From the NCBI RefSeq assembly GCF_004363095.1, contig NZ_SNYO01000001.1, positions 1,240,001-1,304,000 on the forward strand: a stretch of 64,000 nt of DNA, in the 5' to 3' direction. The notes beneath the pieces are model-generated. The model was not told the origin of the DNA, did no database searches, and worked only from the letters and a program-made list of their open reading frames with translations. This document shows, piece by piece, positions 1 through 64,000 of this stretch (positions are counted from its first letter, which is position 1; each line of letters starts with the position of its first letter). Origin of the DNA: Actinomycetospora succinea (GTDB lineage Bacteria > Actinomycetota > Actinomycetes > Mycobacteriales > Pseudonocardiaceae). Both the position numbers and the translations under genes were made by a program.

Positions 1-450
1 CTGTGGGCGCCGGTCCGGGCGGTCGCCGACCACCGCCCGCGCGCGCCCGAGGGCATCCTGGACGAGGCGCTGCGCCGGATCCGCGGGGTGGCCGCCGACC
101 CGGAGTTCGGCACGATCTCCGACGTCCGCGGGCGCACGAGGATCAGCGCGCACGCGGTCGAGTCGCTGGCCCGGCACCTCGCGTCGCAGGTCCCGGGCGT
201 GCGGGTCGCGCTGAGCAGGCTCGTCGCCGCCGGCGGCGGGCCGGAGACGAGCCTGATGGGCGGGCCCGAGGTGACGGCGGGGGTCGCGGGGTCGTCGACG
301 GTCGTGTCGATCACGCTCGCTGCTGACCTCGGGGAGAACCTCGTCGCGCTCGGCGACCGCATCCGCGCGGTCGTCGCCGACGGCATCCGCGCGTCGACGG
401 GACTGGAACCGGTGGCGGTGCTCGTGCACGTCGACGACGTGCTGATGTAG
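1..450 (+). CDS. Asp23/Gls24-like protein, 5'-truncated by window edge
   Basis: The frame is open from the first base, so the true start lies upstream and 149 residues are visible. The middle of the fragment reads RISAHAVESLARHLASQVPG, which follows the Asp23/Gls24 pattern (a helix that begins 'is..vv..ia...v.gv'). The C-terminus, ending VLVHVDDVLM, fits the final strand of that fold. Asp23-family proteins act at the inner face of the membrane in envelope-stress responses, usually tethered by AmaP. The N-terminal part seen here is not typical, so this is a divergent member. A full Asp23/AmaP operon lies about 9 kb downstream on the other strand, so this is an extra copy outside that operon. 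No signal peptide can be judged because the start is missing. Family assignment is an inference from pattern, not from alignment. Confidence 0.55.
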   Translation: MWAPVRAVADHRPRAPEGILDEALRRIRGVAADPEFGTISDVRGRTRISAHAVESLARHLASQVPGVRVALSRLVAAGGGPETSLMGGPEVTAGVAGSSTVVSITLAADLGENLVALGDRIRAVVADGIRASTGLEPVAVLVHVDDVLM

Positions 451-509
451 CCGCTCGTCGGTCGCGCGCGCGAGTGGCGGGGCTGCGGCTCGGGGACGCG
501 GGACGGCGT

Positions 510-2678
510 TCAGAAGGGCGCCGGATCGGGGTCGGGCGTGGGGCTCGGTGAGTCGTCGCGGCGGCGTCGGAGGCTGACGCGTTGGGCGTCGGTGCGGGTG
601 GCGGTGCGGTCGGGTCGGCGTGTACGCGGGCGGCGGGGCCGGAGCGCGGTCACGAGGTCGTCGTGCTCGGCGTGGTCGGTGTCCGTCTCGGGGTCGTCGT
701 GGTGCTGTTCGTGGGCGGGGAGCGGGCGTGGCGTGGCAGTGGGTCGGGGTTCCGGGAGGGGTTCGAGGATGCGGCGGGGTCGGGTGTCGTAGCGGGCGCC
801 GGCGCGGGTGGTGATGTGGAAGCGGCCGGGTTCGGGTTGCTCGATCCGCCAGCCGGCGTCGTGTTTGGCGCGGTGGTGGTGGCGGCACAGGGCGCCGAGG
901 TTGCGGCTCAGCGACGGCCCGCCGTGGGCGTGGTCGAGGGTGTGGTCGAGGTCGGTGCTGTGGGCGGGGCGTCCGCAGGCGGGGGCGATGCAGGTGCCGT
1001 CGCGGGCGCGGACCCAGCGGTCGATCTCGGCGCTGGGCCGGCGGTGCCGGGCGTCGGCGGGGTGGATGTGGTCGTCGGGGCCGCGCGGCGGCCCGTTCCT
1101 GGTGCGCGCGGCGAGTCCGGGTAGGCGGGCCTGGAGTTCGCGCAGCAGCGACGCCCATCCGGGGTGGTCGTTCGGGTGGAGGGCGGCGAGCAGCGTCGTC
1201 GGGACCTGGAGTTCGACGATGGCTGGTCCTGCCCGCCCCCGCCGCTGGTGGCGGCGGGGGCCGGGTGGTCGCCCGATCCCGGACGGCGGCTCGGCGCGGT
1301 CGATGTGGCCGGCGGGTCGGCGGCGGGCGAGCAGGAGGTGTTCGAGGCGGCCGTCGGGGTCGGTGAGCACGACGCGCCATTCGCCGTGGCGGTAGCGCTC
1401 GAGCAGATTGCGCGCGGTGCGGGCGATGACGGTCCCCCAGCCCGGTAGCTGAGCGGGGAGGTCGTCGAGCCCGAGCGCGGTGCTCAGCCGCAACCGGACC
1501 TCCACTGTCCCGTCCCGCACCCCGGAACGAGGCGCGATCTCGGTCCCCGTGTCGCGATCGCCGGGGTCGTCGCCGCCGTCGGGCTCCTCGGGATGCGGCA
1601 CGACACCGGGACCGGAGTCGTCGCAGGCTTCGTCCTCGCGGGACCCGTCATCGCCGGGCTCGTCATCGTTCGGGCCGTCGCTCGGGCCGCCGTCCTCGGG
1701 TCCGTCGTCGTTGGGTCCGTCGTCGTTGGGTCCATCGTCGTCGGGTCCGTCGTCGGGTCCGTCGTCGGGTCCGTCGTCGGGTCCGTCGTCGGGTCCGTCG
1801 TCGGGTCCGTCGTCGGGTCCGTCGTCGGGTCCGTCGTTGGGTCCGTCGTCGGGGCCGTCGTCCTCCGAGCCGTCGTCGGTGTCGTCTGGTCCGAGTTCGG
1901 TGGCGAGCAGGTCGAGCAGGGCGTCGTCGTCGAGCCCGACCGCGGTGCCGTCGAACAACGCCATGTACACGTGCGCCCGCAGCGTGCCGATCTTCACCGG
2001 CACCCCGCGGCGGCGCAGCGCCGCCGCGAGCGCCTCCAGGCGCGCCATCCCGACCGCGGTGCGCTCCATCGGCAGGTCGTAGCCGCACACGTTCGCCGTG
2101 CCCGAGGGGTTGCGCGAGGACAGCACCCGCGCCTGTTTCTCGGCGGTGCGCTCTCGGCGCTCGGCCCACGGCGGGTCGAGCGCGGTCGCGACCTGCTGAA
2201 TCCGCTCGATCAGCGCTGAGACGGTCAGCCCAGGTGCTTCGGGCAGGACCACCGCGCACACGTGGTGGGCGTGGTCGTCGGCCAGGTCGCGGGTCCAGTC
2301 GGAGATCACCCGGGCCTTGGTGTCGTCGAGCTCGCCGCCGCGCATCGCGGCGTGCACCTCGGGCAGGCGGCGCAGCAGGTCCTCGGCCAGATCCAGCCAG
2401 CGGGAGGCCATCGCCCGCGACCAGCCCAGCGCCGCGGCGGCCTCGTCGCCGGAGAACTCATCGAGCAGCGCCCGGCGACCTTTGTGCCCGTCCACCGCGC
2501 GGCCGGCCTCGTGCAGCGCGGTCAGGAACCGGGCGGTGGCCTGGTTGCGGGCCCGGAAGCACGCCCGCGCGTGATCGATGACCTCCGCCCCGGCCAGGTC
2601 CGCCAGCCCCGAGAGCTCGAGCGCGTCGAGCACGCCGTACGGCACCGGGGTGCCGGCCGCGCGGTCGTCGATGCTCAC
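510..2678 (-). CDS. DUF222 (13E12-type) HNH endonuclease-like protein
   Basis: This 722-residue protein (GTG start) has two recognisable ends. Residues about 30-250 form the helical DUF222 region common in multicopy actinobacterial '13E12' proteins. Residues about 556-606 form an HNH nuclease core: a CIAPACGRPAH zinc-binding pair, a DLDHTLDHAHGG metal/catalytic segment, an Asn in LSRNLGALC, and a final HHHRAKHDAGW. Between them, residues about 255-360 are an acidic low-complexity linker built from repeats of Gly-Pro-Asp-Asp, encoded by a 12-bp tandem repeat. The C-terminal tail is Arg/Pro/Thr-rich. The family is abundant in actinobacteria and its biological role is not established; DNA cleavage is inferred from the HNH residues. 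The intact frame through the repeats argues that the gene is functional. No partner gene is apparent. Confidence 0.85.
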   Translation of the reverse strand: MSIDDRAAGTPVPYGVLDALELSGLADLAGAEVIDHARACFRARNQATARFLTALHEAGRAVDGHKGRRALLDEFSGDEAAAALGWSRAMASRWLDLAEDLLRRLPEVHAAMRGGELDDTKARVISDWTRDLADDHAHHVCAVVLPEAPGLTVSALIERIQQVATALDPPWAERRERTAEKQARVLSSRNPSGTANVCGYDLPMERTAVGMARLEALAAALRRRGVPVKIGTLRAHVYMALFDGTAVGLDDDALLDLLATELGPDDTDDGSEDDGPDDGPNDGPDDGPDDGPDDGPDDGPDDGPDDGPDDGPDDDGPNDDGPNDDGPEDGGPSDGPNDDEPGDDGSREDEACDDSGPGVVPHPEEPDGGDDPGDRDTGTEIAPRSGVRDGTVEVRLRLSTALGLDDLPAQLPGWGTVIARTARNLLERYRHGEWRVVLTDPDGRLEHLLLARRRPAGHIDRAEPPSGIGRPPGPRRHQRRGRAGPAIVELQVPTTLLAALHPNDHPGWASLLRELQARLPGLAARTRNGPPRGPDDHIHPADARHRRPSAEIDRWVRARDGTCIAPACGRPAHSTDLDHTLDHAHGGPSLSRNLGALCRHHHRAKHDAGWRIEQPEPGRFHITTRAGARYDTRPRRILEPLPEPRPTATPRPLPAHEQHHDDPETDTDHAEHDDLVTALRPRRPRTRRPDRTATRTDAQRVSLRRRRDDSPSPTPDPDPAPF
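1741..1860. repeat. 12-bp tandem repeat (about 10 units) coding for Gly-Pro-Asp-Asp
   Basis: Eight perfect units of TCGGGTCCGTCG run from 1741 to 1836, followed by two units with one change each up to 1860. Looser 15-bp relatives continue upstream at about 1700-1740. The array lies inside the DUF222/HNH gene and keeps its frame, because the unit is a multiple of three. On the coding strand it gives an acidic Gly-Pro-Asp-Asp linker. Perfect identity between units points to recent expansion by slippage or recombination, so the copy number probably varies between strains. Confidence 0.95.
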
Positions 2679-2750
2679 GAAACAGACGCTAGCTCCGACC
2701 CCCGACAGTCCCAGACGATCAAGAACCGCAGGTCAACGCCCGCTTCCGGT

Positions 2751-2815
2751 CCGGCGTGTCGCGGAATCGAGCTGGTGGCGATCCTGACGTTCAACGCCAG
2801 CGTGGCCGCCACGCT
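2751..2815. repeat. Double-hairpin intergenic repeat, copy 1
   Basis: The copy opens with CCGGCGTGTCGCG and ends in two adjoining inverted repeats. The first is CTGACGT (2784-2790) against ACGCCAG (2794-2800), with one mismatch. The second is AGCGTGG (2799-2805) against CCACGCT (2809-2815), with a CCG loop. It lies upstream of the HNH gene start. The second copy follows 28 bases later and has the same layout with compensating stem changes. Confidence 0.85.
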
Positions 2816-2843
2816 GAAACACCCCGGGGCACGCCACCCCCCA

Positions 2844-2907
2844 CCGGCGTGTCGCGCAGCGAGGATGTGGCGAGCCTGGCGTCACACGCCAGCGATGCCG
2901 CATCGCT
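2844..2907. repeat. Double-hairpin intergenic repeat, copy 2
   Basis: This has the same plan as the copy at 2751-2815. It begins CCGGCGTGTCGCG, then shows stem CTGGCGT (2876-2882) with ACGCCAG (2886-2892), then stem AGCGATG (2891-2897) with CATCGCT (2901-2907) around the same CCG loop. Both strands of the second stem differ from copy 1 in a paired way, which suggests that the folded form is maintained. It ends about 16 bases beyond the trmO stop codon, so it could also act as that gene's terminator. Confidence 0.85.
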
Positions 2908-2923
2908 CGCATTGGGGCCCGCC

Positions 2924-3355
2924 CTACCGCCGGTCGTGGCAGCGCGAGCCGATCGGGCCCAGGGTCGACTTGATGTCCACGATCGGCGTGCCGTCGACGG
3001 CTTCCAGGTCCGACACGCGCAGCTCCGTGCCCTCGATCGCGAGGACGCGGACCTGGTGCAGTCCCAGCGGGTTGGGGCGGTCGGGGGAGCGGGTGGAGAA
3101 GACGCCGGTCAGGGGCGCGGAGGTGTCGTTGCGCGGGTGCACGCGCAGCACGGAGCGGTCGCCGCGGTCGAGCCAGGTGATCAACAGGACCTCGTCGCCG
3201 ACGGACACGTCGGCCAGGGCCGGGGCGAGGTCGGGGTCGAGGCGCACGACGGCCTCGGGGCCGCCCTCGTCGCCCTGGCGCGGCGCCTCGGAGCGGTCGG
3301 CCAGCGGCGAGGACACGTGCCCCAGCACACGGAGGACGGGGGAAGAGTCGGACAC
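2924..3355 (-). CDS. trmO: TrmO/TsaA-family tRNA (t6A37) methyltransferase
   Basis: This 143-residue protein is predicted to add the N6-methyl group to threonylcarbamoyl-adenosine 37 of tRNA, using S-adenosylmethionine. The TsaA/YaeB beta-barrel signature is clear: VFSTRSPDRPNPLGLHQVRV at about residues 87-106, followed by EAVDGTPIVDIKSTL. The Arg-Ser-Pro-x-Arg-Pro-Asn-Pro core is the hallmark of the family. I chose the GTG at 3355 (reading VSDSSPVLRV) because the longer upstream frame is low-complexity and would overlap the divergent TetR gene. Actinobacterial members are often this short and lack the C-terminal domain of the E. coli protein. It is transcribed away from the TetR gene across 34 bases. 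Confidence 0.85.
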   Translation of the reverse strand: MSDSSPVLRVLGHVSSPLADRSEAPRQGDEGGPEAVVRLDPDLAPALADVSVGDEVLLITWLDRGDRSVLRVHPRNDTSAPLTGVFSTRSPDRPNPLGLHQVRVLAIEGTELRVSDLEAVDGTPIVDIKSTLGPIGSRCHDRR

Positions 3356-3377
3356 ACGCTCACCGTAGGCCGCGCCG

Positions 3378-3383
3378 TACCCT
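3378..3383 (+). promoter_or_regulatory. -10 box of a probable leaderless promoter
   Basis: TACCCT ends six bases before the GTG at 3390. That spacing is typical of actinobacterial leaderless mRNAs, and there is no Shine-Dalgarno sequence between the box and the start codon. Confidence 0.45.
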
Positions 3384-3389
3384 TCGGCC

Positions 3390-3995
3390 GTGCCCCGCGT
3401 GACGTCCCCCCGTGCCGAGGCCACGGCCGCGACCCGGGCCGGGCTCGTGGAGGCCGCGACCGCGCTGTTCGCCGAGCGCGGGTTCGCCGAGACCTCCATC
3501 GACGACGTCGCCGCCGTCGCGGGCATGACCAAGGGCGCGGTCTACCACCACTTCGCCGGCAAGGCGGCCCTGTTCGAGGCCGTCTTCTCCGCGCGCGAGA
3601 CCGAGGTGCACGAGCGCCTCACCCGGACCCTCGAGGACGCCCCGGACCTGCTCACCGGCGCCCGGACCGCCCTCGCGACCTTCCTCGAGGCCTGCAGCGA
3701 GCCCCGCTACGGCCGGATCGTGTTCCGGGACGGGCCCCTCGCGCTCGGGTGGGAGCGCTGGCGGGAGTGCGAGCGGGACTACGCCTACGCCTTCATCGCC
3801 CGGGTGCTGGACGGGCTGGCCCGCGAGGGCAGCCTCGTCCGCCCGCCCGGCACGTCCTATCCGACGCTCGTGCTCGGCATGCTCTCGAGCGCCGGCCAGC
3901 TGCTCGGCCAGGCCCCGCCCGAGCAGCACCCCGCGCTGCGTGAGGAGCTGCTCGGCTTCTTCGACCAGGTCCTCAGCGGGATGACACGGAGCTAG
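3390..3995 (+). CDS. TetR-family transcriptional regulator
   Basis: This 201-residue regulator has a TetR N-terminal helix-turn-helix at about residues 15-60: a LVEAATALFAERGFAETSID helix pair, then VAAVAGMTKGAVYHHFAGK with the family's conserved Tyr-x-His-Phe recognition-helix end. The rest is a variable ligand-binding and dimerisation domain; no ligand can be inferred. The start is GTG with no Shine-Dalgarno sequence, consistent with leaderless initiation from the box at 3378. It is divergent from trmO, which may be its target or simply its neighbour. Its last four bases overlap the end of the convergent RsbW-like gene. Confidence 0.9.
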   Translation: MPRVTSPRAEATAATRAGLVEAATALFAERGFAETSIDDVAAVAGMTKGAVYHHFAGKAALFEAVFSARETEVHERLTRTLEDAPDLLTGARTALATFLEACSEPRYGRIVFRDGPLALGWERWRECERDYAYAFIARVLDGLAREGSLVRPPGTSYPTLVLGMLSSAGQLLGQAPPEQHPALREELLGFFDQVLSGMTRS

Positions 3996-4411
3996 CCCGC
4001 CGGCTCCCGGTGCTGCCGCAGCGCCACCGTCGTGCCGCCCGCGGTGTGCCGGATCGCCACGCTGTCGACGCTGCGGTGCATCAGCACGAAACCGCGCCCG
4101 CGCCGGGCGTGCGAGCCCGGCGCCGCCGGGGTCGAGCCCTCGGACCACTGCCCGTTGTCGGTGACCCGCACGTTCACCGCGTCCTTCTCGCACCAGAGCG
4201 TGAGCTCCACGGTGCCCTCGGCGTCGTCGCCGGGATAGGCGTGCTCGCAGGCGTTCTCGACGGCCTCGGACACCGCCGTCAGCACCCGCTCGCGGGACTC
4301 CTGGTCGATGTCGAGCCCCGCCAGCCAGTCCCGGGCCTCGTGGCGCATCCGTTGTGCTTCGTCGGCCCGCGCGGGATGCACCGCCCGCGCGAACTCCACC
4401 GCATCCGTCAT
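3992..4411 (-). CDS. RsbW-like anti-sigma factor / ATP-binding regulatory kinase
   Basis: This 139-residue stand-alone GHKL ATPase domain (HATPase_c_2) is of the anti-sigma serine kinase type. The N-box is AVSEAVENACEHAYPG (about residues 47-62), the G1 box is VTDNGQW, and the G2-like lid is RRGRGFVLMHRSVDS. Relatives bind a sigma-B-type factor and inactivate a STAS antagonist by phosphorylation. No STAS or sigma gene adjoins it here, so its partner must be encoded elsewhere; the STAS/SpoIIE pair at 58.4-60.3 kb is one candidate. A GGGGAAGAG Shine-Dalgarno precedes the ATG. Three direct repeats lie upstream. The 3' end overlaps the convergent TetR gene by four bases, with no room for a terminator. 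Confidence 0.85.
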   Translation of the reverse strand: MTDAVEFARAVHPARADEAQRMRHEARDWLAGLDIDQESRERVLTAVSEAVENACEHAYPGDDAEGTVELTLWCEKDAVNVRVTDNGQWSEGSTPAAPGSHARRGRGFVLMHRSVDSVAIRHTAGGTTVALRQHREPAG

Positions 4412-4575
4412 GACTCTTCCCCGTCCCCCGCCCCGGATCGTCGCGTGCCTCGGCTACCCGGCCTGCGACCCTCGGTCACGGGCCGGTCACGCCCGGCATC
4501 GCATGCCCACCGTGCGCGCTGATCACCGGAGAGGTCGACCACCAACGACACGAACGGTCCGTCCGGCACGGTCGG

Positions 4576-4648
4576 CGGGTGAACGGTGGGGAACGCGCCC
4601 CGCCCCAGGTCCGACCGGGTGAACGACAGCCGTGACATCCGGGTGAAC
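4576..4648. repeat. Three direct CGGGTGAACG repeats upstream of the RsbW-like gene
   Basis: CGGGTGAACG occurs at 4576, 4616 and 4640, all in the same orientation, within the 257-base non-coding gap between the RsbW-like gene (ends 4411) and the acyl-CoA dehydrogenase stop (4669). The arrangement could bind a regulator that controls the RsbW-like gene, but nothing identifies such a protein. I see no gene in this gap. Confidence 0.5.
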
Positions 4649-4668
4649 GGGATCTCCCCCGGATGCTG

Positions 4669-5889
4669 TCAGGAGAGCAGCGCGTCCGAGATGATCTTCC
4701 GCTGGATCTCGGAGGTGCCCTCGAAGATGGTCGTCAGGCGGGCGTCGCGCCAGTAGCGCTCCACCGAGTGCTCGGTGGTGTAGCCGTTGCCGCCGAAGAT
4801 CTGCAGCGCGTCGCTCGTGACGCGCTCCGCGGTCTCCGACGCGAACAGCTTCGCCGACGACGCCGCGACGTCGCCGCCGGGGGCACCCTCGTCGAGCAGC
4901 CAGGCGGCGTGCCACCACAGCGCGCGGGCGGCGTCGACGGCGGCGGCCATGTCGGCGAGCTTGTGGCGCAGGGCCTGCTGGTCGGCGATCGGGTGACCGA
5001 ACTGCTCGCGGCGCCTGCTGTAGGCCACCGCGTCCTCCAGCGCCCCGCGGGCGAGCCCCACGGCGCGCGCGGCGGTCTGCACCCGGGCGGTGCCCAGCCA
5101 GCGCAGGCTGTCCTTGAAGCCCTGGCCCTCGGCCTGCCCGGTGTCCTGCAGCGCGTCGGCGGGCAGGCGCAGGCCGTCGAGCTGCAGCTCCCAGGTCGTC
5201 AGCCCGAAGTAGCCGATCTTGTCGATGGGCGTGCCGGTGACGCCGTCCGGGAAGCGCCCGCGCTCCTTCGGGACGAGGAAGAGCTCGAGGCCGTCGGAGC
5301 GGCTCTCTCCCTCACCGGGCGGGCGCGTGCGGGCCAGGAGGTGCAGGAAGTCGGCCGAGAGGGCGTGGCCGACCCAGCGCTTGGTCCCCTCGATCACCCA
5401 CTCGGAACCGTCACGACGAGCCGTGCACTCGACGCCCGCGAGGTCGGACCCCGCGTGTGGCTCGGAGAACGCGATCGCCCCGACCCACCGGCCGGCGGCG
5501 CTCGCCCGGAGCAGCTCCGCCCGCCGGGAGGGGTCCGGCGAGGCGCACCCGGTGCCGTTGCCGCGGGCGATGATGCTGCCGACGCTCATCCAGGCGCGGG
5601 CGAGCTCCTCGGAGACGAGGCAGTACTCGAACACCCCGAGCCCCTGCCCGCCGTGCTCGGCGTCGACGAGCAGCCCGAAGAAGCCCAGCTCACCGAGGCG
5701 GTCGAGCAGGCTCGCCGGGATGTCCTCGTGGCGCGGGTCGAGCTCGTCGGCGACCGGGAGGACCTCCTTCATCGCGAACGCCCGCGCGGCGGCCTGCAGG
5801 TCCCGGCGCGCGGGGGTCAGGGCCAGCGCGTCGGCCGGGGCGGCGGTGGTGACCTCACCGAGGCCGCGGCGCTTCCCGGTGTCGCTCAC
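4669..5889 (-). CDS. Acyl-CoA dehydrogenase family protein
   Basis: This 406-residue flavoenzyme is predicted to oxidise an acyl-CoA thioester to its trans-2-enoyl form. The three family domains are in order: an N-terminal helical domain to about residue 135, a middle beta domain containing AIAFSEPHAGSDLAG (FAD/substrate contact), and a C-terminal helical domain with RREQFGHPIADQQALRHKLA. The catalytic-base segment LTTIFEGTSEIQRKIISDAL retains its Glu, and the FGGNGYT flavin motif is present. I chose GTG 5889 because it forms a GTGA overlap with the SDR gene upstream, implying co-transcription. Substrate chain length is not predictable. The ALQDTGQAEGQGFKDSLRWL segment differs from the usual form near the FAD loop but is not disruptive. 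Confidence 0.9.
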   Translation of the reverse strand: MSDTGKRRGLGEVTTAAPADALALTPARRDLQAAARAFAMKEVLPVADELDPRHEDIPASLLDRLGELGFFGLLVDAEHGGQGLGVFEYCLVSEELARAWMSVGSIIARGNGTGCASPDPSRRAELLRASAAGRWVGAIAFSEPHAGSDLAGVECTARRDGSEWVIEGTKRWVGHALSADFLHLLARTRPPGEGESRSDGLELFLVPKERGRFPDGVTGTPIDKIGYFGLTTWELQLDGLRLPADALQDTGQAEGQGFKDSLRWLGTARVQTAARAVGLARGALEDAVAYSRRREQFGHPIADQQALRHKLADMAAAVDAARALWWHAAWLLDEGAPGGDVAASSAKLFASETAERVTSDALQIFGGNGYTTEHSVERYWRDARLTTIFEGTSEIQRKIISDALLS

Positions 5890-6857
5890 GCGTCCTCCCC
5901 GGTGGCGTCCACGCACAGCGTCCACAGCGCGGCCCGCGCCTGGGGTGTCTCGGCGCCGCGGGGGAGGTAGTGGGTGGGGCGTGGTGCCCGGTCGTGCCAG
6001 AACACCCCGGTGCTGTGCCCCGCCTCGGGCGCGGCCTGGAGCCACACGGCGGTGTCGGCGCCCTGCGCGTCGGTGCGCAGCAGGGGACCGGTGACGCGGT
6101 GGAAGCCGGGCATCGAGCTCGCGACGCCGGGGGTGTCGGCCCAGCCCGGGTGCATGCTGTGGACGACGATGCCGTCGCTCGCGAGGTCGTCGGCGAGCAG
6201 CTCGGCGAGCACCACCTGCATGCGCTTGGTCCGCGCGTAGGCCGCGCCGCCCGAGTACGTGCCGGACCGGAACTCGGGGTCGTCGGTGGGCAGCGACGCA
6301 GTGTACATCCCGCCGGAGGAGACGAACACGACCCGCGACGGCGAGGTCGGCGACGCCCCGGCCCGCAGCACCGGGCGCAGCTCGCGGGTCAGGAGGAACG
6401 GCCCCAGGACGTGGGTGGCGAGCGCCAGCTCGTGGCCCTCGGCGGTCTCGGTGCGCTCGGGCGGCATGACGCCGGCGTTGTGCACGAGGCCGTGCACCGC
6501 CGCCTCCCGGTCGCGGACCTCCGCGGCGTAGCGACGGACGTCGGCCAGCGAGGAGACGTCGCACTCGGCGACGTCGACCGTCGCGCCCGGGTGCTCGGCG
6601 TGCAGGGCCGCCCGCGCCTGCTCGCCGCGGGCGCGGTCGCGCACCACGAGCTCGACCCGCGCCCCGAGCGCCACGAGCCCCCGCGCGGTCGCGGCGCCGA
6701 GCCCGCCGGAGGCGCCGGTCACGAGGACCGTGCGGCCCTCGAGGCTCCCCGCCCTCAGCGTGTTCCAGCCGGCACGCCGCGCGGCGTAGCCCAACCGGGA
6801 GTACCCGGGCACGACCAGACGGTCGAGCGCGGCATCGACCAGGCGGGGAAGCTGCAC
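5886..6857 (-). CDS. SDR-family oxidoreductase (retinol dehydrogenase-like)
   Basis: This 323-residue short-chain dehydrogenase has the NAD(P)-binding motif VLVTGASGGLGAATARGL at about residues 44-61, a VHNAGVM segment, a catalytic Ser in VVFVSSGGMYTA, and the catalytic pair in AYARTKRMQ (Tyr-x-x-x-Lys). The length and the position of the glycine motif about 45 residues in fit the 'retinol dehydrogenase/WW-domain oxidoreductase-like' actinobacterial SDRs rather than FabG. It starts at GTG 6857 and overlaps the acyl-CoA dehydrogenase by four bases, so the two probably form one operon acting on an acyl or steroid-like substrate. That joint role is inferred from arrangement only. Confidence 0.88.
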   Translation of the reverse strand: MQLPRLVDAALDRLVVPGYSRLGYAARRAGWNTLRAGSLEGRTVLVTGASGGLGAATARGLVALGARVELVVRDRARGEQARAALHAEHPGATVDVAECDVSSLADVRRYAAEVRDREAAVHGLVHNAGVMPPERTETAEGHELALATHVLGPFLLTRELRPVLRAGASPTSPSRVVFVSSGGMYTASLPTDDPEFRSGTYSGGAAYARTKRMQVVLAELLADDLASDGIVVHSMHPGWADTPGVASSMPGFHRVTGPLLRTDAQGADTAVWLQAAPEAGHSTGVFWHDRAPRPTHYLPRGAETPQARAALWTLCVDATGEDA

Positions 6858-6925
6858 GGGGGGAGGCTAACCAGAAGCGTCGTGCGGGGCTCTCCGGACG
6901 CACCGGACAAAGATCACGGCGGGGG

Positions 6926-8497
6926 TCACGGCGGGCACACCGTGCCCTGCTGCGGCAGGGTCCCGTCGCGCAGGTAGCCCGCGACGGCCGTGCGGACGCA
7001 CGGGGTGGCAGGGAAGGCGCCGTGACCGGCGCCGAGCCAGGTCACGAGGCTCGCCGACCCCAGCTGGGCCGCGGCGCGCTCGCTGCCCGGCAGCGGGGTG
7101 ATCGGGTCGCCGCGGGTGCCGAGCACGAGCGATGGCGGGCCGGTGGCGGCGCTCGGGGGCGCGATCTCGGTCGGCACGGGCCACGAGCTGCACAGCAGCG
7201 CGTCGTGCGCGAAGTACGCCCCGAACACCGGGTCGGCGGCCCGGGCCTGGCCCGCGTCGCGGGCGACCTGGTCGAGCGTGGGGCGCTCGAGGGTGTCGTT
7301 GCAGGTCAGCAGGATGCCGGCGTCGAACCCGCCGCCGTCGGCCTCCTCCGGCGCGAGGAGGTCGAGCACGCCCTTCGGGTCCCCCTGGCCGGCCGCCGCG
7401 ATCGCGGTGGCGAGCGCGGGCCAGCGCGCGGGCTCGCCGAGCCCGGTGACCAGCGCGCGGGTGGCGGTGCCGTCGGTGACCCGCCGCCCGGCCGGCCCGG
7501 ACAGGGGCGCGGCGTGCAGGTTGGTGAGGATGCCGGCGACCGCGCCCGCCGGGTCGGGGCCGAGCGGGCACTCCGGGCGTGCGGTGCAGTCGGCGGCGAA
7601 CGCGCCCAGCGCCTCGCGGGCCGCGCTCGCCCGTTCCCGGGCGCGCTGGGAGAACGACGTCGTCGCGTCCGGGACCCCGTCGAGCACCGTGCGGCCCACC
7701 GCCGTGGGGTGCCGGCGCACCCACGTCGCGGTCACCCCGGCGCCCTCGCCGACGCCCACGACGTGCATCTTCTCGACGCCGAGCGACGCGCGGACCTCCT
7801 CGAGGTCGTCGGCGTCGACCGCCGTGCGGAAGTCGGTGAGGGCGTTCTCGAGCACCTGCGTGCACGTCCGGGCCGCGGTCGCGGCGGCGTCGCGCAGCCC
7901 GGCGAGCGCCACCGGGTCGGCGGCGACCGGGTCGGCGTCGACCAGCGCCTCCCGCGTCGAGGGCGTGATGCAGTCGACCGGCTCGGAGTTGCCGGTGCCG
8001 CGCAGGTCGACGCCGTAGAGCGCGGTGCCCGCGAGCAGCGGCTCGGGGGCCGTCGCGGCGAGCCGGATCGCGCGGTCGCTGCCGCTCGGGCCGCCGGCCT
8101 CGCCCACCACGGCGATCGGGACCGGCCCGCCGGGCGGCAGCGGGCCGATGCTGACCTGCAGCACCCCGACCTCCGCGCGCGACGACCCGCCCCCGCCGAC
8201 CGGGACGCTCTGGCAGCCGAAGCGCAGGTCGCGGCCCCCGAGCTCGGCGGGTGCGACGGTGGCCCGGATCTCGGCGGTGCAGTCGGTGAACCCGGCGCCC
8301 GCCCCCGGCGCGGGGACCAGCGGCGGGAGCAGCCCCGGCGCGGGCCCCGGCGCCGAGCCCTCCGGCGCGGGCTCCGACGTCGGCGGCTCGTCGACGACGG
8401 TGGCCACCGGCGGCCGCTGCGACGGCCCCACCGCGCAGGCGCCCAGGAGGGCGGCGCCCAGAACGAGCACCAGGGCCGCTCTGACGGGTCGGGGCAC
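6926..8497 (-). CDS. TAP-like alpha/beta hydrolase lipoprotein lacking the catalytic serine
   Basis: This 523-residue protein resembles the secreted tripeptidyl-aminopeptidase (TAP/SlpD) family. It begins with a lipoprotein signal: RAALVLVLGAALLGAC gives a lipobox with Cys21, so the protein should be anchored outside the membrane. A Pro/Gly-rich linker follows (about residues 30-75). The family's nucleophile elbow should read Gly-x-Ser-x-Gly, but here it is VGVGEGAG, with Gly250 (codon 7748-7750) in place of Ser. The other triad members appear to be kept: Asp464 in GTRGDPITP and His492 in GAGHGAF. It may therefore be a binding protein rather than a peptidase. GTG 8497 is preceded by AGGAG at good spacing. 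It is divergent from ligC. Confidence 0.8.
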   Translation of the reverse strand: MPRPVRAALVLVLGAALLGACAVGPSQRPPVATVVDEPPTSEPAPEGSAPGPAPGLLPPLVPAPGAGAGFTDCTAEIRATVAPAELGGRDLRFGCQSVPVGGGGSSRAEVGVLQVSIGPLPPGGPVPIAVVGEAGGPSGSDRAIRLAATAPEPLLAGTALYGVDLRGTGNSEPVDCITPSTREALVDADPVAADPVALAGLRDAAATAARTCTQVLENALTDFRTAVDADDLEEVRASLGVEKMHVVGVGEGAGVTATWVRRHPTAVGRTVLDGVPDATTSFSQRARERASAAREALGAFAADCTARPECPLGPDPAGAVAGILTNLHAAPLSGPAGRRVTDGTATRALVTGLGEPARWPALATAIAAAGQGDPKGVLDLLAPEEADGGGFDAGILLTCNDTLERPTLDQVARDAGQARAADPVFGAYFAHDALLCSSWPVPTEIAPPSAATGPPSLVLGTRGDPITPLPGSERAAAQLGSASLVTWLGAGHGAFPATPCVRTAVAGYLRDGTLPQQGTVCPP

Positions 8498-8596
8498 GCG
8501 CGCTGCTCCTGATTCGTGACGATCTTCCGGTGGGTCCCACCCGCGAGTCTGACGGCCACGGGTGGCGTCGCCGTGAGGGGGCGGGAAGATACCGAC

Positions 8597-9667
8597 GTGG
8601 ACCTGCCCGTGATGCCGCCCGTCGCCCCGATGCTGGCCAAGGCCGTCCCGGAGATCCCCGCCGGGCAACACTACGAGCCGAAGTGGGACGGCTTCCGGTC
8701 GGTGGTCTTCCGCGACGGCGACGAGGTCGAGATCGGCAGCCGCAACGAGAAGCCGATGACCCGCTACTTCCCGGAGCTCGTCGAGGCGTTCCGGGCGGCG
8801 CTCCCGCCGCGCTGCGTCATCGACGGCGAGATCGTCGTCGTGGACGCCGAGGGCACCGGCCTGGACTTCGAGGCGCTGCTGCAGCGGGTGCACCCGGCCG
8901 CCTCGCGGGTGAAGAAGCTGTCCGTCGAGACCCCGGCCCACTTCGTCGCGTTCGACCTCCTGGCCCTCGGCGACGACGACCTCACCGGCCTGCCCTTCAC
9001 CGAGCGGCGCGCCCGGCTGGCCGAGGTCGTCGGCGGGCTCGAGCGCCCCGACGTGCACCTGACGCCGATGACCGAGGACCTCGACACCGCCCGCGGCTGG
9101 TTCGAGCAGTTCGAGGGCGCCGGGCTCGACGGGCTCATCGCCAAGAAGGCGGACCTGACCTACCAGCCCGACAAGCGGGTCATGAGCAAGATCAAGCACG
9201 AGCGCACCGCCGACTGCGTCGTGGCGGGCTACCGGGTCCACAAGTCGGGTCCCGACGCGCTGGGCTCGCTGCTGCTCGGGCTCTACACCGAGGACGGGTC
9301 GCTGCAGAGCATCGGCGTGATCGGCGCGTTCCCGATGGCGAAGCGCAAGGAGCTGTTCGCCGAGCTCCAGCCGCTGGTCACCTCGTTCGAGGGCCACCCG
9401 TGGGCCTGGGCGGCGCAGGAGGAGGGCACCCGCACGCCCCGCGAGGCCGAGCACAGCCGGTGGAACGCGCAGAAGGACCTGTCCTTCGTGCCGCTGCGCC
9501 CGGAGCTCGTCGTCGAGGTCAAGTACGACCACATGGAAGGCGTGCGCTTCCGGCACACCGCGCAGTTCAAGCGGTGGCGGCCGGACCGCGACCCGGCGTC
9601 GTGCACCTTCGAACAGCTCGACCGGCCGGTGCGGTTCGACCTGGCGGAGGTGCTGACCGCCAGGTAG
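8597..9667 (+). CDS. ligC: ATP-dependent DNA ligase (LigC-type)
   Basis: This 356-residue ATP-dependent ligase contains only the nucleotidyltransferase and OB domains. The adenylated lysine lies in motif I, EPKWDGFRSV (about residue 27). Later motifs include IDGEIVVVD (motif III/IV region), LDGLIAKK (motif IV), and VMSKIKHERTADCVV (motif V). The C-terminal OB domain follows, with VVEVKYDHMEGVRFRHTAQF near the end. The lack of polymerase or nuclease domains separates it from LigD; actinobacterial LigC enzymes are thought to work in alternative end joining or base-excision repair. I place the start at GTG 8597 (VDLPVMPPVAPMLA), because upstream in-frame residues are not ligase-like and would run towards the divergent lipoprotein gene. 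Its stop abuts the convergent amaP stop with no gap. Confidence 0.92.
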   Translation: MDLPVMPPVAPMLAKAVPEIPAGQHYEPKWDGFRSVVFRDGDEVEIGSRNEKPMTRYFPELVEAFRAALPPRCVIDGEIVVVDAEGTGLDFEALLQRVHPAASRVKKLSVETPAHFVAFDLLALGDDDLTGLPFTERRARLAEVVGGLERPDVHLTPMTEDLDTARGWFEQFEGAGLDGLIAKKADLTYQPDKRVMSKIKHERTADCVVAGYRVHKSGPDALGSLLLGLYTEDGSLQSIGVIGAFPMAKRKELFAELQPLVTSFEGHPWAWAAQEEGTRTPREAEHSRWNAQKDLSFVPLRPELVVEVKYDHMEGVRFRHTAQFKRWRPDRDPASCTFEQLDRPVRFDLAEVLTAR

Positions 9668-10273
9668 CTACTCCACCCGCGCCGGCGTCGGCGCCGAGCT
9701 GGCGTCGAGCTCCAGGCGCACGGCCGTGGGCAGGGCGGACACGGCGAACGCCTCGCGGGCGCGGGCGAGGACCCGTCCGTCGAGCTCGGCCCACACGTCG
9801 CGGACGTCGGTGCCCTCGACCAGGGTCAGCGCGATCCGCAGGGCCGGCTTCTCCGGGTTCCCGACGAGCCGCACGCGCGCCCGGCTCACGCCGTTGATCG
9901 TCTCGGCGTCGTGGCGCACGGCGTCGCAGATCGCGGCGTGCTCGACGGTCAGCCGCTCGCCCGGCAGCTCGGAGAGCGACACGTCGGGCCGCGGCTCGGG
10001 GCGCAGGGAGCGCAGCGTCCACCAGAGACCGATGACGAAGAGCAGGACGCCGACGCCGATGGCGATCCAGCGGGTGGCGCTCGCGTGGGTCACCACCCAG
10101 AGCACGGCGATCGGGTCGATCACCGGGCGCTGGGCGCGGTTGGCGCCGAACACGCCGTACCCCACGAGCAGCACGAGCACCGACGCGGCGACCAGGACGA
10201 GGCCCAGGATCGTGGTGAGCGTCCGGTCGCCCCCGGCGGAGCGGGCGACGGCCTTGCGGGAGCGGCGGCTCAC
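9668..10273 (-). CDS. amaP: AmaP-like membrane anchor for Asp23 proteins
   Basis: This 201-residue membrane protein is the last gene of the Asp23 operon. Two hydrophobic segments lie at about residues 20-45 (ILGLVLVAASVLVLLVGYGV) and 65-88 (WIAIGVGVLLFVIGLWWTL), joined by a short loop, and are followed by a soluble C-terminal domain of about 105 residues. In Gram-positive bacteria AmaP anchors Asp23 beneath the membrane, and this topology and gene context match. The soluble part (AICDAVRHDAETINGVSRAR) itself resembles an Asp23-type fold. The start is GTG 10273, overlapping the DUF6286 gene by four bases. Assignment rests on topology and neighbours more than on sequence identity. Confidence 0.75.
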   Translation of the reverse strand: MSRRSRKAVARSAGGDRTLTTILGLVLVAASVLVLLVGYGVFGANRAQRPVIDPIAVLWVVTHASATRWIAIGVGVLLFVIGLWWTLRSLRPEPRPDVSLSELPGERLTVEHAAICDAVRHDAETINGVSRARVRLVGNPEKPALRIALTLVEGTDVRDVWAELDGRVLARAREAFAVSALPTAVRLELDASSAPTPARVE

Positions 10274-10803
10274 TTGACCCCCTTGGTGGTGGTGACGGAC
10301 ACCGACACGCGCGGCCGGCGGGCCAGCGGGAGCCGGACGAGCATCTCGGCGACCCGCTCGCGCACGGCCTCGCGGACCCCCTCGGCGGGGTCGAGCGTCG
10401 CCGCCTTGACGGTGATCTTCGAGGACGAGGCGACCACCGACGCCGAGACGACGTCGTCGTGCGACCGGACCTCGTGGCCCACGGCGCGTGCCAGCGAGCG
10501 GGGCGAGGTGGTGACCGTGACCTCGGGAACCGGGTCGGCGAGGAAGACGTCGTGGCGGCGGGCCACCAGGCCCAGGACCAGCACGAACAGCCCGATCACG
10601 CCCACGGCGATCGCGGTGGCGCGGACCGACCCGGACTGCCAGGTCAGGCCCTCGACGGCCGTGCGCCAGGCCGGCCACGGCACGACGAGCGGGCTCGAGG
10701 CGGGCGCGATCCAGGCCGTGACCGTCTCGACCAGCAGGGCGAGGCCGACCACGGCCAGCAGGAGGCCGAACAGCGGCGCGAGCACGCGCAGGAGCAGGCG
10801 CAC
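10270..10803 (-). CDS. DUF6286-type membrane protein of the Asp23 operon
   Basis: This 177-residue protein has two transmembrane helices at about residues 5-30 (VLAPLFGLLLAVVGLALLVE) and 62-82 (ATAIAVGVIGLFVLVLGLVA). A cytoplasmic domain of about 90 residues follows, with the look of an alkaline-shock fold (TTSPRSLARAVGHEVRSHDD, then two beta strands ending VSVSVTTTKG). The plan parallels AmaP immediately downstream, so the two may be diverged duplicates forming a heteromeric anchor. It starts with GTG and sits three bases after the Asp23 stop. Function is known only by association with envelope-stress operons. Confidence 0.7.
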   Translation of the reverse strand: MRLLLRVLAPLFGLLLAVVGLALLVETVTAWIAPASSPLVVPWPAWRTAVEGLTWQSGSVRATAIAVGVIGLFVLVLGLVARRHDVFLADPVPEVTVTTSPRSLARAVGHEVRSHDDVVSASVVASSSKITVKAATLDPAEGVREAVRERVAEMLVRLPLARRPRVSVSVTTTKGVK

Positions 10804-10806
10804 TTC

Positions 10807-11241
10807 TCACTCCGTCCGGGAGGCGGGGGCCCGGGAGGGCGCCCGCAGAGCGGGGTCGGTCAGCGCGGAGACGCCGATGTCGAGCGAGCGCACGCGGTAG
10901 GGCGTCAGCTCCTGCACGCGCTCGCGGACGGCGTCGCGCACGGCGGCGGCGCTGTCGGCGATCCGCGCCGGGTAGGCCAGCGGGACCTCGAGGCGCAGGT
11001 CGACCTGCTCGCCGTAGCCCGAGACCTTGGCGCTGGTCCCGGACTCGCCGAGGTCCAGCCCGGCCAGCCGGCGCTGGGTGCGCACCGTGCCCGGGGTGCG
11101 GTCCGCGGCGTACTCCGCGATCTTGCGGACCACGGAGAGCGAGACGTCGAGGCGGCCGCGCTCGGCGGCCTCGTCGGTCTCGTCGGCGCTCTCCGGGACG
11201 GGCACCCCGGTCGGCACGGTGACGTCGGTCGGGGTGCTCAT
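10807..11241 (-). CDS. Asp23/Gls24-family envelope stress protein (second copy)
   Basis: This 144-residue soluble protein has a variable acidic N-terminus (about 28 residues), then an Asp23 domain: LDVSLSVVRKIAEYAADRTP, a strand block VSGYGEQVDLRLEVPLAYPA, and a helix IADSAAAVRDAVRERVQELT leading to a final strand RSLDIGVSAL. Family members coat the inner membrane face and take part in cell-envelope homeostasis. It is more divergent than the copy at 12102. The ATG overlaps the stop of the DUF2273 gene (ATGA), showing tight translational coupling. Confidence 0.82.
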   Translation of the reverse strand: MSTPTDVTVPTGVPVPESADETDEAAERGRLDVSLSVVRKIAEYAADRTPGTVRTQRRLAGLDLGESGTSAKVSGYGEQVDLRLEVPLAYPARIADSAAAVRDAVRERVQELTPYRVRSLDIGVSALTDPALRAPSRAPASRTE

Positions 11242-11417
11242 TTGTCGCGGCCGCGCCCGACGAACTGGTTGACGTCGAGCTCGCCGTCGAGCACGCGCCC
11301 GACGACGAAGCCCAGGACGCCGAGGACCAGGGCGATGAAGAAGCCCTGGAGACCGCCGGCGGCGGCCGCCACGCCCAGGATGAGGCCGACGAACATGCCG
11401 GCGCGGGTGGCGCTCAT
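11238..11417 (-). CDS. DUF2273-like small membrane protein
   Basis: This 59-residue protein is mostly one long hydrophobic stretch (MFVGLILGVAAAAGGLQGFF, then IALVLGVLGFVVGRVLDG), enough for two short transmembrane helices. It ends in a polar tail, ELDVNQFVGRGRDK. DUF2273 microproteins are a standard part of Asp23 operons, and the glycine-rich helix pair fits. I start it at ATG 11417, which has a GGAGGTAG ribosome site nine bases upstream; a longer frame exists but lacks one. It overlaps the following Asp23 gene by four bases. Confidence 0.8.
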   Translation of the reverse strand: MSATRAGMFVGLILGVAAAAGGLQGFFIALVLGVLGFVVGRVLDGELDVNQFVGRGRDK

Positions 11418-11471
11418 GACCACTACCTCCACGATGTGCAGGCCCCGCACGGGTCGGCGGGGCCGGAAGTC

Positions 11472-11726
11472 CTACAGCACGCGGGCGGTCCCGCGGCGCG
11501 GGTCGTACCGGCGGGCCAGGCGACGCCCGAACCGCCCGAGGCGGGCGATGCGGCCGTCGGGGACGACCACGATCGGCGCGTCGAACCGCGGGTCGTCCGG
11601 GGCCGGGTACCGGGTGGCGGCCCGGTGGGTCGCCAGCCCCTCCCGGAAGGCGACCGGGTCGCCGCCGACGTCGGGGTGGTGCGCACGGACGAACGCCCGC
11701 AGGGCGGCCCGTGCGTCACCGGTCAT
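11472..11726 (-). CDS. J-domain-like microprotein within the Asp23 operon
   Basis: This 84-residue protein resembles the second half of a DnaJ J-domain: RAALRAFVRAHHPDVGGDPV carries the His-Pro-Asp tripeptide in the expected HPDxGGD setting, followed by a helix (AFREGLATHRAATR) like J-domain helix III. The first J-domain helix is missing or very short. The C-terminal half is basic (RLGRFGRRLARRYDPRRGTA) with a strand PIVVVPDGRIARL. If the tripeptide is functional it would recruit an Hsp70-type chaperone to the Asp23/AmaP complex; that is inference. The start overlaps the preceding gene by 11 bases and 54 bases separate it from the DUF2273 gene, so it is part of the operon. Confidence 0.65.
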   Translation of the reverse strand: MTGDARAALRAFVRAHHPDVGGDPVAFREGLATHRAATRYPAPDDPRFDAPIVVVPDGRIARLGRFGRRLARRYDPRRGTARVL

Positions 11727-12105
11727 GCGACGTCTCCGACGACGGCAGCTCCAGGTCGGTGACGGTGACGTCGACCCGCCGGTTGCCCGAGGCGCCCGCG
11801 ACGATCCGCCGCAGCTCGGCGGCCGTCGCGGTCACCGGGGCGCCGAAGCGCAGGACGACGGCGATCCGGTCGGGCTCCCCGGCGTCGCCGAGCACGATGC
11901 CGGGCAGCCGGCGACCCGGCAGGTAGGTCGCCAGCGTGCCGAACGGGCCGCCGGAGAGCGCCGCCACCGCGGGGTGGGCGAGCAGCGCCTCGGCGATCCG
12001 TTCGGGCAGCGGGCCGAGTCCCGGGGCCTCCGGGGACCCCGGGGCCACGGCGGCCCCGGGCGGATGGGCCGCCGACACCCGCGCGGCGTGGTCGGGCGTG
12101 CTCAC
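11716..12105 (-). CDS. Hypothetical protein of the Asp23 operon
   Basis: I do not recognise this 129-residue soluble protein. It has an Ala/Pro-rich start, then a helix LGPLPERIAEALLAHPAVAA, a Gly-rich turn, a strand-turn-strand LATYLPGRRLPGIVLGD, a strand RIAVVLRFGAPV, a helix AAELRRIVAGASG, and a final strand RRVDVTVTDLEL. That helix-strand order is what one expects of a diverged Asp23-like or polymerising subunit. It is translationally coupled at both ends: GTG 12105 overlaps the upstream Asp23 stop by four bases, and its own stop overlaps the J-like gene by 11. It has no membrane segment. Confidence 0.75.
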   Translation of the reverse strand: MSTPDHAARVSAAHPPGAAVAPGSPEAPGLGPLPERIAEALLAHPAVAALSGGPFGTLATYLPGRRLPGIVLGDAGEPDRIAVVLRFGAPVTATAAELRRIVAGASGNRRVDVTVTDLELPSSETSHDR

Positions 12106-12605
12106 TCGACGCGCGTCGACGGCTGGCTGGGCGCCGCCTCGCCGTTGTCGTCGTCGTCGCCCGGCATGTGGATGTCGTTGACGGCGATGTTGACCTCGAT
12201 CACCTCGAGGCCGGTCATCTGCTCGACGGCGGCGATGACGTTGCGGCGCACGGCGCGGGCGAGCTCGACGATGCCGGCGCCGTACTCGACGACGATGTCG
12301 AGGTCGATCGCGGCCTGCTTCTCGCCGACCTCGACCTGGACGCCGGCGGCCTGCGAGGTGCCGCTGCCGCCGGGGATGCGCTCGCGGATGGCGCCGAAGG
12401 CGCGCGAGACGCCCCCGCCCATCGAGTACACGCCGGAGACGTCGCGGGCGGCGATGCCGGCGATCTTCTGGACCACGCCGGAGGCGATGGTGGTCTTGCC
12501 CTGCCCCGTGTCGTCGGCGAGGCGGGCCGGGGTCGCACCCCCGGTCCGTCCGCTCGACACGGCTGCGGCCTCGGAGCCGGTGGCGGTGCTGGGGCTCTGC
12601 GTCAT
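12102..12605 (-). CDS. Asp23/Gls24-family envelope stress protein (first gene of operon)
   Basis: This 167-residue protein is the clearest Asp23 in the window. After a Ser/Thr/Gly-rich N-terminus of about 38 residues come TTIASGVVQKIAGIAARDVS, a strand region VQVEVGEKQAAIDLDIVVEY, the helix GIVELARAVRRNVIAAVEQM, and the closing strand LEVIEVNIAVNDIHMPGD. An AGGAG site lies ten bases before the ATG. It heads the seven-gene cluster running down to 9668, each gene overlapping or nearly touching the next. A GGGTAC box lies about 66-71 bases upstream. The acidic C-terminal tail (residues about 147-155) may be disordered. Confidence 0.92.
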   Translation of the reverse strand: MTQSPSTATGSEAAAVSSGRTGGATPARLADDTGQGKTTIASGVVQKIAGIAARDVSGVYSMGGGVSRAFGAIRERIPGGSGTSQAAGVQVEVGEKQAAIDLDIVVEYGAGIVELARAVRRNVIAAVEQMTGLEVIEVNIAVNDIHMPGDDDDNGEAAPSQPSTRVE

Positions 12606-12670
12606 GGTGTGGCGCTCCTGGGTGCGCTGGCGTCTCGGACTGGTGGCCGGGCGGGCCGGTTGCCGACCCG

Positions 12671-12676
12671 GTACCC
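12671..12676 (-). promoter_or_regulatory. Possible sigma-B-type -10 element (GGGTAC) for the Asp23 operon
   Basis: The minus strand reads GGGTAC here, about 66 bases before the first Asp23 ATG. GGGTAC/T is the -10 consensus of actinobacterial sigma-B/F-type factors. I could not find a matching GTTT-like -35 at 14-17 bases, so this is only a weak candidate. Confidence 0.25.
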
Positions 12677-12711
12677 GTGAGACACCGCAGGCGCCGGAAC
12701 GTCATGCGGTG

Positions 12712-13488
12712 TCACTCGAAAGGAGTAATGAGGTACCGCAGGAGCAGCCCGTCCCCGTGCCGGAGCACGTCCGCGAGGTGCAGGGGCCGCGGGTCGTCGA
12801 GGGCGGGCCCGGCGACGATCCGGTCGATCCCCCCGCCGGCGAGCTGGGGCGCGAGGCTCAGACAGAGCTCGTCGACCCGGCCGGCGGCGAGCAGCGCGCC
12901 GAACAGCGCCGGGCCGCCCTCGCAGAGCACGCGGTGCAGACCCCGCGCGGCGAGGGCGGCGAGCACGGCGTCGGGGTCGGTGGCGCCGGGGTCGTCACCG
13001 CTGGCGGCGACCACCTCGCCGTCCACCCCGGCGCCGCCCAGCCGCGCCCGGGCGTCGTCGGCGTGCGCCGCGGCGACGAGCACCAGCGGCGGCACCGAGG
13101 TGTCGGTGAACAGGCCCGCGCCGGGGTCGAGGTCGCCGCGGGTGCTGACGACGGCGATCGGCGGGACCGCCGCCTGGCCGCGGGCCCGCCGGCGCTCGCG
13201 GCGCTCGGGGGTGGTGCGCGCGCCGCGGTAGCGCTCGGCGCGCGCCGTGCCCGCCCCGACGAGCACGACGTCGGCGAGCTCGCGCAGCACCCCGAACACC
13301 TCGCGGTCGCCGGGCGCGTGCAGGCCGGTGGACAGGCCGCCGACGGCCACGGCACCGTCCGCGCTGGCGACGAAATTCACCCGCACCCAGGGGCGGCCGG
13401 GGTCCGGGGGATAGGCGTAGCGGCGCGCGAGGTCGTCCCGGTCGAGTGCCGTGCCGTCGTGTTCGGGGGCCGGGTCGACCTCCCTCAC
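12712..13488 (-). CDS. Pyrimidine reductase family (RibD C-terminal-like) protein
   Basis: This 258-residue protein has the RibD_C/dihydrofolate-reductase fold. WVRVNFVASADGAVAVGGLS is the first strand and nucleotide loop, followed by VFGVLRELADVVLVGAGTAR, a central VVSTRGDLDPGAGL, and the late glycine motif RVLCEGGPALFGALLAAGRV. The order matches stand-alone 'pyrimidine reductase family' proteins that reduce a pyrimidine or pterin-like substrate with NADPH; the true substrate is unknown. No deaminase domain is present, so it is not a full RibD. It starts at GTG 13488, overlapping the DUF3072 gene by four bases. Four further members of this fold cluster at 29-33 kb. Confidence 0.82.
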   Translation of the reverse strand: MREVDPAPEHDGTALDRDDLARRYAYPPDPGRPWVRVNFVASADGAVAVGGLSTGLHAPGDREVFGVLRELADVVLVGAGTARAERYRGARTTPERRERRRARGQAAVPPIAVVSTRGDLDPGAGLFTDTSVPPLVLVAAAHADDARARLGGAGVDGEVVAASGDDPGATDPDAVLAALAARGLHRVLCEGGPALFGALLAAGRVDELCLSLAPQLAGGGIDRIVAGPALDDPRPLHLADVLRHGDGLLLRYLITPFE

Positions 13489-14012
13489 GAACCGGCCTTC
13501 TGGCGCAGGTCGTCGATCGCCCGCGACGCCTGCGACTTGGTCAGCCCGGTCGGCGGCTCGACGCCCGCCTGTTGCGACAGCGTTTCGAGATAGCTCGCCT
13601 GGGGCCCGGTCATGGGCTCGTCGCCCGTCACCCATTCGGTGGTCGGGCGCTCCTGGCGGGAGAGGTCGGGGGAGTCGCCCTCTCCGGACCCGGACGATCC
13701 CTCACCGGGAGTCACCGAACCCTGGAGCCGCTCGATCTCGTCGGACGCCTGGGCCTTGGTGAGGCCGGACGGCGGAGCCTCTCCGGCCTGGTGGGCGAGG
13801 GTCTCCAGGTAACTGGCCTGGGGTCCGGTCATGGGCTCGTCACCGGTGACCCAGGCCGAGTTGTCCTTCGCCGCGGGGGAGTCGTCGCCGGGGGTCTTCA
13901 CCGCGTGCGGATCGGGCGCCGCGCCGCTGTCGCCGTCGTACCCTGCGGTAGCGGGCTCTTGGCCCGACGGTGTGTCGTCGGTCAGACTGGTCGGCGTGTC
14001 GGGATCGGTCAT
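13485..14012 (-). CDS. Protein with two DUF3072 repeats
   Basis: This 175-residue acidic, soluble protein carries two copies of a roughly 50-residue DUF3072 unit at about residues 52-95 and 125-172. Each begins WVTGDEPMTGPQASYLETL and continues with an 'AG..PP.GLTK.QAS..I..L' helix pair. The units are nearly identical at the protein level and similar at the DNA level (about 13560-13640 and 13770-13855), so the duplication looks fairly recent. The N-terminus and linker are Ser/Gly/Asp-rich and probably disordered. DUF3072 proteins are small stress-associated actinobacterial proteins of unknown function. A strong sigma-B-like promoter lies upstream, and GAGGAG precedes the ATG. It is co-transcribed with the reductase downstream. 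Confidence 0.85.
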   Translation of the reverse strand: MTDPDTPTSLTDDTPSGQEPATAGYDGDSGAAPDPHAVKTPGDDSPAAKDNSAWVTGDEPMTGPQASYLETLAHQAGEAPPSGLTKAQASDEIERLQGSVTPGEGSSGSGEGDSPDLSRQERPTTEWVTGDEPMTGPQASYLETLSQQAGVEPPTGLTKSQASRAIDDLRQKAGS

Positions 14013-14120
14013 GAGCACTCCTCGCTCGTCGGGCGACGTCGCCGCGGCCGGCCTGCCCGGCCGCGACCCGTACGGTGATACCGGAGGTGCTTCGAACAGA
14101 CGTTCGAGGCACTGAGCCGG

Positions 14121-14145
14121 ATACCCCCTCAACGGCGAGGGACAC
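14121..14145 (-). promoter_or_regulatory. Sigma-B/F-type promoter candidate for the DUF3072 gene
   Basis: On the minus strand GTGT (14142-14145) is followed after 15 bases by GGGTAT (14121-14126). This fits the GTTT-N15-17-GGGTAT pattern of actinobacterial general-stress sigma factors with one mismatch. The transcript would start near 14113 and have a leader of about 100 bases before the ATG at 14012. Confidence 0.5.
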
Positions 14146-14314
14146 CTCCTCCGGCCGACCACGATTCGTGTCCGATCCGGGTTGCTGCGCTATGGCGATC
14201 AGCACTCTTTCGGACGCGGCCGCTTGGTGCGCTGCGACGGGCGCGGAGGTTAACGTCGCATTGCCCCTCCGGTCGTCCACCACGGACACCACGACCGGTG
14301 CGCCGGGGCCTCTC

Positions 14315-14344
14315 CCTCCGACGAGCGCCACAGCGCTCCGGAGG
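14315..14344 (+). promoter_or_regulatory. Hairpin in the gltB leader
   Basis: CCTCCG pairs with CGGAGG and, inside it, GAGCGC pairs with GCGCTC around a CACA loop; only two bases (AC) bulge out on the 5' side. It lies about 70 bases before the gltB start, in the 400-base gap between the DUF3072 gene and gltB. After it the leader is C/A-rich and unstructured until the GGAGG site. It could be an attenuator or a protein-binding site. I could not place the gltB promoter. Confidence 0.4.
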
Positions 14345-14412
14345 ACCCACGACCACCACGCCGGACCCCGGCACCACCACCACCTGCGCGGAAGCGACGA
14401 TCGGAGGCGAAC

Positions 14413-19018
<4,606 letters not shown>

Positions 19019-19026
<8 letters not shown>

Positions 19027-20482
19027 CCCTCGCGGTTTCATGACCACCGGACGGGAGCTCCCGCGCCGGCGGCCCGTCGACATCCGGATCCGTGACTGGC
19101 ACGAGGTCTACGAGGAGTTCAACCCGGCGACCCTGCGCAAGCAGGCCGGGCGCTGCATGGACTGCGGCATCCCGTTCTGCCACCAGGGCTGCCCGCTCGG
19201 GAACATGATCCCCGAGTGGAACGACCTGGTGTGGCGCGACGACTGGGCCGAGGCCATCGAGCGGCTGCACGCGACCAACAACTTCCCGGAGTTCACCGGG
19301 ACGCTGTGCCCGGCGCCGTGCGAGTCCGCGTGCGTGCTCGGGATCAACTCCGACCCGGTGACGATCAAGCAGGTCGAGATCGAGATCATCGACCGCGCCT
19401 GGGACGAGGGCTTCGTGCGCCCTGTGCTGCCCGAGACGAAGACCGGCAAGTCGGTCGCCGTCGTCGGGTCGGGGCCCGCGGGTCTCGCCGCCGCCCAGCA
19501 GCTCACGCGCGCCGGTCACGACGTCACCGTCTACGAGCGCGCCGACCGCATCGGCGGCCTGCTGCGCTACGGCATCCCCGAGTTCAAGATGGAGAAGAAG
19601 CGCCTCGACCGCCGTCTCGAGCAGATGGTGGCCGAGGGGACGCGGTTCTTCGCGGGCGTCGAGGTCGGCGGCCCCGCCGCCACCGACCTGTCGGTCGAGA
19701 AGCTGCGCGCCGACCACGACGCCGTCGTCCTCTCCGTCGGCGCCACGGCCTGGCGCGACCTGCCGATCACCGGCCGAGAGCACGCCGGGATCCACCAGGC
19801 GATGGAGTACCTGCCGCCGTCGAACAAGGTGCAGCAGGGCGACTACGAGCGCTCCTACATCGACGTCGCCGGCAAGGACGTCGTCGTCATCGGCGGCGGC
19901 GACACCGGCGCCGACTGCGTCGGGACCGCCCACCGCCAGGGTGCGAAGTCGGTGACCCAGCTCGAGATCATGCCGATCCCGCCATCGGAGCGCCCGGGCA
20001 CCAACCCCTGGCCGACCTACCCGATGATCTTCCGGATCTCCTCGGCCCACGAGGAGGGCGGCGAGCGGCTGTTCTCGGTCAACACCGACGAGTTCCTCGG
20101 CGACGAGCACGGCAACCTGCGCGCACTGCGCCTCGTCGACGTCGAGCGCGTCGACGGGAGGTTCGTGCCGGTCGAGGGCAGCGAGCGCGAGATCCCGGCC
20201 GACTTCGTCTTCCTCGCGATGGGCTTCCTCGGCCCGCAGAAGGAGGGCCTGCTCGACAGCCTCGGCGTCGAGTACGACGACCGCGGCAACGTCCGGCGCG
20301 GCGACGACTACCAGTCCTCGGTGCCCGGCGTCTTCGCCGCGGGCGACGCGGGACGCGGGCAGTCGCTGATCGTCTGGGCGATCGCCGAGGGCCGCTCGGC
20401 CGCCGCCGGCGTCGACGCGTTCCTCACGGGCCGCGACGTCCTCCCGCGCCCGATCAACCCGACGGACCGCGCGCTGGCCTGA
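19019..20482 (+). CDS. gltD: Glutamate synthase small subunit
   Basis: This 487-residue FAD/iron-sulfur subunit passes electrons from NADPH to GltB. The N-terminal cysteine pattern is complete: [20 protein letters not shown] (about residues 42-61), then [15 protein letters not shown], which supplies the two 4Fe-4S cluster sites. The FAD-binding motif is [17 protein letters not shown] (about residue 146) and the NADPH motif is [16 protein letters not shown] (about residue 285). A final FAD contact, [19 protein letters not shown], lies near the C-terminus. The start is GTG inside the end of gltB. Two large inverted repeats follow its stop. Confidence 0.98.
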
Positions 20483-20493
20483 TCGGCCCTGGG

Positions 20494-20546
20494 CGAACGA
20501 ACGGCGCTCTCGCTGCTTCCGAAGCAGCGACAGCGCCGTTCGTTCG
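20494..20546. terminator. Near-perfect 26-bp inverted repeat after gltD
   Basis: The left arm (20494-20519) and right arm (20521-20546) are complementary over 26 positions with a single C/C mismatch (20509/20531), around one central base. The stem begins 12 bases after the gltD stop and lies between convergent genes, so it is probably a bidirectional intrinsic terminator. There is no T-run, as is common in high-GC actinobacteria. Confidence 0.8.
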
Positions 20547-20630
20547 TCCGGGGGCGTGCGCGGACGGGCGAGCGTGTGCGCCCCGGCGGACGAGCGGGCG
20601 CCGTGCGGTGAGCCGGGTCGGCGCCAGTCG

Positions 20631-20697
20631 GGAGATCAGGGGCGACGTGGTGCACCCGCTCGGCGTGCCGACGTGCGTGACGTCGCCCCTGATCTCC
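20631..20697. terminator. Second long inverted repeat between gltD and the lipase-like gene
   Basis: GGAGATCAGGGGCGACGT (20631-20648) is perfectly repeated in inverted orientation at 20680-20697, with a 31-base loop. It ends 17 bases from the stop of the convergent hydrolase gene. The stem is an 18-bp perfect match. It may terminate the hydrolase transcript, while the first repeat terminates gltBD. Confidence 0.65.
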
Positions 20698-20713
20698 GGG
20701 CTCCGGCGATCCT

Positions 20714-21502
20714 CTAGGCGACGAGGGTGAGGGCCGGGCGCGCCGGCACCGGGCGGGCGGGGATGACCGTCGCGCGGGTGCGGCGGACGGGGCGGGTGAG
20801 GCCCGCGACGCGGGCGATGACGTCCGCGTCGCGGAGCAGCGCGCAGTGCCCGATGCCGTCGAGGACGACCGTGTCGGTGTCCTCGAGGGTCGCGGCGGCG
20901 GGGGTGACGACGACGTCGGCCCGCGAGGCCACCGTGGTCCAGGGGACGCCCGCCGTCGCGGGGACGTCGGCGAGCGCGCGCAGGACGGGGGAGCCGGCGC
21001 GCAGGTCGCGGACGGCGCCGACGGGGAAGAGGCGCGCCCACCGGGTGCCGCGCAGCGGGGCGGCGACGGTGACGACGCGGGTGACGATCCCGCCGAGGCG
21101 CCCGCCGGCCAGGCCCGCCGCGACGATGACCCCGCCGAGGCTGTGCCCGACCAGCGTCACCGACCGGGCGCCGCTGCGGCGGGCGAGGTCCTCGACCTCG
21201 TCGGCCAGGGCTGCGCCGAGCGTGTCGACGCCCGCGGTCCAGGTGTAGCGGTGGGTGACGACGGCGACGCCCGGCCCGCCCAGCGCGGCGGCCACGGCGT
21301 CCCAGCAGTCGGGGCCGGCCCCGAAGCCGTGCACCAGGACGACGAGCGAGCGCGCGTCGGCGACCGGGGTCGTGGGCTCCGGGGCGCGGACGCGACCGGT
21401 GGGCAGCGCGGCGAGCAGCAGGGTGCCGAGCACCGTGGCGAGCACCCGCAGCGCCGAGACCACCTCGCGGAGGTGGCGGCGCACCGTCGACGGCATGTCC
21501 AT
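20714..21502 (-). CDS. Membrane-anchored or secreted lipase/esterase-like alpha/beta hydrolase
   Basis: This 262-residue hydrolase has an N-terminal hydrophobic segment, VLATVLGTLLLAALPTG (about residues 20-36), that could be a signal or anchor. The alpha/beta fold follows: SLVVLVHGFGAGPDCWDAVA (oxyanion loop), the nucleophile elbow VTLVGHSLGGVIVAAGL (Ser near 119), VASRADVVVTPAAATLED carrying the acid, and the His in LDGIGHCALLRDADV. The overall look is of the EstA/lipase class 2 type. GGAGG lies seven bases before ATG 21502, so I keep that start over the second Met. The C-terminal tail is Arg/Pro-rich. The substrate is unknown. It is convergent with gltD. Confidence 0.85.
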   Translation of the reverse strand: MDMPSTVRRHLREVVSALRVLATVLGTLLLAALPTGRVRAPEPTTPVADARSLVVLVHGFGAGPDCWDAVAAALGGPGVAVVTHRYTWTAGVDTLGAALADEVEDLARRSGARSVTLVGHSLGGVIVAAGLAGGRLGGIVTRVVTVAAPLRGTRWARLFPVGAVRDLRAGSPVLRALADVPATAGVPWTTVASRADVVVTPAAATLEDTDTVVLDGIGHCALLRDADVIARVAGLTRPVRRTRATVIPARPVPARPALTLVA

Positions 21503-21608
21503 GACCCACCTCCAGGACCGGGAGCCGGGCCCGGTGCCCGGCGTCTGAGCTGGTCACGAGCCTGGTCGGCATGACGCCCCGTGTCCGGTGGGCAACCCCG
21601 TCGAGGGG

Positions 21609-21614
21609 GTAGGG
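21609..21614 (+). promoter_or_regulatory. -10 box TAGGGT upstream of the GNAT gene
   Basis: TAGGGT lies about 33 bases before the GTG at 21647 and is the same sequence seen in two other promoters of this window. A GGGAGGGA ribosome site follows. No clear -35 is visible. Confidence 0.35.
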
Positions 21615-21646
21615 TCCGCCCCCACATTTCGCGGGAGGGACACGCA

Positions 21647-22357
21647 GTGGATGTGCAGGAGGTCGGTGCCACGGCGGCGCGGTACGCCAGGGCGGCGAAG
21701 TACACCGTCGAGTCGGGCACCTACAAGGAGACCGCCAAGCGGCTGAGCAAGCGGGTGTCGTCGTCGACGCACGCCTACGGGCTCAAGCGCGACCTGACGG
21801 CGCCCCACGAGACCCCCGTCGCGAAGATCCCGATCTCGGTCCGGAAGCTCACCGAGGCCGACGTCCCGCTCATCCTCGACGAGCACGCCGAGGTCGACGA
21901 GGCGGAGCGCTGGGAGCGCCACACGCGGGTCCGCCTGCTCGAGCGCGGGATCGGGACGCCGTACGTGGCGGTCGACCCCGACGACGACCCCTGCTACGTG
22001 CAGTGGCTGTTCGGGCCGGACGAGAACGCCGAGGTCCGCGACTTCTTCCACGGCATCTTCCCCGAGCTCGCCCCTGGAGAAGCCCTGCTCGAGGGCGCGT
22101 TCACGCCGACCCGGCACCAAGGCCGGCGGATCATGAGCGCCGGCATGTCGATGATCGCGGAGAAGGCGCGCGACCTCGGCGCCCGCGACGTCCTCACGTT
22201 CGTCGGGGTCGACAACATCGCGAGCCTCAAGGGCTGCGAGCGGGCGGGGTTCCTGCCCGCGATCGACCGCTGGGAGACGCGCCGTCTCGGTCGCCTGCGC
22301 GTGACGTTCCGCGCGCTGGACGCCGCAGAGGTGGAGCAGGCGCGCGTCCTCAAGTAG
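21647..22357 (+). CDS. GNAT-family N-acetyltransferase-like protein
   Basis: This 236-residue protein has an N-terminal helical extension of about 60 residues (basic, DVQEVGATAARYARAAKYTV), then an acetyltransferase domain. ISVRKLTEADVPLILDEHAE is the usual first strand and helix, and LEGAFTPTRHQGRRIMSAGM followed by MIAEKARDLGARDVLTFVGV supplies the acetyl-CoA-binding motif A region. The late VDNIASLKGCERAGFLP is the typical Asn-x-x-Ser...Gly-Phe motif. The substrate cannot be guessed. I chose GTG 21647 on its ribosome site (GGGAGGGA, six bases away). It ends four bases from the convergent small gene at 22361. Confidence 0.82.
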   Translation: MDVQEVGATAARYARAAKYTVESGTYKETAKRLSKRVSSSTHAYGLKRDLTAPHETPVAKIPISVRKLTEADVPLILDEHAEVDEAERWERHTRVRLLERGIGTPYVAVDPDDDPCYVQWLFGPDENAEVRDFFHGIFPELAPGEALLEGAFTPTRHQGRRIMSAGMSMIAEKARDLGARDVLTFVGVDNIASLKGCERAGFLPAIDRWETRRLGRLRVTFRALDAAEVEQARVLK

Positions 22358-22360
22358 GCC

Positions 22361-22657
22361 CTACGCGGGGCGGGACTGCGGGCGCCCGGCGATCGCCGGC
22401 ACCGTGACCCGCAGCCGGTGCGGGGCGACCTGCCAGTAGCGGCGTTCCGGGTCGGCGAGACGCCAGCGCTCGGCGAGCTCGGTGACCCGGTCCTCGTCCA
22501 CCCCCACCTGGCGGGCGCGCCAGCGGCGGGAGCGCCCGCGCACGAGGACGTCGAGCGCGCCCCAGGCGTCCTCGGCCGAGCCGTGCACGCTGACGGTGGC
22601 CGGGGATTCGCCGTCCCCGAACAGCACCGTGTAGGCACTGACCGCGTCGTAGGTCAC
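22361..22657 (-). CDS. Small hypothetical protein
   Basis: I do not recognise this 98-residue protein. It starts at GTG 22657 behind a strong GGAGGAG site. It reads as a small alpha+beta domain: a first strand AVSAYTVLFGDGESPATVSV, a helix SAEDAWGALDVLVRGRS, and a basic middle RRWRARQVGVDEDRVTELAE. Towards the end, WRLADPERRYWQVAPHRLRV leads into a final strand. The pattern resembles small actinobacterial proteins that sit beside regulatory genes, but no function is implied. The 251-base gap to the DICT gene (22658-22908) holds no gene or repeat that I can support. Confidence 0.7.
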   Translation of the reverse strand: MTYDAVSAYTVLFGDGESPATVSVHGSAEDAWGALDVLVRGRSRRWRARQVGVDEDRVTELAERWRLADPERRYWQVAPHRLRVTVPAIAGRPQSRPA

Positions 22658-22908
22658 CGGTTCTCCTCCCGCCGGTCCGGCGGCGCCGCGGACGCGACGC
22701 CCGGGTCGGGCCGACTCGGCTCCAGTGAAGCCGTCCGGGCGTCCTCCCGACGAGCGGCGCGCGACGGCCCGCGCCGAGCTGAACCGATTCCGCGACGGGT
22801 GGTCCGCCCGCTCGTGTGTCGCCCGTCCGGTCGTGCCGTCTGCCGCAGGGAGGGGCGGGGTGACCCGTTCGGCGGTGGAGGCGGGGGTCGCGACCGTGCC
22901 CGTCGGCC

Positions 22909-24744
22909 TCAGGAGGCGGTCGGGGGCGGGTCGCCGCCGGCGTCGCCCGGTGCGCGCAGACCCGACTCGGGGGACGTCGGCCAGGGGGCGGCACCCGAGG
23001 ACCGGGTGCCCGGCGATTCCTCGGCCGGGCCACCGGCCGGGCCGCCGCGTCGGGGGTTCAGCCCGTCCCGCCGCGGCCGGCGGGGGAGGTCCTGGAGCAT
23101 GCTCAGCGCCGACTCGCCGCCGGTCAGCCGGCGTCGCCCGCCTCGCGGGGAGGGGCTGGGCGTGCGGACGGGGCCGGACGGGCGGTCGTCGGCGTCGTCG
23201 GCCGGAGCGCCTCCGTCGGTGTGGGGGCGCTCGCCGGGACGCGAGGGCACGGCGGCCCCGAACGGGTCGAAGCCGTCGGAGCCGTGCGAGACGCCGTTCG
23301 GACCATCGGCGCCGTTCGGCACGGGCCACGGACCCGACAGCGGCCCGTGGTGGTCGGGGGCGTCGTCGGCCGCGGGCTCGTCGGACGGCGCGGCACCGAC
23401 CGGCTCCAGCGGCGTGAGCGGCACCCCCGCGACGGGCAGGTCCTCGGCGCCGGGCAGATCCCCCTCGGGCGGTTCCGTGGTCGCGCCGTCGGGCACGCGC
23501 ACGCGGGGCATCCGGTCGGTGAGGGGCTCCTCGCGGTGGTGGGACCCGGCGTGCGCGCCGCCGGGCTCGCGCACCCGGATCGGGTCGCCGGTCAGGGTCG
23601 TGGCGTCCTGGTCGGGGGAGCCGAGGGCGAGGTGCAGGTCGTCGAGGGGCAGCGGCCGGGCGAGGGTCACCGTCCAGGCGGCCGGCCCGGCGAGCGCCAC
23701 GTTGGGGTAGCCCTCGGAGGACAGCTCGAGCTGCTCGACGACGGCGTCGACGAGGCCCGCCAGGTGCTTGGACGAGGCGCCGGGCACCACGATCGCGAAC
23801 TCCCGCTCGGAGAGCCGGACCGCAGCGTCGACCGGGCCCAGCGGCTCGCTCACGGCTGCCGCGACGCGCCGGGCCGCGTGGTAGGCCGCGCGGCGCCCGA
23901 GGCGGTGCTCGGCGTCGTCGAGCGCCGCGACGTCGAACAGGGCCACGCCGACCGGCAGCGCGGTCGGGCCGCCCGTGCTGGTCCAGCGGGCGAGGAACTC
24001 GGGGGTGGTCATCCCCGACTGCGGGTCGACGTTCGCCGCGCTGCGGGCGGCGACGGCGGCGTGCGCGTCGACGAGCTGGGCGCGCAGCACGCGCGTGCCC
24101 TCGCGGGCGTCCTGCATGCGCTGGATCATCCGGTGCAGCGCGTGGGTGGCCCAGCGCTCGCCGACCGTGCCCCCGGAGGCCGCGGCCGCCCCGCCGGCCG
24201 GCATGACCCGCGCGAGCAGCCCGTCGACCGTGTAGCCGACGGCGGTGTCGAGGCGGGGACCGAGCGCCGAGCGCATCCGGGCGAGCTCGTTGGCGGCCTG
24301 CACCCGCGACCAGCCCCAGCGCCCGACGAACTCCCGCCCGGCCTCGAGCGTGTACTCCGTCGGGTCGATGCTGTGGGCGTCGGTGGCGACGAGGTACGCG
24401 CCGGCCTCCGGGCCGACGGCGATGACGGTCCACTCGTCGGCCAGGGGCTCGGCCGGGTCGAGGACGACGAGCTGGCAGCCCGGGGGCACGTCGTGGTGCT
24501 CGCCGTCGGCGAACGCGAGGACGACGACGGCGCCCGCCGCGGCGATCCGCTCGTACACCGCGTACTCCCGGGCGAAGTACGCCTGGTGCTGGAAGAGCGC
24601 CACGACGACCGTCGGCGACACCACCGGGCCGGCGAGGACGGCGGCCTCGATCGCGTGCGAGACGGCCACCAGCGAGCGCTTCGAGGCCGTCGTCGGCCGG
24701 TCCGGCGACCAGGGAGTCTCCGTGCGCACTTCGTCGTCGCCCAC
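22909..24744 (-). CDS. DICT-domain protein with degenerate GGDEF domain and disordered tail
   Basis: This 611-residue regulatory protein (GTG start) begins with a DICT sensory domain at about residues 25-185: VVALFQHQAYFAREYAVYER, then VVVLAFADGEH, and LADEWTVIAVGPEAGAYLVA. Residues about 240-375 have the fold of a diguanylate cyclase, but the signature loop reads LSEREFAIVVPG instead of GGDEF, so cyclase activity is unlikely. Residues about 380-611 are Pro/Gly/Asp/Ser-rich and probably disordered. DICT domains are thought to sense light or redox state together with diguanylate cyclases or two-component proteins. It is likely a signalling receptor or scaffold. A sigma-B-like promoter candidate lies 32 bases upstream. 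Confidence 0.8.
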   Translation of the reverse strand: MGDDEVRTETPWSPDRPTTASKRSLVAVSHAIEAAVLAGPVVSPTVVVALFQHQAYFAREYAVYERIAAAGAVVVLAFADGEHHDVPPGCQLVVLDPAEPLADEWTVIAVGPEAGAYLVATDAHSIDPTEYTLEAGREFVGRWGWSRVQAANELARMRSALGPRLDTAVGYTVDGLLARVMPAGGAAAASGGTVGERWATHALHRMIQRMQDAREGTRVLRAQLVDAHAAVAARSAANVDPQSGMTTPEFLARWTSTGGPTALPVGVALFDVAALDDAEHRLGRRAAYHAARRVAAAVSEPLGPVDAAVRLSEREFAIVVPGASSKHLAGLVDAVVEQLELSSEGYPNVALAGPAAWTVTLARPLPLDDLHLALGSPDQDATTLTGDPIRVREPGGAHAGSHHREEPLTDRMPRVRVPDGATTEPPEGDLPGAEDLPVAGVPLTPLEPVGAAPSDEPAADDAPDHHGPLSGPWPVPNGADGPNGVSHGSDGFDPFGAAVPSRPGERPHTDGGAPADDADDRPSGPVRTPSPSPRGGRRRLTGGESALSMLQDLPRRPRRDGLNPRRGGPAGGPAEESPGTRSSGAAPWPTSPESGLRAPGDAGGDPPPTAS

Positions 24745-24775
24745 CGACTGCCTCCTCCGTCCGAGTGATGTCGCG

Positions 24776-24801
24776 ATACCCCCAACGGTGGGAGTCGTGA
24801 C
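24776..24801 (-). promoter_or_regulatory. Sigma-B/F-type promoter candidate for the DICT gene
   Basis: On the minus strand GTCA (24798-24801) is followed after 16 bases by GGGTAT (24776-24781). The -10 is a full match to the general-stress consensus and the -35 a partial one. A transcript would have a leader of about 24 bases containing GGAGGAGG before the GTG at 24744. The 118-base gap between this gene and the ppc stop holds nothing else that I can support. Confidence 0.4.
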
Positions 24802-24862
24802 CCTCGGAGCGCCAGCGAGTGCGGCGAAAGGACTACCAGTGGCGGCGAACGGTGGACACGTC

Positions 24863-27649
24863 TCAGCCCGTGTTGCGCATCCCGGCCGAGATGCCGTTGA
24901 CCGTCAGGAGCAGCGCCCGCTGGAGGTCCGGGTCGGGCTCGTCGACCTTGCGGCGCTCGGCGAGCGCGTGCACCTGCAGGTGGTGCAGCGGCTCGAGATA
25001 GCCCTCGCGGATGTCGAGGGTCCGGCGCAGCAGCGGATTGCCGCCGAGCAGCGTGCCGCCGGGGGAGAGCTTGAGGACCTCGCGCTCGGTCACCCCGTGC
25101 TCGGCCTTGATGATCTCGAAGACCTCTTGGAGCTCCGGGTCGACGAGCTCGGCGACGTAGAACCCGGCGATGCGCATGTCGGTCTTCGCGAGGGTCATCT
25201 CGACGTTGGAGATGAGGTTCGCGAAGAACGCCCAGTCGCGCATCTCGTCGACGACCTCGGAGTAGCCGGCGTCGTGGGCGGCCTTGAGCCCCGAGCCCAG
25301 GCCGAACCAGCCCGGCACGATCATCCGGGTCTGCGTCCAGCCGAAGACCCAGGGGATCGCGCGCAGGTCCGACAGCGACGTCTGCCCGCCCGCGCCGGGC
25401 CGCTTGCCGGGCCGCGAGCCCACGTTGAGCATCGAGAGCTCGTCGACGGGCGTGGCCTGGGTGAAGAAGTCCGGCAGGCTCTCGTGGGAGATCAGCTGGT
25501 CGTAGGCCTCCTGGGCGGCGTCGGAGATGACGTCCATCGCCTCGTCCCAGCGCTTGAGCGTCGCCGCCTCCACCCGTGAGGTCTGGTGCAGCAGCGTCGC
25601 GTCGAGCACCGCCGAGAGCATGGTCTCGAGGTTGTCCCGGGCCAGCGCGGGCAGCGAGTACTTGTCGGAGATGACCTCGCCCTGCTCGGTCACCTTCATC
25701 ACCGCGTCGACCACGCCGTGCGGCTGCGCCGCGATCGCCTCGCCGGCCGGCCCGCCGCCGCGCCCGACCGACCCGCCGCGGCCGTGGAACAGGCGCAGCC
25801 GCACCCCGTGCTTGGCGGCGACGTCGCGCAGCTGGCGCTGCGCCTGGTGGATCGACCACTGCGAGGTGGTCAGCCCGGCGCCCTTGTTGGAGTCGGAGTA
25901 GCCCAGCATCATCTCCTGCACGTCGCCCCGGGCGGCGACGAGCGCCCGGTACGACGGGTCGGAGAGCATCCCGTCGAGCAGGTCGCCGGAGATCTTGAGC
26001 TCGGTCGCGGTCTCGAACAGCGGCACGATGTCCAGCGACGACACCGCGCCGTCGGCGGTCAGCTCGACCAGCCCCGCCTCCCGCGCGAGCACGGCGACGG
26101 CGAGGATGTCGTCGACGTTCTGCGCCATCGAGATGACGTAGGTGTGCAGGGCCTCCTGGCCGTAGGTGTCCTGCACGGTGCGGATGCAGTCGAAGACCTC
26201 GAGGGTCTCGGTCACCGAGTCGTCGAACGGCCGGTCGCGCCGCGGGGTGAGCGAGCGGCGCCCGGCGAGCTCGGCGGAGAGCACCTCGCGGCGCCCGTGG
26301 TGGTCGAGCTCGCCGTACGGGGTCGCGAGCTCGCCGACCCGGTCGAACAGCGCCGCCAGCGTCGTGTGGTGGTAGGTCGTGTGCTCGCGGACGTCGACGC
26401 TCGCGAGGTGCAGCCCGACGGCGTTGGCGCTGCGCATGACGTCGCGCAGGCCGCCGTCGGCGATCCGCTCGCCCTGGTGGCCGCGCAGCGAGACGTCCAT
26501 GACCTCGAGGTCGCGCAGGTACTCGTCGGCGCCGAGGTAGTCGCGGCCGGGGCGGTGGGGCGTGTCCTCGGCGTAGCGGCGGCGGGTGTTCTCCAGGCGC
26601 GCGTGGATGTAGGAGCACTTGAGCCGGTAGGGCTCCTCGGCGTTGAGCCGCACGAACCGGTCGTAGACCTCGGGGAGGGCCCGGCGGTCGCGGGCGAGGC
26701 TGCGGCGCAGGTCCTCGCTGACGCCGACCAGGCGCGTCGAGAGCGACAGCTCCTGGACGAGCTCCTCGAGCAGCTCGCTCTGGATGCGCACGCCCCGCTC
26801 GCCGTAGATCCGCATCGTCTCGAGCGTGAGGTCGGCGGTGACGTTCGGGTTGCCGTCGCGGTCGCCGCCGACCCAGCACCCGAGCACCAGCGGCCGCGAG
26901 TGCTCGGGCAGGCGCAGGCCCACGCGCGCCAGCTCGTCGTCGAGCTCGGTGAGCACCTCGGGGACCGTGCGGCGCCCGAGCTGCTCGAGGTAGTAGGCGA
27001 CCGAGCGCGCCTCGTCGAGCACGGTCGGGCGCTCGGGGCGGATCTCATCGGTCTGCCAGATGAGGTCGACGAGCCGGTGCAGCCGGGTCTCCGCGACCTC
27101 CTCGGGCAGCTCGTCGGCCAGCACGGTCGCGATCGCGCGCAGCTTGCCGAGCACCGACTGCCGCTGGGCCTCGGTGGGGTGCGCGGTGAACACCGGCTCG
27201 AGCTCGAGGCGGGACAGGGCGGTCGCGAGCTCGTCGGGGTCGGCGTCGCTGACGAGACGGTCGACGAGCAGGTGCAGCGGGCCGCGCCCCTCGGCGTGCA
27301 CGGCGGCGCGCTCCTGGCTGCGGTGGAGCTGCTCGGCGAGGTTCGCGAGGTGGAAGTAGGTCGCGAACGCGCGGCCGAGGACCGCGGCGGTGCCCGGGTC
27401 GAGCTCGGCGAGCAGGTCGCGGATCGCGGTGTCCCCGCGCTCCGGCACCTCGCGCACGAGACGGCGCACCTTCTCGACCAGCTCGAGCATGTCGTCGCCG
27501 TGCTGCGCGGCGACCGTGCGCCCGAGCAGCGTCGACAGACGGCGGATGTCCGCCCGCAGCGCCGAGTGCTCCGACTCCGAGGCGACGGTGCCCTCGCTGG
27601 GGACCCGGTCGGCCCGCGCGGGCCGGTCGCCGCTCTCGTTCTCGCTCAT
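24863..27649 (-). CDS. ppc: Phosphoenolpyruvate carboxylase
   Basis: This 928-residue enzyme carboxylates phosphoenolpyruvate to oxaloacetate, refilling the TCA cycle. The catalytic His lies in PVFTAHPTEAQRQSVLGKLR (about residue 150). The mobile-loop motif LFHGRGGSVGRGGGPAGEAI and the second catalytic region MLGYSDSNKGAGLTTSQWSI are intact. The C-terminus ends in the conserved NGISAGMRNTG, with the active-site Asn-Thr-Gly as the last residues. The length is normal. I start it at ATG 27649 (MSENESGDRP), because the upstream extension is Arg/Pro-rich and non-conserved. The N-terminal 30 residues are variable. With gltBD 4 kb away, it could supply carbon skeletons for glutamate synthesis, but no shared transcript is implied. 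Confidence 0.97.
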   Translation of the reverse strand: MSENESGDRPARADRVPSEGTVASESEHSALRADIRRLSTLLGRTVAAQHGDDMLELVEKVRRLVREVPERGDTAIRDLLAELDPGTAAVLGRAFATYFHLANLAEQLHRSQERAAVHAEGRGPLHLLVDRLVSDADPDELATALSRLELEPVFTAHPTEAQRQSVLGKLRAIATVLADELPEEVAETRLHRLVDLIWQTDEIRPERPTVLDEARSVAYYLEQLGRRTVPEVLTELDDELARVGLRLPEHSRPLVLGCWVGGDRDGNPNVTADLTLETMRIYGERGVRIQSELLEELVQELSLSTRLVGVSEDLRRSLARDRRALPEVYDRFVRLNAEEPYRLKCSYIHARLENTRRRYAEDTPHRPGRDYLGADEYLRDLEVMDVSLRGHQGERIADGGLRDVMRSANAVGLHLASVDVREHTTYHHTTLAALFDRVGELATPYGELDHHGRREVLSAELAGRRSLTPRRDRPFDDSVTETLEVFDCIRTVQDTYGQEALHTYVISMAQNVDDILAVAVLAREAGLVELTADGAVSSLDIVPLFETATELKISGDLLDGMLSDPSYRALVAARGDVQEMMLGYSDSNKGAGLTTSQWSIHQAQRQLRDVAAKHGVRLRLFHGRGGSVGRGGGPAGEAIAAQPHGVVDAVMKVTEQGEVISDKYSLPALARDNLETMLSAVLDATLLHQTSRVEAATLKRWDEAMDVISDAAQEAYDQLISHESLPDFFTQATPVDELSMLNVGSRPGKRPGAGGQTSLSDLRAIPWVFGWTQTRMIVPGWFGLGSGLKAAHDAGYSEVVDEMRDWAFFANLISNVEMTLAKTDMRIAGFYVAELVDPELQEVFEIIKAEHGVTEREVLKLSPGGTLLGGNPLLRRTLDIREGYLEPLHHLQVHALAERRKVDEPDPDLQRALLLTVNGISAGMRNTG

Positions 27650-27770
27650 GAGGACGCCCTCCTGGTCGGCCTGCCCGGTGATGGGTGGTCCGCGACGACG
27701 GGGACGCCCCGCGATTGTGCCCCCGATCGGTCGTCGGGACACCTCCCCGCGGGATCGGGCCGGTGACGGG

Positions 27771-28229
27771 TCAGGCCGCGGCGGGCAGGAGGCCGAGCTG
27801 CTCGAGCAGGCCGTGGTGGTCCCACAGCGTGCGGTACTCGGTGATCTTCTCGCGGCGCACGGCGACGACGGTGATCGCGAGCACCTCGGCGCGCCGCCCC
27901 GTCGGCGCGGCGCCGGGCAGGAGCCAGGGCATCGCGCGGTCGTGGGTGAACGCGACCCGCTGCTCGTCGACGACCCGCCAGCGGTCGGTGGTCCGCGAGA
28001 CGCGGGTGATCTCGAGGTCGGCAGGACGGTGGGGCAGCACGTCGTCGGCCAGGTGGCGGCGCAGCGCGTCGGCGCCGCGCGCGCCGGTGCCCGCCGGCAG
28101 CGTCGAGAGCGCCACGTCGTCGGTGACCATGCCCAGCGCTGCGTCGAGGTCGCCCGCGTGCAGCGCCGCGGCGAACGCGTCCCGGGCGCGCTCGACCGCG
28201 ACCATCATGTCCTGGACCGCCTTGGTCAT
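27771..28229 (-). CDS. SnoaL/NTF2-like protein
   Basis: This 152-residue cone-shaped NTF2-fold protein has a helical start AVERARDAFAAALHAGDLDA, a strand-loop MVTDDVALSTLPAGTGARGA, a helix DALRRHLADDVLP, and a long beta sheet (RWRVVDEQRVAFTHD, then AEVLAITVVAVRREKITEYR). The order matches SnoaL-like polyketide cyclases and ester cyclases, a family with many unrelated activities, so no reaction is assigned. No Shine-Dalgarno sequence is obvious before the ATG. It starts 36 bases from the divergent hydrolase gene, so the promoters are back to back. The 121-base gap to ppc contains an inverted CGACGAC/GTCGTCG pair and no gene. Confidence 0.8.
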   Translation of the reverse strand: MTKAVQDMMVAVERARDAFAAALHAGDLDAALGMVTDDVALSTLPAGTGARGADALRRHLADDVLPHRPADLEITRVSRTTDRWRVVDEQRVAFTHDRAMPWLLPGAAPTGRRAEVLAITVVAVRREKITEYRTLWDHHGLLEQLGLLPAAA

Positions 28230-28250
28230 CGTCCGATGCTCGCACGTTCG

Positions 28251-28256
28251 TAGGGT
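28251..28256 (+). promoter_or_regulatory. -10 box TAGGGT of a leaderless promoter
   Basis: TAGGGT ends eight bases before the GTG at 28265 with no ribosome site between, the same layout as at 40440 and close to 60400. No convincing -35 is visible. Confidence 0.5.
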
Positions 28257-28264
28257 GCTGGGCT

Positions 28265-29140
28265 GTGGACTACACCGCCCACTACCCGCCCGAGCTCCGC
28301 GACGGGCCGGCTACGACCGGCGAGTGGTGGCGGTGGGGCGCGCACGACGTGCGGCTGCACCGCCTGCCCGCCCCCGACGCGGCGGCGGTCGTGATCCTCC
28401 TGCACGGCGCGGGCGGGCACGGGGCGATGCTCCTGCCGTACGGCCGGCTGGTCGACGGGCGCGCCGAGGTGATCGCCCCCGACCTGCCCGGCTACGGCGA
28501 CACCCGCGTCGGCGGGCCCGTGACCTGGTCCGACTGGATCGCCTGCGTCGCCGACCTCGTGCGCGGCCAGCAGCGCCCGGTCGTCCTCGTCGGCGCGAGC
28601 CTGGGCGGGATGCTCGCCTACGAGGTGGCGGCCAGTGTGGGGTCGGCCGTGCGCCACGTCGTCGCGACCTGCCTCGCCGACCCGTCCGACCGCCGCGTGC
28701 GCCGCGCCGCCGCCCGGTGGCCCGTGCTCGGCGAGCACGGCCGGACGCTCCTCGACGCCGCCCGGATCGCCGACCCCGTTCGCGTGCCGGTCCGCTGGCT
28801 CACGCGGATGACGGCGATGTCCGCCGACCCGGAGCTGACCGCGCTGGTGTGCCGTGACCCGCGCGGCGGTGGTGGCCGGGTGTCGCTGCGCTTCCTGCGG
28901 ACGTGGATGACGTCGCGGCCCACCGTCGCGCCCGAGGACTTCCGGGTCTGCCCCGTCACGCTCGCCCACCCCGCGGCCGACACGTGGACGCCGCCGGAGC
29001 TCAGCATCCGGTTCCTGCGGCGCATCGCGGCGCCCACCGAGGTCGTCATGCTGGACGACGCCGGCCACCTGCCGGTCGAGCAGCCGGGGCTCGACCAGCT
29101 CGGGACCACCCTGCGCCGGCTCCTGGAGGGACTGCGGTGA
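28265..29140 (+). CDS. Alpha/beta hydrolase
   Basis: This 291-residue soluble alpha/beta hydrolase has an oxyanion loop VVILLHGAGGHGAMLLPYGR, a VIAPDLPGYGDT turn, a nucleophile elbow VVLVGASLGGMLAYEVAASV (Ser near residue 114), and a C-terminal His in VMLDDAGHLPVEQPG. The cap region (about residues 150-225) is helical and Arg-rich. The class is consistent with carboxylesterases or lactonases, and the substrate is unknown. The GTG start is probably leaderless. Its stop overlaps the following reductase-like gene as GTGA, so the two are translated together. Confidence 0.88.
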   Translation: MDYTAHYPPELRDGPATTGEWWRWGAHDVRLHRLPAPDAAAVVILLHGAGGHGAMLLPYGRLVDGRAEVIAPDLPGYGDTRVGGPVTWSDWIACVADLVRGQQRPVVLVGASLGGMLAYEVAASVGSAVRHVVATCLADPSDRRVRRAAARWPVLGEHGRTLLDAARIADPVRVPVRWLTRMTAMSADPELTALVCRDPRGGGGRVSLRFLRTWMTSRPTVAPEDFRVCPVTLAHPAADTWTPPELSIRFLRRIAAPTEVVMLDDAGHLPVEQPGLDQLGTTLRRLLEGLR

Positions 29141-29703
29141 ACCGTCGTGTCGTCGTGCAGCAGTGGATCTCGGTGGACGGGTTCGCCGCCGGGCCCACCG
29201 ACGAGACCGAGATCTTCGCCGGTGTCCCCGAGGAGACCGACCGGCGCAGCATGGAGCTCAACGAGGCCCTCATCCCCGAGGTCGACACCGTCGTCCTCGG
29301 CCGGCGCAGCTACGAGGCGTTCGTGCGGTTCTGGCCCACCGACCTCGCCCGGGAGGTGCCGGTCGCGCCGCTGGTCAACGCCGTGCCCAAGCTCGTCGCG
29401 TCGACCACGCTGATCGAGGCCCCGTGGGGCGACCACGCCCCGGCCGAGGTCGTGCCCGACGCCGTCGCGCGCCTGCGGGCGATGCGCGCCGAGCCCGGCG
29501 GGATCGTGCTGGTCTGGGGCTCGCTGGCCCTCATGCGGGCGCTGGTCGACGCCGGGCAGGTCGACGAGCTCGACCTGTTCGTCGCCCCGATCGCCCTCGG
29601 CGCCGGGACGCCGCTGCTGGGCCGCCCGCTGGGCCTGCGCCAGATCGCCGGCGAGGTGTTCCCGGCGGGCGGGGCGCACCTGCGGTTCGCGGTGACGGGC
29701 TGA
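29137..29703 (+). CDS. Dihydrofolate-reductase-family (RibD_C-like) protein
   Basis: This 188-residue member of the dihydrofolate reductase/RibD_C fold opens with RRVVVQQWISVDGFAAGPTD, the usual first strand and Ser-x-Asp-Gly-Phe loop. DTVVLGRRSYEAFVRFWPTD is the typical 'LGR.tye' motif, GGIVLVWGSLALMRALVDAG the glycine NADPH loop, and DELDLFVAPIALGAGTPLLG the 'DEl.l...PvvLG.G..lF' signature. These single-domain proteins are common in actinobacteria and their substrates are mostly unknown. It is coupled to the alpha/beta hydrolase by a GTGA overlap. It ends one base from the convergent ECF sigma gene, so it lies beside a system that contains three more members of the family. Confidence 0.88.
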   Translation: MNRRVVVQQWISVDGFAAGPTDETEIFAGVPEETDRRSMELNEALIPEVDTVVLGRRSYEAFVRFWPTDLAREVPVAPLVNAVPKLVASTTLIEAPWGDHAPAEVVPDAVARLRAMRAEPGGIVLVWGSLALMRALVDAGQVDELDLFVAPIALGAGTPLLGRPLGLRQIAGEVFPAGGAHLRFAVTG

Positions 29704-30948
29704 TCAGGCCTCGAGGGAGGCCAGGCGCTCGGCGAGCAGCGCGCGCTCGACGTCGTTGGCGGTGAGCAGGGTGGCCTCCTCGAGTGCGGTCCGCGCCTCG
29801 TCGCGTCGGCCGGCGCGGCGCAGCAGCTCCCCGCGCGCCGCGGCCAGGTAGCCGTAGGACGCGAGGCGCGGCTCGTCGCGCAGCGCGTCCAGCGCCGCGA
29901 GCCCGGCGTCGGGCCCGTCGGCGAACCCCACGGCCACCGCCCGGTTGAGCGTGACGACGGGGGAGGGCCAGCGCGCGGCGAGGACGTCGTAGAGCCCGAC
30001 GATCTCCGTCCAGTCGGTGTCGTCGAACGTGGGGGCGTCGGCGTGGACGGCGGCGATCGCGGCGAGCACGGCGTAGCGGCTCACGGGCCGGAGCGTGAGC
30101 GCCTCGAGGACCAGCGCCCGTCCCTCGGTGATCATCGCGGCGTCCCAGGCCCCGCGGTCCTGGTCGGCGAGCAGGACGAGGCCGCCCGCGGGGTCGACGC
30201 GCGCTGCCCGGCGCGCGTCGGTGAGCAGGACCAGGGCCAGCAGGCCCGCGACGTCGGGGTCGTCGGGGAAGCGCGAGCGCAGCAGGCGCGCGAGGTCGTG
30301 GGCCCGGGCGAGGAGGTCGTCGCGGACGAGGGCGGCGCCGGTGGGCGCGGCGTGCCCGGTGGTGAGCACCAGGTGGACGACGGTCAGCACGCTCGCGAGC
30401 CGGCGCGGCACGTCCTGCGGCACGGGCACGCGGAAGGGCACCCCGGCGGCCGCGATCTTCTTCTTGGCGCGGGTCAGGCGGGCGGCCATCGTCGCCTCGG
30501 GGACCAGGAACGCGCGCGCGATCTCGGGCGTCGAGAGCCCGCCGAGCAGGCGCAGCGTCAGCGCCACGCGCGCCTCCGCGGTCAGCGCGGGGTGGCAGCA
30601 CGTGAACAGCAGGGCGAGGAGGTCGTCGGGTTGTCTCCCGCCCGCCCCACCCCACGGTTCCGGCGCGACCTCGTCCACCACCAGCAGCGGCAGCGCCCGC
30701 TGCGCCACCGCCGCCCGCCGGTGGACGTCGAGGGCCCGCCGGCGCGCTGCCGTCGTGAGCCACGCGCCCGGGCGGGCCGGCACGCCGTCGCGCCACGCCG
30801 TGAGCGCCTGGGCGAAGGCCTCCTGCACGCACTCCTCGGCGAGGTCGATGTCGCGCGTGACGCGCACCGTCGCGGCGAGCACGGAGGCCCACTCGCGACG
30901 GTGCGCGTCGGCGACGGCGGCTCCGACCGCCGGGGCGACGTTCGTCAT
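29704..30948 (-). CDS. ECF sigma factor of the ECF42 type (DUF6596 C-terminal extension)
   Basis: This 414-residue sigma factor is far longer than ordinary ECF factors. Region 2 is at about residues 15-80 (VLAATVRVTRDIDLAEECVQ, then AWLTTAARRRALDVHRRAAV) and region 4 at about 120-165 (LTLRLLGGLSTPEIARAFLV, then EATMAARLTRAKKKIAA). From about residue 185 onward a TPR-like helical extension follows, with SPVVTLNRAVAVGFADGPDA and LGYLAAARGELLRR-type helix pairs. That extension is the hallmark of ECF42, which typically lacks an anti-sigma factor and is encoded with a YCII/DGPF protein. Exactly such a gene lies four bases upstream. The promoter at 31377-31403 fits autoregulation. Confidence 0.92.
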   Translation of the reverse strand: MTNVAPAVGAAVADAHRREWASVLAATVRVTRDIDLAEECVQEAFAQALTAWRDGVPARPGAWLTTAARRRALDVHRRAAVAQRALPLLVVDEVAPEPWGGAGGRQPDDLLALLFTCCHPALTAEARVALTLRLLGGLSTPEIARAFLVPEATMAARLTRAKKKIAAAGVPFRVPVPQDVPRRLASVLTVVHLVLTTGHAAPTGAALVRDDLLARAHDLARLLRSRFPDDPDVAGLLALVLLTDARRAARVDPAGGLVLLADQDRGAWDAAMITEGRALVLEALTLRPVSRYAVLAAIAAVHADAPTFDDTDWTEIVGLYDVLAARWPSPVVTLNRAVAVGFADGPDAGLAALDALRDEPRLASYGYLAAARGELLRRAGRRDEARTALEEATLLTANDVERALLAERLASLEA

Positions 30949-30952
30949 CGAG

Positions 30953-31330
30953 CTACATCGAGGTGGGCCGCAGCGGCCGCACCTCGATGCCGCCGAACGG
31001 CTCGGGGACGTCCCGGGCGACGGCGAGCGCGGTGTCGAGGTCGGGCACCTCGATGACGTAGTAGCCGGCCAGCGCCTCCTTGGTCTCGACGTAGGGACCG
31101 TCGGTGACCAGCGCGTCCGCCCCCGCGGTGAGGTCCTCCCGCGCGGGGCCGTCGGGCCGGCGCACCGTCGTGGCCGTCGCCGTCGGGTGCAGCCACCCGC
31201 CGCCGCGCAGCACGGCGCCGTGCTGCTGGCCGAAGCGCTGGTGCGCGGCCGTCACGGCCCCGGCCTCCGCCTCGCCGATCGCGGCCCACGACGGCTCGCT
31301 GGTGTAGATCAGGATCAGGTACTGGCCCAT
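30953..31330 (-). CDS. YCII/DGPF-domain protein, ECF42 partner
   Basis: This 125-residue protein has a YCII (DGPF) ferredoxin-like domain: MGQYLILIYTSEPSWAAIGE at the start, a GAVLRGGGWLHPTATATTVR middle, and the signature TDGPYVETKEALAGYYVIEV, with DGPY in place of DGPF. The last helix and strand carry LDTALAVARDVPEP and GGIEVRPL. These small proteins are the standard genomic partners of ECF42 sigma factors and may act in signal input, but the mechanism is not settled. A GAGGAGACGACGAC stretch supplies the ribosome site before the ATG. It is the first gene after the promoter at 31377 and is separated from the sigma start by only four bases. Confidence 0.9.
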   Translation of the reverse strand: MGQYLILIYTSEPSWAAIGEAEAGAVTAAHQRFGQQHGAVLRGGGWLHPTATATTVRRPDGPAREDLTAGADALVTDGPYVETKEALAGYYVIEVPDLDTALAVARDVPEPFGGIEVRPLRPTSM

Positions 31331-31347
31331 GTCGTCGTCTCCTCGGT

Positions 31348-31366
31348 GGGCCCCGTGGTGGGGCCC
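31348..31366. terminator. GGGCCCC hairpin between a reductase gene and the YCII gene
   Basis: GGGCCCC (31348-31354) and GGGGCCC (31360-31366) form a perfect 7-bp stem around GTGGT. It lies after the reductase stop at 31370 and within the leader of the YCII gene. It could terminate the reductase operon or tune sigma-operon read-through, since both run in this direction. Confidence 0.5.
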
Positions 31367-31369
31367 TCA

Positions 31370-31987
31370 CTATGACGTCGCGGACCGGTCGCGGGAATCG
31401 ACAGCGCGCCGGATCCGATAGCGGAGGTGGGTCACGCGCCGGGCGAGGTCCTCGGTGTCCGGGGTCGTCAGCCGGCGCACGAACTCGAGCTCGGTGTGCT
31501 CTGCGCCGAGGTGGTCGAAGAGCCGCCGGCCCTGCCCGAGCAGGACGGGGACGACGTGCAGCTCCATCTCGTCGAGCTCGCCGGCCCGCAGCAGGGCCTG
31601 GGCCATGCCCGCCCCGTGGACGAGGACGTCGCCGTCCCCGGCCGCCGCGCGGGCCCGGGCCGCGGCGTCGCGGACGTCGGTGGCGTAGACGACGCTGCCG
31701 GGCGGCGGCTCGTCCGGGACGGTGTGAGTGAGGACGATGATCGGGACGCCGTCGTGGTGGTCGCCGCCCCAGCGCCCGGCCAGCTCGTAGGTGCGCCGGC
31801 CCGAGAGCACGGCGCGGGTGGCCAGGGTCTCGGCGTAGACCTCGCCGCTCGGGCCGGGGTCGTTGCGGCGGTCGAGCCAGTCGAAGAGGCGGAAGCCGCC
31901 GCGGCCCATCGGGTGGTCGGGGCCGTCGTCGGGGCCGGCGACGAAGCCGTCGAGCGAGATCGTGGTGTCCAGCCGGATCGCCATCAC
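31370..31987 (-). CDS. Dihydrofolate-reductase-family protein (cluster copy 1)
   Basis: This 205-residue RibD_C/DHFR-fold protein opens with IRLDTTISLDGFVAGPDDGP. RAVLSGRRTYELAGRWGGDH is the nucleotide-site motif, DVLVHGAGMAQALLRAGELD the glycine loop, and MELHVVPVLLGQGRRLFDHL the signature segment. It is closely similar in plan to the next gene (both contain GGDHHDGVPIIVLT), which suggests tandem duplication. The C-terminal tail (about 20 residues, Arg-rich) is unique. The start is GTG 31987, or ATG one codon later; the former gives a GTGA overlap with the upstream gene. Its 3' end contains the promoter for the YCII-sigma operon. The substrate is unknown. Confidence 0.88.
   Translation of the reverse strand: MMAIRLDTTISLDGFVAGPDDGPDHPMGRGGFRLFDWLDRRNDPGPSGEVYAETLATRAVLSGRRTYELAGRWGGDHHDGVPIIVLTHTVPDEPPPGSVVYATDVRDAAARARAAAGDGDVLVHGAGMAQALLRAGELDEMELHVVPVLLGQGRRLFDHLGAEHTELEFVRRLTTPDTEDLARRVTHLRYRIRRAVDSRDRSATS
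31377..31403 (-). promoter_or_regulatory. ECF42-type promoter for the YCII-sigma operon
   Basis: The minus strand reads TGTCGA (31398-31403), then 17 bases, then CGAC (31377-31380). From memory, the reported ECF42 target motif is TGTCGA at -35 and CGA/TC at -10, so this is a close match in the right place. It lies inside the 3' end of the upstream reductase gene and about 47 bases before the YCII start codon. A weaker relative, GATCGA-N16-CGAC, lies at 33208-33233 before the first reductase of the cluster. Confidence 0.6.
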
Positions 31988-32577
31988 CGCTCACCCCGCA
32001 GCACGCGGTAGCGCAGGTGCACCTGACCGGGTCCGTCCATGCTGTCCACCAGTTCGAGCTCGACGATCTCGGGCGGCAGCTCGTCGAACAGCCGGCGCCC
32101 CTGCCCGAGCAGCACCGGCACGATCTGCAGCGCCATCTCGTCGAGCTCCCCGGCCGCCAGGAACGCGCGGGCCGCCGAGGCGCCGTGGAGCAGGACGTCC
32201 TTCCCGCCCGCGGCCTCCCGGGCCGCCGCGGCGGCCTCACGCGCGTCGGCGACGTAGCGGACGAGCCCGGACGCGGGCCCGGGCGACCGGGTCAGCACGA
32301 TGATCGGGACGCCGTCGTGGTGGTCGCCGCCCCAGCCGCCGGCGAGGTCGAAGGTGCGCCGGCCGGTGAGGACCGCGCCGCTCGTCATCAGGTCGGCCAT
32401 CACGGCGGCCCCGACCTCGTCGTGGCTGTGTGCGGTCGAGGGGTGGTCGTCACCAGAGAAGGTCACGAAGTCGTGGAGGCGCTCCCCGCCGATCCCGAGC
32501 CCCTGGTCCGGGCCGTCCTCGGGGCCCGCGATGAACCCGTCGAGGGACATCCACATGCACAGCACGATCCTGCTCAC
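31984..32577 (-). CDS. Dihydrofolate-reductase-family protein (cluster copy 2)
   Basis: This 197-residue relative of the neighbouring copies shows MWMSLDGFIAGPEDGPDQGL at the N-terminus, GAVLTGRRTFDLAGGWGGDH, DVLLHGASAARAFLAAGELD, and MALQIVPVLLGQGRRLFDEL. The strings shared with copy 1 (GGDHHDGVPIIVLT and LLGQGRRLFD) show that these two are the closest pair of the four. It starts at GTG 32577 within a GTGA overlap with copy 3, and itself overlaps copy 1, so all three are one transcript. It is a predicted NADPH-dependent reductase of unknown substrate. Confidence 0.88.
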   Translation of the reverse strand: MSRIVLCMWMSLDGFIAGPEDGPDQGLGIGGERLHDFVTFSGDDHPSTAHSHDEVGAAVMADLMTSGAVLTGRRTFDLAGGWGGDHHDGVPIIVLTRSPGPASGLVRYVADAREAAAAAREAAGGKDVLLHGASAARAFLAAGELDEMALQIVPVLLGQGRRLFDELPPEIVELELVDSMDGPGQVHLRYRVLRGER

Positions 32578-33167
32578 GACGTCTCCTTCACGAGGGTGGT
32601 GACGACGGCCCCGGTCGGGATGGTCTGCAGCTGGGCGACCGTCCAGGTGGAGCCCGGCAGGCCGTCCGCCCAGAACGGCACGCCCGCGCCGAGGACCGCC
32701 GGCACGCGGGTGATCCGCAGCTCGTCGAGCAGGTCGGCGGCGAGCAGGGCGCGGATGAGGCTGATGCTCGAGAACACCGCGATCGTGCCGCCCGCGGTCT
32801 CGCGCAGCTCCTTCACGGTCGCCTCGAGGTCGCGGGCCACGCGGGCGTTCGCCCAGGTCGCCTCCGTCAGGGTGCGGGACAGGACGACCTTGTCGACGGC
32901 GTCGAACCACCGGGAGAAGTCGCGGCTGCGGGGGTCGGCGGCCGGGTCGTCGGCGACGGCGGGCCAGAAGCCGTGGAAGCCTTCGTAGTTGGTGCGGCCG
33001 AGCAGGACGGTGTCGACGCCGCGGTACCAGCCGGCGAACCCGGACGCGCACTGCTCGTCGAGGGCGGTCCGGATCAGCCACGACATGTCGCCGCCGGGGC
33101 CGGCGGCGAAGCCGTCGAGGGAGAGGGTGATGTTGGCGCTGACGGTGCGGGGCGGGGTCGGGGTCAC
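32574..33167 (-). CDS. Dihydrofolate-reductase-family protein (cluster copy 3)
   Basis: This 197-residue protein is the first gene of the three-gene reductase run. Features are SANITLSLDGFAAGPGGDMS, VDTVLLGRTNYEGFHGFWPA, a glycine loop replaced by GGTIAVFSSISLIRALLAAD, and LRITRVPAVLGAGVPFWADG. The loop, with Ser-Ser rather than Gly-Gly/Gly-Ser, departs from the other copies, so cofactor binding may be altered. It starts at GTG 33167. The 98-base gap to the TetR gene carries a weak ECF42-like motif. Its relation to the sigma factor is inferred from position. Confidence 0.85.
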   Translation of the reverse strand: MTPTPPRTVSANITLSLDGFAAGPGGDMSWLIRTALDEQCASGFAGWYRGVDTVLLGRTNYEGFHGFWPAVADDPAADPRSRDFSRWFDAVDKVVLSRTLTEATWANARVARDLEATVKELRETAGGTIAVFSSISLIRALLAADLLDELRITRVPAVLGAGVPFWADGLPGSTWTVAQLQTIPTGAVVTTLVKETS

Positions 33168-33265
33168 GGCGTGCTCCTGGGTGCTCGGTCGGTTCGGTCA
33201 CCCCTGCGTCGGTCGCGACCGCCGTCGTCGATCGGAGAGCGGCAAGCTCGGACGGACGAGCATGG

Positions 33266-33928
33266 TCACGGCTGGGAGCGTGCCGGATCGTCCACGTGAG
33301 CCGCGACGCCGTCGAGCACGCGCGTCAGGCCGTCCTCGAACGGGTCCTCCGGCGGCGCGTCCTCGGGGGCCGTGTCGAGCAGTGCGGTGAGCAGGGGGAA
33401 CTCGCCGGCTCGTCCGGAGGCGTGGAGGTCCGCCGAGCGCGGCGCGCGATCGCCGAGCGGGGCCGACGCGCCGCGGACGTAGCTGTTGACGGCGTGCAGC
33501 ACCGCGAGCGCGTCGGGCACCGGGAGCCCGGCGTCGACGCCCGCGCGCAGCGCCGCCTCGGCCCACGCGCACTCCGCCGGGCCCATCCGCCGGCTCCCGC
33601 TGACCAGCGGCAGCGTCCACGGGTGGTCGACGAACACGCCGCGGTTGGCGCGCGCCCAGGCGGCGAGCGCGTCGCGCCAGGGCCCGCCGGTCGGCGGGGG
33701 GTCGCCGATCGCCGCGTCGAGCATGAGGTCGACGAGCGCGTCCTTGTGCGGCACGTGGCGGTACAGCGACATCGGGGCGGCGCCGAGCGTGCGGGCCAGG
33801 CGCGGCATCGACACCGCCTCGATCCCCTCGGCGTCGGCCAGCGCGACGGCGGCGTCGACGATCGCGGCCCGGGTCAACGGACGGCGGGAGGTCGGGGGCG
33901 CGGCGGGGGCCCAGCGGGGATCGGACAC
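33266..33928 (-). CDS. TetR-family regulator (TetR_C_1-like) divergent from DUF2306 gene
   Basis: This 220-residue TetR regulator has a helix-turn-helix at about residues 20-65: TRAAIVDAAVALADAEGIEA, then VSMPRLARTLGAAPMSLYRH. The ligand domain resembles the TetR_C_1 type typical of classical TetR proteins (ALAAWARANRGVFVDHPWTL). The start is GTG 33928. The intergenic region to the divergent membrane gene holds two GTA...TAC palindromes that overlap the divergent promoter, so it probably represses that gene and itself. The ligand is unknown. Its HTH differs from that of the regulator at 3390. Confidence 0.9.
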   Translation of the reverse strand: MSDPRWAPAAPPTSRRPLTRAAIVDAAVALADAEGIEAVSMPRLARTLGAAPMSLYRHVPHKDALVDLMLDAAIGDPPPTGGPWRDALAAWARANRGVFVDHPWTLPLVSGSRRMGPAECAWAEAALRAGVDAGLPVPDALAVLHAVNSYVRGASAPLGDRAPRSADLHASGRAGEFPLLTALLDTAPEDAPPEDPFEDGLTRVLDGVAAHVDDPARSQP

Positions 33929-33954
33929 GGCGCTGATCGTCGCACGACGTCAGT

Positions 33955-33988
33955 GTAGACAGATTTACGCGCAATGAGTAAGGCTTAC
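33955..33988 (+). promoter_or_regulatory. Promoter of the DUF2306 gene with overlapping TetR-type operators
   Basis: TAGACA (33956-33961), a 17-base spacer and TAAGGC (33979-33984) make a promoter one base from TTGACA at -35. Two imperfect palindromes cover it: GTAGACAGATTTAC (33955-33968) over the -35 and GTAAGGCTTAC (33978-33988, arms perfect) over the -10. Transcription would begin at or next to the ATG at 33993, so the message is probably leaderless. The placement suggests direct repression by the divergent TetR protein. Confidence 0.6.
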
Positions 33989-33992
33989 GCAC

Positions 33993-34712
33993 ATGACGAC
34001 GACGGCTCCGCGCACCGACCGCCGACGACCCCGCCGGGACCCGCGCCGCGTGCGCATCGGTCTCGCCGCGACGGCGCTGGTGTGCGTCGTGTTCCTCGTG
34101 CTCGAGCTGCCCGCGTACCTGGGCGTCGACCCGGCGCGCTCGCGGGTCCCGGTGCGCGCCGACGACGCGCTGCACTACCCCCTGCTGTGGGCGCACATCA
34201 TGTTCGGCTCGGTGGCCCTGGTGACCGCGTGCCTGCAGATCTGGCCGTGGCTGCGCCGGCGGCACCCGCGCGTGCACCGCTGGTCGGGGCGGGTCTACCT
34301 GTTCGGCGGCGTGCTGCCCGGCGGGCTCGTCGTGCTGGGGGTCGCCCCGGTCAGCAGCACCGGGTTCGCCTCGTCGGTCGGCAACACGTTCCTCGCCGTC
34401 CTCTGGCTCGCCACCTCGGTCGCGGGCTACCGGGCCGTCCGTGCGCGCCGGTTCGCCGACCACCGCGCCTGGATGATCCGCAGCGTCGCGCTGACGTTCT
34501 CGATCGTCGTCAACCGCTTCTGGGTCGTCGTCTACGTCGTGCTGCTCTCGCTGGTCGACCCGACCGACCCCGAGCTGATCCCGCACGCCGCCACGGCCTC
34601 GGTGTGGACGAGCTGGATCGTCAACCTGCTGATCGCGGAATGGTGGATCCTGCGGTCGCGGAGGAGCGTCACGTTGCCCGATCCCGTTCGCGGGGCACCC
34701 GGGGAACCGTGA
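33993..34712 (+). CDS. DUF2306-type integral membrane protein
   Basis: This 239-residue membrane protein has about six hydrophobic segments, including IGLAATALVCVVFLVLELPA (residues about 23-42), IMFGSVALVTACLQIWPWL, a VYLFGGVLPGGLVVLGVAPV helix, and TLFSIVVNRFWVV-like segments near the end. The motif RVHRWSGRVYLFG (Arg-x-His-Arg-x-Gly) is the signature of the DUF2306 family, and DHRAWMIRS is also typical. The family's function is unknown; some members lie near redox or drug-resistance genes. Its expression is probably controlled by the divergent TetR gene. It overlaps the GST-family gene by four bases, so membrane protein and thiol enzyme are likely produced together. Confidence 0.82.
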   Translation: MTTTAPRTDRRRPRRDPRRVRIGLAATALVCVVFLVLELPAYLGVDPARSRVPVRADDALHYPLLWAHIMFGSVALVTACLQIWPWLRRRHPRVHRWSGRVYLFGGVLPGGLVVLGVAPVSSTGFASSVGNTFLAVLWLATSVAGYRAVRARRFADHRAWMIRSVALTFSIVVNRFWVVVYVVLLSLVDPTDPELIPHAATASVWTSWIVNLLIAEWWILRSRRSVTLPDPVRGAPGEP

Positions 34713-35758
34713 GCACTCCCACCGACGGGTCCGTGGGCAACAAGCCCTCCGCCGACGCCAGCGGTTCCTACCGCCGCCACGGTCCGCAGTTCACCGACCG
34801 GATCGTCGCCGAGCCCTTCGGGCCGGCGGAGTGGCCCGTCGAGGCCGGGCGCTACCGCCTCGTCGTGTCGCTGGCGTGCCCCTGGGCGCACCGCTCGCTG
34901 ATCGTGCGCCGCCTCATGGGGCTCGAGGACGCGATCTCGCTGGCGATCGTCGACCCGCTGCAGGACGACCGGTCCTGGCGCTTCACGCTCGACGAGGACG
35001 GCGTCGACCCGGTGCTCGGGTACCGCTACCTCGAGGAGGCCTACCTCGCGCGGGACCCGGAGCACGGCATCGACAACGGCGTCAGCGTGCCGGCGCTCGT
35101 CGAGGAGTCGACCGGGCTGCTCGTCACCAACGACTTCCCACAGATCACGATCGACCTCGGGATCGAGTGGGCGAAGTTCGCGCGCCCCGGCGCGCCGACG
35201 CTCTACCCCGAGGAGCTGCGCGCCGAGATCGACGCCGTGAACGAGGGCGTCTTCCACGACGTCAACAACGGCGTCTACAAGGCCGGGTTCGCGACGAAGC
35301 AGAGCCGCTACGAGGAGGCCTTCACCGCGCTGTTCGCCCGCCTCGACGAGCTCGACGAGCGCCTCGCGGACCAGCGCTACCTCGCCGGCGACCACATCAC
35401 CGAGGCCGACATCCGCCTGTTCACCACGCTGGTGCGCTTCGACGCCGTCTACCACGGCCACTTCAAGTGCAACCGGCAGAAGCTCGCGGAGTTCGAGCAC
35501 CTCTGGCCCTACGCCCGCGACCTGTTCCAGACGCCCGGCTTCGGCGACACGGTCGACTTCGACCACATCAAGCGGCACTACTACCAGGTGCACACGAGCA
35601 TCAACCCGACCCAGATCGTGCCGCTCGGGCCCGAGCCGGCGGCCTGGCTCGAGCCGCACCACCGCGAGGACCTCGGCGGCTCCCCGTTCGGCCCGGACGG
35701 CACCCCGCCGGAGCCGCTCGACGGGCCGCTGCGCCCGCTGCCGCCGCTCGACATGTGA
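34709..35758 (+). CDS. Glutathione S-transferase family (Xi-class, YqjG-like) quinone reductase
   Basis: This 349-residue protein has the plan of glutathionyl-hydroquinone reductases (Xi-class GSTs). The catalytic Cys lies in VVSLACPWAHRSLIVRRLMG (CPWA motif, residue about 56), and GVSVPALVEESTGLLVTNDF follows as the cis-Pro thiol-binding loop. The C-terminal helical domain holds RYLAGDHITEADIRLFTTLV and FKCNRQKLAEFEHLWPYARD. Actinobacteria generally use mycothiol, so the physiological thiol is probably mycothiol rather than glutathione. It starts at GTG 34709, overlapping the DUF2306 gene. The link to the TetR/DUF2306 promoter suggests a response to electrophiles or quinones; that is inference. 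Confidence 0.88.
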   Translation: MSTPTDGSVGNKPSADASGSYRRHGPQFTDRIVAEPFGPAEWPVEAGRYRLVVSLACPWAHRSLIVRRLMGLEDAISLAIVDPLQDDRSWRFTLDEDGVDPVLGYRYLEEAYLARDPEHGIDNGVSVPALVEESTGLLVTNDFPQITIDLGIEWAKFARPGAPTLYPEELRAEIDAVNEGVFHDVNNGVYKAGFATKQSRYEEAFTALFARLDELDERLADQRYLAGDHITEADIRLFTTLVRFDAVYHGHFKCNRQKLAEFEHLWPYARDLFQTPGFGDTVDFDHIKRHYYQVHTSINPTQIVPLGPEPAAWLEPHHREDLGGSPFGPDGTPPEPLDGPLRPLPPLDM

Positions 35759-35768
35759 CGCTCGCGGG

Positions 35769-37232
35769 ATGACCCGACCCGTCGACCCGCTCGGGGCCGC
35801 CGTGGCCGGGGTCGTCGCCGTGCTCGCGCTGGCGCCCGGGCTGCTGCCCCGCGACGGGATCGTGCAGGGCGTCGTGTCCGGGGTCGTGGCGGCGCTGGGC
35901 TACGGCCTCGGAGCGCTCCTGTCGACGTTGCTGGGGTGGCGGCGTGGCGGAGCGGTCGTGGCCCTCCTCGCCCTGCTCGGCTTCGGCGCGGCGCTCGTCG
36001 TCGCGGCGGGGTGGCAGCGCGACGCCGCCGCCCTCATCGGCGCGCCCGGGCCGTCGACCGGGGAGTTCCTGCTCGCGCTGCCCGTGACGGTCGCCGTGGT
36101 GGTGCTGGCCGTGGCGGTGGGCCGGGGGTTCCGCGCCCTCACCCGCGGCGTGCGGCGGCTCGGCCTCCGCCGCCGCGGTGCCGCCGCCCTGGTCGTCGCC
36201 GGGGCGACCGTGTTCCTCGTCGGGGGTCTGGCGTGGGCGGGGCTCGCGGCGACCGCGCGGGCGTTCGGTGCGCGCGACGCCGAGCCCGGGGCCGCTGCCG
36301 CGCCGGCGAGCGTGACCCGGTCGGGCTCGCCGGCCTCGCTCGTCGGGTGGGCGACGCTGGGGCGCGACGGGCAGCGGTTCGTCACCGGCGGGACACGGGA
36401 CGCGGTCCGGGTCTACGTGGGCCTCGGGAGCGCGCCCGATCCACGGCAACGGGCGGCGCTCGCCGCCGCGGAGATCGAGCGGGCGGGCGGGTTCGACCGG
36501 CGCGTCCTCGCGCTCGCCACGCCGACCGGGACGGGCGCGGTCGACCCGCAGGTGCCCGACACCCTCGAGCAGGCCGGCGGCGGCGACACCGCGATGGCCG
36601 CGGTGCAGTACTCGACCCTGCCCAGCGACCTGTCGTACCTCCTCGACGGGACCGCGGCGCAGGACCAGACGCGGGCGCTCGTCGACGCGGTGCGGGAACG
36701 GCTGGACCGGCGCCCGCCGGAGCGCCGGCCCCGGCTGCTGGTCTACGGCCAGTCGCTGGGGTCGTTCGGGTCCCAGGCCGCGTTCGGCACGCTCGACGAC
36801 GCCCGGGCGCGGACCGACGGCGTCCTGTGGGTCGGCCCGCCCCACGCGAGCGAGCCGTGGGCGGACCTCGTCGCCCGCCGCGACCCGTCGTCGCCGGAGG
36901 TGCTGCCCGTGGTCGACGGCGGGCGCGCGGTGCGGTTCGCGGGACGCGCGGCGGACCTGGCCGTCCCGGGCCCGTGGGACGCGCCCCGCGTGCTCTACCT
37001 CCAGCACCCGTCGGACCCCGTGGTGTGGTGGTCGCCGGACCTGCTCTGGCGCCGCCCGGACCGCCTCGCCGAACCGTCGGGCTTCGACGTCCCGGCCGTC
37101 CAGCCGTGGTTCCCGGTGATCTCGTTCTGGGCGACGACGGTCGACCTGGCCCGCGCGCAGTCGGTGCCGCCCGACCACGGGCACCGCTACGACGCGCTGC
37201 TGGTCGACGCCTGGAGGGCTGTCGCCAGGTGA
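35769..37232 (+). CDS. Membrane-anchored alpha/beta hydrolase (Abhydrolase_9 type)
   Basis: This 487-residue protein has an N-terminal membrane region and a C-terminal hydrolase. Four hydrophobic segments occur in the first 175 residues (AAVAGVVAVLALAPGLLPRD, VSGVVAALGYGLGALLSTLL, VVALLALLGFGAALVVAAGW and ALVVAGATVFLVGGLAWAGL). The hydrolase part starts near residue 190; its nucleophile elbow is LLVYGQSLGSFGSQAAFGTL (Ser near 327). SDLSYLLDGTAAQDQTRALV and LYLQHPSDPVVWWSPDLLWR are typical of this membrane-linked family, whose substrate is unknown. A Gly-Gln-Ser-Leu-Gly elbow is normal here. Its stop lies within the left arm of a 19-bp hairpin. Confidence 0.85.
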   Translation: MTRPVDPLGAAVAGVVAVLALAPGLLPRDGIVQGVVSGVVAALGYGLGALLSTLLGWRRGGAVVALLALLGFGAALVVAAGWQRDAAALIGAPGPSTGEFLLALPVTVAVVVLAVAVGRGFRALTRGVRRLGLRRRGAAALVVAGATVFLVGGLAWAGLAATARAFGARDAEPGAAAAPASVTRSGSPASLVGWATLGRDGQRFVTGGTRDAVRVYVGLGSAPDPRQRAALAAAEIERAGGFDRRVLALATPTGTGAVDPQVPDTLEQAGGGDTAMAAVQYSTLPSDLSYLLDGTAAQDQTRALVDAVRERLDRRPPERRPRLLVYGQSLGSFGSQAAFGTLDDARARTDGVLWVGPPHASEPWADLVARRDPSSPEVLPVVDGGRAVRFAGRAADLAVPGPWDAPRVLYLQHPSDPVVWWSPDLLWRRPDRLAEPSGFDVPAVQPWFPVISFWATTVDLARAQSVPPDHGHRYDALLVDAWRAVAR

Positions 37233-37268
37233 GTGATCCGGGTCGCCAGGGCGACCCGGACCACTCAC
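37229..37268. terminator. 19-bp hairpin over the hydrolase stop codon
   Basis: Positions 37229-37247 pair with 37250-37268 over 19 bases with one mismatch and a two-base loop. The left arm includes the TGA of the upstream gene. It looks like an intrinsic terminator without a T-run. Its right arm (37261-37268) also pairs with 37302-37309, so it competes with the structure that covers the next start codon. Confidence 0.7.
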
Positions 37269-37309
37269 ATGGCCGCAGGCCATACCGGGGAGCCCCCCGG
37301 TGTGAGTGG
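37261..37309 (+). promoter_or_regulatory. Three-way-junction leader covering the ribosome site and start of the ThDP enzyme
   Basis: Three stems fit with no unpaired base between them. The outer stem pairs CCACTCAC with GTGAGTGG (37261-37268 with 37302-37309). Two hairpins lie inside: ATGGCC/GGCCAT (37269-37274, 37278-37283) and ACCGGGG/CCCCGGT (37284-37290, 37295-37301). The probable GGGGAG ribosome site (37287-37292) and the GTG start (37302) are both inside stems. If the upstream 37229-37268 hairpin forms instead, the outer stem cannot. This is a candidate translational switch; no ligand is known. If translation began at ATG 37269 instead, the segment would be coding. Confidence 0.55.
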
Positions 37310-39110
37310 ACCGAAGAACGTTGCCCAGCACGTGCTCGCCCGCCTCGCCGAGTGGGGTGTCCACCGGTACTACGGCTACCCCGGCGACGGCATCGGCGGC
37401 ATCTTCACCGCGCTGCCCGAGCGCGACGACGCGGAGTTCGTGCAGGTCAGGCACGAGGAGACCGCCGCGTTCGCCGCGTGCGCCGACGTGAAGTACGGCG
37501 GCTCGCCGATCGGCTGCTGCGTCGTCACCAGCGGGCCCGGGGCCGTGCACGCCCTCAACGGCCTCTACGACGCCAAGCTCGACCACCAGCCCGTCGTCGC
37601 CCTCGTCGGGCACACCGCGCAGACCGCCCAGGGCGGCGGCTACTACCAGGAGCTCGACCTCGGCGCGCTGCTGTCCGACGTGACCGGCTACCTCGCCGAG
37701 GTGAAGGACCCCAGCCAGGTCCGCCACGTCGTCGACCGCGCCTGCCGCACGGCGCTGGCCGACCGCACCGTCACCGCGATCATCCTGCCCTCCGACGTCC
37801 TCGAGCACGACGCCGTCGTCGACCCGCCGGACGCCCACGGCTACTACCACACCTCGGCGGTGCCCTCGTCGGCGATCACGACGCCGCCGGAGAGCGCCCT
37901 CGACGCCGCGGCGGCCGTGCTCAACGCGGGGGAGAAGGTCGCGATCCTCGCCGGCGCCGGCGCGCTCGGGGCGTCCACCGAGCTCACCGAGGTCGCCAAC
38001 GCCCTCGGGGCCGGCATGGCCACCGCGCTGCTCGGCAAGGGCGTCGTCGACGAGCGCTCGCCGTGGATCACCGGCGCGATCGGGCTGCTCGGCACCACGG
38101 CCTCGTGGCACCTCATGCGCGAGTGCGACACGCTCCTCATCGTCGGCTCGACCATGCCCTACACCGAGTACTACCCGGCGCCCGGCCAGGCGCGGGCCGT
38201 GCAGATCGACGTCGACGGGGCGCGCTGCGGCATCCGCTACGACACCGAGGTCAACCTGACCGGCGACGCCGGCGCGACGCTGGCGGCCCTGCTCCCGCGG
38301 CTGGCGCACCACGGCGACGCGTGGCGCGCCCAGGTCGAGCACTGGACGAGCGCGTGGGACGACTACTCCCGCCAGCGCGCCCACGCCCACACCAGCGCGC
38401 TGAACCCGGAGCTGGTCGTCCGCGAGCTCTCCGACCGCCTGCCCGACGACGCCCTGCTCGCCGTCGACTGCGGGACGGCGACGTCCTGGTACGCCCGCGA
38501 CGTCACGCTGCACGGCACCCAGTACGGCTCGCTCTCGGGGACCCTGCTGTCCATGGGCGGCGGCATGCCCTACGCGATCGCGGCGAAGAACGCCCACCCC
38601 GACCGGCCCGTCGTGGCGCTGATCGGCGACGGCGCGATGCAGATGAACGGGATCAACGAGCTCGTCACGGTCCAGCGCTACTGGCAGCAGTGGACCGATC
38701 CGCGGTTCGTCGTGCTCGTGCTCTCCAACGACGACCTCTCCTACGTCTCGTGGGAGACCCGCGGGATGCTCGGCGCGCCGCCCGACCCGCAGTCGCAGGC
38801 GGTGCCCGACGTGCCGTACGCGCAGTGGGCGATGCTGCTCGGGCTCGACGGCATCGAGCTGCGGGAGCGCGAGCACATCGGCGCGGTCTGGGACCGGGCG
38901 CTCGCCGCGGACCGGCCGTTCGTCGTCGACGCGAAGGTCGACAAGGACATCCCGCTGGTCCCGCCGCACGTGACGATCCAGCAGGCCCTCAACACCGCCC
39001 GCTCCCAGCTGGCCGGGGACAGCGACGCCCTGTCGATCATCGCCAACGGGGTGAAGGAGACCGTCGGCGCCAAGGCACGCTCGGTCCTGGGGCTCGCACC
39101 GAAGGAGTGA
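37302..39110 (+). CDS. Thiamine-diphosphate enzyme of the pyruvate oxidase/acetolactate synthase family
   Basis: This 602-residue enzyme has the three ThDP-family domains. The N-terminal PYR domain holds VHRYYGYPGDGIGGIFTALP and the cofactor-activating Glu in QVRHEETAAFAACADVKYGG. The middle domain (about residues 190-340) includes KVAILAGAGALGASTELTEV. The C-terminal PP domain carries the ThDP/Mg motif VALIGDGAMQMNGINELVTV and then VLSNDDLSYVS. It is closest in plan to the stand-alone 'thiamine pyrophosphate-requiring' proteins related to PoxB, so pyruvate or a similar 2-oxoacid is the likely substrate; no small regulatory ilvN-like gene follows. I prefer GTG 37302 because it has a GGGGAG site nine bases away; ATG 37269 is the alternative. 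Confidence 0.85.
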   Translation: MSGPKNVAQHVLARLAEWGVHRYYGYPGDGIGGIFTALPERDDAEFVQVRHEETAAFAACADVKYGGSPIGCCVVTSGPGAVHALNGLYDAKLDHQPVVALVGHTAQTAQGGGYYQELDLGALLSDVTGYLAEVKDPSQVRHVVDRACRTALADRTVTAIILPSDVLEHDAVVDPPDAHGYYHTSAVPSSAITTPPESALDAAAAVLNAGEKVAILAGAGALGASTELTEVANALGAGMATALLGKGVVDERSPWITGAIGLLGTTASWHLMRECDTLLIVGSTMPYTEYYPAPGQARAVQIDVDGARCGIRYDTEVNLTGDAGATLAALLPRLAHHGDAWRAQVEHWTSAWDDYSRQRAHAHTSALNPELVVRELSDRLPDDALLAVDCGTATSWYARDVTLHGTQYGSLSGTLLSMGGGMPYAIAAKNAHPDRPVVALIGDGAMQMNGINELVTVQRYWQQWTDPRFVVLVLSNDDLSYVSWETRGMLGAPPDPQSQAVPDVPYAQWAMLLGLDGIELREREHIGAVWDRALAADRPFVVDAKVDKDIPLVPPHVTIQQALNTARSQLAGDSDALSIIANGVKETVGAKARSVLGLAPKE

Positions 39111-39140
39111 TCTGTCCCCGGACAGGGCACACGACCCGTC

Positions 39141-40442
39141 ATGGCAGCCAGAGGGAAGGCGTTCGTCGCGTCGCTGTCCGGGACGTCGCTGGAGTACTAC
39201 GACTTCGCGGTCTACGGCACGGCGTCCGCGCTCGTGTTCCCGCAGCTGTTCTTCCCGGGCTCGGACCCGCTCACCGGCGTCCTGCTGGCCTTCACGACCT
39301 TCGCGGTCGGCTACATCTCGCGGCCGGTGGGCGGGTTCGTGTTCGGCAGGCTCGGCGACACCATCGGGCGCAAGCGCGTGCTGGTGTCGACGCTGCTGCT
39401 CATCGGCGCCGCGACGGTGCTCATCGGCCTGCTGCCGACCTACGGGACGATCGGGGTCACCGCACCGATCCTGCTCGTGCTGCTGCGCTTCGCCCAGGGC
39501 GTCGGCGTCGGGGGCGAGTGGGGGAGCGCGGTGCTGCTCTCCGGCGAGTTCGGGGATCCCCGGCGGCGCGGGTTCTGGTCGTCGGCGGCGCAGATCGGGC
39601 CGCCCGCGGGCAACCTGCTGGCCAACGGCGTCTTCGCCGTCCTCGCCGCGACGCTCACCGGTGAGCAGCTGCTGTCGTGGGGCTGGCGCGTCGCGTTCCT
39701 GCTCTCGGCGCTGCTCGTCGCCTTCGGGCTGTGGATCCGGCTCAAGCTCGAGGACACGCCGGTGTTCCGGGCGCTGCAGGAGTCGGGGGAGACCTCGGGC
39801 AGCCCGATCCGCGAGGTGCTGCGCACCCAGCCGCGCGGGCTGCTCGCCGCGATCCTGTCCCGCCTCGGACCGGACGTCGCCTACTCGCTGCTGACGGTCT
39901 ACGTGCTCACCTACGCGACCCGGACCGCCGGGTTCGAGCGCGCCGCGGTGCTCTCCGCGGTGCTCGTGGGCTCGGCGCTGCAGCTCGGGCTCGTGCCGGC
40001 GTTCGGGGCGCTGTCGGACCGGTTCAACCGGCGCGCGGTGTCCCTCGCGGCGGTCGTCGGCATCGGGATCTGGGTGTTCGCGCTGTTCCCGCTGGTCGGC
40101 GCCGGCTCGTTCGGCCTGCTCGTGCTCGGCGTCGTCGTCGGGCTCGCGCTGCACGCCGCCGCCTACGGACCCCAGGCCGCGTTCATCACCGAGCAGTTCA
40201 GCCCGCGCCTGCGCTCCACCGGCTCCTCGCTGGGCTACACCGTCGCGGGCGTCCTGGGCGGCGCGCTGGCCCCGCTGCTGCTGACCTCGCTGAACGCCGA
40301 CCTCGGCTGGGCCGCCGCCGCGGCCTACGTCGCGGTCGCCTGCGTGCTCTCCGCGGTCGGGCTCGCCATCGGCCGCGACCACGACCCGCGCGAGGACGAG
40401 GAGCTCGCGGCCGCTGCCGAGCCGGACGCTGCCCGCCCGTAG
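39141..40442 (+). CDS. MFS transporter, MHS (metabolite:H+ symporter) subfamily
   Basis: This 433-residue, 12-helix transporter starts with the MHS signature FVASLSGTSLEYYDFAVYGT and the motif A loop FGRLGDTIGRKRVLVSTLLL. The fourth-helix region FAQGVGVGGEWGSAVLLSGE is the strongest MHS marker. The second half holds a repeat of motif A (GALSDRFNRRAVSLAAVVGI) and ITEQFSPRLRSTGSSLGYTV. Members of this group (ShiA, KgtP, ProP relatives) take up organic acids or osmolytes by proton symport. Following a ThDP enzyme by 30 bases, it may import a 2-oxoacid or related compound. A small CTGTCC/GGACAG hairpin (39112-39125) sits in the gap. Confidence 0.9.
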   Translation: MAARGKAFVASLSGTSLEYYDFAVYGTASALVFPQLFFPGSDPLTGVLLAFTTFAVGYISRPVGGFVFGRLGDTIGRKRVLVSTLLLIGAATVLIGLLPTYGTIGVTAPILLVLLRFAQGVGVGGEWGSAVLLSGEFGDPRRRGFWSSAAQIGPPAGNLLANGVFAVLAATLTGEQLLSWGWRVAFLLSALLVAFGLWIRLKLEDTPVFRALQESGETSGSPIREVLRTQPRGLLAAILSRLGPDVAYSLLTVYVLTYATRTAGFERAAVLSAVLVGSALQLGLVPAFGALSDRFNRRAVSLAAVVGIGIWVFALFPLVGAGSFGLLVLGVVVGLALHAAAYGPQAAFITEQFSPRLRSTGSSLGYTVAGVLGGALAPLLLTSLNADLGWAAAAAYVAVACVLSAVGLAIGRDHDPREDEELAAAAEPDAARP

Positions 40443-40445
40443 GGT
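40440..40445 (+). promoter_or_regulatory. -10 box TAGGGT of a leaderless promoter
   Basis: TAGGGT overlaps the stop of the transporter gene (TAG at 40440-40442) and ends seven bases before the FKBP ATG at 40453, with no ribosome site between them. The layout matches that at 28251. Confidence 0.5.
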
Positions 40446-40452
40446 CGCGGAC

Positions 40453-40851
40453 ATGGCAGTCACCGTGGACAACACCGACGACCTGACCCGCGCGCCCGGC
40501 GCGTCGGTCACCCCCGACACCCTGCCGAACGACCTCGACATCACCGACCTCGTCGTCGGCGGCGGCACGGAGGCCGGCCCGCGCGACACCGTGCAGGTCC
40601 AGTACCAGGGCATCCGCGTCTCGGACTCCGGCGAGTTCGACTCGTCGTGGGGCCGCGGCGGGCAGCCGGTCGAGTTCCCGCTGAACGGCGTCATCGACGG
40701 CTTCAAGCTCGGCATCTCCGGGATGCGCGAGGGCGGCCGGCGGGTCCTCGTCGTGCCGCCGCACCAGGGCTACGGCGACCGCGGCGTGCCGCCGGTGATC
40801 CCCGCGAACGCGCACCTCGTGTTCGTCGTGGACCTCGTCAAGGTGAACTAG
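40453..40851 (+). CDS. FKBP-type peptidyl-prolyl cis-trans isomerase
   Basis: This 132-residue single-domain FKBP is presumably cytosolic, as there is no signal. The fold runs from about residue 25: RDTVQVQYQGIRVSDSGEFD, then SSWGRGGQPVEFPLNGVIDG, FKLGISGMREGGRRVLVVPP, and HQGYGDRGVPPVIPANAHLV. The aromatic and Asp pocket residues of the isomerase (Tyr in VQYQG, Asp in FDSSW, Phe in VEFPL, Val-Ile in GVIDGF, Tyr in GYGDRG) are in place. It accelerates prolyl isomerisation during folding. It is convergent with the small gene at 40856 with only a few bases between. Its promoter is inside the preceding gene, so it can be expressed separately. Confidence 0.95.
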   Translation: MAVTVDNTDDLTRAPGASVTPDTLPNDLDITDLVVGGGTEAGPRDTVQVQYQGIRVSDSGEFDSSWGRGGQPVEFPLNGVIDGFKLGISGMREGGRRVLVVPPHQGYGDRGVPPVIPANAHLVFVVDLVKVN

Positions 40852-40855
40852 AGGG

Positions 40856-41107
40856 TCAACGAGACGGTCCGGTCACCGCGGGCCGCGCCAGGACGTCCGC
40901 CGCCAGGCGCGGGATGAGGGCGTCCGCGGTCATGCGGTGGCCGAACTCCGCGTAGGCGAGCAGCTCGCGGTGCACGAGGTCGCCGAGCGGGCCCGGGAGG
41001 GCCCGCCGGGCGTGGTGGGCGGCCGCGCGCACCCGGGACATCTCGTGCAGCGGCAGGACGGGCGCGTCCCCGCGCAGGCGGGGCGGCGGCTCGGGTGGCT
41101 CGATCAC
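40856..41107 (-). CDS. Small conserved-looking hypothetical protein
   Basis: This 83-residue protein of unknown function has a Pro-rich start (MIEPPEPPPRLRGDAPVLPL), then a compact helical segment: EMSRVRAAAHHARRALPGPL, then LVHRELLAYAEFGHRMTADA. The motif LVHRELLAYAEFG is memorable from short actinobacterial proteins, but I know no function for them. It starts at GTG 41107, 16 bases after the stop of the hydrolase-glycosyltransferase gene on the same strand, so they may be one operon. It has no signal peptide or membrane helix. Confidence 0.7.
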   Translation of the reverse strand: MIEPPEPPPRLRGDAPVLPLHEMSRVRAAAHHARRALPGPLGDLVHRELLAYAEFGHRMTADALIPRLAADVLARPAVTGPSR

Positions 41108-41123
41108 GGTGGTCCCCCTCGGG

Positions 41124-43208
41124 TCAGCCGATCAGTGCGGTGAGGAGCTCGGCGGCGCGCCGGGCGCCGTCGGCCGGGACGGACACCGGCCGGACGGGGT
41201 GCTCGAGCAGGCCGGCCACGGTCGCGGCGAGCGCCTCCGGGGTCGCGTCCGCGTAGTCCATGCGGACGCCCGCCCCGAGCCGGGCGAGCCGGTGCGGGAC
41301 GTGGAACTGCTGCTCGAAGTGGTGGGCGAGCGGGACGTAGACGAACGGCACCCCCGCGCGGGCGAGCTCCATCGTCGTCGTCAGCCCGCCCTGGACGACG
41401 GCGGCGTCGCACGCGGTGAGCTCGCGCTCGAGGTCGGGGACGTGCCCGCGCACCTCGACCCCCGCGGGCACCCGCAGCGACGCCGGGTCGATGCGGGGCC
41501 CCGCGACGGCGACGAGACGCAGCCCGGGCACCTGCCGGCGCAGCGCCGGGTACGCCGCGGCGACCCGCTCGAGCAGCGCCCGGCCCACGCCGGACCCGCC
41601 CACGCTGACCACGCAGATGCGCTCGTCGTCGCGCCAGCCAAGCTCGGCGCGCAGCTCCCCGCGGTCGCGCACCGGCCCGCCGGTGGGCACCCAGCCGCTG
41701 AACGCGAAGTGCTCGCACGTCCAGTCCCGCACGGTCGGCAGGCCCGGGCCCAGCGGGTCGGTGACCAGGTCGTCCGGCTCGCCGACGAACACCGACCGGT
41801 CGCGCAACCGCGGGTGGCGCGCGACGTGCTCGACCATCTCGGCGTTGTAGTCGGCGGTCAGCGCCGCCTCGGCCGCGCCGCCGTCGGGCATCGGCAGCCA
41901 GCCCACGAAGTCGGTGAGCCAGGCGAACGGCGCGCGCTTGAGCTCGGGGTTCTCGTGCAGGAAGTGGTCGATCTCCCAGCCCTCGTCGGCGACGACGAGG
42001 TCGTGCTGCCCCTCGTCGACCACGTCGGCGAACACGTGGAAGTTCGCCACGAGGATCTCGTCCATGCGCCGGACCGCCTGGAACGCGTGCAGGTCGTGCT
42101 CGCCCGCCTCGCCCTCGATGTGGGCGCTCTCGGACGCGAGCAGCGCGCTCGCCGGGTGGACCCAGCCGCCGTCCAGCACCTCGGTGACGGGGTGCTGCGC
42201 CAGCCACTCGATCTCCAGGTCGGGGCGCATGGCCACCAGCTCCCGGGCGATCGCGACGTCGCGGCGCGCGTGCCCGAGACCGATCGGGGAGCTGACGAAC
42301 AGCACCGTGCGGCGGCGGGCCCGCGCCGGCGTCCAGGTCGTGCGCCGGGGCCGGGGCGGGGCGAGCGAGCGCGCGAAGTCGCGCAGCAGCAGGTTGACCC
42401 GCACGGGCTCACGCACGGTCGGGGCGTGGCCGGCGCCGGGCAGGGTGACGAGCGAGCCGCCCGTCCGCTCCGCCACGGCGACGCCGAGCGGGTACGGGGT
42501 GATCGCGTCGGCGTCGCCGTGGATGACGAGCACGGGGCACCGCACGGCCCGGCAGATCGCCTCCGCGTCGGCGTCGGTCGGTTCGACGACCCCGGGCACC
42601 GTGGCGATCAGTGTCTCGGCGTCGGTCTCCAGGCCCCAGCCGACGAGGTCCTCGAGCTGCTTGGTCGAGTGCGGCTCGGGGACGACGTTGCCCTCGAAGA
42701 ACTCGACCCAGCCGCGGAAGTCGGCCTTCCAGTAGTGCCGGTTGGCCTTCTCCCAGCCCTCGTGGGTCTCGCGGACGTCGTCGAACCCGTCCGGCAGGGG
42801 CCAGGGCAGCGCAGTCCCGATCGCCACGACACCGAGGACGCGGTCGGGGTGCCACGCGGCGAGCTCCAGCGCCCGCCGCGCGCCCAGCGAGAGCCCGACC
42901 GCGACGGCCCGGTCGGTGCCCGTGGCGTCGAGGACGGCGACGACGTCCTCGACGGCCTCCCGGTCGCGGTAGGCCTCCGGGTCGCGGGGACGGTCGGCGG
43001 CGCCGTTGCCCCGCCCCTCGACGGTGATCACCCGGAACTCGCGGGCGAGGAACGGCACCTGGGCCTTCCACTGGCGCATGTGCACGATCGCCCACGCGGT
43101 CAGCAGGACGATGGTCGGGCTCGCGGCGGGCCCCTCGAACACCTCGTACCCGACGCGGACACCGTCGCGCTCGATCGTGCCGACCTCGTCGGGCTCCCGT
43201 GCACGCAT
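41124..43208 (-). CDS. Fused alpha/beta hydrolase and UGT/GT28-like glycosyltransferase
   Basis: This 694-residue protein has two enzymes in one chain. Residues 1 to about 280 are an alpha/beta hydrolase: TIVLLTAWAIVHMRQWKAQV (an unusual oxyanion loop without His-Gly), nucleophile Ser107 in VAVGLSLGARRALEL, the acid in LVIHGDADAITPYP, and His in LPGAGHAPTVREP. Residues about 300-694 are a GT-B glycosyltransferase of the MurG/UGT type, starting VLFVSSPIGLGHARRDVAIA and ending with the donor-site block AAVVQGGLTTTMELARAGVP and YVPLAHHFEQQFH. The joined order suggests hydrolysis or activation of an acyl or glycosyl group and its transfer, perhaps on a secondary metabolite. The ATG at 43208 has a GGGGGAGCG ribosome site. 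Function is not known. Confidence 0.85.
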   Translation of the reverse strand: MRAREPDEVGTIERDGVRVGYEVFEGPAASPTIVLLTAWAIVHMRQWKAQVPFLAREFRVITVEGRGNGAADRPRDPEAYRDREAVEDVVAVLDATGTDRAVAVGLSLGARRALELAAWHPDRVLGVVAIGTALPWPLPDGFDDVRETHEGWEKANRHYWKADFRGWVEFFEGNVVPEPHSTKQLEDLVGWGLETDAETLIATVPGVVEPTDADAEAICRAVRCPVLVIHGDADAITPYPLGVAVAERTGGSLVTLPGAGHAPTVREPVRVNLLLRDFARSLAPPRPRRTTWTPARARRRTVLFVSSPIGLGHARRDVAIARELVAMRPDLEIEWLAQHPVTEVLDGGWVHPASALLASESAHIEGEAGEHDLHAFQAVRRMDEILVANFHVFADVVDEGQHDLVVADEGWEIDHFLHENPELKRAPFAWLTDFVGWLPMPDGGAAEAALTADYNAEMVEHVARHPRLRDRSVFVGEPDDLVTDPLGPGLPTVRDWTCEHFAFSGWVPTGGPVRDRGELRAELGWRDDERICVVSVGGSGVGRALLERVAAAYPALRRQVPGLRLVAVAGPRIDPASLRVPAGVEVRGHVPDLERELTACDAAVVQGGLTTTMELARAGVPFVYVPLAHHFEQQFHVPHRLARLGAGVRMDYADATPEALAATVAGLLEHPVRPVSVPADGARRAAELLTALIG

Positions 43209-43233
43209 GGCGCTCCCCCTCGGTGTCGGACGA

Positions 43234-44283
43234 TCAGGGCCGGATCTCGTAGACGTCGTTCAGCGGGGTGCCGACGGCCCGGCGGAAGCGGGTGAACCCG
43301 GCGTCGGTGGCCACCTGCCGCAGCGCCGCGGGCCCCGCCTGGGCGCCGAGGCTGTAGCCGCCCTCCTGCGAGCGGGCGGCGGGCACGCAGCACAGCGCCG
43401 AGGCGCCGTAGAACAGGCGGCCGACGGGGGTGGCGTTGGTGTCCACCGAGTCGCCCGCCGCCGGCTCGACCACCAGCCAGGTGCCGTCGGCGTCGAGCGC
43501 CGCCCGGATGCGCCGGGCCGCGCCGAGCGGGTCGCCCATGTCGTGGAGGCAATCGAAGGTGGTGACGAGGTCGTACCCGGTCCCGGCGAAGTCCTGGGCG
43601 CTCGCGACCTCGAAGCTCGTCCGGTCGGCGACGCCGGCGTCGGCGGCGCGCTTGCGCGCGATCTCGACCGAGGCGTCGTGGTAGTCCGAGCCCGCGATCG
43701 TCGAGGCGGGGTAGGCCTCGGCCATGAGCACGGTGGTCGCGCCGTGGCCGCAGCCGACGTCGGCGACCCGGGCGCCCCGCTGCAGCTTCCCGACGACGCC
43801 GTCGAGCGCGGGGAGCCACTCCGCCACGAGGTGGCCGATGTAGCCGGCGCGGAAGAACGCCTCGCAGCCGAGGAACACGTCCTCGTGGTGCTCGTGCCAG
43901 CCGACGCCGGCCCCGGAGCGGAACGCCTCCGCGATCCGCGGCTCGCTGCGGATGATGCCCGTGGCCAGCACGAACGCGCCGGGCACGTAGAGCGGGCCGT
44001 CCGGGTCGGTCAGCGCGAAGGCCTGCTCCTCGGTCATCGAGTAGACGCCGTCGGCGTGCTCCACGTAGCCGCCGGCGGCCTGGCCCGCGAGCCACTCGGC
44101 GACGTAACGCGGAGTGGTCTCGGTCCGCGCGGCGAGCTCCTCGGGGGTCGCGGGGCCCTCGGCAAGGGCCCGGTAGAGGCCGAGACGGTGGCCGAGCACC
44201 ACGTTGCCGGCCGCGAACGTCGCGCCGACGTCGGCGACCGCCTTGCCGACGAACGCCATCACCTTGTCCATGTCGACGGTCAT
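43234..44283 (-). CDS. Class I SAM-dependent methyltransferase with N-terminal winged helix
   Basis: This 349-residue protein starts with a dimerisation/winged-helix domain (about residues 1-100): VVLGHRLGLYRALAEGPATP, then ARTETTPRYVAEWLAGQAAG. A Rossmann methyltransferase follows, with the SAM motif ARVADVGCGHGATTVLMAEA (about residue 175), SDYHDASVEIARKRAADAG, and the acidic LVTTFDCLHDMGDPLGAARR. This arrangement is that of O-methyltransferase-like proteins common in actinobacteria; the substrate is unknown. The Cys-Cys pair in ASALCCVPAA is a common feature of these proteins. It is 25 bases upstream of the hydrolase-glycosyltransferase gene on the same strand, so the two may act on the same product. 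Confidence 0.87.
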   Translation of the reverse strand: MTVDMDKVMAFVGKAVADVGATFAAGNVVLGHRLGLYRALAEGPATPEELAARTETTPRYVAEWLAGQAAGGYVEHADGVYSMTEEQAFALTDPDGPLYVPGAFVLATGIIRSEPRIAEAFRSGAGVGWHEHHEDVFLGCEAFFRAGYIGHLVAEWLPALDGVVGKLQRGARVADVGCGHGATTVLMAEAYPASTIAGSDYHDASVEIARKRAADAGVADRTSFEVASAQDFAGTGYDLVTTFDCLHDMGDPLGAARRIRAALDADGTWLVVEPAAGDSVDTNATPVGRLFYGASALCCVPAARSQEGGYSLGAQAGPAALRQVATDAGFTRFRRAVGTPLNDVYEIRP

Positions 44284-44380
44284 CGCGCCGTCCTCCTCCG
44301 CTGGCTCCCTCGGCTCCGGGGCCCGTCCCCGGCGTCGAGCCGACGGTGGCGGCGGGCGTTGCGCCGTCGTTGCGCCGCCG

Positions 44381-47300
44381 TCACGGCACGACCCGGGAGA
44401 GGTCCTCGGCGAGGTGCCGCCACCCGTGCGCGCGGGCGGCGGTGAGCAGCGGCGCGAGCGTCTCGCGGGCGCGGGCCTCCCGGCCCCGAGCCATCCAGGC
44501 GCGCGCCACCGAGACGTAGGCGTCCGCCCCGAGCAGCCACGCCGTCGCCGGCGGGGCGGTCACGCCGGAGAGCAGGCGGTCGGCCTCGAGCAGGGCGGTG
44601 TCGGCGGGCACGCCCGCACCGTCACCGTCGCCCGCCTCCGCCAGCACCGCGAGGCACCGGGCACGGCAGGCGGCCACGGCGTCGGGCCCGGCGAGCGCGA
44701 GGCCGCGGTCGGCGAGCAGCCGGGCCTCGGCGACCTCGCCGCGCGCGAGCAGCGTCGTGGCGAGCAGCGCGCAGGACGTCGGCGTCCACCACCGGTGCCC
44801 GGCGTCCCCGTTGCGCAGCAGCGCCCGGCGCCCCGCGTCGACGGCCTCGTCGAGCTGGCCCTGCTGGCGCGCGACCCACCCGAGGTGGGCGAGGAACCAG
44901 GCGTCGTGGCCGCCGAAGCCGGAGTGCCGGGTCACGGCCATCGCCTCGGCGATCCGCTCGCGGGCCTCGTCCCACCGACCGGCGGCGATCGCCGGGAACG
45001 AGCCCTCGAACACCGCCCACTGCAGGACCGCGCGGTCCGGGAGCCTGCGGGCCAGCGGCTCCAGCTCGTCGATCACCTCGGCGAGCTCGTCGAGCATGCC
45101 CGTGTAGGCGTAGGCGGCCTTGAGCCCGTCGAGGCCGACGAGCAGCGCGTGGTCCCCGGCGTCACGGCCGGCGGCGACGGCGCGTCGGCCCTGGTCGATG
45201 GCCTCGCCGAAGCGCAGGTCGTTGGTCGCGAGGATCGCGAGGCGCCCGCGCAGGTCGGCCTCGGCCCCGCGGTCACCGAGGCTCGCGGCACGGCGCAGAC
45301 CCGTGCGCAGGTGTGTCACGCACTCGGCGGGCGGCACCCCCAGCGCGATCGGGACGTCGCCGCCGAGCTGGCGCAGCACCGCCATCTCGAGGCGCCGGTC
45401 GCCGGCCTCGCGGGCCGCCGCCGCGGCGCCGCGCAGGTCGCTCCACGCCTCCTCGTGGCGCTCGAGGCCCTCGCGGGCACGGGAGCGGGCCACGAGCACG
45501 CGGCCGGTGATCTCGTGGTCCCCGGCGCGCTCGGCGGCGGCGAGCGCGCGCCCGTGCAGCGACTCGGCGTCGCCCATCGCGCCGCGGCGCGCCGCGGTCT
45601 CGCCGGCCAGCAGCAGCGCGCGGGCCGCGCGCGGCCAGTCCTGCGCTGCGGCCGCGTGGGTGCCGGCGGACTCCGGGGTGCCGGCCAGCAGGTCGGCCGC
45701 GCGGCGGTGGTGCAGGCGGCGCACCGGGGCCGGGGTGGTGGCGTAGAGGACCTCGTGCACGAGGTCGTTGGCGAACTCGTAGGTCGCGCCGGTCGGGAGC
45801 AGCAGGCGCGCGGCGGCGGCCCGTTCGCAGCGCCGGGCGATCTCGGGCACCGGCAGCTCGAGCAGCCCCGCGGCCACCTCGGGGTCGACGGCCGCGCCGA
45901 GCACGGCGCCCGCGCGCAGGAGCTCCTCCACCTCGTCGCCGAGCCGCCGGACGCGCGCGAGCACGGCGGCCTGCAGCGACTCCGGCACCCCCGACCCGGG
46001 CGCGGCGAGGCCCCGGAGGGTCTCGACGACGAAGAGCGGGTGGCCCCGGGTGCGCCGGTGGATCGTCGCCCCGAGGTCCCGGCGTCCGGCGCGCTCGGCG
46101 AGCAGGGTGACCGCGGCGGCGTCGAGCGGACCGAGGTCGAGGCGCTCGCCGACCGTGTCGAGCTGCGCGAGCGCCTCGGCGCCCTCCTCCGCGCGCACGG
46201 TGGTCAGCACGAGGACCCGGGCGCCGGCGGGGCGCAGGGCGAGGAAGTGCAGCAGCTCGACGGTGGCGAGGCCCGCGTTCTGGAGGTCGTCGAGCACGAG
46301 CAGCAGGGGAGCGGTGGCGGTGAGGTCGGCGAGCAGGGCCGCGAGGGCGGCGAAGACGCGGCGGGGCTCCGCGTGGTCGTCGGACCCCGGGCTGCCGAGG
46401 TCCGGGAAGAGGCCCGCGAGCGCCGGCGGGACCGGGGCGGCGAGCACCGGGCCCAGCGCGTCGACGAGGGGCTGGAGGAACAGCGAGCGCTCGGCGCCGT
46501 GGCACCGCGCCGCCGCGACCCGGCCCCCGGTGGCCGCGGCGAGCCCCGCGACCTCGCCGGCGAGCCGGGTCTTGCCGATGCCCGCCTCGCCGGCGAGCAG
46601 CACGAGCCCGGACGTCCCGCGCGCCGCCGCGTCCCAGCGCTCGGTCAGGCGGGCGATCTCGGCGTCGCGCCCGACGCAGTGCGACGCCGGGACGGGGCGC
46701 GCGGTGGTCGCGGCCGGCCCGGTCGGCGGGCGCTCCTGGAGGAGGGCGAGGTGGTCGTCGCGGGTCTCGGGCGCCGGTTCGACGCCGAGCTCGTCGGCGA
46801 GGGCGGTCCGCAGCCGGTGGTAGAGCTCGACCGCCCGGGACGGCTCGCCGGCCTGGCGGTGGGCGCGCATGAGCAGGCGGTGGGCCGTCTCGTCGAAGCG
46901 GTCGGCGGCCACGGCGTCGGCGGCGGTGCGCCGGGCCCGTGTCGCGTCGCCGGAGCCCAGCGCCGCCCGGGCGTCGGCGTGGCGCGCGCGGCGCAGCAGC
47001 TCGCGCCACTCGTCCCGCGCGGCCGCGACCCAGGGCTCGTCGGCCTCCTCGGGCAGCGGCTCCCCGGTCCCGAGCAGCCTCAGGGCCCGCGCGGCGGCGC
47101 TCGCCGCGAGCCCCGGGGCGGCTGCCGCGAGGCGCCGGTCGGACTCGTCTAGCAGGCGCGCGGCCTCGTCGAGGTCGACGACCACGGTCGGCGGGGCGCC
47201 GAGCCGGTAGCCGCCGCGGTCGCCGAGCAGGATGTCCGGCTCGAGGCGGCTGCGCAGGCGGCTGACCAGCGTCGCGACGCCCGCGGCCGGGCTGCGGGGC

Positions 47301-47473
47301 GCGTCGCCGTTCCACAGCTCGGCCGCGAGCTGCTCGCCGGTGAGCACCGCCGGGCGCCGCGCCGCGAGCAGGGCGAGCAGCCGCCGCTCCTTGGGGCTGC
47401 CGAGGCGCAGCGCCTCGGGCGGTGAGCCCCGCTCCACGCGCAACGGCCCGGCCAGCCGGACCGTGACGCTCAT
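44381..47473 (-). CDS. SARP/AfsR-type regulator: OmpR-like HTH, BTAD, ATPase and helical repeats
   Basis: This 1030-residue regulator has a modular chain. Residues 1-90 form an OmpR-like winged helix (RLGSPKERRLLALLAARRPA, then GVATLVSRLRSRLEP). Residues about 95-245 form the bacterial transcriptional activation domain (VVVDLDEAARLLDESDRRLA, RQAGEPSRAVELYHRLRTAL). From about 265 an AAA/STAND ATPase follows, with Walker A LLAGEAGIGKTRLAGEVAGL and Walker B PLLLVLDDLQNAG. The rest is helical TPR-like repeats. Such proteins control secondary metabolism or morphology. I chose ATG 47473 because the upstream residues are basic and non-conserved. The 97-base gap below it (44284-44380) shows no gene. 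It lies upstream of the methyltransferase and glycosyltransferase genes on the same strand, so it may regulate them. Confidence 0.9.
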   Translation of the reverse strand: MSVTVRLAGPLRVERGSPPEALRLGSPKERRLLALLAARRPAVLTGEQLAAELWNGDAPRSPAAGVATLVSRLRSRLEPDILLGDRGGYRLGAPPTVVVDLDEAARLLDESDRRLAAAAPGLAASAAARALRLLGTGEPLPEEADEPWVAAARDEWRELLRRARHADARAALGSGDATRARRTAADAVAADRFDETAHRLLMRAHRQAGEPSRAVELYHRLRTALADELGVEPAPETRDDHLALLQERPPTGPAATTARPVPASHCVGRDAEIARLTERWDAAARGTSGLVLLAGEAGIGKTRLAGEVAGLAAATGGRVAAARCHGAERSLFLQPLVDALGPVLAAPVPPALAGLFPDLGSPGSDDHAEPRRVFAALAALLADLTATAPLLLVLDDLQNAGLATVELLHFLALRPAGARVLVLTTVRAEEGAEALAQLDTVGERLDLGPLDAAAVTLLAERAGRRDLGATIHRRTRGHPLFVVETLRGLAAPGSGVPESLQAAVLARVRRLGDEVEELLRAGAVLGAAVDPEVAAGLLELPVPEIARRCERAAAARLLLPTGATYEFANDLVHEVLYATTPAPVRRLHHRRAADLLAGTPESAGTHAAAAQDWPRAARALLLAGETAARRGAMGDAESLHGRALAAAERAGDHEITGRVLVARSRAREGLERHEEAWSDLRGAAAAAREAGDRRLEMAVLRQLGGDVPIALGVPPAECVTHLRTGLRRAASLGDRGAEADLRGRLAILATNDLRFGEAIDQGRRAVAAGRDAGDHALLVGLDGLKAAYAYTGMLDELAEVIDELEPLARRLPDRAVLQWAVFEGSFPAIAAGRWDEARERIAEAMAVTRHSGFGGHDAWFLAHLGWVARQQGQLDEAVDAGRRALLRNGDAGHRWWTPTSCALLATTLLARGEVAEARLLADRGLALAGPDAVAACRARCLAVLAEAGDGDGAGVPADTALLEADRLLSGVTAPPATAWLLGADAYVSVARAWMARGREARARETLAPLLTAARAHGWRHLAEDLSRVVP

Positions 47474-47561
47474 CACGACAGTGTGCGACCAGCGTCGTCG
47501 GCGGGGCAATGCGGACATCGCCCGATCGGCCGTATGTGCTGACTACGCGTAGTCGTTCGGG

Positions 47562-48890
47562 CTACCCGCCGAAGGACGCCGGCTGCCCCGTCGCCTCGAG
47601 CACCGACATCCACAGGTCGCCGTCGGGGTCGACCTGGTTGCGGTGCGAGGTGATCAGCCGCATCGGGATGTGCACGAACCGGCGCCGCCAGCGCACGACC
47701 ACCGTGTCGGTGCGCCCGGCCATCCCCGCGTGCACGGCGGCGTGGGCGAGGCGGACGCAGTAGACGCTGTCGTAGGCGTTCGCGGCGACGCTGCGGATCG
47801 CGTAGCTGGGGTCGAGGTAGCGCACGGTCGGCGGCAGCCCCGCCTCGGTGAGGTGCTCGGTGAGCTTCTCCTTGAGGAAGAGCCCGATGTCGCCGAGCTT
47901 GGCGTTGCCCGACGCGTCGGTCGTGCGGCCCTCCTGCTCGAGGAGCTCCTGGCCCGCGCCCTCGGCGACCACGACCACGACCTGCCCGTGGCGGCGCACG
48001 TGCTCCTCGACCCGTGCGAGCAGGCCGTCCGGCCCGTCGAGGACGAAGGGCACCTCGGGGATGAGGACGACGTCGGCGTCGTTGTTCGACAGCGCCGCGT
48101 AGCAGGCGATGAAGCCGGAGTGCCGGCCCATGAGCTTGACGATGCCGACGCCGTTCTCGGCGGCCTGCGACTCGACGAACACCGAGGCGATGAACTCGGT
48201 GGCCTGCGCGAACGCCGTCTGGAACCCGAAGCTCTGGTCGGTGTAGGGCAGGTCGTTGTCGATCGTCTTCGGGACCCCGACCACGGCGACGTCGAGCCCG
48301 CGCGCGTCGATCTCCTTGGTGATCTTCATGGCGCCGCGCATGCTGCCGTCGCCGCCGATCACGAAGAGCACGTCGATGCCCAGCTCGACGAGGGTGTCGA
48401 CCATCTCCTCGGCGTCCTGGTCGCCGCGCGAGCTGCCGAGGATCGTGCCGCCGTCGTTGTTGATGTCGCGGACGGCGTGCAGGTCCAGCTCGACGACGCG
48501 CTCGCGGTGCTGGCGGGTCAGGCCCGCGTAGCCGTTGCGGAAGCCGTAGATGTGCGCCACGTGGTAGTGCTCGGTGAGCTCCTGCACGATGCCGCGGATG
48601 ACGTCGTTGAGGCCGGGGCACAGCCCGCCGCACGTCACGATGCCGACGCTCGTCGCCGCCGGGTCGAAGTAGACCTTCCGGCGGGGCCCGGCCGCCTCGA
48701 GGCTCGGCAGCCGCTCGATGGGCGCGCCGCGCCCGAGCAGCACCGAGACGGTGTCGTCGACGAGGACGCGGTCGTCCTCGTGGACGTAGTGCGGCGACGT
48801 CTTCTTCGTCGCCAGCATCTCGGCGAACGGGGAGTCGTACCGGCATTCGCCGAGGGTGCGAACGCGCAGGTCGTCGAGCTCGAGCGTCAC
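47562..48890 (-). CDS. pfkA: 6-phosphofructokinase (long, ATP-type)
   Basis: This 442-residue phosphofructokinase phosphorylates fructose 6-phosphate in glycolysis. It belongs to the longer group related to plant and treponemal enzymes, with about 100 extra N-terminal residues. The glycine site VTCGGLCPGLNDVIRGIVQE is present. The nucleotide loop reads VIGGDGSMRGAMKI, where the Gly after the Asp points to ATP rather than pyrophosphate. The catalytic loop is VVGVPKTIDNDLPYTDQSFG, with Lys at the position that is usually Gly in bacterial ATP enzymes. Sugar-phosphate contacts include VKLMGRHSGFIACYAALSNN. I chose GTG 48890 on its GGAG site. A TATCGT palindrome lies about 65 bases upstream, inside the end of the LuxR gene. 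Confidence 0.93.
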   Translation of the reverse strand: MTLELDDLRVRTLGECRYDSPFAEMLATKKTSPHYVHEDDRVLVDDTVSVLLGRGAPIERLPSLEAAGPRRKVYFDPAATSVGIVTCGGLCPGLNDVIRGIVQELTEHYHVAHIYGFRNGYAGLTRQHRERVVELDLHAVRDINNDGGTILGSSRGDQDAEEMVDTLVELGIDVLFVIGGDGSMRGAMKITKEIDARGLDVAVVGVPKTIDNDLPYTDQSFGFQTAFAQATEFIASVFVESQAAENGVGIVKLMGRHSGFIACYAALSNNDADVVLIPEVPFVLDGPDGLLARVEEHVRRHGQVVVVVAEGAGQELLEQEGRTTDASGNAKLGDIGLFLKEKLTEHLTEAGLPPTVRYLDPSYAIRSVAANAYDSVYCVRLAHAAVHAGMAGRTDTVVVRWRRRFVHIPMRLITSHRNQVDPDGDLWMSVLEATGQPASFGG

Positions 48891-48954
48891 GGGAGGCTCC
48901 CAGGTCGATACGTGGCTGGGTCGTCGTGGCGGACCGGCGCCGTTACCGGCTCTG

Positions 48955-48968
48955 TATCGTTCACGATA
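48955..48968. promoter_or_regulatory. TATCGT palindrome upstream of pfkA
   Basis: TATCGT (48955-48960) and ACGATA (48963-48968) form an AT-richer palindrome separated by two bases in otherwise GC-rich DNA. It overlaps the stop codon of the LuxR gene. It may be an operator or part of the pfkA promoter. The 70 bases between pfkA and the LuxR gene show nothing else distinct. Confidence 0.4.
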
Positions 48969-51657
48969 ACCGAGGAGCACCCGCCGTCCCGTCCGGGAAC
49001 CGGCGGACCAGCTCACTGCGCGAGCGGAGGCCGAGCTTGCGGTAGACGCGGGTCAGGTGGTTCTCGACGGTCTTGCGGGAGACGAACAGCGCGGCCGCCG
49101 CCTCGTCGTTCGACCGGCCCTCGGCGACGACCCGCGCCACCTGGAACTCCTGGGGCGTGAGCGCCGCCCAGGCCGTCCGGGCGGGCGCGCCGCGCGGGGA
49201 GGGCACGCCCGCCGCCGCCAGCTCGGACTCGGCGCGCGCGGCCCAGGGCCGGGCCCCGAGGGCGACGAACGCGGCGTGCGCGTCGCGGGCGGCCGGGCGG
49301 GCCGCGGTCGGGCGGCGCAGCCGGCGCAGGCACTCGGCCTCGGCGAGCAGCGTCCGCGCCCGCTCGAAGGGCTGGTCGCAGCGGTCGTGGGCCGCGCGGG
49401 CGCGCGCGAAGCAGGCGGCGGCGTCGTCGGGGTCGTCGGCGAGGAACCCGCGGCACCGGTGCGCCGTCGCGGCCGGGAACGCGAGGCCGGTCGCCGTCTT
49501 CGGCTCCCACCAGGCGAGGACCTCGCGGGCACGGTCGGTGTCCCCGGCGCGGACCAGCGCCTCGACGAGGTCCGGGCCGTAGGGCACCACGTTGCTCGCC
49601 TCGAGGCCGTCGGCGAGCGCCCGGCGGTGCGCCGCCTCGAGGTGGTCGACGGCGTCCTCGGCCTCGCCGACGACCAGGGCGGCGAGGCCCTCGACCGCGG
49701 GGGCGTAGGTCTGCAGGCAGTCGATCCCGTGCGAGCCGACGGCGCCGAGGACGTGCCGGGTGCTCTCGCGGCTGCGCTCGACGTCGCCGGTGAGCGCGTC
49801 GAGCCGGGCGAGGACCATGGTCGCGATCGCGCCGGTGCCCGCCTCGCCCCGCTCCTCGGCCCACTGCCGGGCCTCGACGGCATCGGCGCGCGCCGCGGGC
49901 CAGCGTCCGCGCCAGAGGTCGAGCTCGGCGCGGATCGTGTGCCCGTAGGCCAGCATCGACGCCGCGCCGTGGCGTCGCCCCGCGGCGAGGACGGCGCCGA
50001 CCCGCTGCTCGGCGTCCTCGTAGCGCTCGGTGTGGACGGCGACCTGGGCGAGCTGCGCGCGGTGCTGGAGGGCCCAGGGACCGGTGTCGTCGGGGTCGGG
50101 GCCGTCCAGGGCGGGGACCTCGCCGCCGAGCACCTGCGCGCACGTCCGGGCCGGGCCCGCCGACCCCGGCGCGAGGGCGGTCGCCCGGTGCGCGAGGTCG
50201 AGCATCGCGTGGACCCGGCCCGCCATGCCCGCCGGCATCGTCGCCTCGGTGTAGAGCACGGCCGCGGCGTCGGCGTCCACCGGGGCGACGCGCTCGGCCG
50301 CGCGCACGAGGTCGGCGTGGGCGCGCCGGGGATCGCCGAGCCAGGCGGTCGCGCGGCTCCGCACCATCTCGACGCGCGCCGCGAACCGCACGTCACCGTC
50401 CAGGGCGAGGGCCGCCTCGGCGTGGCCCGCGGCGAGGTCGAGCGCGCCCGCCAGCAGGAACTCGCGGGCGGCCTCCAGGAAGCGGTCGGCGCGGTGGCGG
50501 CGGTCGGCGGTGAGCTGCGCGCCCCGGGCCCACGCCTCGCCGGCGCTGCGGTGACCGCCGAGGTCGGCCGCCGAGCACGCCGCCGCGGCGAGCTGCGCGG
50601 CGACGGCGTCGTCGGTGCCGTCGACGGTCGCGGCGAGGTGCCAGGCCCGTCGCGCGCCGGTGGTGCGGGCGGCGAACGCGGCGTGGACCCGGCGGGTGAC
50701 CACGGGGTCGACGCCGAGCACGACCGCGCGCAGCAGGGGATGGCGCAGCACCCGGCGCCCGGCGTCGTCCCGGAGCAGGCCCGCGCGCTCGGCGAGCTGC
50801 TGGTCGCGGACGGACACCCCGAGGTCGTCGAGCACCCGGTCCACGACGGCCTCGTCCGCCGACCCCGCGCCGGCCACGACGGCCAGGGCCGTGCGCGCCG
50901 GTTCGGGCAGCCCCTCGAGCGCGGTCCGCCACAGCGCCTCCAGCGCCGGTCCGGGCCGGGGCTCGTCCCGCCGGTCGCCGGCGAGGTGGCGCGCGTTCTC
51001 GACGAGGGCGAGGGGGTGGCCGGCGAGGTCGTCGACGAGCCGGTCCAGGGCGATCGGCGGGAGGCGCTCCGCGAGCGGGCCGAGGAGCAGGCGGCTCTCC
51101 TCGGCGCCCAGCCCGTCGAGGTCGACGACGACGGCGCCGGGGACCGTCCGGCTCCGGTCGCGGGTCGCGAGCACCAGGGCGACGCGCGCCGACCGCAGCC
51201 GCCGGGCCACGAACAGCAGGACCTCGACCGACGGGGTGTCGGCCCACTGCAGGTCGTCGACGACCACGAGCAACGGCCCGGCGTCGCCCGCCGCCTCGAG
51301 CAGGCCGAGCGCGGCGGCGCACACCGCCAGCGACCCGCCGGCGCGCCCGGCCCGGAGCGCGACGCTGACCTCGAGCGCCTCGCGCTGGACGTCGGGGAGC
51401 GCGGCGAGCGAGCCGCGCAGCGGCAGTACGAGGTCGGCGAGCACCGCGAACGGCAGGTGGGACTCGGTCTCGCTCCCGGCGACGCGCACGGTGCGTGTCC
51501 GCGAGCCGATGCGGGCGAGCAGTTCGGACTTGCCGATCCCCGGCTCGCCGCGGACGAGCGCCACCCGGTCCGGGCCACGCCCCTCGACGAGCGCCGTCAG
51601 CACCTCGATCTCGGCGTCCCGCCCGACGAACGTCGGCGTCTCGGTCGTCGCGGCCAT
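48961..51657 (-). CDS. Large ATP-binding LuxR-family regulator (LAL/MalT-like)
   Basis: This 898-residue regulator of the LAL group has an N-terminal STAND/AAA ATPase: Walker A ALVRGEPGIGKSELLARIGS (about residue 40) and Walker B GPLLVVVDDLQWADTPSVEV (about residue 130). A long helical-repeat middle region (about residues 350-800) is followed by a C-terminal LuxR helix-turn-helix: LTPQEFQVARVVAEGRSNDE, then FVSRKTVENHLTRVYRKLGL. ATP-dependent regulators of this type switch on whole clusters in response to a small molecule. It is divergent from the peroxidase operon across 445 bases, which makes that operon its most likely target. It also ends 70 bases before pfkA on the same strand. The ATG at 51657 follows a GGGGGA stretch. 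Confidence 0.9.
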   Translation of the reverse strand: MAATTETPTFVGRDAEIEVLTALVEGRGPDRVALVRGEPGIGKSELLARIGSRTRTVRVAGSETESHLPFAVLADLVLPLRGSLAALPDVQREALEVSVALRAGRAGGSLAVCAAALGLLEAAGDAGPLLVVVDDLQWADTPSVEVLLFVARRLRSARVALVLATRDRSRTVPGAVVVDLDGLGAEESRLLLGPLAERLPPIALDRLVDDLAGHPLALVENARHLAGDRRDEPRPGPALEALWRTALEGLPEPARTALAVVAGAGSADEAVVDRVLDDLGVSVRDQQLAERAGLLRDDAGRRVLRHPLLRAVVLGVDPVVTRRVHAAFAARTTGARRAWHLAATVDGTDDAVAAQLAAAACSAADLGGHRSAGEAWARGAQLTADRRHRADRFLEAAREFLLAGALDLAAGHAEAALALDGDVRFAARVEMVRSRATAWLGDPRRAHADLVRAAERVAPVDADAAAVLYTEATMPAGMAGRVHAMLDLAHRATALAPGSAGPARTCAQVLGGEVPALDGPDPDDTGPWALQHRAQLAQVAVHTERYEDAEQRVGAVLAAGRRHGAASMLAYGHTIRAELDLWRGRWPAARADAVEARQWAEERGEAGTGAIATMVLARLDALTGDVERSRESTRHVLGAVGSHGIDCLQTYAPAVEGLAALVVGEAEDAVDHLEAAHRRALADGLEASNVVPYGPDLVEALVRAGDTDRAREVLAWWEPKTATGLAFPAATAHRCRGFLADDPDDAAACFARARAAHDRCDQPFERARTLLAEAECLRRLRRPTAARPAARDAHAAFVALGARPWAARAESELAAAGVPSPRGAPARTAWAALTPQEFQVARVVAEGRSNDEAAAALFVSRKTVENHLTRVYRKLGLRSRSELVRRFPDGTAGAPRLS

Positions 51658-52102
51658 CGTGTCCCCCGATGGTGGCAGCGGGGCGTGCGTGGTGGGTGGG
51701 ACACAGGATGCCGCTGGTCCCGCGGGCGGGTGTGCCGCCTTTCGGGTCGGACGTGGGGGATTTCCCCGGTGCTCGGGAATGGCGTCCTACGCCGTCCGAC
51801 GGAATGGACGACCGTGCGCGATCGATCGATCACCGGGCGGAAGAACCGGACGTGCGGTACGGACGGCCGGCCATGCGCGCCGTGGCCGATCGCCCACTCC
51901 TCGCGACTTTCATCCCGTCGACGCGGGAGTTCTCCCCACTGCCGACTTCGTGCACGGAGCGGAATCGTCGAAAGCGGACAGGTTGGGGGACGCCGTGGCG
52001 ACACGGGCGCTGTCCAGGTCGAGCCAGGGCGACGACGCGCTGCTCTCCGAGACCCCCGACGCGGCACCGCCGACGTCACACCACGGTCCCAGGAGGAAGC
52101 GC
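51658..52102. promoter_or_regulatory. Divergent regulatory region between LuxR regulator and peroxidase operon
   Basis: This 445-base stretch has no gene that I can support. It is less GC-biased than its surroundings, as expected of a control region. I see a palindrome GGGGATTTCCCC (51756-51767), two copies of GGAATGG about 24 bases apart (51776 and 51800) and an AGGAGG ribosome site just before 52103. It is long enough to hold several regulator sites for both operons. I could not identify a clear -35/-10 pair for the peroxidase operon. Confidence 0.45.
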
Positions 52103-53839
52103 ATGAGCCAGAGCACCGGACCACGTCGCGTGATCGCCCGCAGGCGACACGGCAGCCACGCCGTCGTCGACCAGGCGAAGGACCTGGACGAAGCACTGAG
52201 GGAAGGCGCGCTGGAGCTCACGAAGGACGTCCAGGACGACGAACTCGCCCACGAGGTCGACGGCCCCTCCGCGCTCGCCGCCGCCGGCGCCACCGACTTC
52301 GACTACCTCCTGCCGGGCCTCGCTCAGATCCCCGCCAACCTCCTGCCGTCCGACACTGCGACGGTCACCCCGGCGCTCGACGCCCTGGGTGAGGCGATGA
52401 TCGAGCAGGGCGCTTCGCTGGGGAACGCGCCGATCGCCCCGATCCACACCTACTGGGGGCAGTTCGTCGACCACGACCTGACGGCCGCCACGGACAACGA
52501 CCTCCCCATCACGATCCAGGGCGACGCGGTCACCGTCGTGCCCCCGGACGACGTCATCGCCCAGCTCAAGAACGGTCGGAACCCCGCTCTGAATCTCGAC
52601 TCGGTGTACGGCGACGGGCCGTTCGCTCCCGAATCCTCCACCGAGGTCGTGGTCCCTTATCAGCAGGCCGACAAAGCGAAATTGAGGCTCGGCACCCTGA
52701 CGCCGCTCCACGGCGCCGCCGGAGTGCGCATCCCACCGGTCGACGACATCGAGCGCGACCTGCCCCGGGTCGAACAGGCCGTGACGGGCGGCCTGGACCT
52801 CCGCACGCCGCTCATCGGGGACGGCCGCAACGACGAGAACCTCGCGGTCGCCCAGTTGCACGTGGCGTTCCTCCGCTTCCACAACAACGCGGTGGACTGG
52901 GTCCGCGCCCACGAGCCCGAGCGCACCGGGGTGGGCGAGGTCTTCGACAGGGCGCGACAGCTCGTGCGCTGGACCTACCAGTGGCTGTGCGTCCACGACT
53001 ATCTGGACACCGTGCTGAGCACGGGGACCGTCGACCAGGTCCTCGCGACCGAGGACGGTCTCCTGGGACGACCGTTCATGCCGCTCGAGTTCTCCGTCGC
53101 GGCCTTCCGCTTCGGGCACAGCATGGTGCGCGGCGCCTACGACTGGAACCGCAACTTCGGCCAGGGCGACTTCGTGCCGGAAGCGGGCCTGGACCTCCTC
53201 TTCGCCTTCACGGGCCGGGGTGGCCTCGCCCCGCCGGGAACGCCGCCGGCGCAGTTCCCACCGACGCTGCCCGACAACTGGCCCGCGGAGTACGGCCGCC
53301 TGGTCCTGCTCGATCCGTCCTTCCCGAAGCGGGCCGCACGGCCGATCGACACCCACCTCGCGGACCCCCTCGCCGACATGGTGAACCAGGTCCCGGACAC
53401 CACCCCCGCACCCGGCCCGGACGTCGCCGAGCTCCTCAAGCACCTCGCCCGACGGAACCTGCGCCGCGGGTACGCCATGAGCATCCCGACGGGCCAGGCC
53501 GTCGCCGTGGCGCTCGGGCTCCCGGTGCTGTCCTCCCAGGAGATGACCGGCGGGCTCGACGCGGGCGTGCAGACGGCGCTCGAGGCCGGCGGCTTCGTCG
53601 ACCGCACGCCGCTGTGGTTCTACGTCCTGCGCGAGTCCGAGGTGCGGTCGAACGGCCACGCCCTCGGACCGGTGGGCAGCCGGATCGTCGCCGAGACGAT
53701 CATCGGCCAGATCCGCAACGACCCGCGCTCGTACCTCAACCAGACGGCGTGGACGCCTGCCGACGGCGTCACGTTCCCGGACGGTTCTGCTGTCACGTCG
53801 ATCGCGGACTTCATCCGCTTCGCGGGGTTCCCGGTATGA
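52103..53839 (+). CDS. Animal-type haem peroxidase
   Basis: This 578-residue peroxidase belongs to the peroxidase-cyclooxygenase (animal haem peroxidase) superfamily. The distal histidine segment is HTYWGQFVDHDLTAA (His124, with Asp123/Asp125 as in myeloperoxidase-type enzymes). The distal Arg/Glu pair is in LIGDGRNDENLAVAQLHVAF (Arg242, Glu245), and the proximal His is in AAFRFGHSMVRGAYDW (His339). It would oxidise a substrate with hydrogen peroxide. No signal peptide is visible: the N-terminus is basic (RRVIARRRHG) and then acidic and helical, so the enzyme may act inside the cell. The ATG follows an AGGAGG site. The next gene overlaps its stop by four bases (ATGA), so expression is coupled. 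The natural substrate is unknown. Confidence 0.93.
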   Translation: MSQSTGPRRVIARRRHGSHAVVDQAKDLDEALREGALELTKDVQDDELAHEVDGPSALAAAGATDFDYLLPGLAQIPANLLPSDTATVTPALDALGEAMIEQGASLGNAPIAPIHTYWGQFVDHDLTAATDNDLPITIQGDAVTVVPPDDVIAQLKNGRNPALNLDSVYGDGPFAPESSTEVVVPYQQADKAKLRLGTLTPLHGAAGVRIPPVDDIERDLPRVEQAVTGGLDLRTPLIGDGRNDENLAVAQLHVAFLRFHNNAVDWVRAHEPERTGVGEVFDRARQLVRWTYQWLCVHDYLDTVLSTGTVDQVLATEDGLLGRPFMPLEFSVAAFRFGHSMVRGAYDWNRNFGQGDFVPEAGLDLLFAFTGRGGLAPPGTPPAQFPPTLPDNWPAEYGRLVLLDPSFPKRAARPIDTHLADPLADMVNQVPDTTPAPGPDVAELLKHLARRNLRRGYAMSIPTGQAVAVALGLPVLSSQEMTGGLDAGVQTALEAGGFVDRTPLWFYVLRESEVRSNGHALGPVGSRIVAETIIGQIRNDPRSYLNQTAWTPADGVTFPDGSAVTSIADFIRFAGFPV

Positions 53840-55752
53840 GCACCACGCTGCACGAGCAGCAGGACCTCGCCGCCGCGCGGTACAACGACCGCGCGGCGGA
53901 GCGGGCGGAGACCGAGCGCAAGCAGGAGGCGACGGGCACGCTCGTCGTCGACGACCCCGCGCAGATCGAGGCCCGGGCCGAGCGGCTCCTGGGCGACGCG
54001 GTCGGGCCGCGGGCCGTCCGGCAGGCCGGCCGGACCGAGGGCGTGCTCGAGCGGATCATCGCCGAGAACGACCTCCAGCCGAGCCTCTTCCTCGGGCGCG
54101 GGACGGCGATCGCCGAGTCGGTCGGCCGCATCTCGCTCTCCGACGGCGGCGCCGGGACCGGCTTCCTCGTCGGCCGGCGGCTCCTGCTGACCAACAACCA
54201 CGTCCTGCCGGACCTCGCCACCGCCAAGGACGCGTTCGTCGAGTTCGACTTCGAGCTCGGGCCCGACGGGCGGCCGGAGCAGCCGGCCGCCTTCGACCTC
54301 GACCCGGGCACGCTCTTCCTCACCGACGCCGGGATCGACGCGAGCCTCGTGGCCGTCGCGCCCGCGAGCGGCGTCGTGGCCGGCGACAGGTACGGGTGGA
54401 ACCGGCTGCTCAAGCAGCAGGGGAAGATCGTCATCGGCGAGGCCGCGAACGTCATCGGCCACCCCTCGGGGCGCCGCAAGGAGATCGCGGTCCGCCACAA
54501 CCGGTTGCTCGACCAGCTCCCGGACTTCCTGCACTACGAGGCCGACACCGAGCCGGGCAACTCCGGGTCGCCGGTCTTCAACGACCAGTGGGAGGTCGTC
54601 GCCCTGCACCACTCCGGCGTCCCGAGGACGAACGACGCCGGGCAGTGGCTGACCGCCGACGGCAGGGTGTGGGACCGGTCGATGGGCGACGCCGCCGTGG
54701 CCTGGGTGGCCAACGAGGGCGCGCGGATCTCGGTGGTCCTCGCCCGGCTGCGCGCCCTGGCCACCACGCCGGCGCAGGTGGCGCTGCTCGACGAGCTCGG
54801 CGCCGAGGCCCTGGTCGGCGCGGCGCCGACCGAGGCGGCGAGGACGGCGCCCGAGGCCGCCGGGCGTCCCGGTCTCCGCGGCGTGCCGGAGACGCCACCG
54901 CACCTCGTGTTCCTCCACGGCCGGTCCCAGCAGGGCCGGGACCCGGCCGTGCTGCGGGCCGACTGGGCCGGCGGCCTCGCCCGCGGGCTGGGCGGCGTCG
55001 GCCGCGCGCCGGTCAACCCCGCGCGCGTCTGGTTCCCGTACTACGGCGATCTCCTCGCCGGGCTCGCCGACGCGTCGGCCACCGAGCGGCTGGTCACCGC
55101 CGACGGGAGGGGGACCGTGGCCGAGCAGGTGGCTCCCGTCGGCACGTCCGCCCGCGCCACCTACGCCGAGCTCATCGAGGACGCGGCCGCCCGCGCCGGG
55201 TTCCGGCCGACGGCGACGGCGCGCGAGGGGATCGGGGACCTCCTCGCGGGGCTCCAACCCGCCCTGTCGTGGCTCGCGAACCGCAGCCGCCTGGACGACG
55301 TCGTCATCGCGGCGGTGTTCCGGGACGTCGCGCTGTACCTCGACGACGACCGGGTGCGCGGCCAGGTCCTCGACACCGTCCTCGCGACCTTCCCGACCTC
55401 CGGGCCGGTCACGCTGGTGTCGCACAGCCTCGGCACCATCGTCGCGCTGGACCTGCTCACCCGGGTGCCGCCCCAGGTCGACCTGCGGCTCCTCGTGACC
55501 GCGGGCAGCCCGCTCGGCATGGACACCGTGACCAAGCGCCTCCTCGGCGACGGGCCGCACCGGCCCGCCGTCGGGCGGTGGGTCAACGCCTGGTGCCCGG
55601 CGGACGCCGTCGCCATCGGGTGCCCGCTCGCGCCGACGTGGGGCGGCGGGGTCGAGGACGTCCAGACGGACAACGCGACCGACCGCGCCCACGCGATCAC
55701 CGAGTACCTCGCCGACCTGCGGGTGGCCTCGGCGATCGCCGACACGGTCTGA
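53836..55752 (+). CDS. V8/trypsin-like serine protease fused to an alpha/beta hydrolase
   Basis: This 638-residue protein has two hydrolase domains. Residues about 1-95 are a charged helical N-terminus containing the stretch LERIIAENDLQPSLFLGRGT. Residues about 100-330 are a V8-like serine protease, with His122 in LLLTNNHVLPD, Asp168 in AGIDASLVAVA, and Ser243 in EPGNSGSPVFNDQW. Residues about 355-638 are an alpha/beta hydrolase, with HLVFLHGRSQQGRDP and nucleophile Ser531 in TLVSHSLGTIVALDLL. No export signal is visible. Both catalytic sets look intact. The start is an ATGA overlap with the peroxidase stop, so the two are made together. What it cleaves, and whether it processes its partner enzymes, is unknown. 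Confidence 0.9.
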   Translation: MSTTLHEQQDLAAARYNDRAAERAETERKQEATGTLVVDDPAQIEARAERLLGDAVGPRAVRQAGRTEGVLERIIAENDLQPSLFLGRGTAIAESVGRISLSDGGAGTGFLVGRRLLLTNNHVLPDLATAKDAFVEFDFELGPDGRPEQPAAFDLDPGTLFLTDAGIDASLVAVAPASGVVAGDRYGWNRLLKQQGKIVIGEAANVIGHPSGRRKEIAVRHNRLLDQLPDFLHYEADTEPGNSGSPVFNDQWEVVALHHSGVPRTNDAGQWLTADGRVWDRSMGDAAVAWVANEGARISVVLARLRALATTPAQVALLDELGAEALVGAAPTEAARTAPEAAGRPGLRGVPETPPHLVFLHGRSQQGRDPAVLRADWAGGLARGLGGVGRAPVNPARVWFPYYGDLLAGLADASATERLVTADGRGTVAEQVAPVGTSARATYAELIEDAAARAGFRPTATAREGIGDLLAGLQPALSWLANRSRLDDVVIAAVFRDVALYLDDDRVRGQVLDTVLATFPTSGPVTLVSHSLGTIVALDLLTRVPPQVDLRLLVTAGSPLGMDTVTKRLLGDGPHRPAVGRWVNAWCPADAVAIGCPLAPTWGGGVEDVQTDNATDRAHAITEYLADLRVASAIADTV

Positions 55753-55814
55753 CACGGCACGCCGCCACGGCCCGGCCGTGGCGGCGTGCCCACGCACAGC
55801 GAGGGGGGAGGGTC

Positions 55815-57848
55815 GTGCCCGACGACCCGGCACAGCACGGCCGGTGGGACCCGGTGATCGGCCTGCCCGACGTGGCGATCCACCTCGCCGTCCTGCCCAC
55901 GGGGAAGGTCCTCGCCTGGGGGCGACGGCGCGACCCGCAGGGGAGCATGCACCAGCAGGGCTGCGCCCCGTTCGTCTGGGACCCGGCCACGGGCACGAGC
56001 ACGCCCACCGACGAGCCGGCCCGCGCGGACGGCACCCCGGTCAACCTCTTCTGCTCCGGCCACGCGCTCCTCGCCGACGGCCGGCTGCTGGTCGCGGGCG
56101 GCCACGTCACCGACGGCGACGGCCTCGACCAGGCGTGCGTCTACGACGCCGGGCAGGACACCTGGACGCCGCTGCCGCCCCTGCGCAGCGGGCGCTGGTA
56201 CCCCGGCGCGGTCACGCTCGCCGACGGCCGCGTGCTCGTGATCTCCGGCAGTCACCAGGACGGGCCGGACCAGCCCGTCGAGCCGATCCCCGAGATCTGG
56301 GACGGCGCCACCTGGCAGCCGACGCGCGACTTCCAGGGTCTGCCGCTCTACCCGCGCGTCCACCAGCTGCCCGACGGCCGGGTCGGCATGGTGGGCTCGA
56401 ACGGGGAGACCACGGCCCTCGACACCGCCGGCGCCGGGACGTGGTCCACGCTCGGGACCCGCGCCCAGGGCGAGCGCCAGTACGGACCGGCCGTGATGGA
56501 CGCGCCGGGCAGGGTCGTCTACCTCGGCGGCGGCAACGACGCCGGCGACCACCGCCCCACCGACCGCTGCGAGAAGATCGACCTCACGACGCCGACCCCG
56601 GCCTGGACGCCGGCGGCGACCATGGCCTTCCGCCGCCGTCAGCACAACGCCACCCTGCTGCCCGACGGCACGGTCCTGGTCACCAGCGGCACGAGCGGCC
56701 CCGACTTCAACGACCTCGCGCCCGGCGCGCCCGTGCACGCCGCCGAGCTCTGGGACCCCGCGACCGACACCTGGACGACGCTGGCGAGCGAGGACGTCGA
56801 CCGGTGCTACCACGCGAGCGCCGTCCTGCTGCCGGACGCCACCGTCCTGTCCGCCGGCGGCGGGGAGTTCGTCGTCGGCGCCACGCCCAACGCCCCGCAG
56901 GACACCCACCGCGACGCGCAGGTCTTCCGGCCGCCCTACCTCTTCCGCGGCCCGCGCCCGGCCGTCGCGGCGGCCCCGGACGTCATCACGCCGGGGGAGA
57001 CGTTCACGGTGACCACCGACGACCCGGGCATCGCGGCCGTGACCCTCGTCCGGCTGTCCTCGGCCACCCACACGCTCAACACCGACCAGCGCTTCGTCCG
57101 GCTCGCCGCCACGCCCGACACGGCCGACCCGCGGACGCTCGCCGTCACCGCCCCCGCGAGCTCCGCCGACTGGCCGCCCGGACCCGCCATACTCTTCGTG
57201 CTCGCCGCCGACGGGACGCCGTCGCCCGCGCACCTCCTGCGGGTCGCGACGGGTGCCCCACCACCGGCTCCACCGCCCGCGGCCCCGGAACGCGCCACGA
57301 GGCGCCGCCGGCGCGCGACGGGGACGGCGGTGACGGTCGGGCTCACGGCCCAGTGCCCGTACGGCCTCGGGCCCTGCTGGGGCGGCGCCTACACCGCCCT
57401 CGGGCACCTGGAGGGCGTCGGCGACGTCGACCCCGTCCCGGACCACGCCGACCAGACCGCCCGCGTCGTCCTCACCCACCGTGGCCTGCCCGACCTCGCA
57501 AGCTGGCCCGGGCAGCTCGCCGCGCGCGCCAACGCCAGCTACGTCCTGCGCGGGGTCGAGGTCACGCTGCGCGGGTCGCTCGGCGGCGACCCCGGCGACC
57601 CGCACCTGACCTCCCCGGACCTGGCCGAGCCGCTGCGCCTGCACCGGATCGCGCCGGGCCACCACGTGCCGTGGGACCTGCGACGGCGACGGCGGCGCTC
57701 GCTCACCGCCGACGAGCGCGACGCCCACCGGCGGCTCCTCGCCGTCCGGGCCGACCGGCCCGGCACCACCGTGACGGTGACCGGCCCGCTGCGGCTCGTG
57801 CGAGGCCGGGCGGTGCTCTCGGTCCGGACCGTCACCGAGGACCACTGA
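55815..57848 (+). CDS. Copper-radical oxidase (galactose/glyoxal oxidase-like, kelch fold) with extra C-terminal domain
   Basis: This 677-residue protein has the seven-bladed kelch core of galactose/glyoxal oxidase and every residue of the copper-radical site. Cys80 (NLFCSGHALL) and Tyr129 (GRWYPGAVTL) can form the Tyr-Cys cofactor, Tyr332-His333 (RCYHASAVLLPD) are ligands, and His419 (SATHTLNTDQRF) is the last ligand in the DUF1929-type domain. Such enzymes oxidise an alcohol or aldehyde and make hydrogen peroxide. No signal peptide or carbohydrate-binding domain precedes the core, unlike secreted fungal enzymes. Residues about 505-677 form an extra domain with AQCPYGLGPCWGGAYTALGH (Cys514 and Cys521). 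The start is GTG 55815 behind a GGGGGGAGG site, 62 bases after the protease stop. Confidence 0.9.
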   Translation: MPDDPAQHGRWDPVIGLPDVAIHLAVLPTGKVLAWGRRRDPQGSMHQQGCAPFVWDPATGTSTPTDEPARADGTPVNLFCSGHALLADGRLLVAGGHVTDGDGLDQACVYDAGQDTWTPLPPLRSGRWYPGAVTLADGRVLVISGSHQDGPDQPVEPIPEIWDGATWQPTRDFQGLPLYPRVHQLPDGRVGMVGSNGETTALDTAGAGTWSTLGTRAQGERQYGPAVMDAPGRVVYLGGGNDAGDHRPTDRCEKIDLTTPTPAWTPAATMAFRRRQHNATLLPDGTVLVTSGTSGPDFNDLAPGAPVHAAELWDPATDTWTTLASEDVDRCYHASAVLLPDATVLSAGGGEFVVGATPNAPQDTHRDAQVFRPPYLFRGPRPAVAAAPDVITPGETFTVTTDDPGIAAVTLVRLSSATHTLNTDQRFVRLAATPDTADPRTLAVTAPASSADWPPGPAILFVLAADGTPSPAHLLRVATGAPPPAPPPAAPERATRRRRRATGTAVTVGLTAQCPYGLGPCWGGAYTALGHLEGVGDVDPVPDHADQTARVVLTHRGLPDLASWPGQLAARANASYVLRGVEVTLRGSLGGDPGDPHLTSPDLAEPLRLHRIAPGHHVPWDLRRRRRRSLTADERDAHRRLLAVRADRPGTTVTVTGPLRLVRGRAVLSVRTVTEDH

Positions 57849-57909
57849 GCGAGGAGTCCACCGACCGGGCTACGGTGCGGCGGCCCTGCCACCGCCATCC
57901 GGAGGAACC

Positions 57910-58365
57910 ATGCCCGACGACATCGTGGTCACGCGCACCGTGGACGCCCCCGCCGAGCGTGTCTGGGACCTGGTCGGCGACCCGGCCCGGATCGGCGCCG
58001 TCTCCCCGGAGTGCCACCGCGTCGACTGGCTCGGCGGCGCCTCCGGCCCGGCGCCCGGCGCGCGGTTCAAGGGCCACAACCGCAAGGGCCTGCTGCGCTG
58101 GTCGACCACCGGCACGGTCGTCGAGTACGCCCCGCAGCGCGAGATCAGCTGGGACGTCGACCTGATGGGCCAGTCGGTGGCGCGGTGGGGCTTCCGCCTC
58201 ACCCCCGAGGGTGGCCGCACGCGCGTCGAGCAGTTCTGGCAGGACAGGCGCAGCCCGCTCGCCAACGTCGTCGGCCGGGCGCGGGCGTGGGACGTGCCCG
58301 CCGCCAACCGCCGCGGCATGGAGGAGACGCTCGACGCGATCCGGCGCCGCGCCGAACAGGGCTGA
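57910..58365 (+). CDS. SRPBCC-family protein (polyketide cyclase/dehydrase-like)
   Basis: This 151-residue START/Bet v1-fold protein begins IVVTRTVDAPAERVWDLVGD, the usual opening strand and helix, followed by PECHRVDWLGGASGPAPGAR and the barrel strands GTVVEYAPQREISWDVDL and RWGFRLTPEGGRTRVEQFW. A C-terminal helix, ANRRGMEETLDAIRRRAEQG, closes the cavity. These proteins bind hydrophobic ligands and have many roles, so no reaction is assigned. A TACGGT -10-like box lies at 57869-57874 and a GGAGGAA site before the ATG, so it can be transcribed on its own. It is 61 bases after the oxidase stop on the same strand. It ends six bases from the convergent STAS gene. Confidence 0.87.
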   Translation: MPDDIVVTRTVDAPAERVWDLVGDPARIGAVSPECHRVDWLGGASGPAPGARFKGHNRKGLLRWSTTGTVVEYAPQREISWDVDLMGQSVARWGFRLTPEGGRTRVEQFWQDRRSPLANVVGRARAWDVPAANRRGMEETLDAIRRRAEQG

Positions 58366-58371
58366 GGGCCC

Positions 58372-58689
58372 TCAGGCGTCCAGCGTCGCCAGGCTCTCGA
58401 ACCCCGAGAGCTGGAGGACCCGCCGGGTGTGCGAGCCCGGCGGCACGTCGACGCGCAGCTCGATCTGCAGCACCTCGAGGCGCGCGGCCAGCGCGAACAG
58501 CACGCGCAGGCCGGCGCTGTCGATGTACTGCAGCTCGGCGAGCTCGAGCGTGACCACGTTGGTCTCGTTCGGGATGGCCGCGGCGAGCCGCTCCTCGACG
58601 TCGTTCGCGTTCTCGAGGTCGACCTCGCCCCCGATCGTGATGCGCACGTCGGGACCCTCGGGCCGGACGACGACGCTCGCGTCGGTCAT
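58372..58689 (-). CDS. STAS-domain anti-sigma-factor antagonist
   Basis: This 105-residue STAS domain is of the RsbV/SpoIIAA type. The phosphorylatable Ser58 lies in AELQYIDSAGLRVLFALAAR, the hallmark of the family, and the opening ASVVVRPEGPDVRITIGGEV gives the first strands. In partner switching, the unphosphorylated form releases a sigma factor from its kinase, and a SpoIIE-type phosphatase removes the phosphate. That phosphatase is the next gene upstream, overlapping this start by four bases. The kinase/sigma pair is not adjacent; the RsbW-like gene at 3992 is a candidate. Confidence 0.93.
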   Translation of the reverse strand: MTDASVVVRPEGPDVRITIGGEVDLENANDVEERLAAAIPNETNVVTLELAELQYIDSAGLRVLFALAARLEVLQIELRVDVPPGSHTRRVLQLSGFESLATLDA

Positions 58690-60290
58690 GGCACCTCCCC
58701 CGTGATGTGGCGCCGGAAGGTCACGGTCGTGCCGCCGGCGCCGGCGATCACGTCCATCTCGTCGGTGCACTGCCGGATCAACGCCGTGCCGCGCCCGCGG
58801 TTGTGTCCACGGGCCGAGCGCCACCGGCCGTTGTCCCGCACCGTGGCCACCACCGACCCGCCCTCGCGCTCCATCTGCAGCGTCAGCGTGCCGCCCGCCG
58901 GCCCGTAGGCGTGCTCGACGACGTTCGAGGCGGCCTCGCCGACGGCGACGAGGACGTCGGCCATGTCCTCGCCGGTGGCGCCCGCGGCCCCGAGCCAGCG
59001 CCGCACCGAGGAGCGGATGTCGGCGAGCACCTTCGGCACGGCGGGCACGACGATGTTCAGCGGGACGACGGCCGGCGTCACGCCCCGCCGGATGACGAGC
59101 ATGGCGACGTCGTCGTGCACCGAGTCCCCACCGATCATGCGGTGCAGCACGGCGGCGCACACCGCCTCGGGGTCGGTGTCGGCGTCGACCACCTCGCACA
59201 CCGCGTCCAGCCCGACGTCGAGCGAGCGCCCGCGCCGCTCGACGAGGCCGTCGGTGTAGAGGAAGAGCATGGACTGCGGCGGGAGCTCGATCGTCGTCGT
59301 GCGCCGCGGCGGGCCGACCGACACCCCGACCGGCAGGTCGACCGGGACGTTGACGAGGGCCGCCGGGTGCCCCGAGCGCGCCATCACCGGCGGCAGGTGG
59401 CCCGCCGTCGACAGCGTCAGCGACTCCAGCGACGGCTCGACGATCGCGTAGAGCACGGTCGCCATGACGTTGTCCTCGAAGTGCTGGACGTTGGCGTCCA
59501 GCCGTTCGATGACCTCCGCCGGGTCCTCCTCCTCGAGCGCGAACGCCCGCAGGGCGCTGCGCAGCCGCCCCATGATCACCGCGGCCTGCAGCCCGCGGCC
59601 CACCACGTCGCCGATGACGATCCCGAGGCGCCCGGACGGCAGCCCGAACACGTCGTACCAGTCGCCGCCGAGCCCGCCGGCCTCGCCGGGGACGTAGCGC
59701 GCGGCGAAGTCGACGCCGGTGACCCGGGGCAGCGCGCCCGGCATGAGGCTGCGCTGCAGCACCGACGCCGCGGCCCGCTCGAGGCCGGTGAGGTGGGTGC
59801 GCGTGGCGAGGGCGATCCGGTCGGCCGCGGTCTGGAGCAGGTCCGCGTCGTCGGAGGTGAACAGCCGCGGGCGCAGGGTGCCGACGTGCAGGACGCCGAG
59901 GACGCTGCCCTCGATCAACAAGGGGACGCCAAGCAGCGAGCGGATGTCCTTCTCGCGAAGGATCGGGTTCATGACGTTCGAGTGGTCGACCTCGTCGATG
60001 ACGACGGGCCGGCGCTCGGCGGCGATGCGCCCGGCGAAGCCCTTCCCGACCGGGATCCGGACGCCCTGGCGCACCTCCTCCTCGATGCCGCGGGCGGCCG
60101 TGGCCACGAGGTTGTCGCCGGCGGCGTCCAGCAGGAGGACGGCTGCCGTGTCGGCCTGGAGCAGGGCACGGACGCGATCGAGGAGCTCGACCAGGAGGTC
60201 CTCGGTGTCGAGGTGCGCCAGGGTGGTGTCGGTGATCTGCTCGATGCGTCTGAGCCGATCTTCATCGGTGACGGGGCTCGACGCTGCCAT
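58686..60290 (-). CDS. GAF-SpoIIE phosphatase-HATPase stress-signalling protein
   Basis: This 534-residue signalling protein has three domains. Residues about 20-165 form a GAF sensor (VRALLQADTAAVLLLDAAGD, then IPVGKGFAGRIAAERRPVVI). Residues about 175-385 form a PP2C-type SpoIIE phosphatase with metal-binding Asp residues in LGGDWYDVFGLPSGRLGIVI, IGDVVGRGLQAAVIMG and GGDSVHDDVAMLVIRR. Residues about 400-534 form a GHKL ATPase (LVAVGEAASNVVEHAYGP, then RGRGTALIRQCTDEMD). It thus carries phosphatase and kinase-like functions in one chain and probably acts on the adjoining STAS protein. The start is ATG 60290. A CACGA/TCGTG inverted pair lies upstream (60322-60336). The input to the GAF domain is unknown. 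Confidence 0.93.
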   Translation of the reverse strand: MAASSPVTDEDRLRRIEQITDTTLAHLDTEDLLVELLDRVRALLQADTAAVLLLDAAGDNLVATAARGIEEEVRQGVRIPVGKGFAGRIAAERRPVVIDEVDHSNVMNPILREKDIRSLLGVPLLIEGSVLGVLHVGTLRPRLFTSDDADLLQTAADRIALATRTHLTGLERAAASVLQRSLMPGALPRVTGVDFAARYVPGEAGGLGGDWYDVFGLPSGRLGIVIGDVVGRGLQAAVIMGRLRSALRAFALEEEDPAEVIERLDANVQHFEDNVMATVLYAIVEPSLESLTLSTAGHLPPVMARSGHPAALVNVPVDLPVGVSVGPPRRTTTIELPPQSMLFLYTDGLVERRGRSLDVGLDAVCEVVDADTDPEAVCAAVLHRMIGGDSVHDDVAMLVIRRGVTPAVVPLNIVVPAVPKVLADIRSSVRRWLGAAGATGEDMADVLVAVGEAASNVVEHAYGPAGGTLTLQMEREGGSVVATVRDNGRWRSARGHNRGRGTALIRQCTDEMDVIAGAGGTTVTFRRHITGEVP

Positions 60291-60399
60291 GGGGCCGAAC
60301 GCTAGTACGCGCGCCCTTTGTCACGAAACGCTCGTGGCCCCGAAACGAATCGGCGTCGGAGTGATGACGCCGGGCGGCGGGCCCGTCGGTCCTCCCGGC

Positions 60400-60405
60400 T
60401 AGCGT
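60400..60405 (+). promoter_or_regulatory. -10 box TAGCGT of a leaderless promoter
   Basis: TAGCGT ends seven bases before GTG 60413, the typical layout for a leaderless message; the same spacing is seen at 40440 and nearly so at 28251. This supports GTG 60413 over the in-frame GTG at 60404. Confidence 0.5.
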
Positions 60406-60412
60406 GGCGGGC

Positions 60413-61267
60413 GTGCGACTGGCGACGTGGAACGTGAACTCGGCCAAGGCGCGCGAGCCGCGGCTGCTCGGCTGGCTCGACGAGCGCGCGCCCGACGTGG
60501 TCTGCCTGCAGGAGACCAAGCTGTCCGACGAGGCGTTCGCCGAGTCGTTCGCGGCGCCGCTGGCCGAGCGCGGCTACGCGGTCGCCCACCACGGCGAGGG
60601 CCGCTGGAACGGGGTCGCCCTGCTCTCGCGGGTGGGGCTCGACGACGTGGAGGAGGGCCTGCCCGGCGGACCCGGCTACCCCCACCAGGAGGCCCGCGCG
60701 GTCACCGCGACGTGCGGCGGCCTGCGGGTGACGTCGGTCTACGTGCCGAACGGTCGCGACCCCGACGACCCGCACTACGCCTACAAGCTCGAGTGGCTCG
60801 CCGCCCTGCGCGACCGCGTCGAGGCCTCCGGGGCGGACACGACGGTCGTCGCCGGCGACTTCAACATCGCCCCGGCCGACCCCGACGTCTACTCCGTCGA
60901 GGCGTTCGCCGAGTCCACCCACGTCACCCCGCCCGAGCGCGAGGCCCTCGCGGCCCTGCTCAAGACCGGGCTGCACGACGTCACGCGCGAGCGCTGGCCC
61001 GACGAGCGCGTCTTCACCTACTGGGACTACCGCGGCGGCGCGTTCCACCAGGACCGCGGCATGCGCATCGACCTGGTGCTCGCCGGCGAGCCCGTGGCGA
61101 AGCGGCGCGCGGCGCTCTGGGTCGACCGCCAGGCCCGCAAGGGCACCGGACCGTCCGACCACGCGCCGGTGATCCTCGATCTCGACGAGGCGCCCGACGG
61201 CGACATCGGCCCCGTCGTGCCGCCGCCCTCGTTGGGGGCCAAGAAGGGCGGCTCGCGCAAGAAGTAG
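60413..61267 (+). CDS. xthA: Exodeoxyribonuclease III (AP endonuclease)
   Basis: This 284-residue Mg-dependent nuclease repairs abasic DNA and trims 3' ends. The family motifs are in order: VRLATWNVNSAKAREPRLLG at the start, VVCLQETKLSDEAFAE (metal-binding Glu), VYVPNGRDPDDP, VVAGDFNIAPADPDVYSVEA (Asp/Asn pair), YWDYRGGAFHQDRGMRIDLV, and GPSDHAPVILDLD (catalytic Asp-His). GTG 60413 is preferred because it gives the normal N-terminus and lies seven bases after a -10 box; GTG 60404 would add three residues. The C-terminal 25 residues (Lys/Gly/Ser-rich) extend past the usual end. It is divergent from the SpoIIE gene and convergent with the photolyase gene. Confidence 0.95.
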   Translation: MRLATWNVNSAKAREPRLLGWLDERAPDVVCLQETKLSDEAFAESFAAPLAERGYAVAHHGEGRWNGVALLSRVGLDDVEEGLPGGPGYPHQEARAVTATCGGLRVTSVYVPNGRDPDDPHYAYKLEWLAALRDRVEASGADTTVVAGDFNIAPADPDVYSVEAFAESTHVTPPEREALAALLKTGLHDVTRERWPDERVFTYWDYRGGAFHQDRGMRIDLVLAGEPVAKRRAALWVDRQARKGTGPSDHAPVILDLDEAPDGDIGPVVPPPSLGAKKGGSRKK

Positions 61268-61270
61268 CGC

Positions 61271-62608
61271 TCACGCCCCCCGCGCCGAGCGGAACGCGGC
61301 GCCGGCCTGGTCGAGCTCGACCACCGGCGCGGGGTAGTCGAGCTCGCCGTCGTGCTTCCACGGCTCGTGGATGCGGCTGCCCTCGAGCTCGGCGAGCTCC
61401 GGCACCCAGTGGCGCACGTACTCGCCGTCGGGGTCGTAGCGCTTCGCCTGGGTGATCGGGTTGAGCACGCGGTTCGGGCGCGTGTCGGTGCCGGTGCCCG
61501 CCACCCACTGCCAGTTCATCTGGTTGTTGGCGACGTCGCCGTCGACGAGGTGGTCGAGGAAGTGGCGGGCGCCGAGGCGCCAGTCGAGGTAGAGCGACTT
61601 GGTCAGGAAGCTCCCGGTGATCAGCCGCAGGCGGTTGTGCATCCAGCCCTCGTGGTGCAGCTGGCGCATGCCGGCGTCGACGATCGGCACCCCGGTGCGG
61701 CCCTCCGCCCACGCGGCGAACTCGTCGTCGTCGCGGCGCCACCGGTCGCCGCGGTCGCGGTAGTCGTGCGTGGCGGCGCGCGGGACGGCGGCGAGCGTCT
61801 GGTGGTGGAAGTCCCGCCACGCGAGCTGGCGGACGAACTGGGCGGCCGCCTCCTTCTCGGTGCCCGCCCGCCGCGCGACCTCCGTCGGCGACAGGCACCC
61901 GAAGTGGAAGGACGGCGACAGGCGCGACGTCCCGTCGCGGGCCGGCAGGTCCTGGCCCTGCGCGTACTCGTCGATGCGGTCGAGCCAGTCGTCGAGCCGC
62001 GCGCGGGCCGCCTTCTCGCCGCCGGGCAGGAGGCCCGGCGCGGTCTCTCCGTCGGCGAGGTCCTTCGGCTTCGGGACCGCGCCCGCCGTCAGCCCCTTCG
62101 GGAGGGCGAGACCCGTCGGCGGGTCGAGCGGCTCGCGGGTCTCCACGTCCGCCCACTTCCGGTGGTACGGCGTGAAGATCTTGAAGTGGTCGCCGCCGGT
62201 CGGGGTGACGGTGCCGGGGGACACGAAGGTGACGACGGCGTCGTGCACGACGAGCTCCCGGGGCTCCAGGGCCTTCTCGAGGGCCTCGCGGCGGCGCCCG
62301 GCGTAGGCGCTGACGTCGCCGGCGACGTGGACGGCGGTCGCGTCGACCTCCTCGGCGATCTTCCGGACCTCCTCGGCCACGTCGCCCCGCCGCACGACCA
62401 GCCGGGCCCCGGCGTCGCGCAGGCCGGCGTCGAGGTCGGCCAGCGACTCGGCGAGGAAGCGCGCCCGGTTCGGCACCCGGAAGCCCTCGATCGCGTCGTC
62501 GACGACGAACAGCGGCACGACCTGCCCGTCCCCCTGCTCGGCGGCGGCGTGGAGGACGGGCTGGTCGTGGACCCGCAGGTCACGGGTGAACAGGCACACG
62601 GTCGTCAC
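61271..62608 (-). CDS. phr: Deoxyribodipyrimidine photolyase (class I)
   Basis: This 445-residue photolyase splits UV-induced pyrimidine dimers using light and FADH-. The N-terminal alpha/beta antenna domain starts TTVCLFTRDLRVHDQPVLHA and runs to about residue 130. The C-terminal FAD-binding domain contains GTSRLSPSFHFGCLSPTEVA, QLAWRDFHHQTLAAVP, MRQLHHEGWMHNRLRLITGS, FLTKSLYLDWRLGARHFLDH and DVANNQMNWQWVAGTGTDTR, followed by VLNPITQAKRYDPDGEYVRH. The conserved Trp/Asn/Arg residues of the electron-transfer and DNA-binding sites are visible in these blocks. The length is normal and the start is GTG 62608. It ends three bases from the convergent xthA gene, so DNA-repair genes are paired here. 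Confidence 0.95.
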   Translation of the reverse strand: MTTVCLFTRDLRVHDQPVLHAAAEQGDGQVVPLFVVDDAIEGFRVPNRARFLAESLADLDAGLRDAGARLVVRRGDVAEEVRKIAEEVDATAVHVAGDVSAYAGRRREALEKALEPRELVVHDAVVTFVSPGTVTPTGGDHFKIFTPYHRKWADVETREPLDPPTGLALPKGLTAGAVPKPKDLADGETAPGLLPGGEKAARARLDDWLDRIDEYAQGQDLPARDGTSRLSPSFHFGCLSPTEVARRAGTEKEAAAQFVRQLAWRDFHHQTLAAVPRAATHDYRDRGDRWRRDDDEFAAWAEGRTGVPIVDAGMRQLHHEGWMHNRLRLITGSFLTKSLYLDWRLGARHFLDHLVDGDVANNQMNWQWVAGTGTDTRPNRVLNPITQAKRYDPDGEYVRHWVPELAELEGSRIHEPWKHDGELDYPAPVVELDQAGAAFRSARGA

Positions 62609-62623
62609 GTCGGCGCGTTCCCG

Positions 62624-63493
62624 TCACGGGCGCGCGCTACTCACCAGCGTCGCGGCCCACTGCTCGAGCGTCGTCGGGCTCGTGGTCGCCGGGGACCGGC
62701 CGGCCCGGCTCTGCACGGTGCCGCGGTTGAACGCCGCGTGCATCGCGAGCTGCTCCTCGACGAGGTCGGCGGGCAGCCCGGCCTCGACCAGCACCGTGCG
62801 CATGACGTCGTCGGGCGCCCGCTCGTAGCGCAGCGGCGTCCCCAGCACCCCGCCGAGGCGGGCGATGGCCTCGGGCATCGTGAGGTCCTCGGCGCCGAGC
62901 ACCTCGCGCACCCCGGACGACGCCGGGTCGAGCAGCGCGCCCGCGGCGACGTCGCCGACGTCCGCGGTGGCGACCATGGGCAGCACGACGTCCGGGTCGA
63001 CCGTGTCGTGGTGCACGCCCGTCGCCTGCATCGGTGCGAGCGCGGGCAGGAAGGACTCGAAGAACAGGCCGGGGCGCAGGACCGTCACCCGCGCGTCGAG
63101 GCCGGCGAGCCGCTGCTCCTGCTCGTGCAGGGTCTCGAGGAAGCCGGTGCCGCGCGCGACGTCGGCGCCGAGCGAGCTCAGCGCCACCACCCGCGGGACC
63201 CCGGCCGCGGCGAGCGCCGTCGCGATCGCGGTGCCCACCTGCTCCTGCTGCGCCCGGTAGCCGGGTGCGAGGTCGAGGGGCATGAGGACGTAGGCGGCCT
63301 CGGCGCCGCGCATCGCCTCGGTGAGGAACGCGGGGTCGGTGATGTCGCCGACGGCCGGCTCGGCGCCGCGGGCGACGGCGTCGGCGAGGCGCGCGGTGTC
63401 GCGGCCGACGGCGCGCACCGGCACCCCGGCCTCGCGCAGCCGGCGCACGACCCGGCCGCCGGTGTTCCCGCTCGCTCCCAGGACAGTGATCAT
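62624..63493 (-). CDS. NmrA/atypical SDR NAD(P)-binding protein
   Basis: This 289-residue atypical short-chain dehydrogenase begins ITVLGASGNTGGRVVRRLRE, whose Gly-x-x-Gly-x-x-Gly loop binds NAD(P). VLMPLDLAPGYRAQQEQVGT and VVALSSLGADVARGTGF follow, then LRPGLFFESFLPALAPM. It lacks a strict Tyr-x-x-x-Lys site, as in NmrA-type and quinone-oxidoreductase-like (QOR2) proteins, so it may act as a redox sensor or as a reductase of quinones. I chose ATG 63493 on its GAGGAG site over an upstream ATG. It is divergent from the AraC-type gene, and an 8-bp inverted repeat lies between them, so it is a likely target of that regulator. Confidence 0.85.
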   Translation of the reverse strand: MITVLGASGNTGGRVVRRLREAGVPVRAVGRDTARLADAVARGAEPAVGDITDPAFLTEAMRGAEAAYVLMPLDLAPGYRAQQEQVGTAIATALAAAGVPRVVALSSLGADVARGTGFLETLHEQEQRLAGLDARVTVLRPGLFFESFLPALAPMQATGVHHDTVDPDVVLPMVATADVGDVAAGALLDPASSGVREVLGAEDLTMPEAIARLGGVLGTPLRYERAPDDVMRTVLVEAGLPADLVEEQLAMHAAFNRGTVQSRAGRSPATTSPTTLEQWAATLVSSARP

Positions 63494-63526
63494 GATGGCG
63501 TCTCCTCGGTGGTCGGTGATCCGATG

Positions 63527-63556
63527 CGTCCGACACTGGGCCGCTCGGGTCGGACG
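63527..63556. promoter_or_regulatory. Inverted repeat in the NmrA/AraC divergent region
   Basis: CGTCCGAC (63527-63534) and GTCGGACG (63549-63556) form a perfect 8-bp inverted repeat with a 14-base spacer, between the NmrA-like gene (start 63493) and the AraC-type gene (start 63641). It is a candidate operator for the divergent regulator. The rest of the 147-base gap holds no gene. Confidence 0.45.
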
Positions 63557-63640
63557 AACCATCGCCGCGACGCCGGTTCTCCTGCTCGATCGTCCGGGAA
63601 CCGTGGACGATCAGCGCCGCGATGCCGGAAGCTGGGCGAC

Positions 63641-64000
63641 GTGACCGCCGTCGTCCAGCCGCCCTGGACCCCGTCCGACGCCGTCGGCGCGGCCCTGCAC
63701 GTCCTGCGGATGAACGGGACGTTCTACTGCTCGTCCGACCTGCGGGCGCCCTTCGGCCTGAAGCTGCCGCGCACGCCGAGCTGCCTCTGGTTCCACGTCG
63801 TCACCTCGGGCACCGCGACGATCGTGGTCGGGGACGACGAGGTGACGCTGGCGCCGTCCGACGTGGTGCTGCTGCCGCGCGGCGAGGGCCACGAGCTGCG
63901 CTCGACCGACCCGCCGCCGCACTCGCCCGCACCGAACGTCCTGACGCTGCCGCACACCTGGTACGGCGACCGCTACGCGACGATCACCTACGGCGGCGAC
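63641..64000 (+). CDS. AraC-family regulator, cupin ligand-binding N-terminus (truncated by window edge)
   Basis: Only the first 120 residues are visible and the frame is open to the last base. The segment is a cupin-type sensor domain: a strand LHVLRMNGTFYCSSDLRAPF, then SCLWFHVVTSGTATIVVGDD, EVTLAPSDVVLLPRGEGHEL, and PHTWYGDRYATITYGGD at the window end. The order 'W-F-H..G.....D..LLP.G..H' is typical of the 'cupin domain-containing AraC' regulators whose two HTH motifs lie further downstream, outside the window. The GTG at 63641 lacks a clear ribosome site. It probably controls the divergent NmrA-like gene. Confidence 0.8.
   Translation, partial: MTAVVQPPWTPSDAVGAALHVLRMNGTFYCSSDLRAPFGLKLPRTPSCLWFHVVTSGTATIVVGDDEVTLAPSDVVLLPRGEGHELRSTDPPPHSPAPNVLTLPHTWYGDRYATITYGGD

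What the first reader, a model, noticed from the sequence alone, without database searches (positions are those of the whole stretch)
52103..57848. Peroxide-producing copper oxidase, animal-type haem peroxidase and a protease-hydrolase fusion in one operon without export signals
Three coupled or closely spaced genes encode a haem peroxidase with distal His, Arg/Glu and proximal His intact, a V8-like protease fused to an alpha/beta hydrolase with both catalytic sets intact, and a kelch-type copper-radical oxidase with all five metal and cofactor residues (Cys80, Tyr129, Tyr332, His333, His419). Galactose/glyoxal oxidases make hydrogen peroxide and haem peroxidases use it, so the set reads as a self-fuelled oxidation module. 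None of the three shows a signal peptide, although copper-radical oxidases are normally secreted. A large LuxR ATPase regulator is divergent. I know of no described system with this set; the combined function is inference.
Basis: partly seen in the sequence, partly recalled or inferred. Interest (0 to 1): 0.88.

Follow-up and report, generated by a model that had tools for sequence, protein, structure and literature searches.

The report
Copper oxidase and peroxidase gene cassette
A soil bacterium carries, at an insertion-prone spot in its chromosome, a set of enzymes with no visible export signal (a predicted peroxide-making copper oxidase, a peroxide-using haem enzyme and a protease fused to a lipase-like enzyme), and some relatives suggest the oxidase and peroxidase are a repeatedly assembled pair, although no activity has been tested.

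Summary
The three genes are real, intact and operon-like. The window is Actinomycetospora. The locus is a swap site between a phosphofructokinase and an SRPBCC gene. Of 18 genus genomes 12 could be read: 6 carry a LuxR module (3 with peroxidase+protease+oxidase, 2 lacking the oxidase, 1 with the peroxidase internally deleted and a protease-nuclease gene added), 1 carries a DyP2 peroxidase instead, and in 5 the borders touch (one with a distant peroxidase just beyond). So the trio is not fixed. The oxidase belongs to an apparently undescribed clade of copper-radical oxidases: no signal-like N-terminus, all five cofactor residues (10 of 10), and a C-terminal domain with the motif CPYG(L/I)GxCW. 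Elsewhere this clade again lies near haem enzymes: the same animal-type peroxidase (G572), two DyP peroxidases (G591), a haem alpha-dioxygenase (G537); none found in G200 or G202, only a fragment in Sinorhizobium. The protease-hydrolase fusion is widespread in Actinomycetota, linked above chance to this haem-enzyme superfamily; its protease half is elsewhere fused to Endonuclease_NS or an effector-associated domain, as in known conflict systems. Best reading: an interchangeable, probably cytosolic oxidative/lipolytic effector cassette. Activities, copper loading, trigger and biological role are inferred.

The parts
48961..51657 (-). Large LuxR-type ATPase regulator (AAA_16 + GerE), divergent from POX
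   Evidence: Pfam; a homologue is the next gene upstream of POX in 5 of 40 family POX loci and, at about 42% identity and divergent, in 4 Streptomyces POX-PROT loci
51756..51767 (.). Palindrome GGGGATTTCCCC, candidate operator
   Evidence: One of only two GGGRRTTYYCCC matches in 64 kb (expected 0.10, but the pattern was chosen after seeing the sites); exact pattern kept at this place in 5 of 6 Actinomycetospora species; absent from 7 other LuxR/POX or CRO/POX intergenic regions tested
51925..51936 (.). Palindrome GGGAGTTCTCCC, second candidate operator
   Evidence: Exact pattern in 2 of 6 species, close variants (GGGAGATCTCCC or GGGAGTTGTCCC) in the other 4
52103..53839 (+). POX: animal-type haem peroxidase (PF03098), 578 aa, no signal-like N-terminus
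53836..55752 (+). PROT: V8-like serine protease fused to an alpha/beta hydrolase, 638 aa
54154..54606 (+). PROT protease domain (Trypsin_2); His122, Asp168, Ser243
   Evidence: Pfam residues 107-257; invariant residues; 47% identical over residues 68-299 to a Rhizobium gallicum protein annotated DNA/RNA non-specific endonuclease
54850..55749 (+). PROT alpha/beta-hydrolase domain, lipase-like; Ser531, Asp590, His619
   Evidence: 48-sequence alignment, AlphaFold model, Foldseek
55815..57848 (+). CRO: copper-radical oxidase without signal-like N-terminus, 677 aa
55815..57248 (+). CRO catalytic part (kelch propeller + GO-like E-set); Cys80, Tyr129, Tyr332, His333, His419; His147 in place of the stacking Trp
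57303..57845 (+). CRO C-terminal domain (CTD) with CPYGLGPCW (Cys514, Cys521); predicted ferredoxin-like plus OB-like halves
   Evidence: outside the genus found in 1 of 397 order genomes (G537), 3 of 112 genomes of G537's family (itself included) and one Sinorhizobium plasmid
47562..48890 (-). Left border: ATP-dependent 6-phosphofructokinase (conserved flank)
   Evidence: NCBIfam; synteny
57910..58365 (+). Right border: SRPBCC/polyketide-cyclase-like gene, directly next to the phosphofructokinase gene in genomes without the cassette
   Evidence: Pfam; borders touching in G178, G200, G202, G204, G206

Best explanation
The locus is an interchangeable effector cassette. A LuxR-type ATPase regulator controls enzymes that carry no visible export signal and so are most likely cytosolic, or are released by lysis. 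CRO oxidises an alcohol or aldehyde and makes H2O2. POX, a haem peroxidase, consumes that H2O2 to make stronger oxidants and, as reported for fungal Perox-AlcOx and Streptomyces DtpA-GlxA, may also activate or mature the oxidase. PROT is a protease of the NucA-trypsin type carrying a lipase-like hydrolase; on activation it would cleave proteins and lipids, or release its own effector half. Together they would make self-fuelled oxidative and lipolytic damage, most likely in biological conflict (suicidal defence, or killing of neighbours or invaders after lysis). Shown here: gene content, intact catalytic residues, absence of signal-like segments, gene swapping at one site, recurrence of CTD-type oxidases with haem enzymes, recurrence of PROT with haem enzymes and nucleases. 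Inferred: enzyme activities, substrates, copper loading by the CTD, trigger, cytosolic location and the conflict role.
For: Swap site: of 12 readable genomes, phosphofructokinase and SRPBCC touch in 5, are separated by a DyP2 gene in 1 and by a LuxR module of varying content in 6. CTD-type CRO lies near a complete haem enzyme in 4 of 7 settings: this locus (POX), G572 (POX, divergent), G591 (two DyP with intact GxxDG), G537 (haem alpha-dioxygenase, in a cluster with an Endonuclease_NS protein, M8 and M8-S8 proteases and an alpha/beta-hydrolase-like protein). That unrelated peroxidases alternate favours an H2O2 link. LuxR|POX-PROT is conserved in 4 Streptomyces loci. PROT loci are enriched in PF03098 genes: 6 of 24 dereplicated loci against 0.049 expected, Poisson P about 2e-11. 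At the same site A. lutea has a trypsin-Endonuclease_NS fusion. Of 10 PROT-type proteases from other genera that I scanned, 8 are fused to Endonuclease_NS, 1 to Endonuclease_1 and 1 to effector-associated domain EAD8. Precedents: PMC9770985, PMC4736821, PMC7159879, PMC12799240.
Against: The three genes do not always travel together; CRO is in only 3 of 80 PROT loci and 1 of 40 family POX loci. CRO clade members in G200 and G202 had no match to the POX, dioxygenase or DyP queries in the flanks fetched, and Sinorhizobium has only a dioxygenase fragment. PF03098 was as frequent 4-5 genes from PROT as 1-2 genes away (3 of 89 and 3 of 97), so the PROT link is at the scale of an island, not of an operon. 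Many PROT homologues stand alone among housekeeping genes. PADLOC gave no hit to POX or CRO and only weak protease-domain hits to PROT. No sensor/NTPase of a known conflict system was recognised in the cassette other than the LuxR ATPase. A cytosolic copper-radical oxidase is biochemically awkward, as bacterial cytosol holds little free copper (recalled).
Confidence: 0.5

Rival explanations
1. Lipid-oxidation pathway rather than a weapon: PROT's lipase-like half frees fatty acids, the linked haem enzymes (alpha-dioxygenase, or here POX) oxidise them, and CRO works on resulting alcohols or aldehydes, making oxylipin-like signals or metabolites.
For: 16 of 80 PROT loci match a haem alpha-dioxygenase query (one of them weakly, 26% identity); the query protein scores 334 bits against PDB 4hhr (alpha-dioxygenase) and keeps YRMH. 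In L199 and L204 the dioxygenase reads on from another N-terminal domain, and in L192, L196 and L211 a separate protein lies next to it; I recall these as catalase-family, but Pfam and PDB gave no such hit. The hydrolase model is nearest to lipases, weakly.
Against: The window POX has Phe335 where the dioxygenase has its Tyr, and an extra residue before the proximal His, so it looks like a peroxidase. Protease-nuclease fusions at the same site have no obvious place in a lipid pathway.
Confidence: 0.2
2. Independent accessory genes gathered in an integration hot spot, with no functional link between CRO, POX and PROT.
For: Variable content at one site, including sites without any insert; POX diverges far more (53% to A. 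callitridis) than PROT (81%) between the same species and has lower GC3 (0.92 against 0.99 and 0.97), so POX has its own history; no near/far difference for PF03098 around PROT.
Against: CRO with haem peroxidases recurs at unrelated sites in another family; LuxR-POX-PROT order is conserved in Streptomyces; POX and PROT overlap by 4 bases in the window, and PROT loci are enriched in this haem superfamily.
Confidence: 0.2
3. A variant of the Streptomyces GlxA-DtpA morphogenesis system: the oxidase acts on a surface glycan and the peroxidase matures it, both leaving the cell by an unrecognised route.
For: GlxA is a bacterial copper-radical oxidase whose maturation needs the peroxidase DtpA (PMC4736821, abstract and passages).
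Against: CRO scores 225.5 bits on the GlxA model against a cut-off of 800; none of the 8 window proteins scanned is a glycosyltransferase; no signal in CRO or POX, while three signal-bearing GlxA-like oxidases are already elsewhere in the same genome.
Confidence: 0.07

Closest known systems
Fungal tandem Perox-AlcOx pair (Colletotrichum, Magnaporthe; PMC9770985)
   Same: Copper-radical oxidase gene near a haem peroxidase gene; recurrent pairing
   Different: Fungal pair is secreted, head-to-head and uses a class II peroxidase; here no signals, co-directional with PROT between them, animal-type peroxidase and an extra C-terminal domain on the oxidase
Streptomyces GlxA-DtpA (PMC4736821)
   Same: Bacterial copper-radical oxidase that depends on a haem peroxidase for maturation
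   Different: GlxA acts outside the cytoplasm, DtpA is a Tat substrate and DyP-type, and the two are encoded apart; CRO is far below the GlxA equivalog cut-off
NucA-trypsin conflict systems ('System 3', Kaur et al. 2020, PMC7159879)
   Same: Same kind of trypsin-like protease; relatives of the protease half are fused to Endonuclease_NS or an EAD
   Different: In the window the protease is fused to an alpha/beta hydrolase and the neighbours are oxidative enzymes; the word 'peroxidase' was not found in that paper's main text
Peroxidase-cyclooxygenase superfamily (PF03098)
   Same: Distal Gln/Asp/His, Arg...Glu, proximal His and Asn
   Different: No signal-like N-terminus; dioxygenase-type Tyr absent in the window protein

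Membership tests
AA5 copper-radical oxidase (galactose/glyoxal oxidase kind) | Cys/Tyr cofactor pair and Tyr, His, His copper ligands | tested here: met
   Alignment to galactose oxidase and 10 of 10 clade members, window included
AA5 copper-radical oxidase (galactose/glyoxal oxidase kind) | Kelch propeller plus GO-like E-set domain | tested here: met
   Pfam, above cut-offs
AA5 copper-radical oxidase (galactose/glyoxal oxidase kind) | Second-sphere stacking Trp of galactose oxidases (W290) | tested here: not met
   His147 here; His in 4, Ala in 2, Phe in 2, Tyr in 2 of 10. Not required for AA5: some characterised alcohol oxidases have Tyr or Phe (PMC11267884, passages)
AA5 copper-radical oxidase (galactose/glyoxal oxidase kind) | Copper binding, Tyr-Cys radical, H2O2 formation | not testable with these tools
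   Needs purified enzyme
Peroxidase-cyclooxygenase superfamily | PF03098 above gathering score; distal and proximal His, Arg, Glu | tested here: met
Peroxidase-cyclooxygenase superfamily: dioxygenase branch | Catalytic Tyr three residues before the proximal His | tested here: not met
   Phe335 and different spacing in the window protein; the catalytic role of this Tyr is recalled
Fungal Perox-AlcOx tandem | Oxidase and peroxidase genes adjacent and paired across genomes | tested here: inconclusive
   A complete haem enzyme near CTD-type oxidases in 4 of 7 settings; in the window PROT lies between the two genes; two species keep POX without CRO
Fungal Perox-AlcOx tandem | Both proteins secreted; class II peroxidase | tested here: not met
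   No hydrophobic N-terminus; peroxidase is PF03098
GlxA | NCBIfam NF052501 equivalog score of 800 bits or more | tested here: not met
   225.5 bits
NucA-trypsin conflict system | Trypsin-like protease of this family | tested here: met
   Trypsin_2; 8 of 10 related proteases scanned are fused to Endonuclease_NS and one to EAD8; rhizobial plasmid matches at 44-47% identity
NucA-trypsin conflict system | Endonuclease_NS fused to or encoded with the protease | tested here: not met
   None in the window cassette; present at the same site in A. lutea and matched in 10 of 80 PROT loci, A. lutea included
NucA-trypsin conflict system | Proteolytic activation of effectors in response to invasion | not testable with these tools
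   Needs phage or toxicity assays
Heavy-metal-associated (HMA) domain, for the CRO C-terminal domain | beta-alpha-beta-beta-alpha-beta fold with CxxC metal loop | tested here: inconclusive
   Model order E-H-E-E-H-E in the first half with the CX6C motif at the junction of the first strand and helix; best Foldseek hits are OB folds, an HMA domain ranks 36th at E 3.3e-2; CX6C not CxxC; no Pfam hit; model pLDDT 77 from 4 sequences, three of five models below 50

The most novel reading that the evidence does not exclude
There is an undescribed clade of intracellular copper-radical oxidases that carry their own metal-handling C-terminal domain (CPYGxGxCW) and act, with interchangeable haem peroxidases of unrelated folds, as a peroxide-fuelled oxidative effector arm recruited into protease-triggered conflict cassettes of Actinomycetota and rhizobia: a bacterial counterpart of the oxidase-peroxidase-protease arsenal of neutrophils.
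Probability: 0.28. Interest if true: 0.88.

Novelty: new variant of a known kind. Interest (0 to 1): 0.7.

Why it matters
Known copper-radical oxidases are thought of as exported enzymes loaded with copper outside the cytoplasm (recalled; for GlxA and Sco see PMC4736821). A clade with no export signal and a fused cysteine-motif domain would raise the question of how the Tyr-Cys radical is built in the cytosol and would offer oxidases that could be made without secretion. Peroxide-fuelled haem enzymes as partners of conflict-type proteases would add an oxidative class to the effectors described so far (nucleases, NADases, pore formers, proteases). The swap of animal-type peroxidase for DyP beside the same oxidase clade makes the functional link directly testable with purified proteins.

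Tried and rejected
Considered and rejected. (1) That CRO and POX form an obligate pair: rejected, since A. chibensis and A. lemnae keep POX+PROT without CRO and A. lutea keeps PROT+CRO with only the two ends of POX. (2) That POX is a cyclooxygenase-type dioxygenase: rejected on the missing Tyr. (3) That CRO is GlxA: rejected. (4) That the CRO C-terminal domain is a proven HMA copper-chaperone domain: left open. (5) A near/far contrast for PROT neighbours: it did not separate near from far for PF03098; the genome-wide rate was then used as background. (6) A direct defence annotation by PADLOC: only weak protease-domain hits. (7) Promoter and terminator scan: nothing found. (8) Recurrent neighbours of the wider POX family (40 loci, clusters printed): short-chain dehydrogenases 6 loci, an unnamed membrane-protein-like family 6, the LuxR 5, a transport-permease-like cluster 4, a methyltransferase-like cluster 4 (names by eye); none suggested a function. 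(9) A solved structure for the neighbour L196:5965-7086: none at E up to 1. (10) The figure '10 of 28 PROT loci with PF03098' printed is not used as a test: 4 of those 28 loci (L188, L239, L241, L254) were added to after I knew they held such a gene; only the 24 dereplicated loci (of 25 representatives, the MAG locus L186 left out) are used.

Full report
WHAT IS THERE. The three reading frames are intact and lie as described: POX 52103-53839, PROT 53836-55752 (4-base overlap), CRO 55815-57848 (62 bp further on). His147 replaces the stacking Trp. The AlphaFold model of the C-terminal half of PROT, from 48 sequences (pLDDT 88.7), resembles lipases, weakly, and Ser531, Asp590 and His619 are invariant.

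WHERE IT IS. The cassette lies between a phosphofructokinase gene and an SRPBCC gene. For 12 of 18 genus genomes the site could be read. LuxR|POX-PROT-CRO: the window genome, G207, G189. LuxR|POX-PROT: G135, G166. LuxR|PROT-[protease-nuclease]-CRO: G201 (A. lutea). DyP2-type peroxidase only: G205. Borders touching: G178, G200, G204, G206, and G202, which has a distant POX on the other side of SRPBCC. Four genomes (G098, G118, G151, G203) were not read at this site, and in two (G042, G075) only a phosphofructokinase paralogue without the other border was fetched. In A. lutea POX is reduced to about 25 codons of its start and about 13 of its end in one 39-codon frame that runs into PROT (the tblastn match spans 33 codons). 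POX is much more divergent between species than PROT (window against A. callitridis 53% against 81%), and window POX is closest to A. straminea (76%) although PROT of A. straminea is closest to A. lemnae (92%). The site is thus a swap site for effector-like enzymes.

THE PROTEASE-HYDROLASE. PROT-like fusions are widespread: 348 candidate stretches were confirmed as relatives by the tool and the best 80 kept, from Streptomyces, Nocardia, Nonomuraea, Embleya, Thermobifida, Pseudonocardia and others. In 74 of 80 my gene calls show protease and hydrolase in one frame. Of the 80 loci, 9 have a full-length POX match and 1 the remnant, 16 match an alpha-dioxygenase query (L200 weakly), 10 match the nuclease half of the A. 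lutea protease-nuclease protein (A. lutea itself included), and 3 hold CRO. LuxR|POX-PROT, divergent as in the window, is present in Streptomyces loci L230, L239, L241, L254. PF03098 is otherwise rare: 25 matches in 28 genomes, about 249 Mb by rounded sizes. Of 24 dereplicated PROT loci 6 hold a haem-enzyme match against 0.049 expected from that rate, Poisson P about 2e-11 under random placement. Against this, genes 1-2 away from PROT (3 of 97) show no excess over genes 4-5 away (3 of 89), so the link is at island scale, and many PROT copies stand alone among housekeeping genes.

THE PROTEASE FAMILY. In the family of the window genome 39 of 200 genomes match PROT, most over one half only (at most 6 candidates per genome were scored, so this is a lower bound). 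From the places matching the protease half I scanned 10: 8 are Trypsin_2 fused to Endonuclease_NS, 1 (L117) to Endonuclease_1, 1 (L118) has effector-associated domain EAD8 before the protease. L115 reads an alpha/beta-hydrolase-like region (34% identity to the PROT hydrolase over part of it), protease and nuclease in one 899-residue frame. On plasmids of rhizobia the protease half is matched at 44-47% identity by proteins annotated DNA/RNA non-specific endonuclease. That is the setting of the NucA-trypsin system of Kaur et al. 2020 (PMC7159879, passages), where a proteolytic cascade is proposed to deploy the nuclease; in another defence context a trypsin-like protease was shown to activate a nuclease proenzyme (PMC12799240, passages).

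THE OXIDASE CLADE. CRO carries a 181-residue C-terminal domain without a Pfam hit. CRO matches reaching through this domain were found in 6 of 18 genus genomes; the domain in 2 of 397 order genomes including the window's own (at most 8 candidates per genome scored), in 3 of 112 genomes of the family of G537, and in one plasmid record (Sinorhizobium meliloti RRI128), the only one of 29 matching records covered over at least 80% of CRO. Ten such proteins align with all five cofactor residues and the motif CPYG(L/I)GxCW (10 of 10). None has a signal-like N-terminus: the best 15-residue hydropathy means are 0.8-1.75, against 2.6-2.8 for three GlxA-like oxidases of the same genome; start codons of some relatives are uncertain. 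Neighbours: in G572 a POX-type peroxidase (44% identical) is divergent from the oxidase, and a GMC oxidoreductase lies on the other side; in G591 two DyP peroxidases with intact GxxDG flank it; in G537 it lies in a cluster with a haem alpha-dioxygenase, an Endonuclease_NS protein with a weak Trypsin_2 match (below cut-off), M8 and M8-S8 proteases and an alpha/beta-hydrolase-like protein (below cut-off); in Sinorhizobium only a dioxygenase N-terminal fragment in frame with multicopper-oxidase domains lies upstream; in G200 and G202 none of the haem-enzyme queries matched, but patatin-like genes lie near. So 4 of 7 genomic settings hold a complete haem enzyme nearby. No formal chance estimate was made for this small sample.

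HOW IT MOST LIKELY WORKS. CRO makes H2O2 from an alcohol or aldehyde; POX uses H2O2, and may also activate or mature the oxidase. [quoted passage not shown] That animal-type and DyP peroxidases, which are unrelated folds (recalled), alternate beside the same oxidase clade is the best argument for an H2O2 link. PROT adds a protease that could trigger and a lipase-like domain that could attack membranes. The LuxR regulator, with two palindromes in the shared intergenic region (first kept exactly in 5 of 6 species, second in 2 of 6 with close variants in the rest; the pattern was chosen after seeing the sites and is absent from 7 other intergenic regions tested), would be the switch. The biological role (suicidal defence, killing of competitors on lysis, or lipid oxidation) is inference.

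LIMITS. Gene calls in comparison loci came from a simple codon-usage script, not a standard gene finder. The structure of the C-terminal domain rests on 4 sequences (pLDDT 77; three of five models below 50). Haem-enzyme neighbours were sought with a few queries, not with every haem family. What is not in print rests on the open-access library searched and on passages of the papers named; subscription papers are largely missing.

Noticed in passing
L199:16171-18978, L204:3019-5784: Haem alpha-dioxygenase-like domain reading on from another N-terminal domain (recalled as catalase-family-like, no Pfam hit), near PROT homologues in Nonomuraea and Pseudonocardia; separate neighbouring genes in Nocardia L192, L196, L211.
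   Followed up: partly
L115:6561-9257: One 899-residue frame with an alpha/beta-hydrolase-like region, PROT-type protease and Endonuclease_NS: a possible triple fusion linking all three activities.
   Followed up: partly
L118:7337-8389: Effector-associated domain EAD8 (72 bits) in front of a PROT-type protease, tying this protease family to EAD conflict systems.
   Followed up: partly
L263:568-15822 (G537): Dense cluster of nuclease with weak trypsin match, alpha-dioxygenase, M8 protease, CTD-type copper oxidase, alpha/beta-hydrolase-like protein and M8-S8 protease in another family of the order.
   Followed up: yes
L185:9882-10001: Actinomycetospora lutea keeps only the start and end of the peroxidase gene, in one 39-codon frame, directly before the protease-hydrolase gene.
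   Followed up: yes
L171:6411-7844 (G205): A DyP2-type peroxidase (426 bits to PDB 4g2c) occupies the same site between phosphofructokinase and SRPBCC.
   Followed up: yes
L044:7915-9033 (G151): A Tle1-like (PF09994) hydrolase gene directly follows a POX gene, with a LuxR regulator divergent: another peroxidase-hydrolase pairing.
   Followed up: partly
L258:5955-9740: Trypsin-like protease joined to an AAA/STAND-like NTPase (both NTPase hits below cut-off) directly upstream of a PROT homologue in Streptomyces curacoi.
   Followed up: no
window 51756-51767 and 51925-51936: Two palindromes GGGRRTTYYCCC, the only exact ones in 64 kb, in the LuxR/POX intergenic region, largely conserved in the genus.
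   Followed up: partly
window 44381-47518: Large AfsR/SARP-like regulator (BTAD, AAA_16, TPR) beyond the phosphofructokinase gene, two genes from the LuxR regulator.
   Followed up: no
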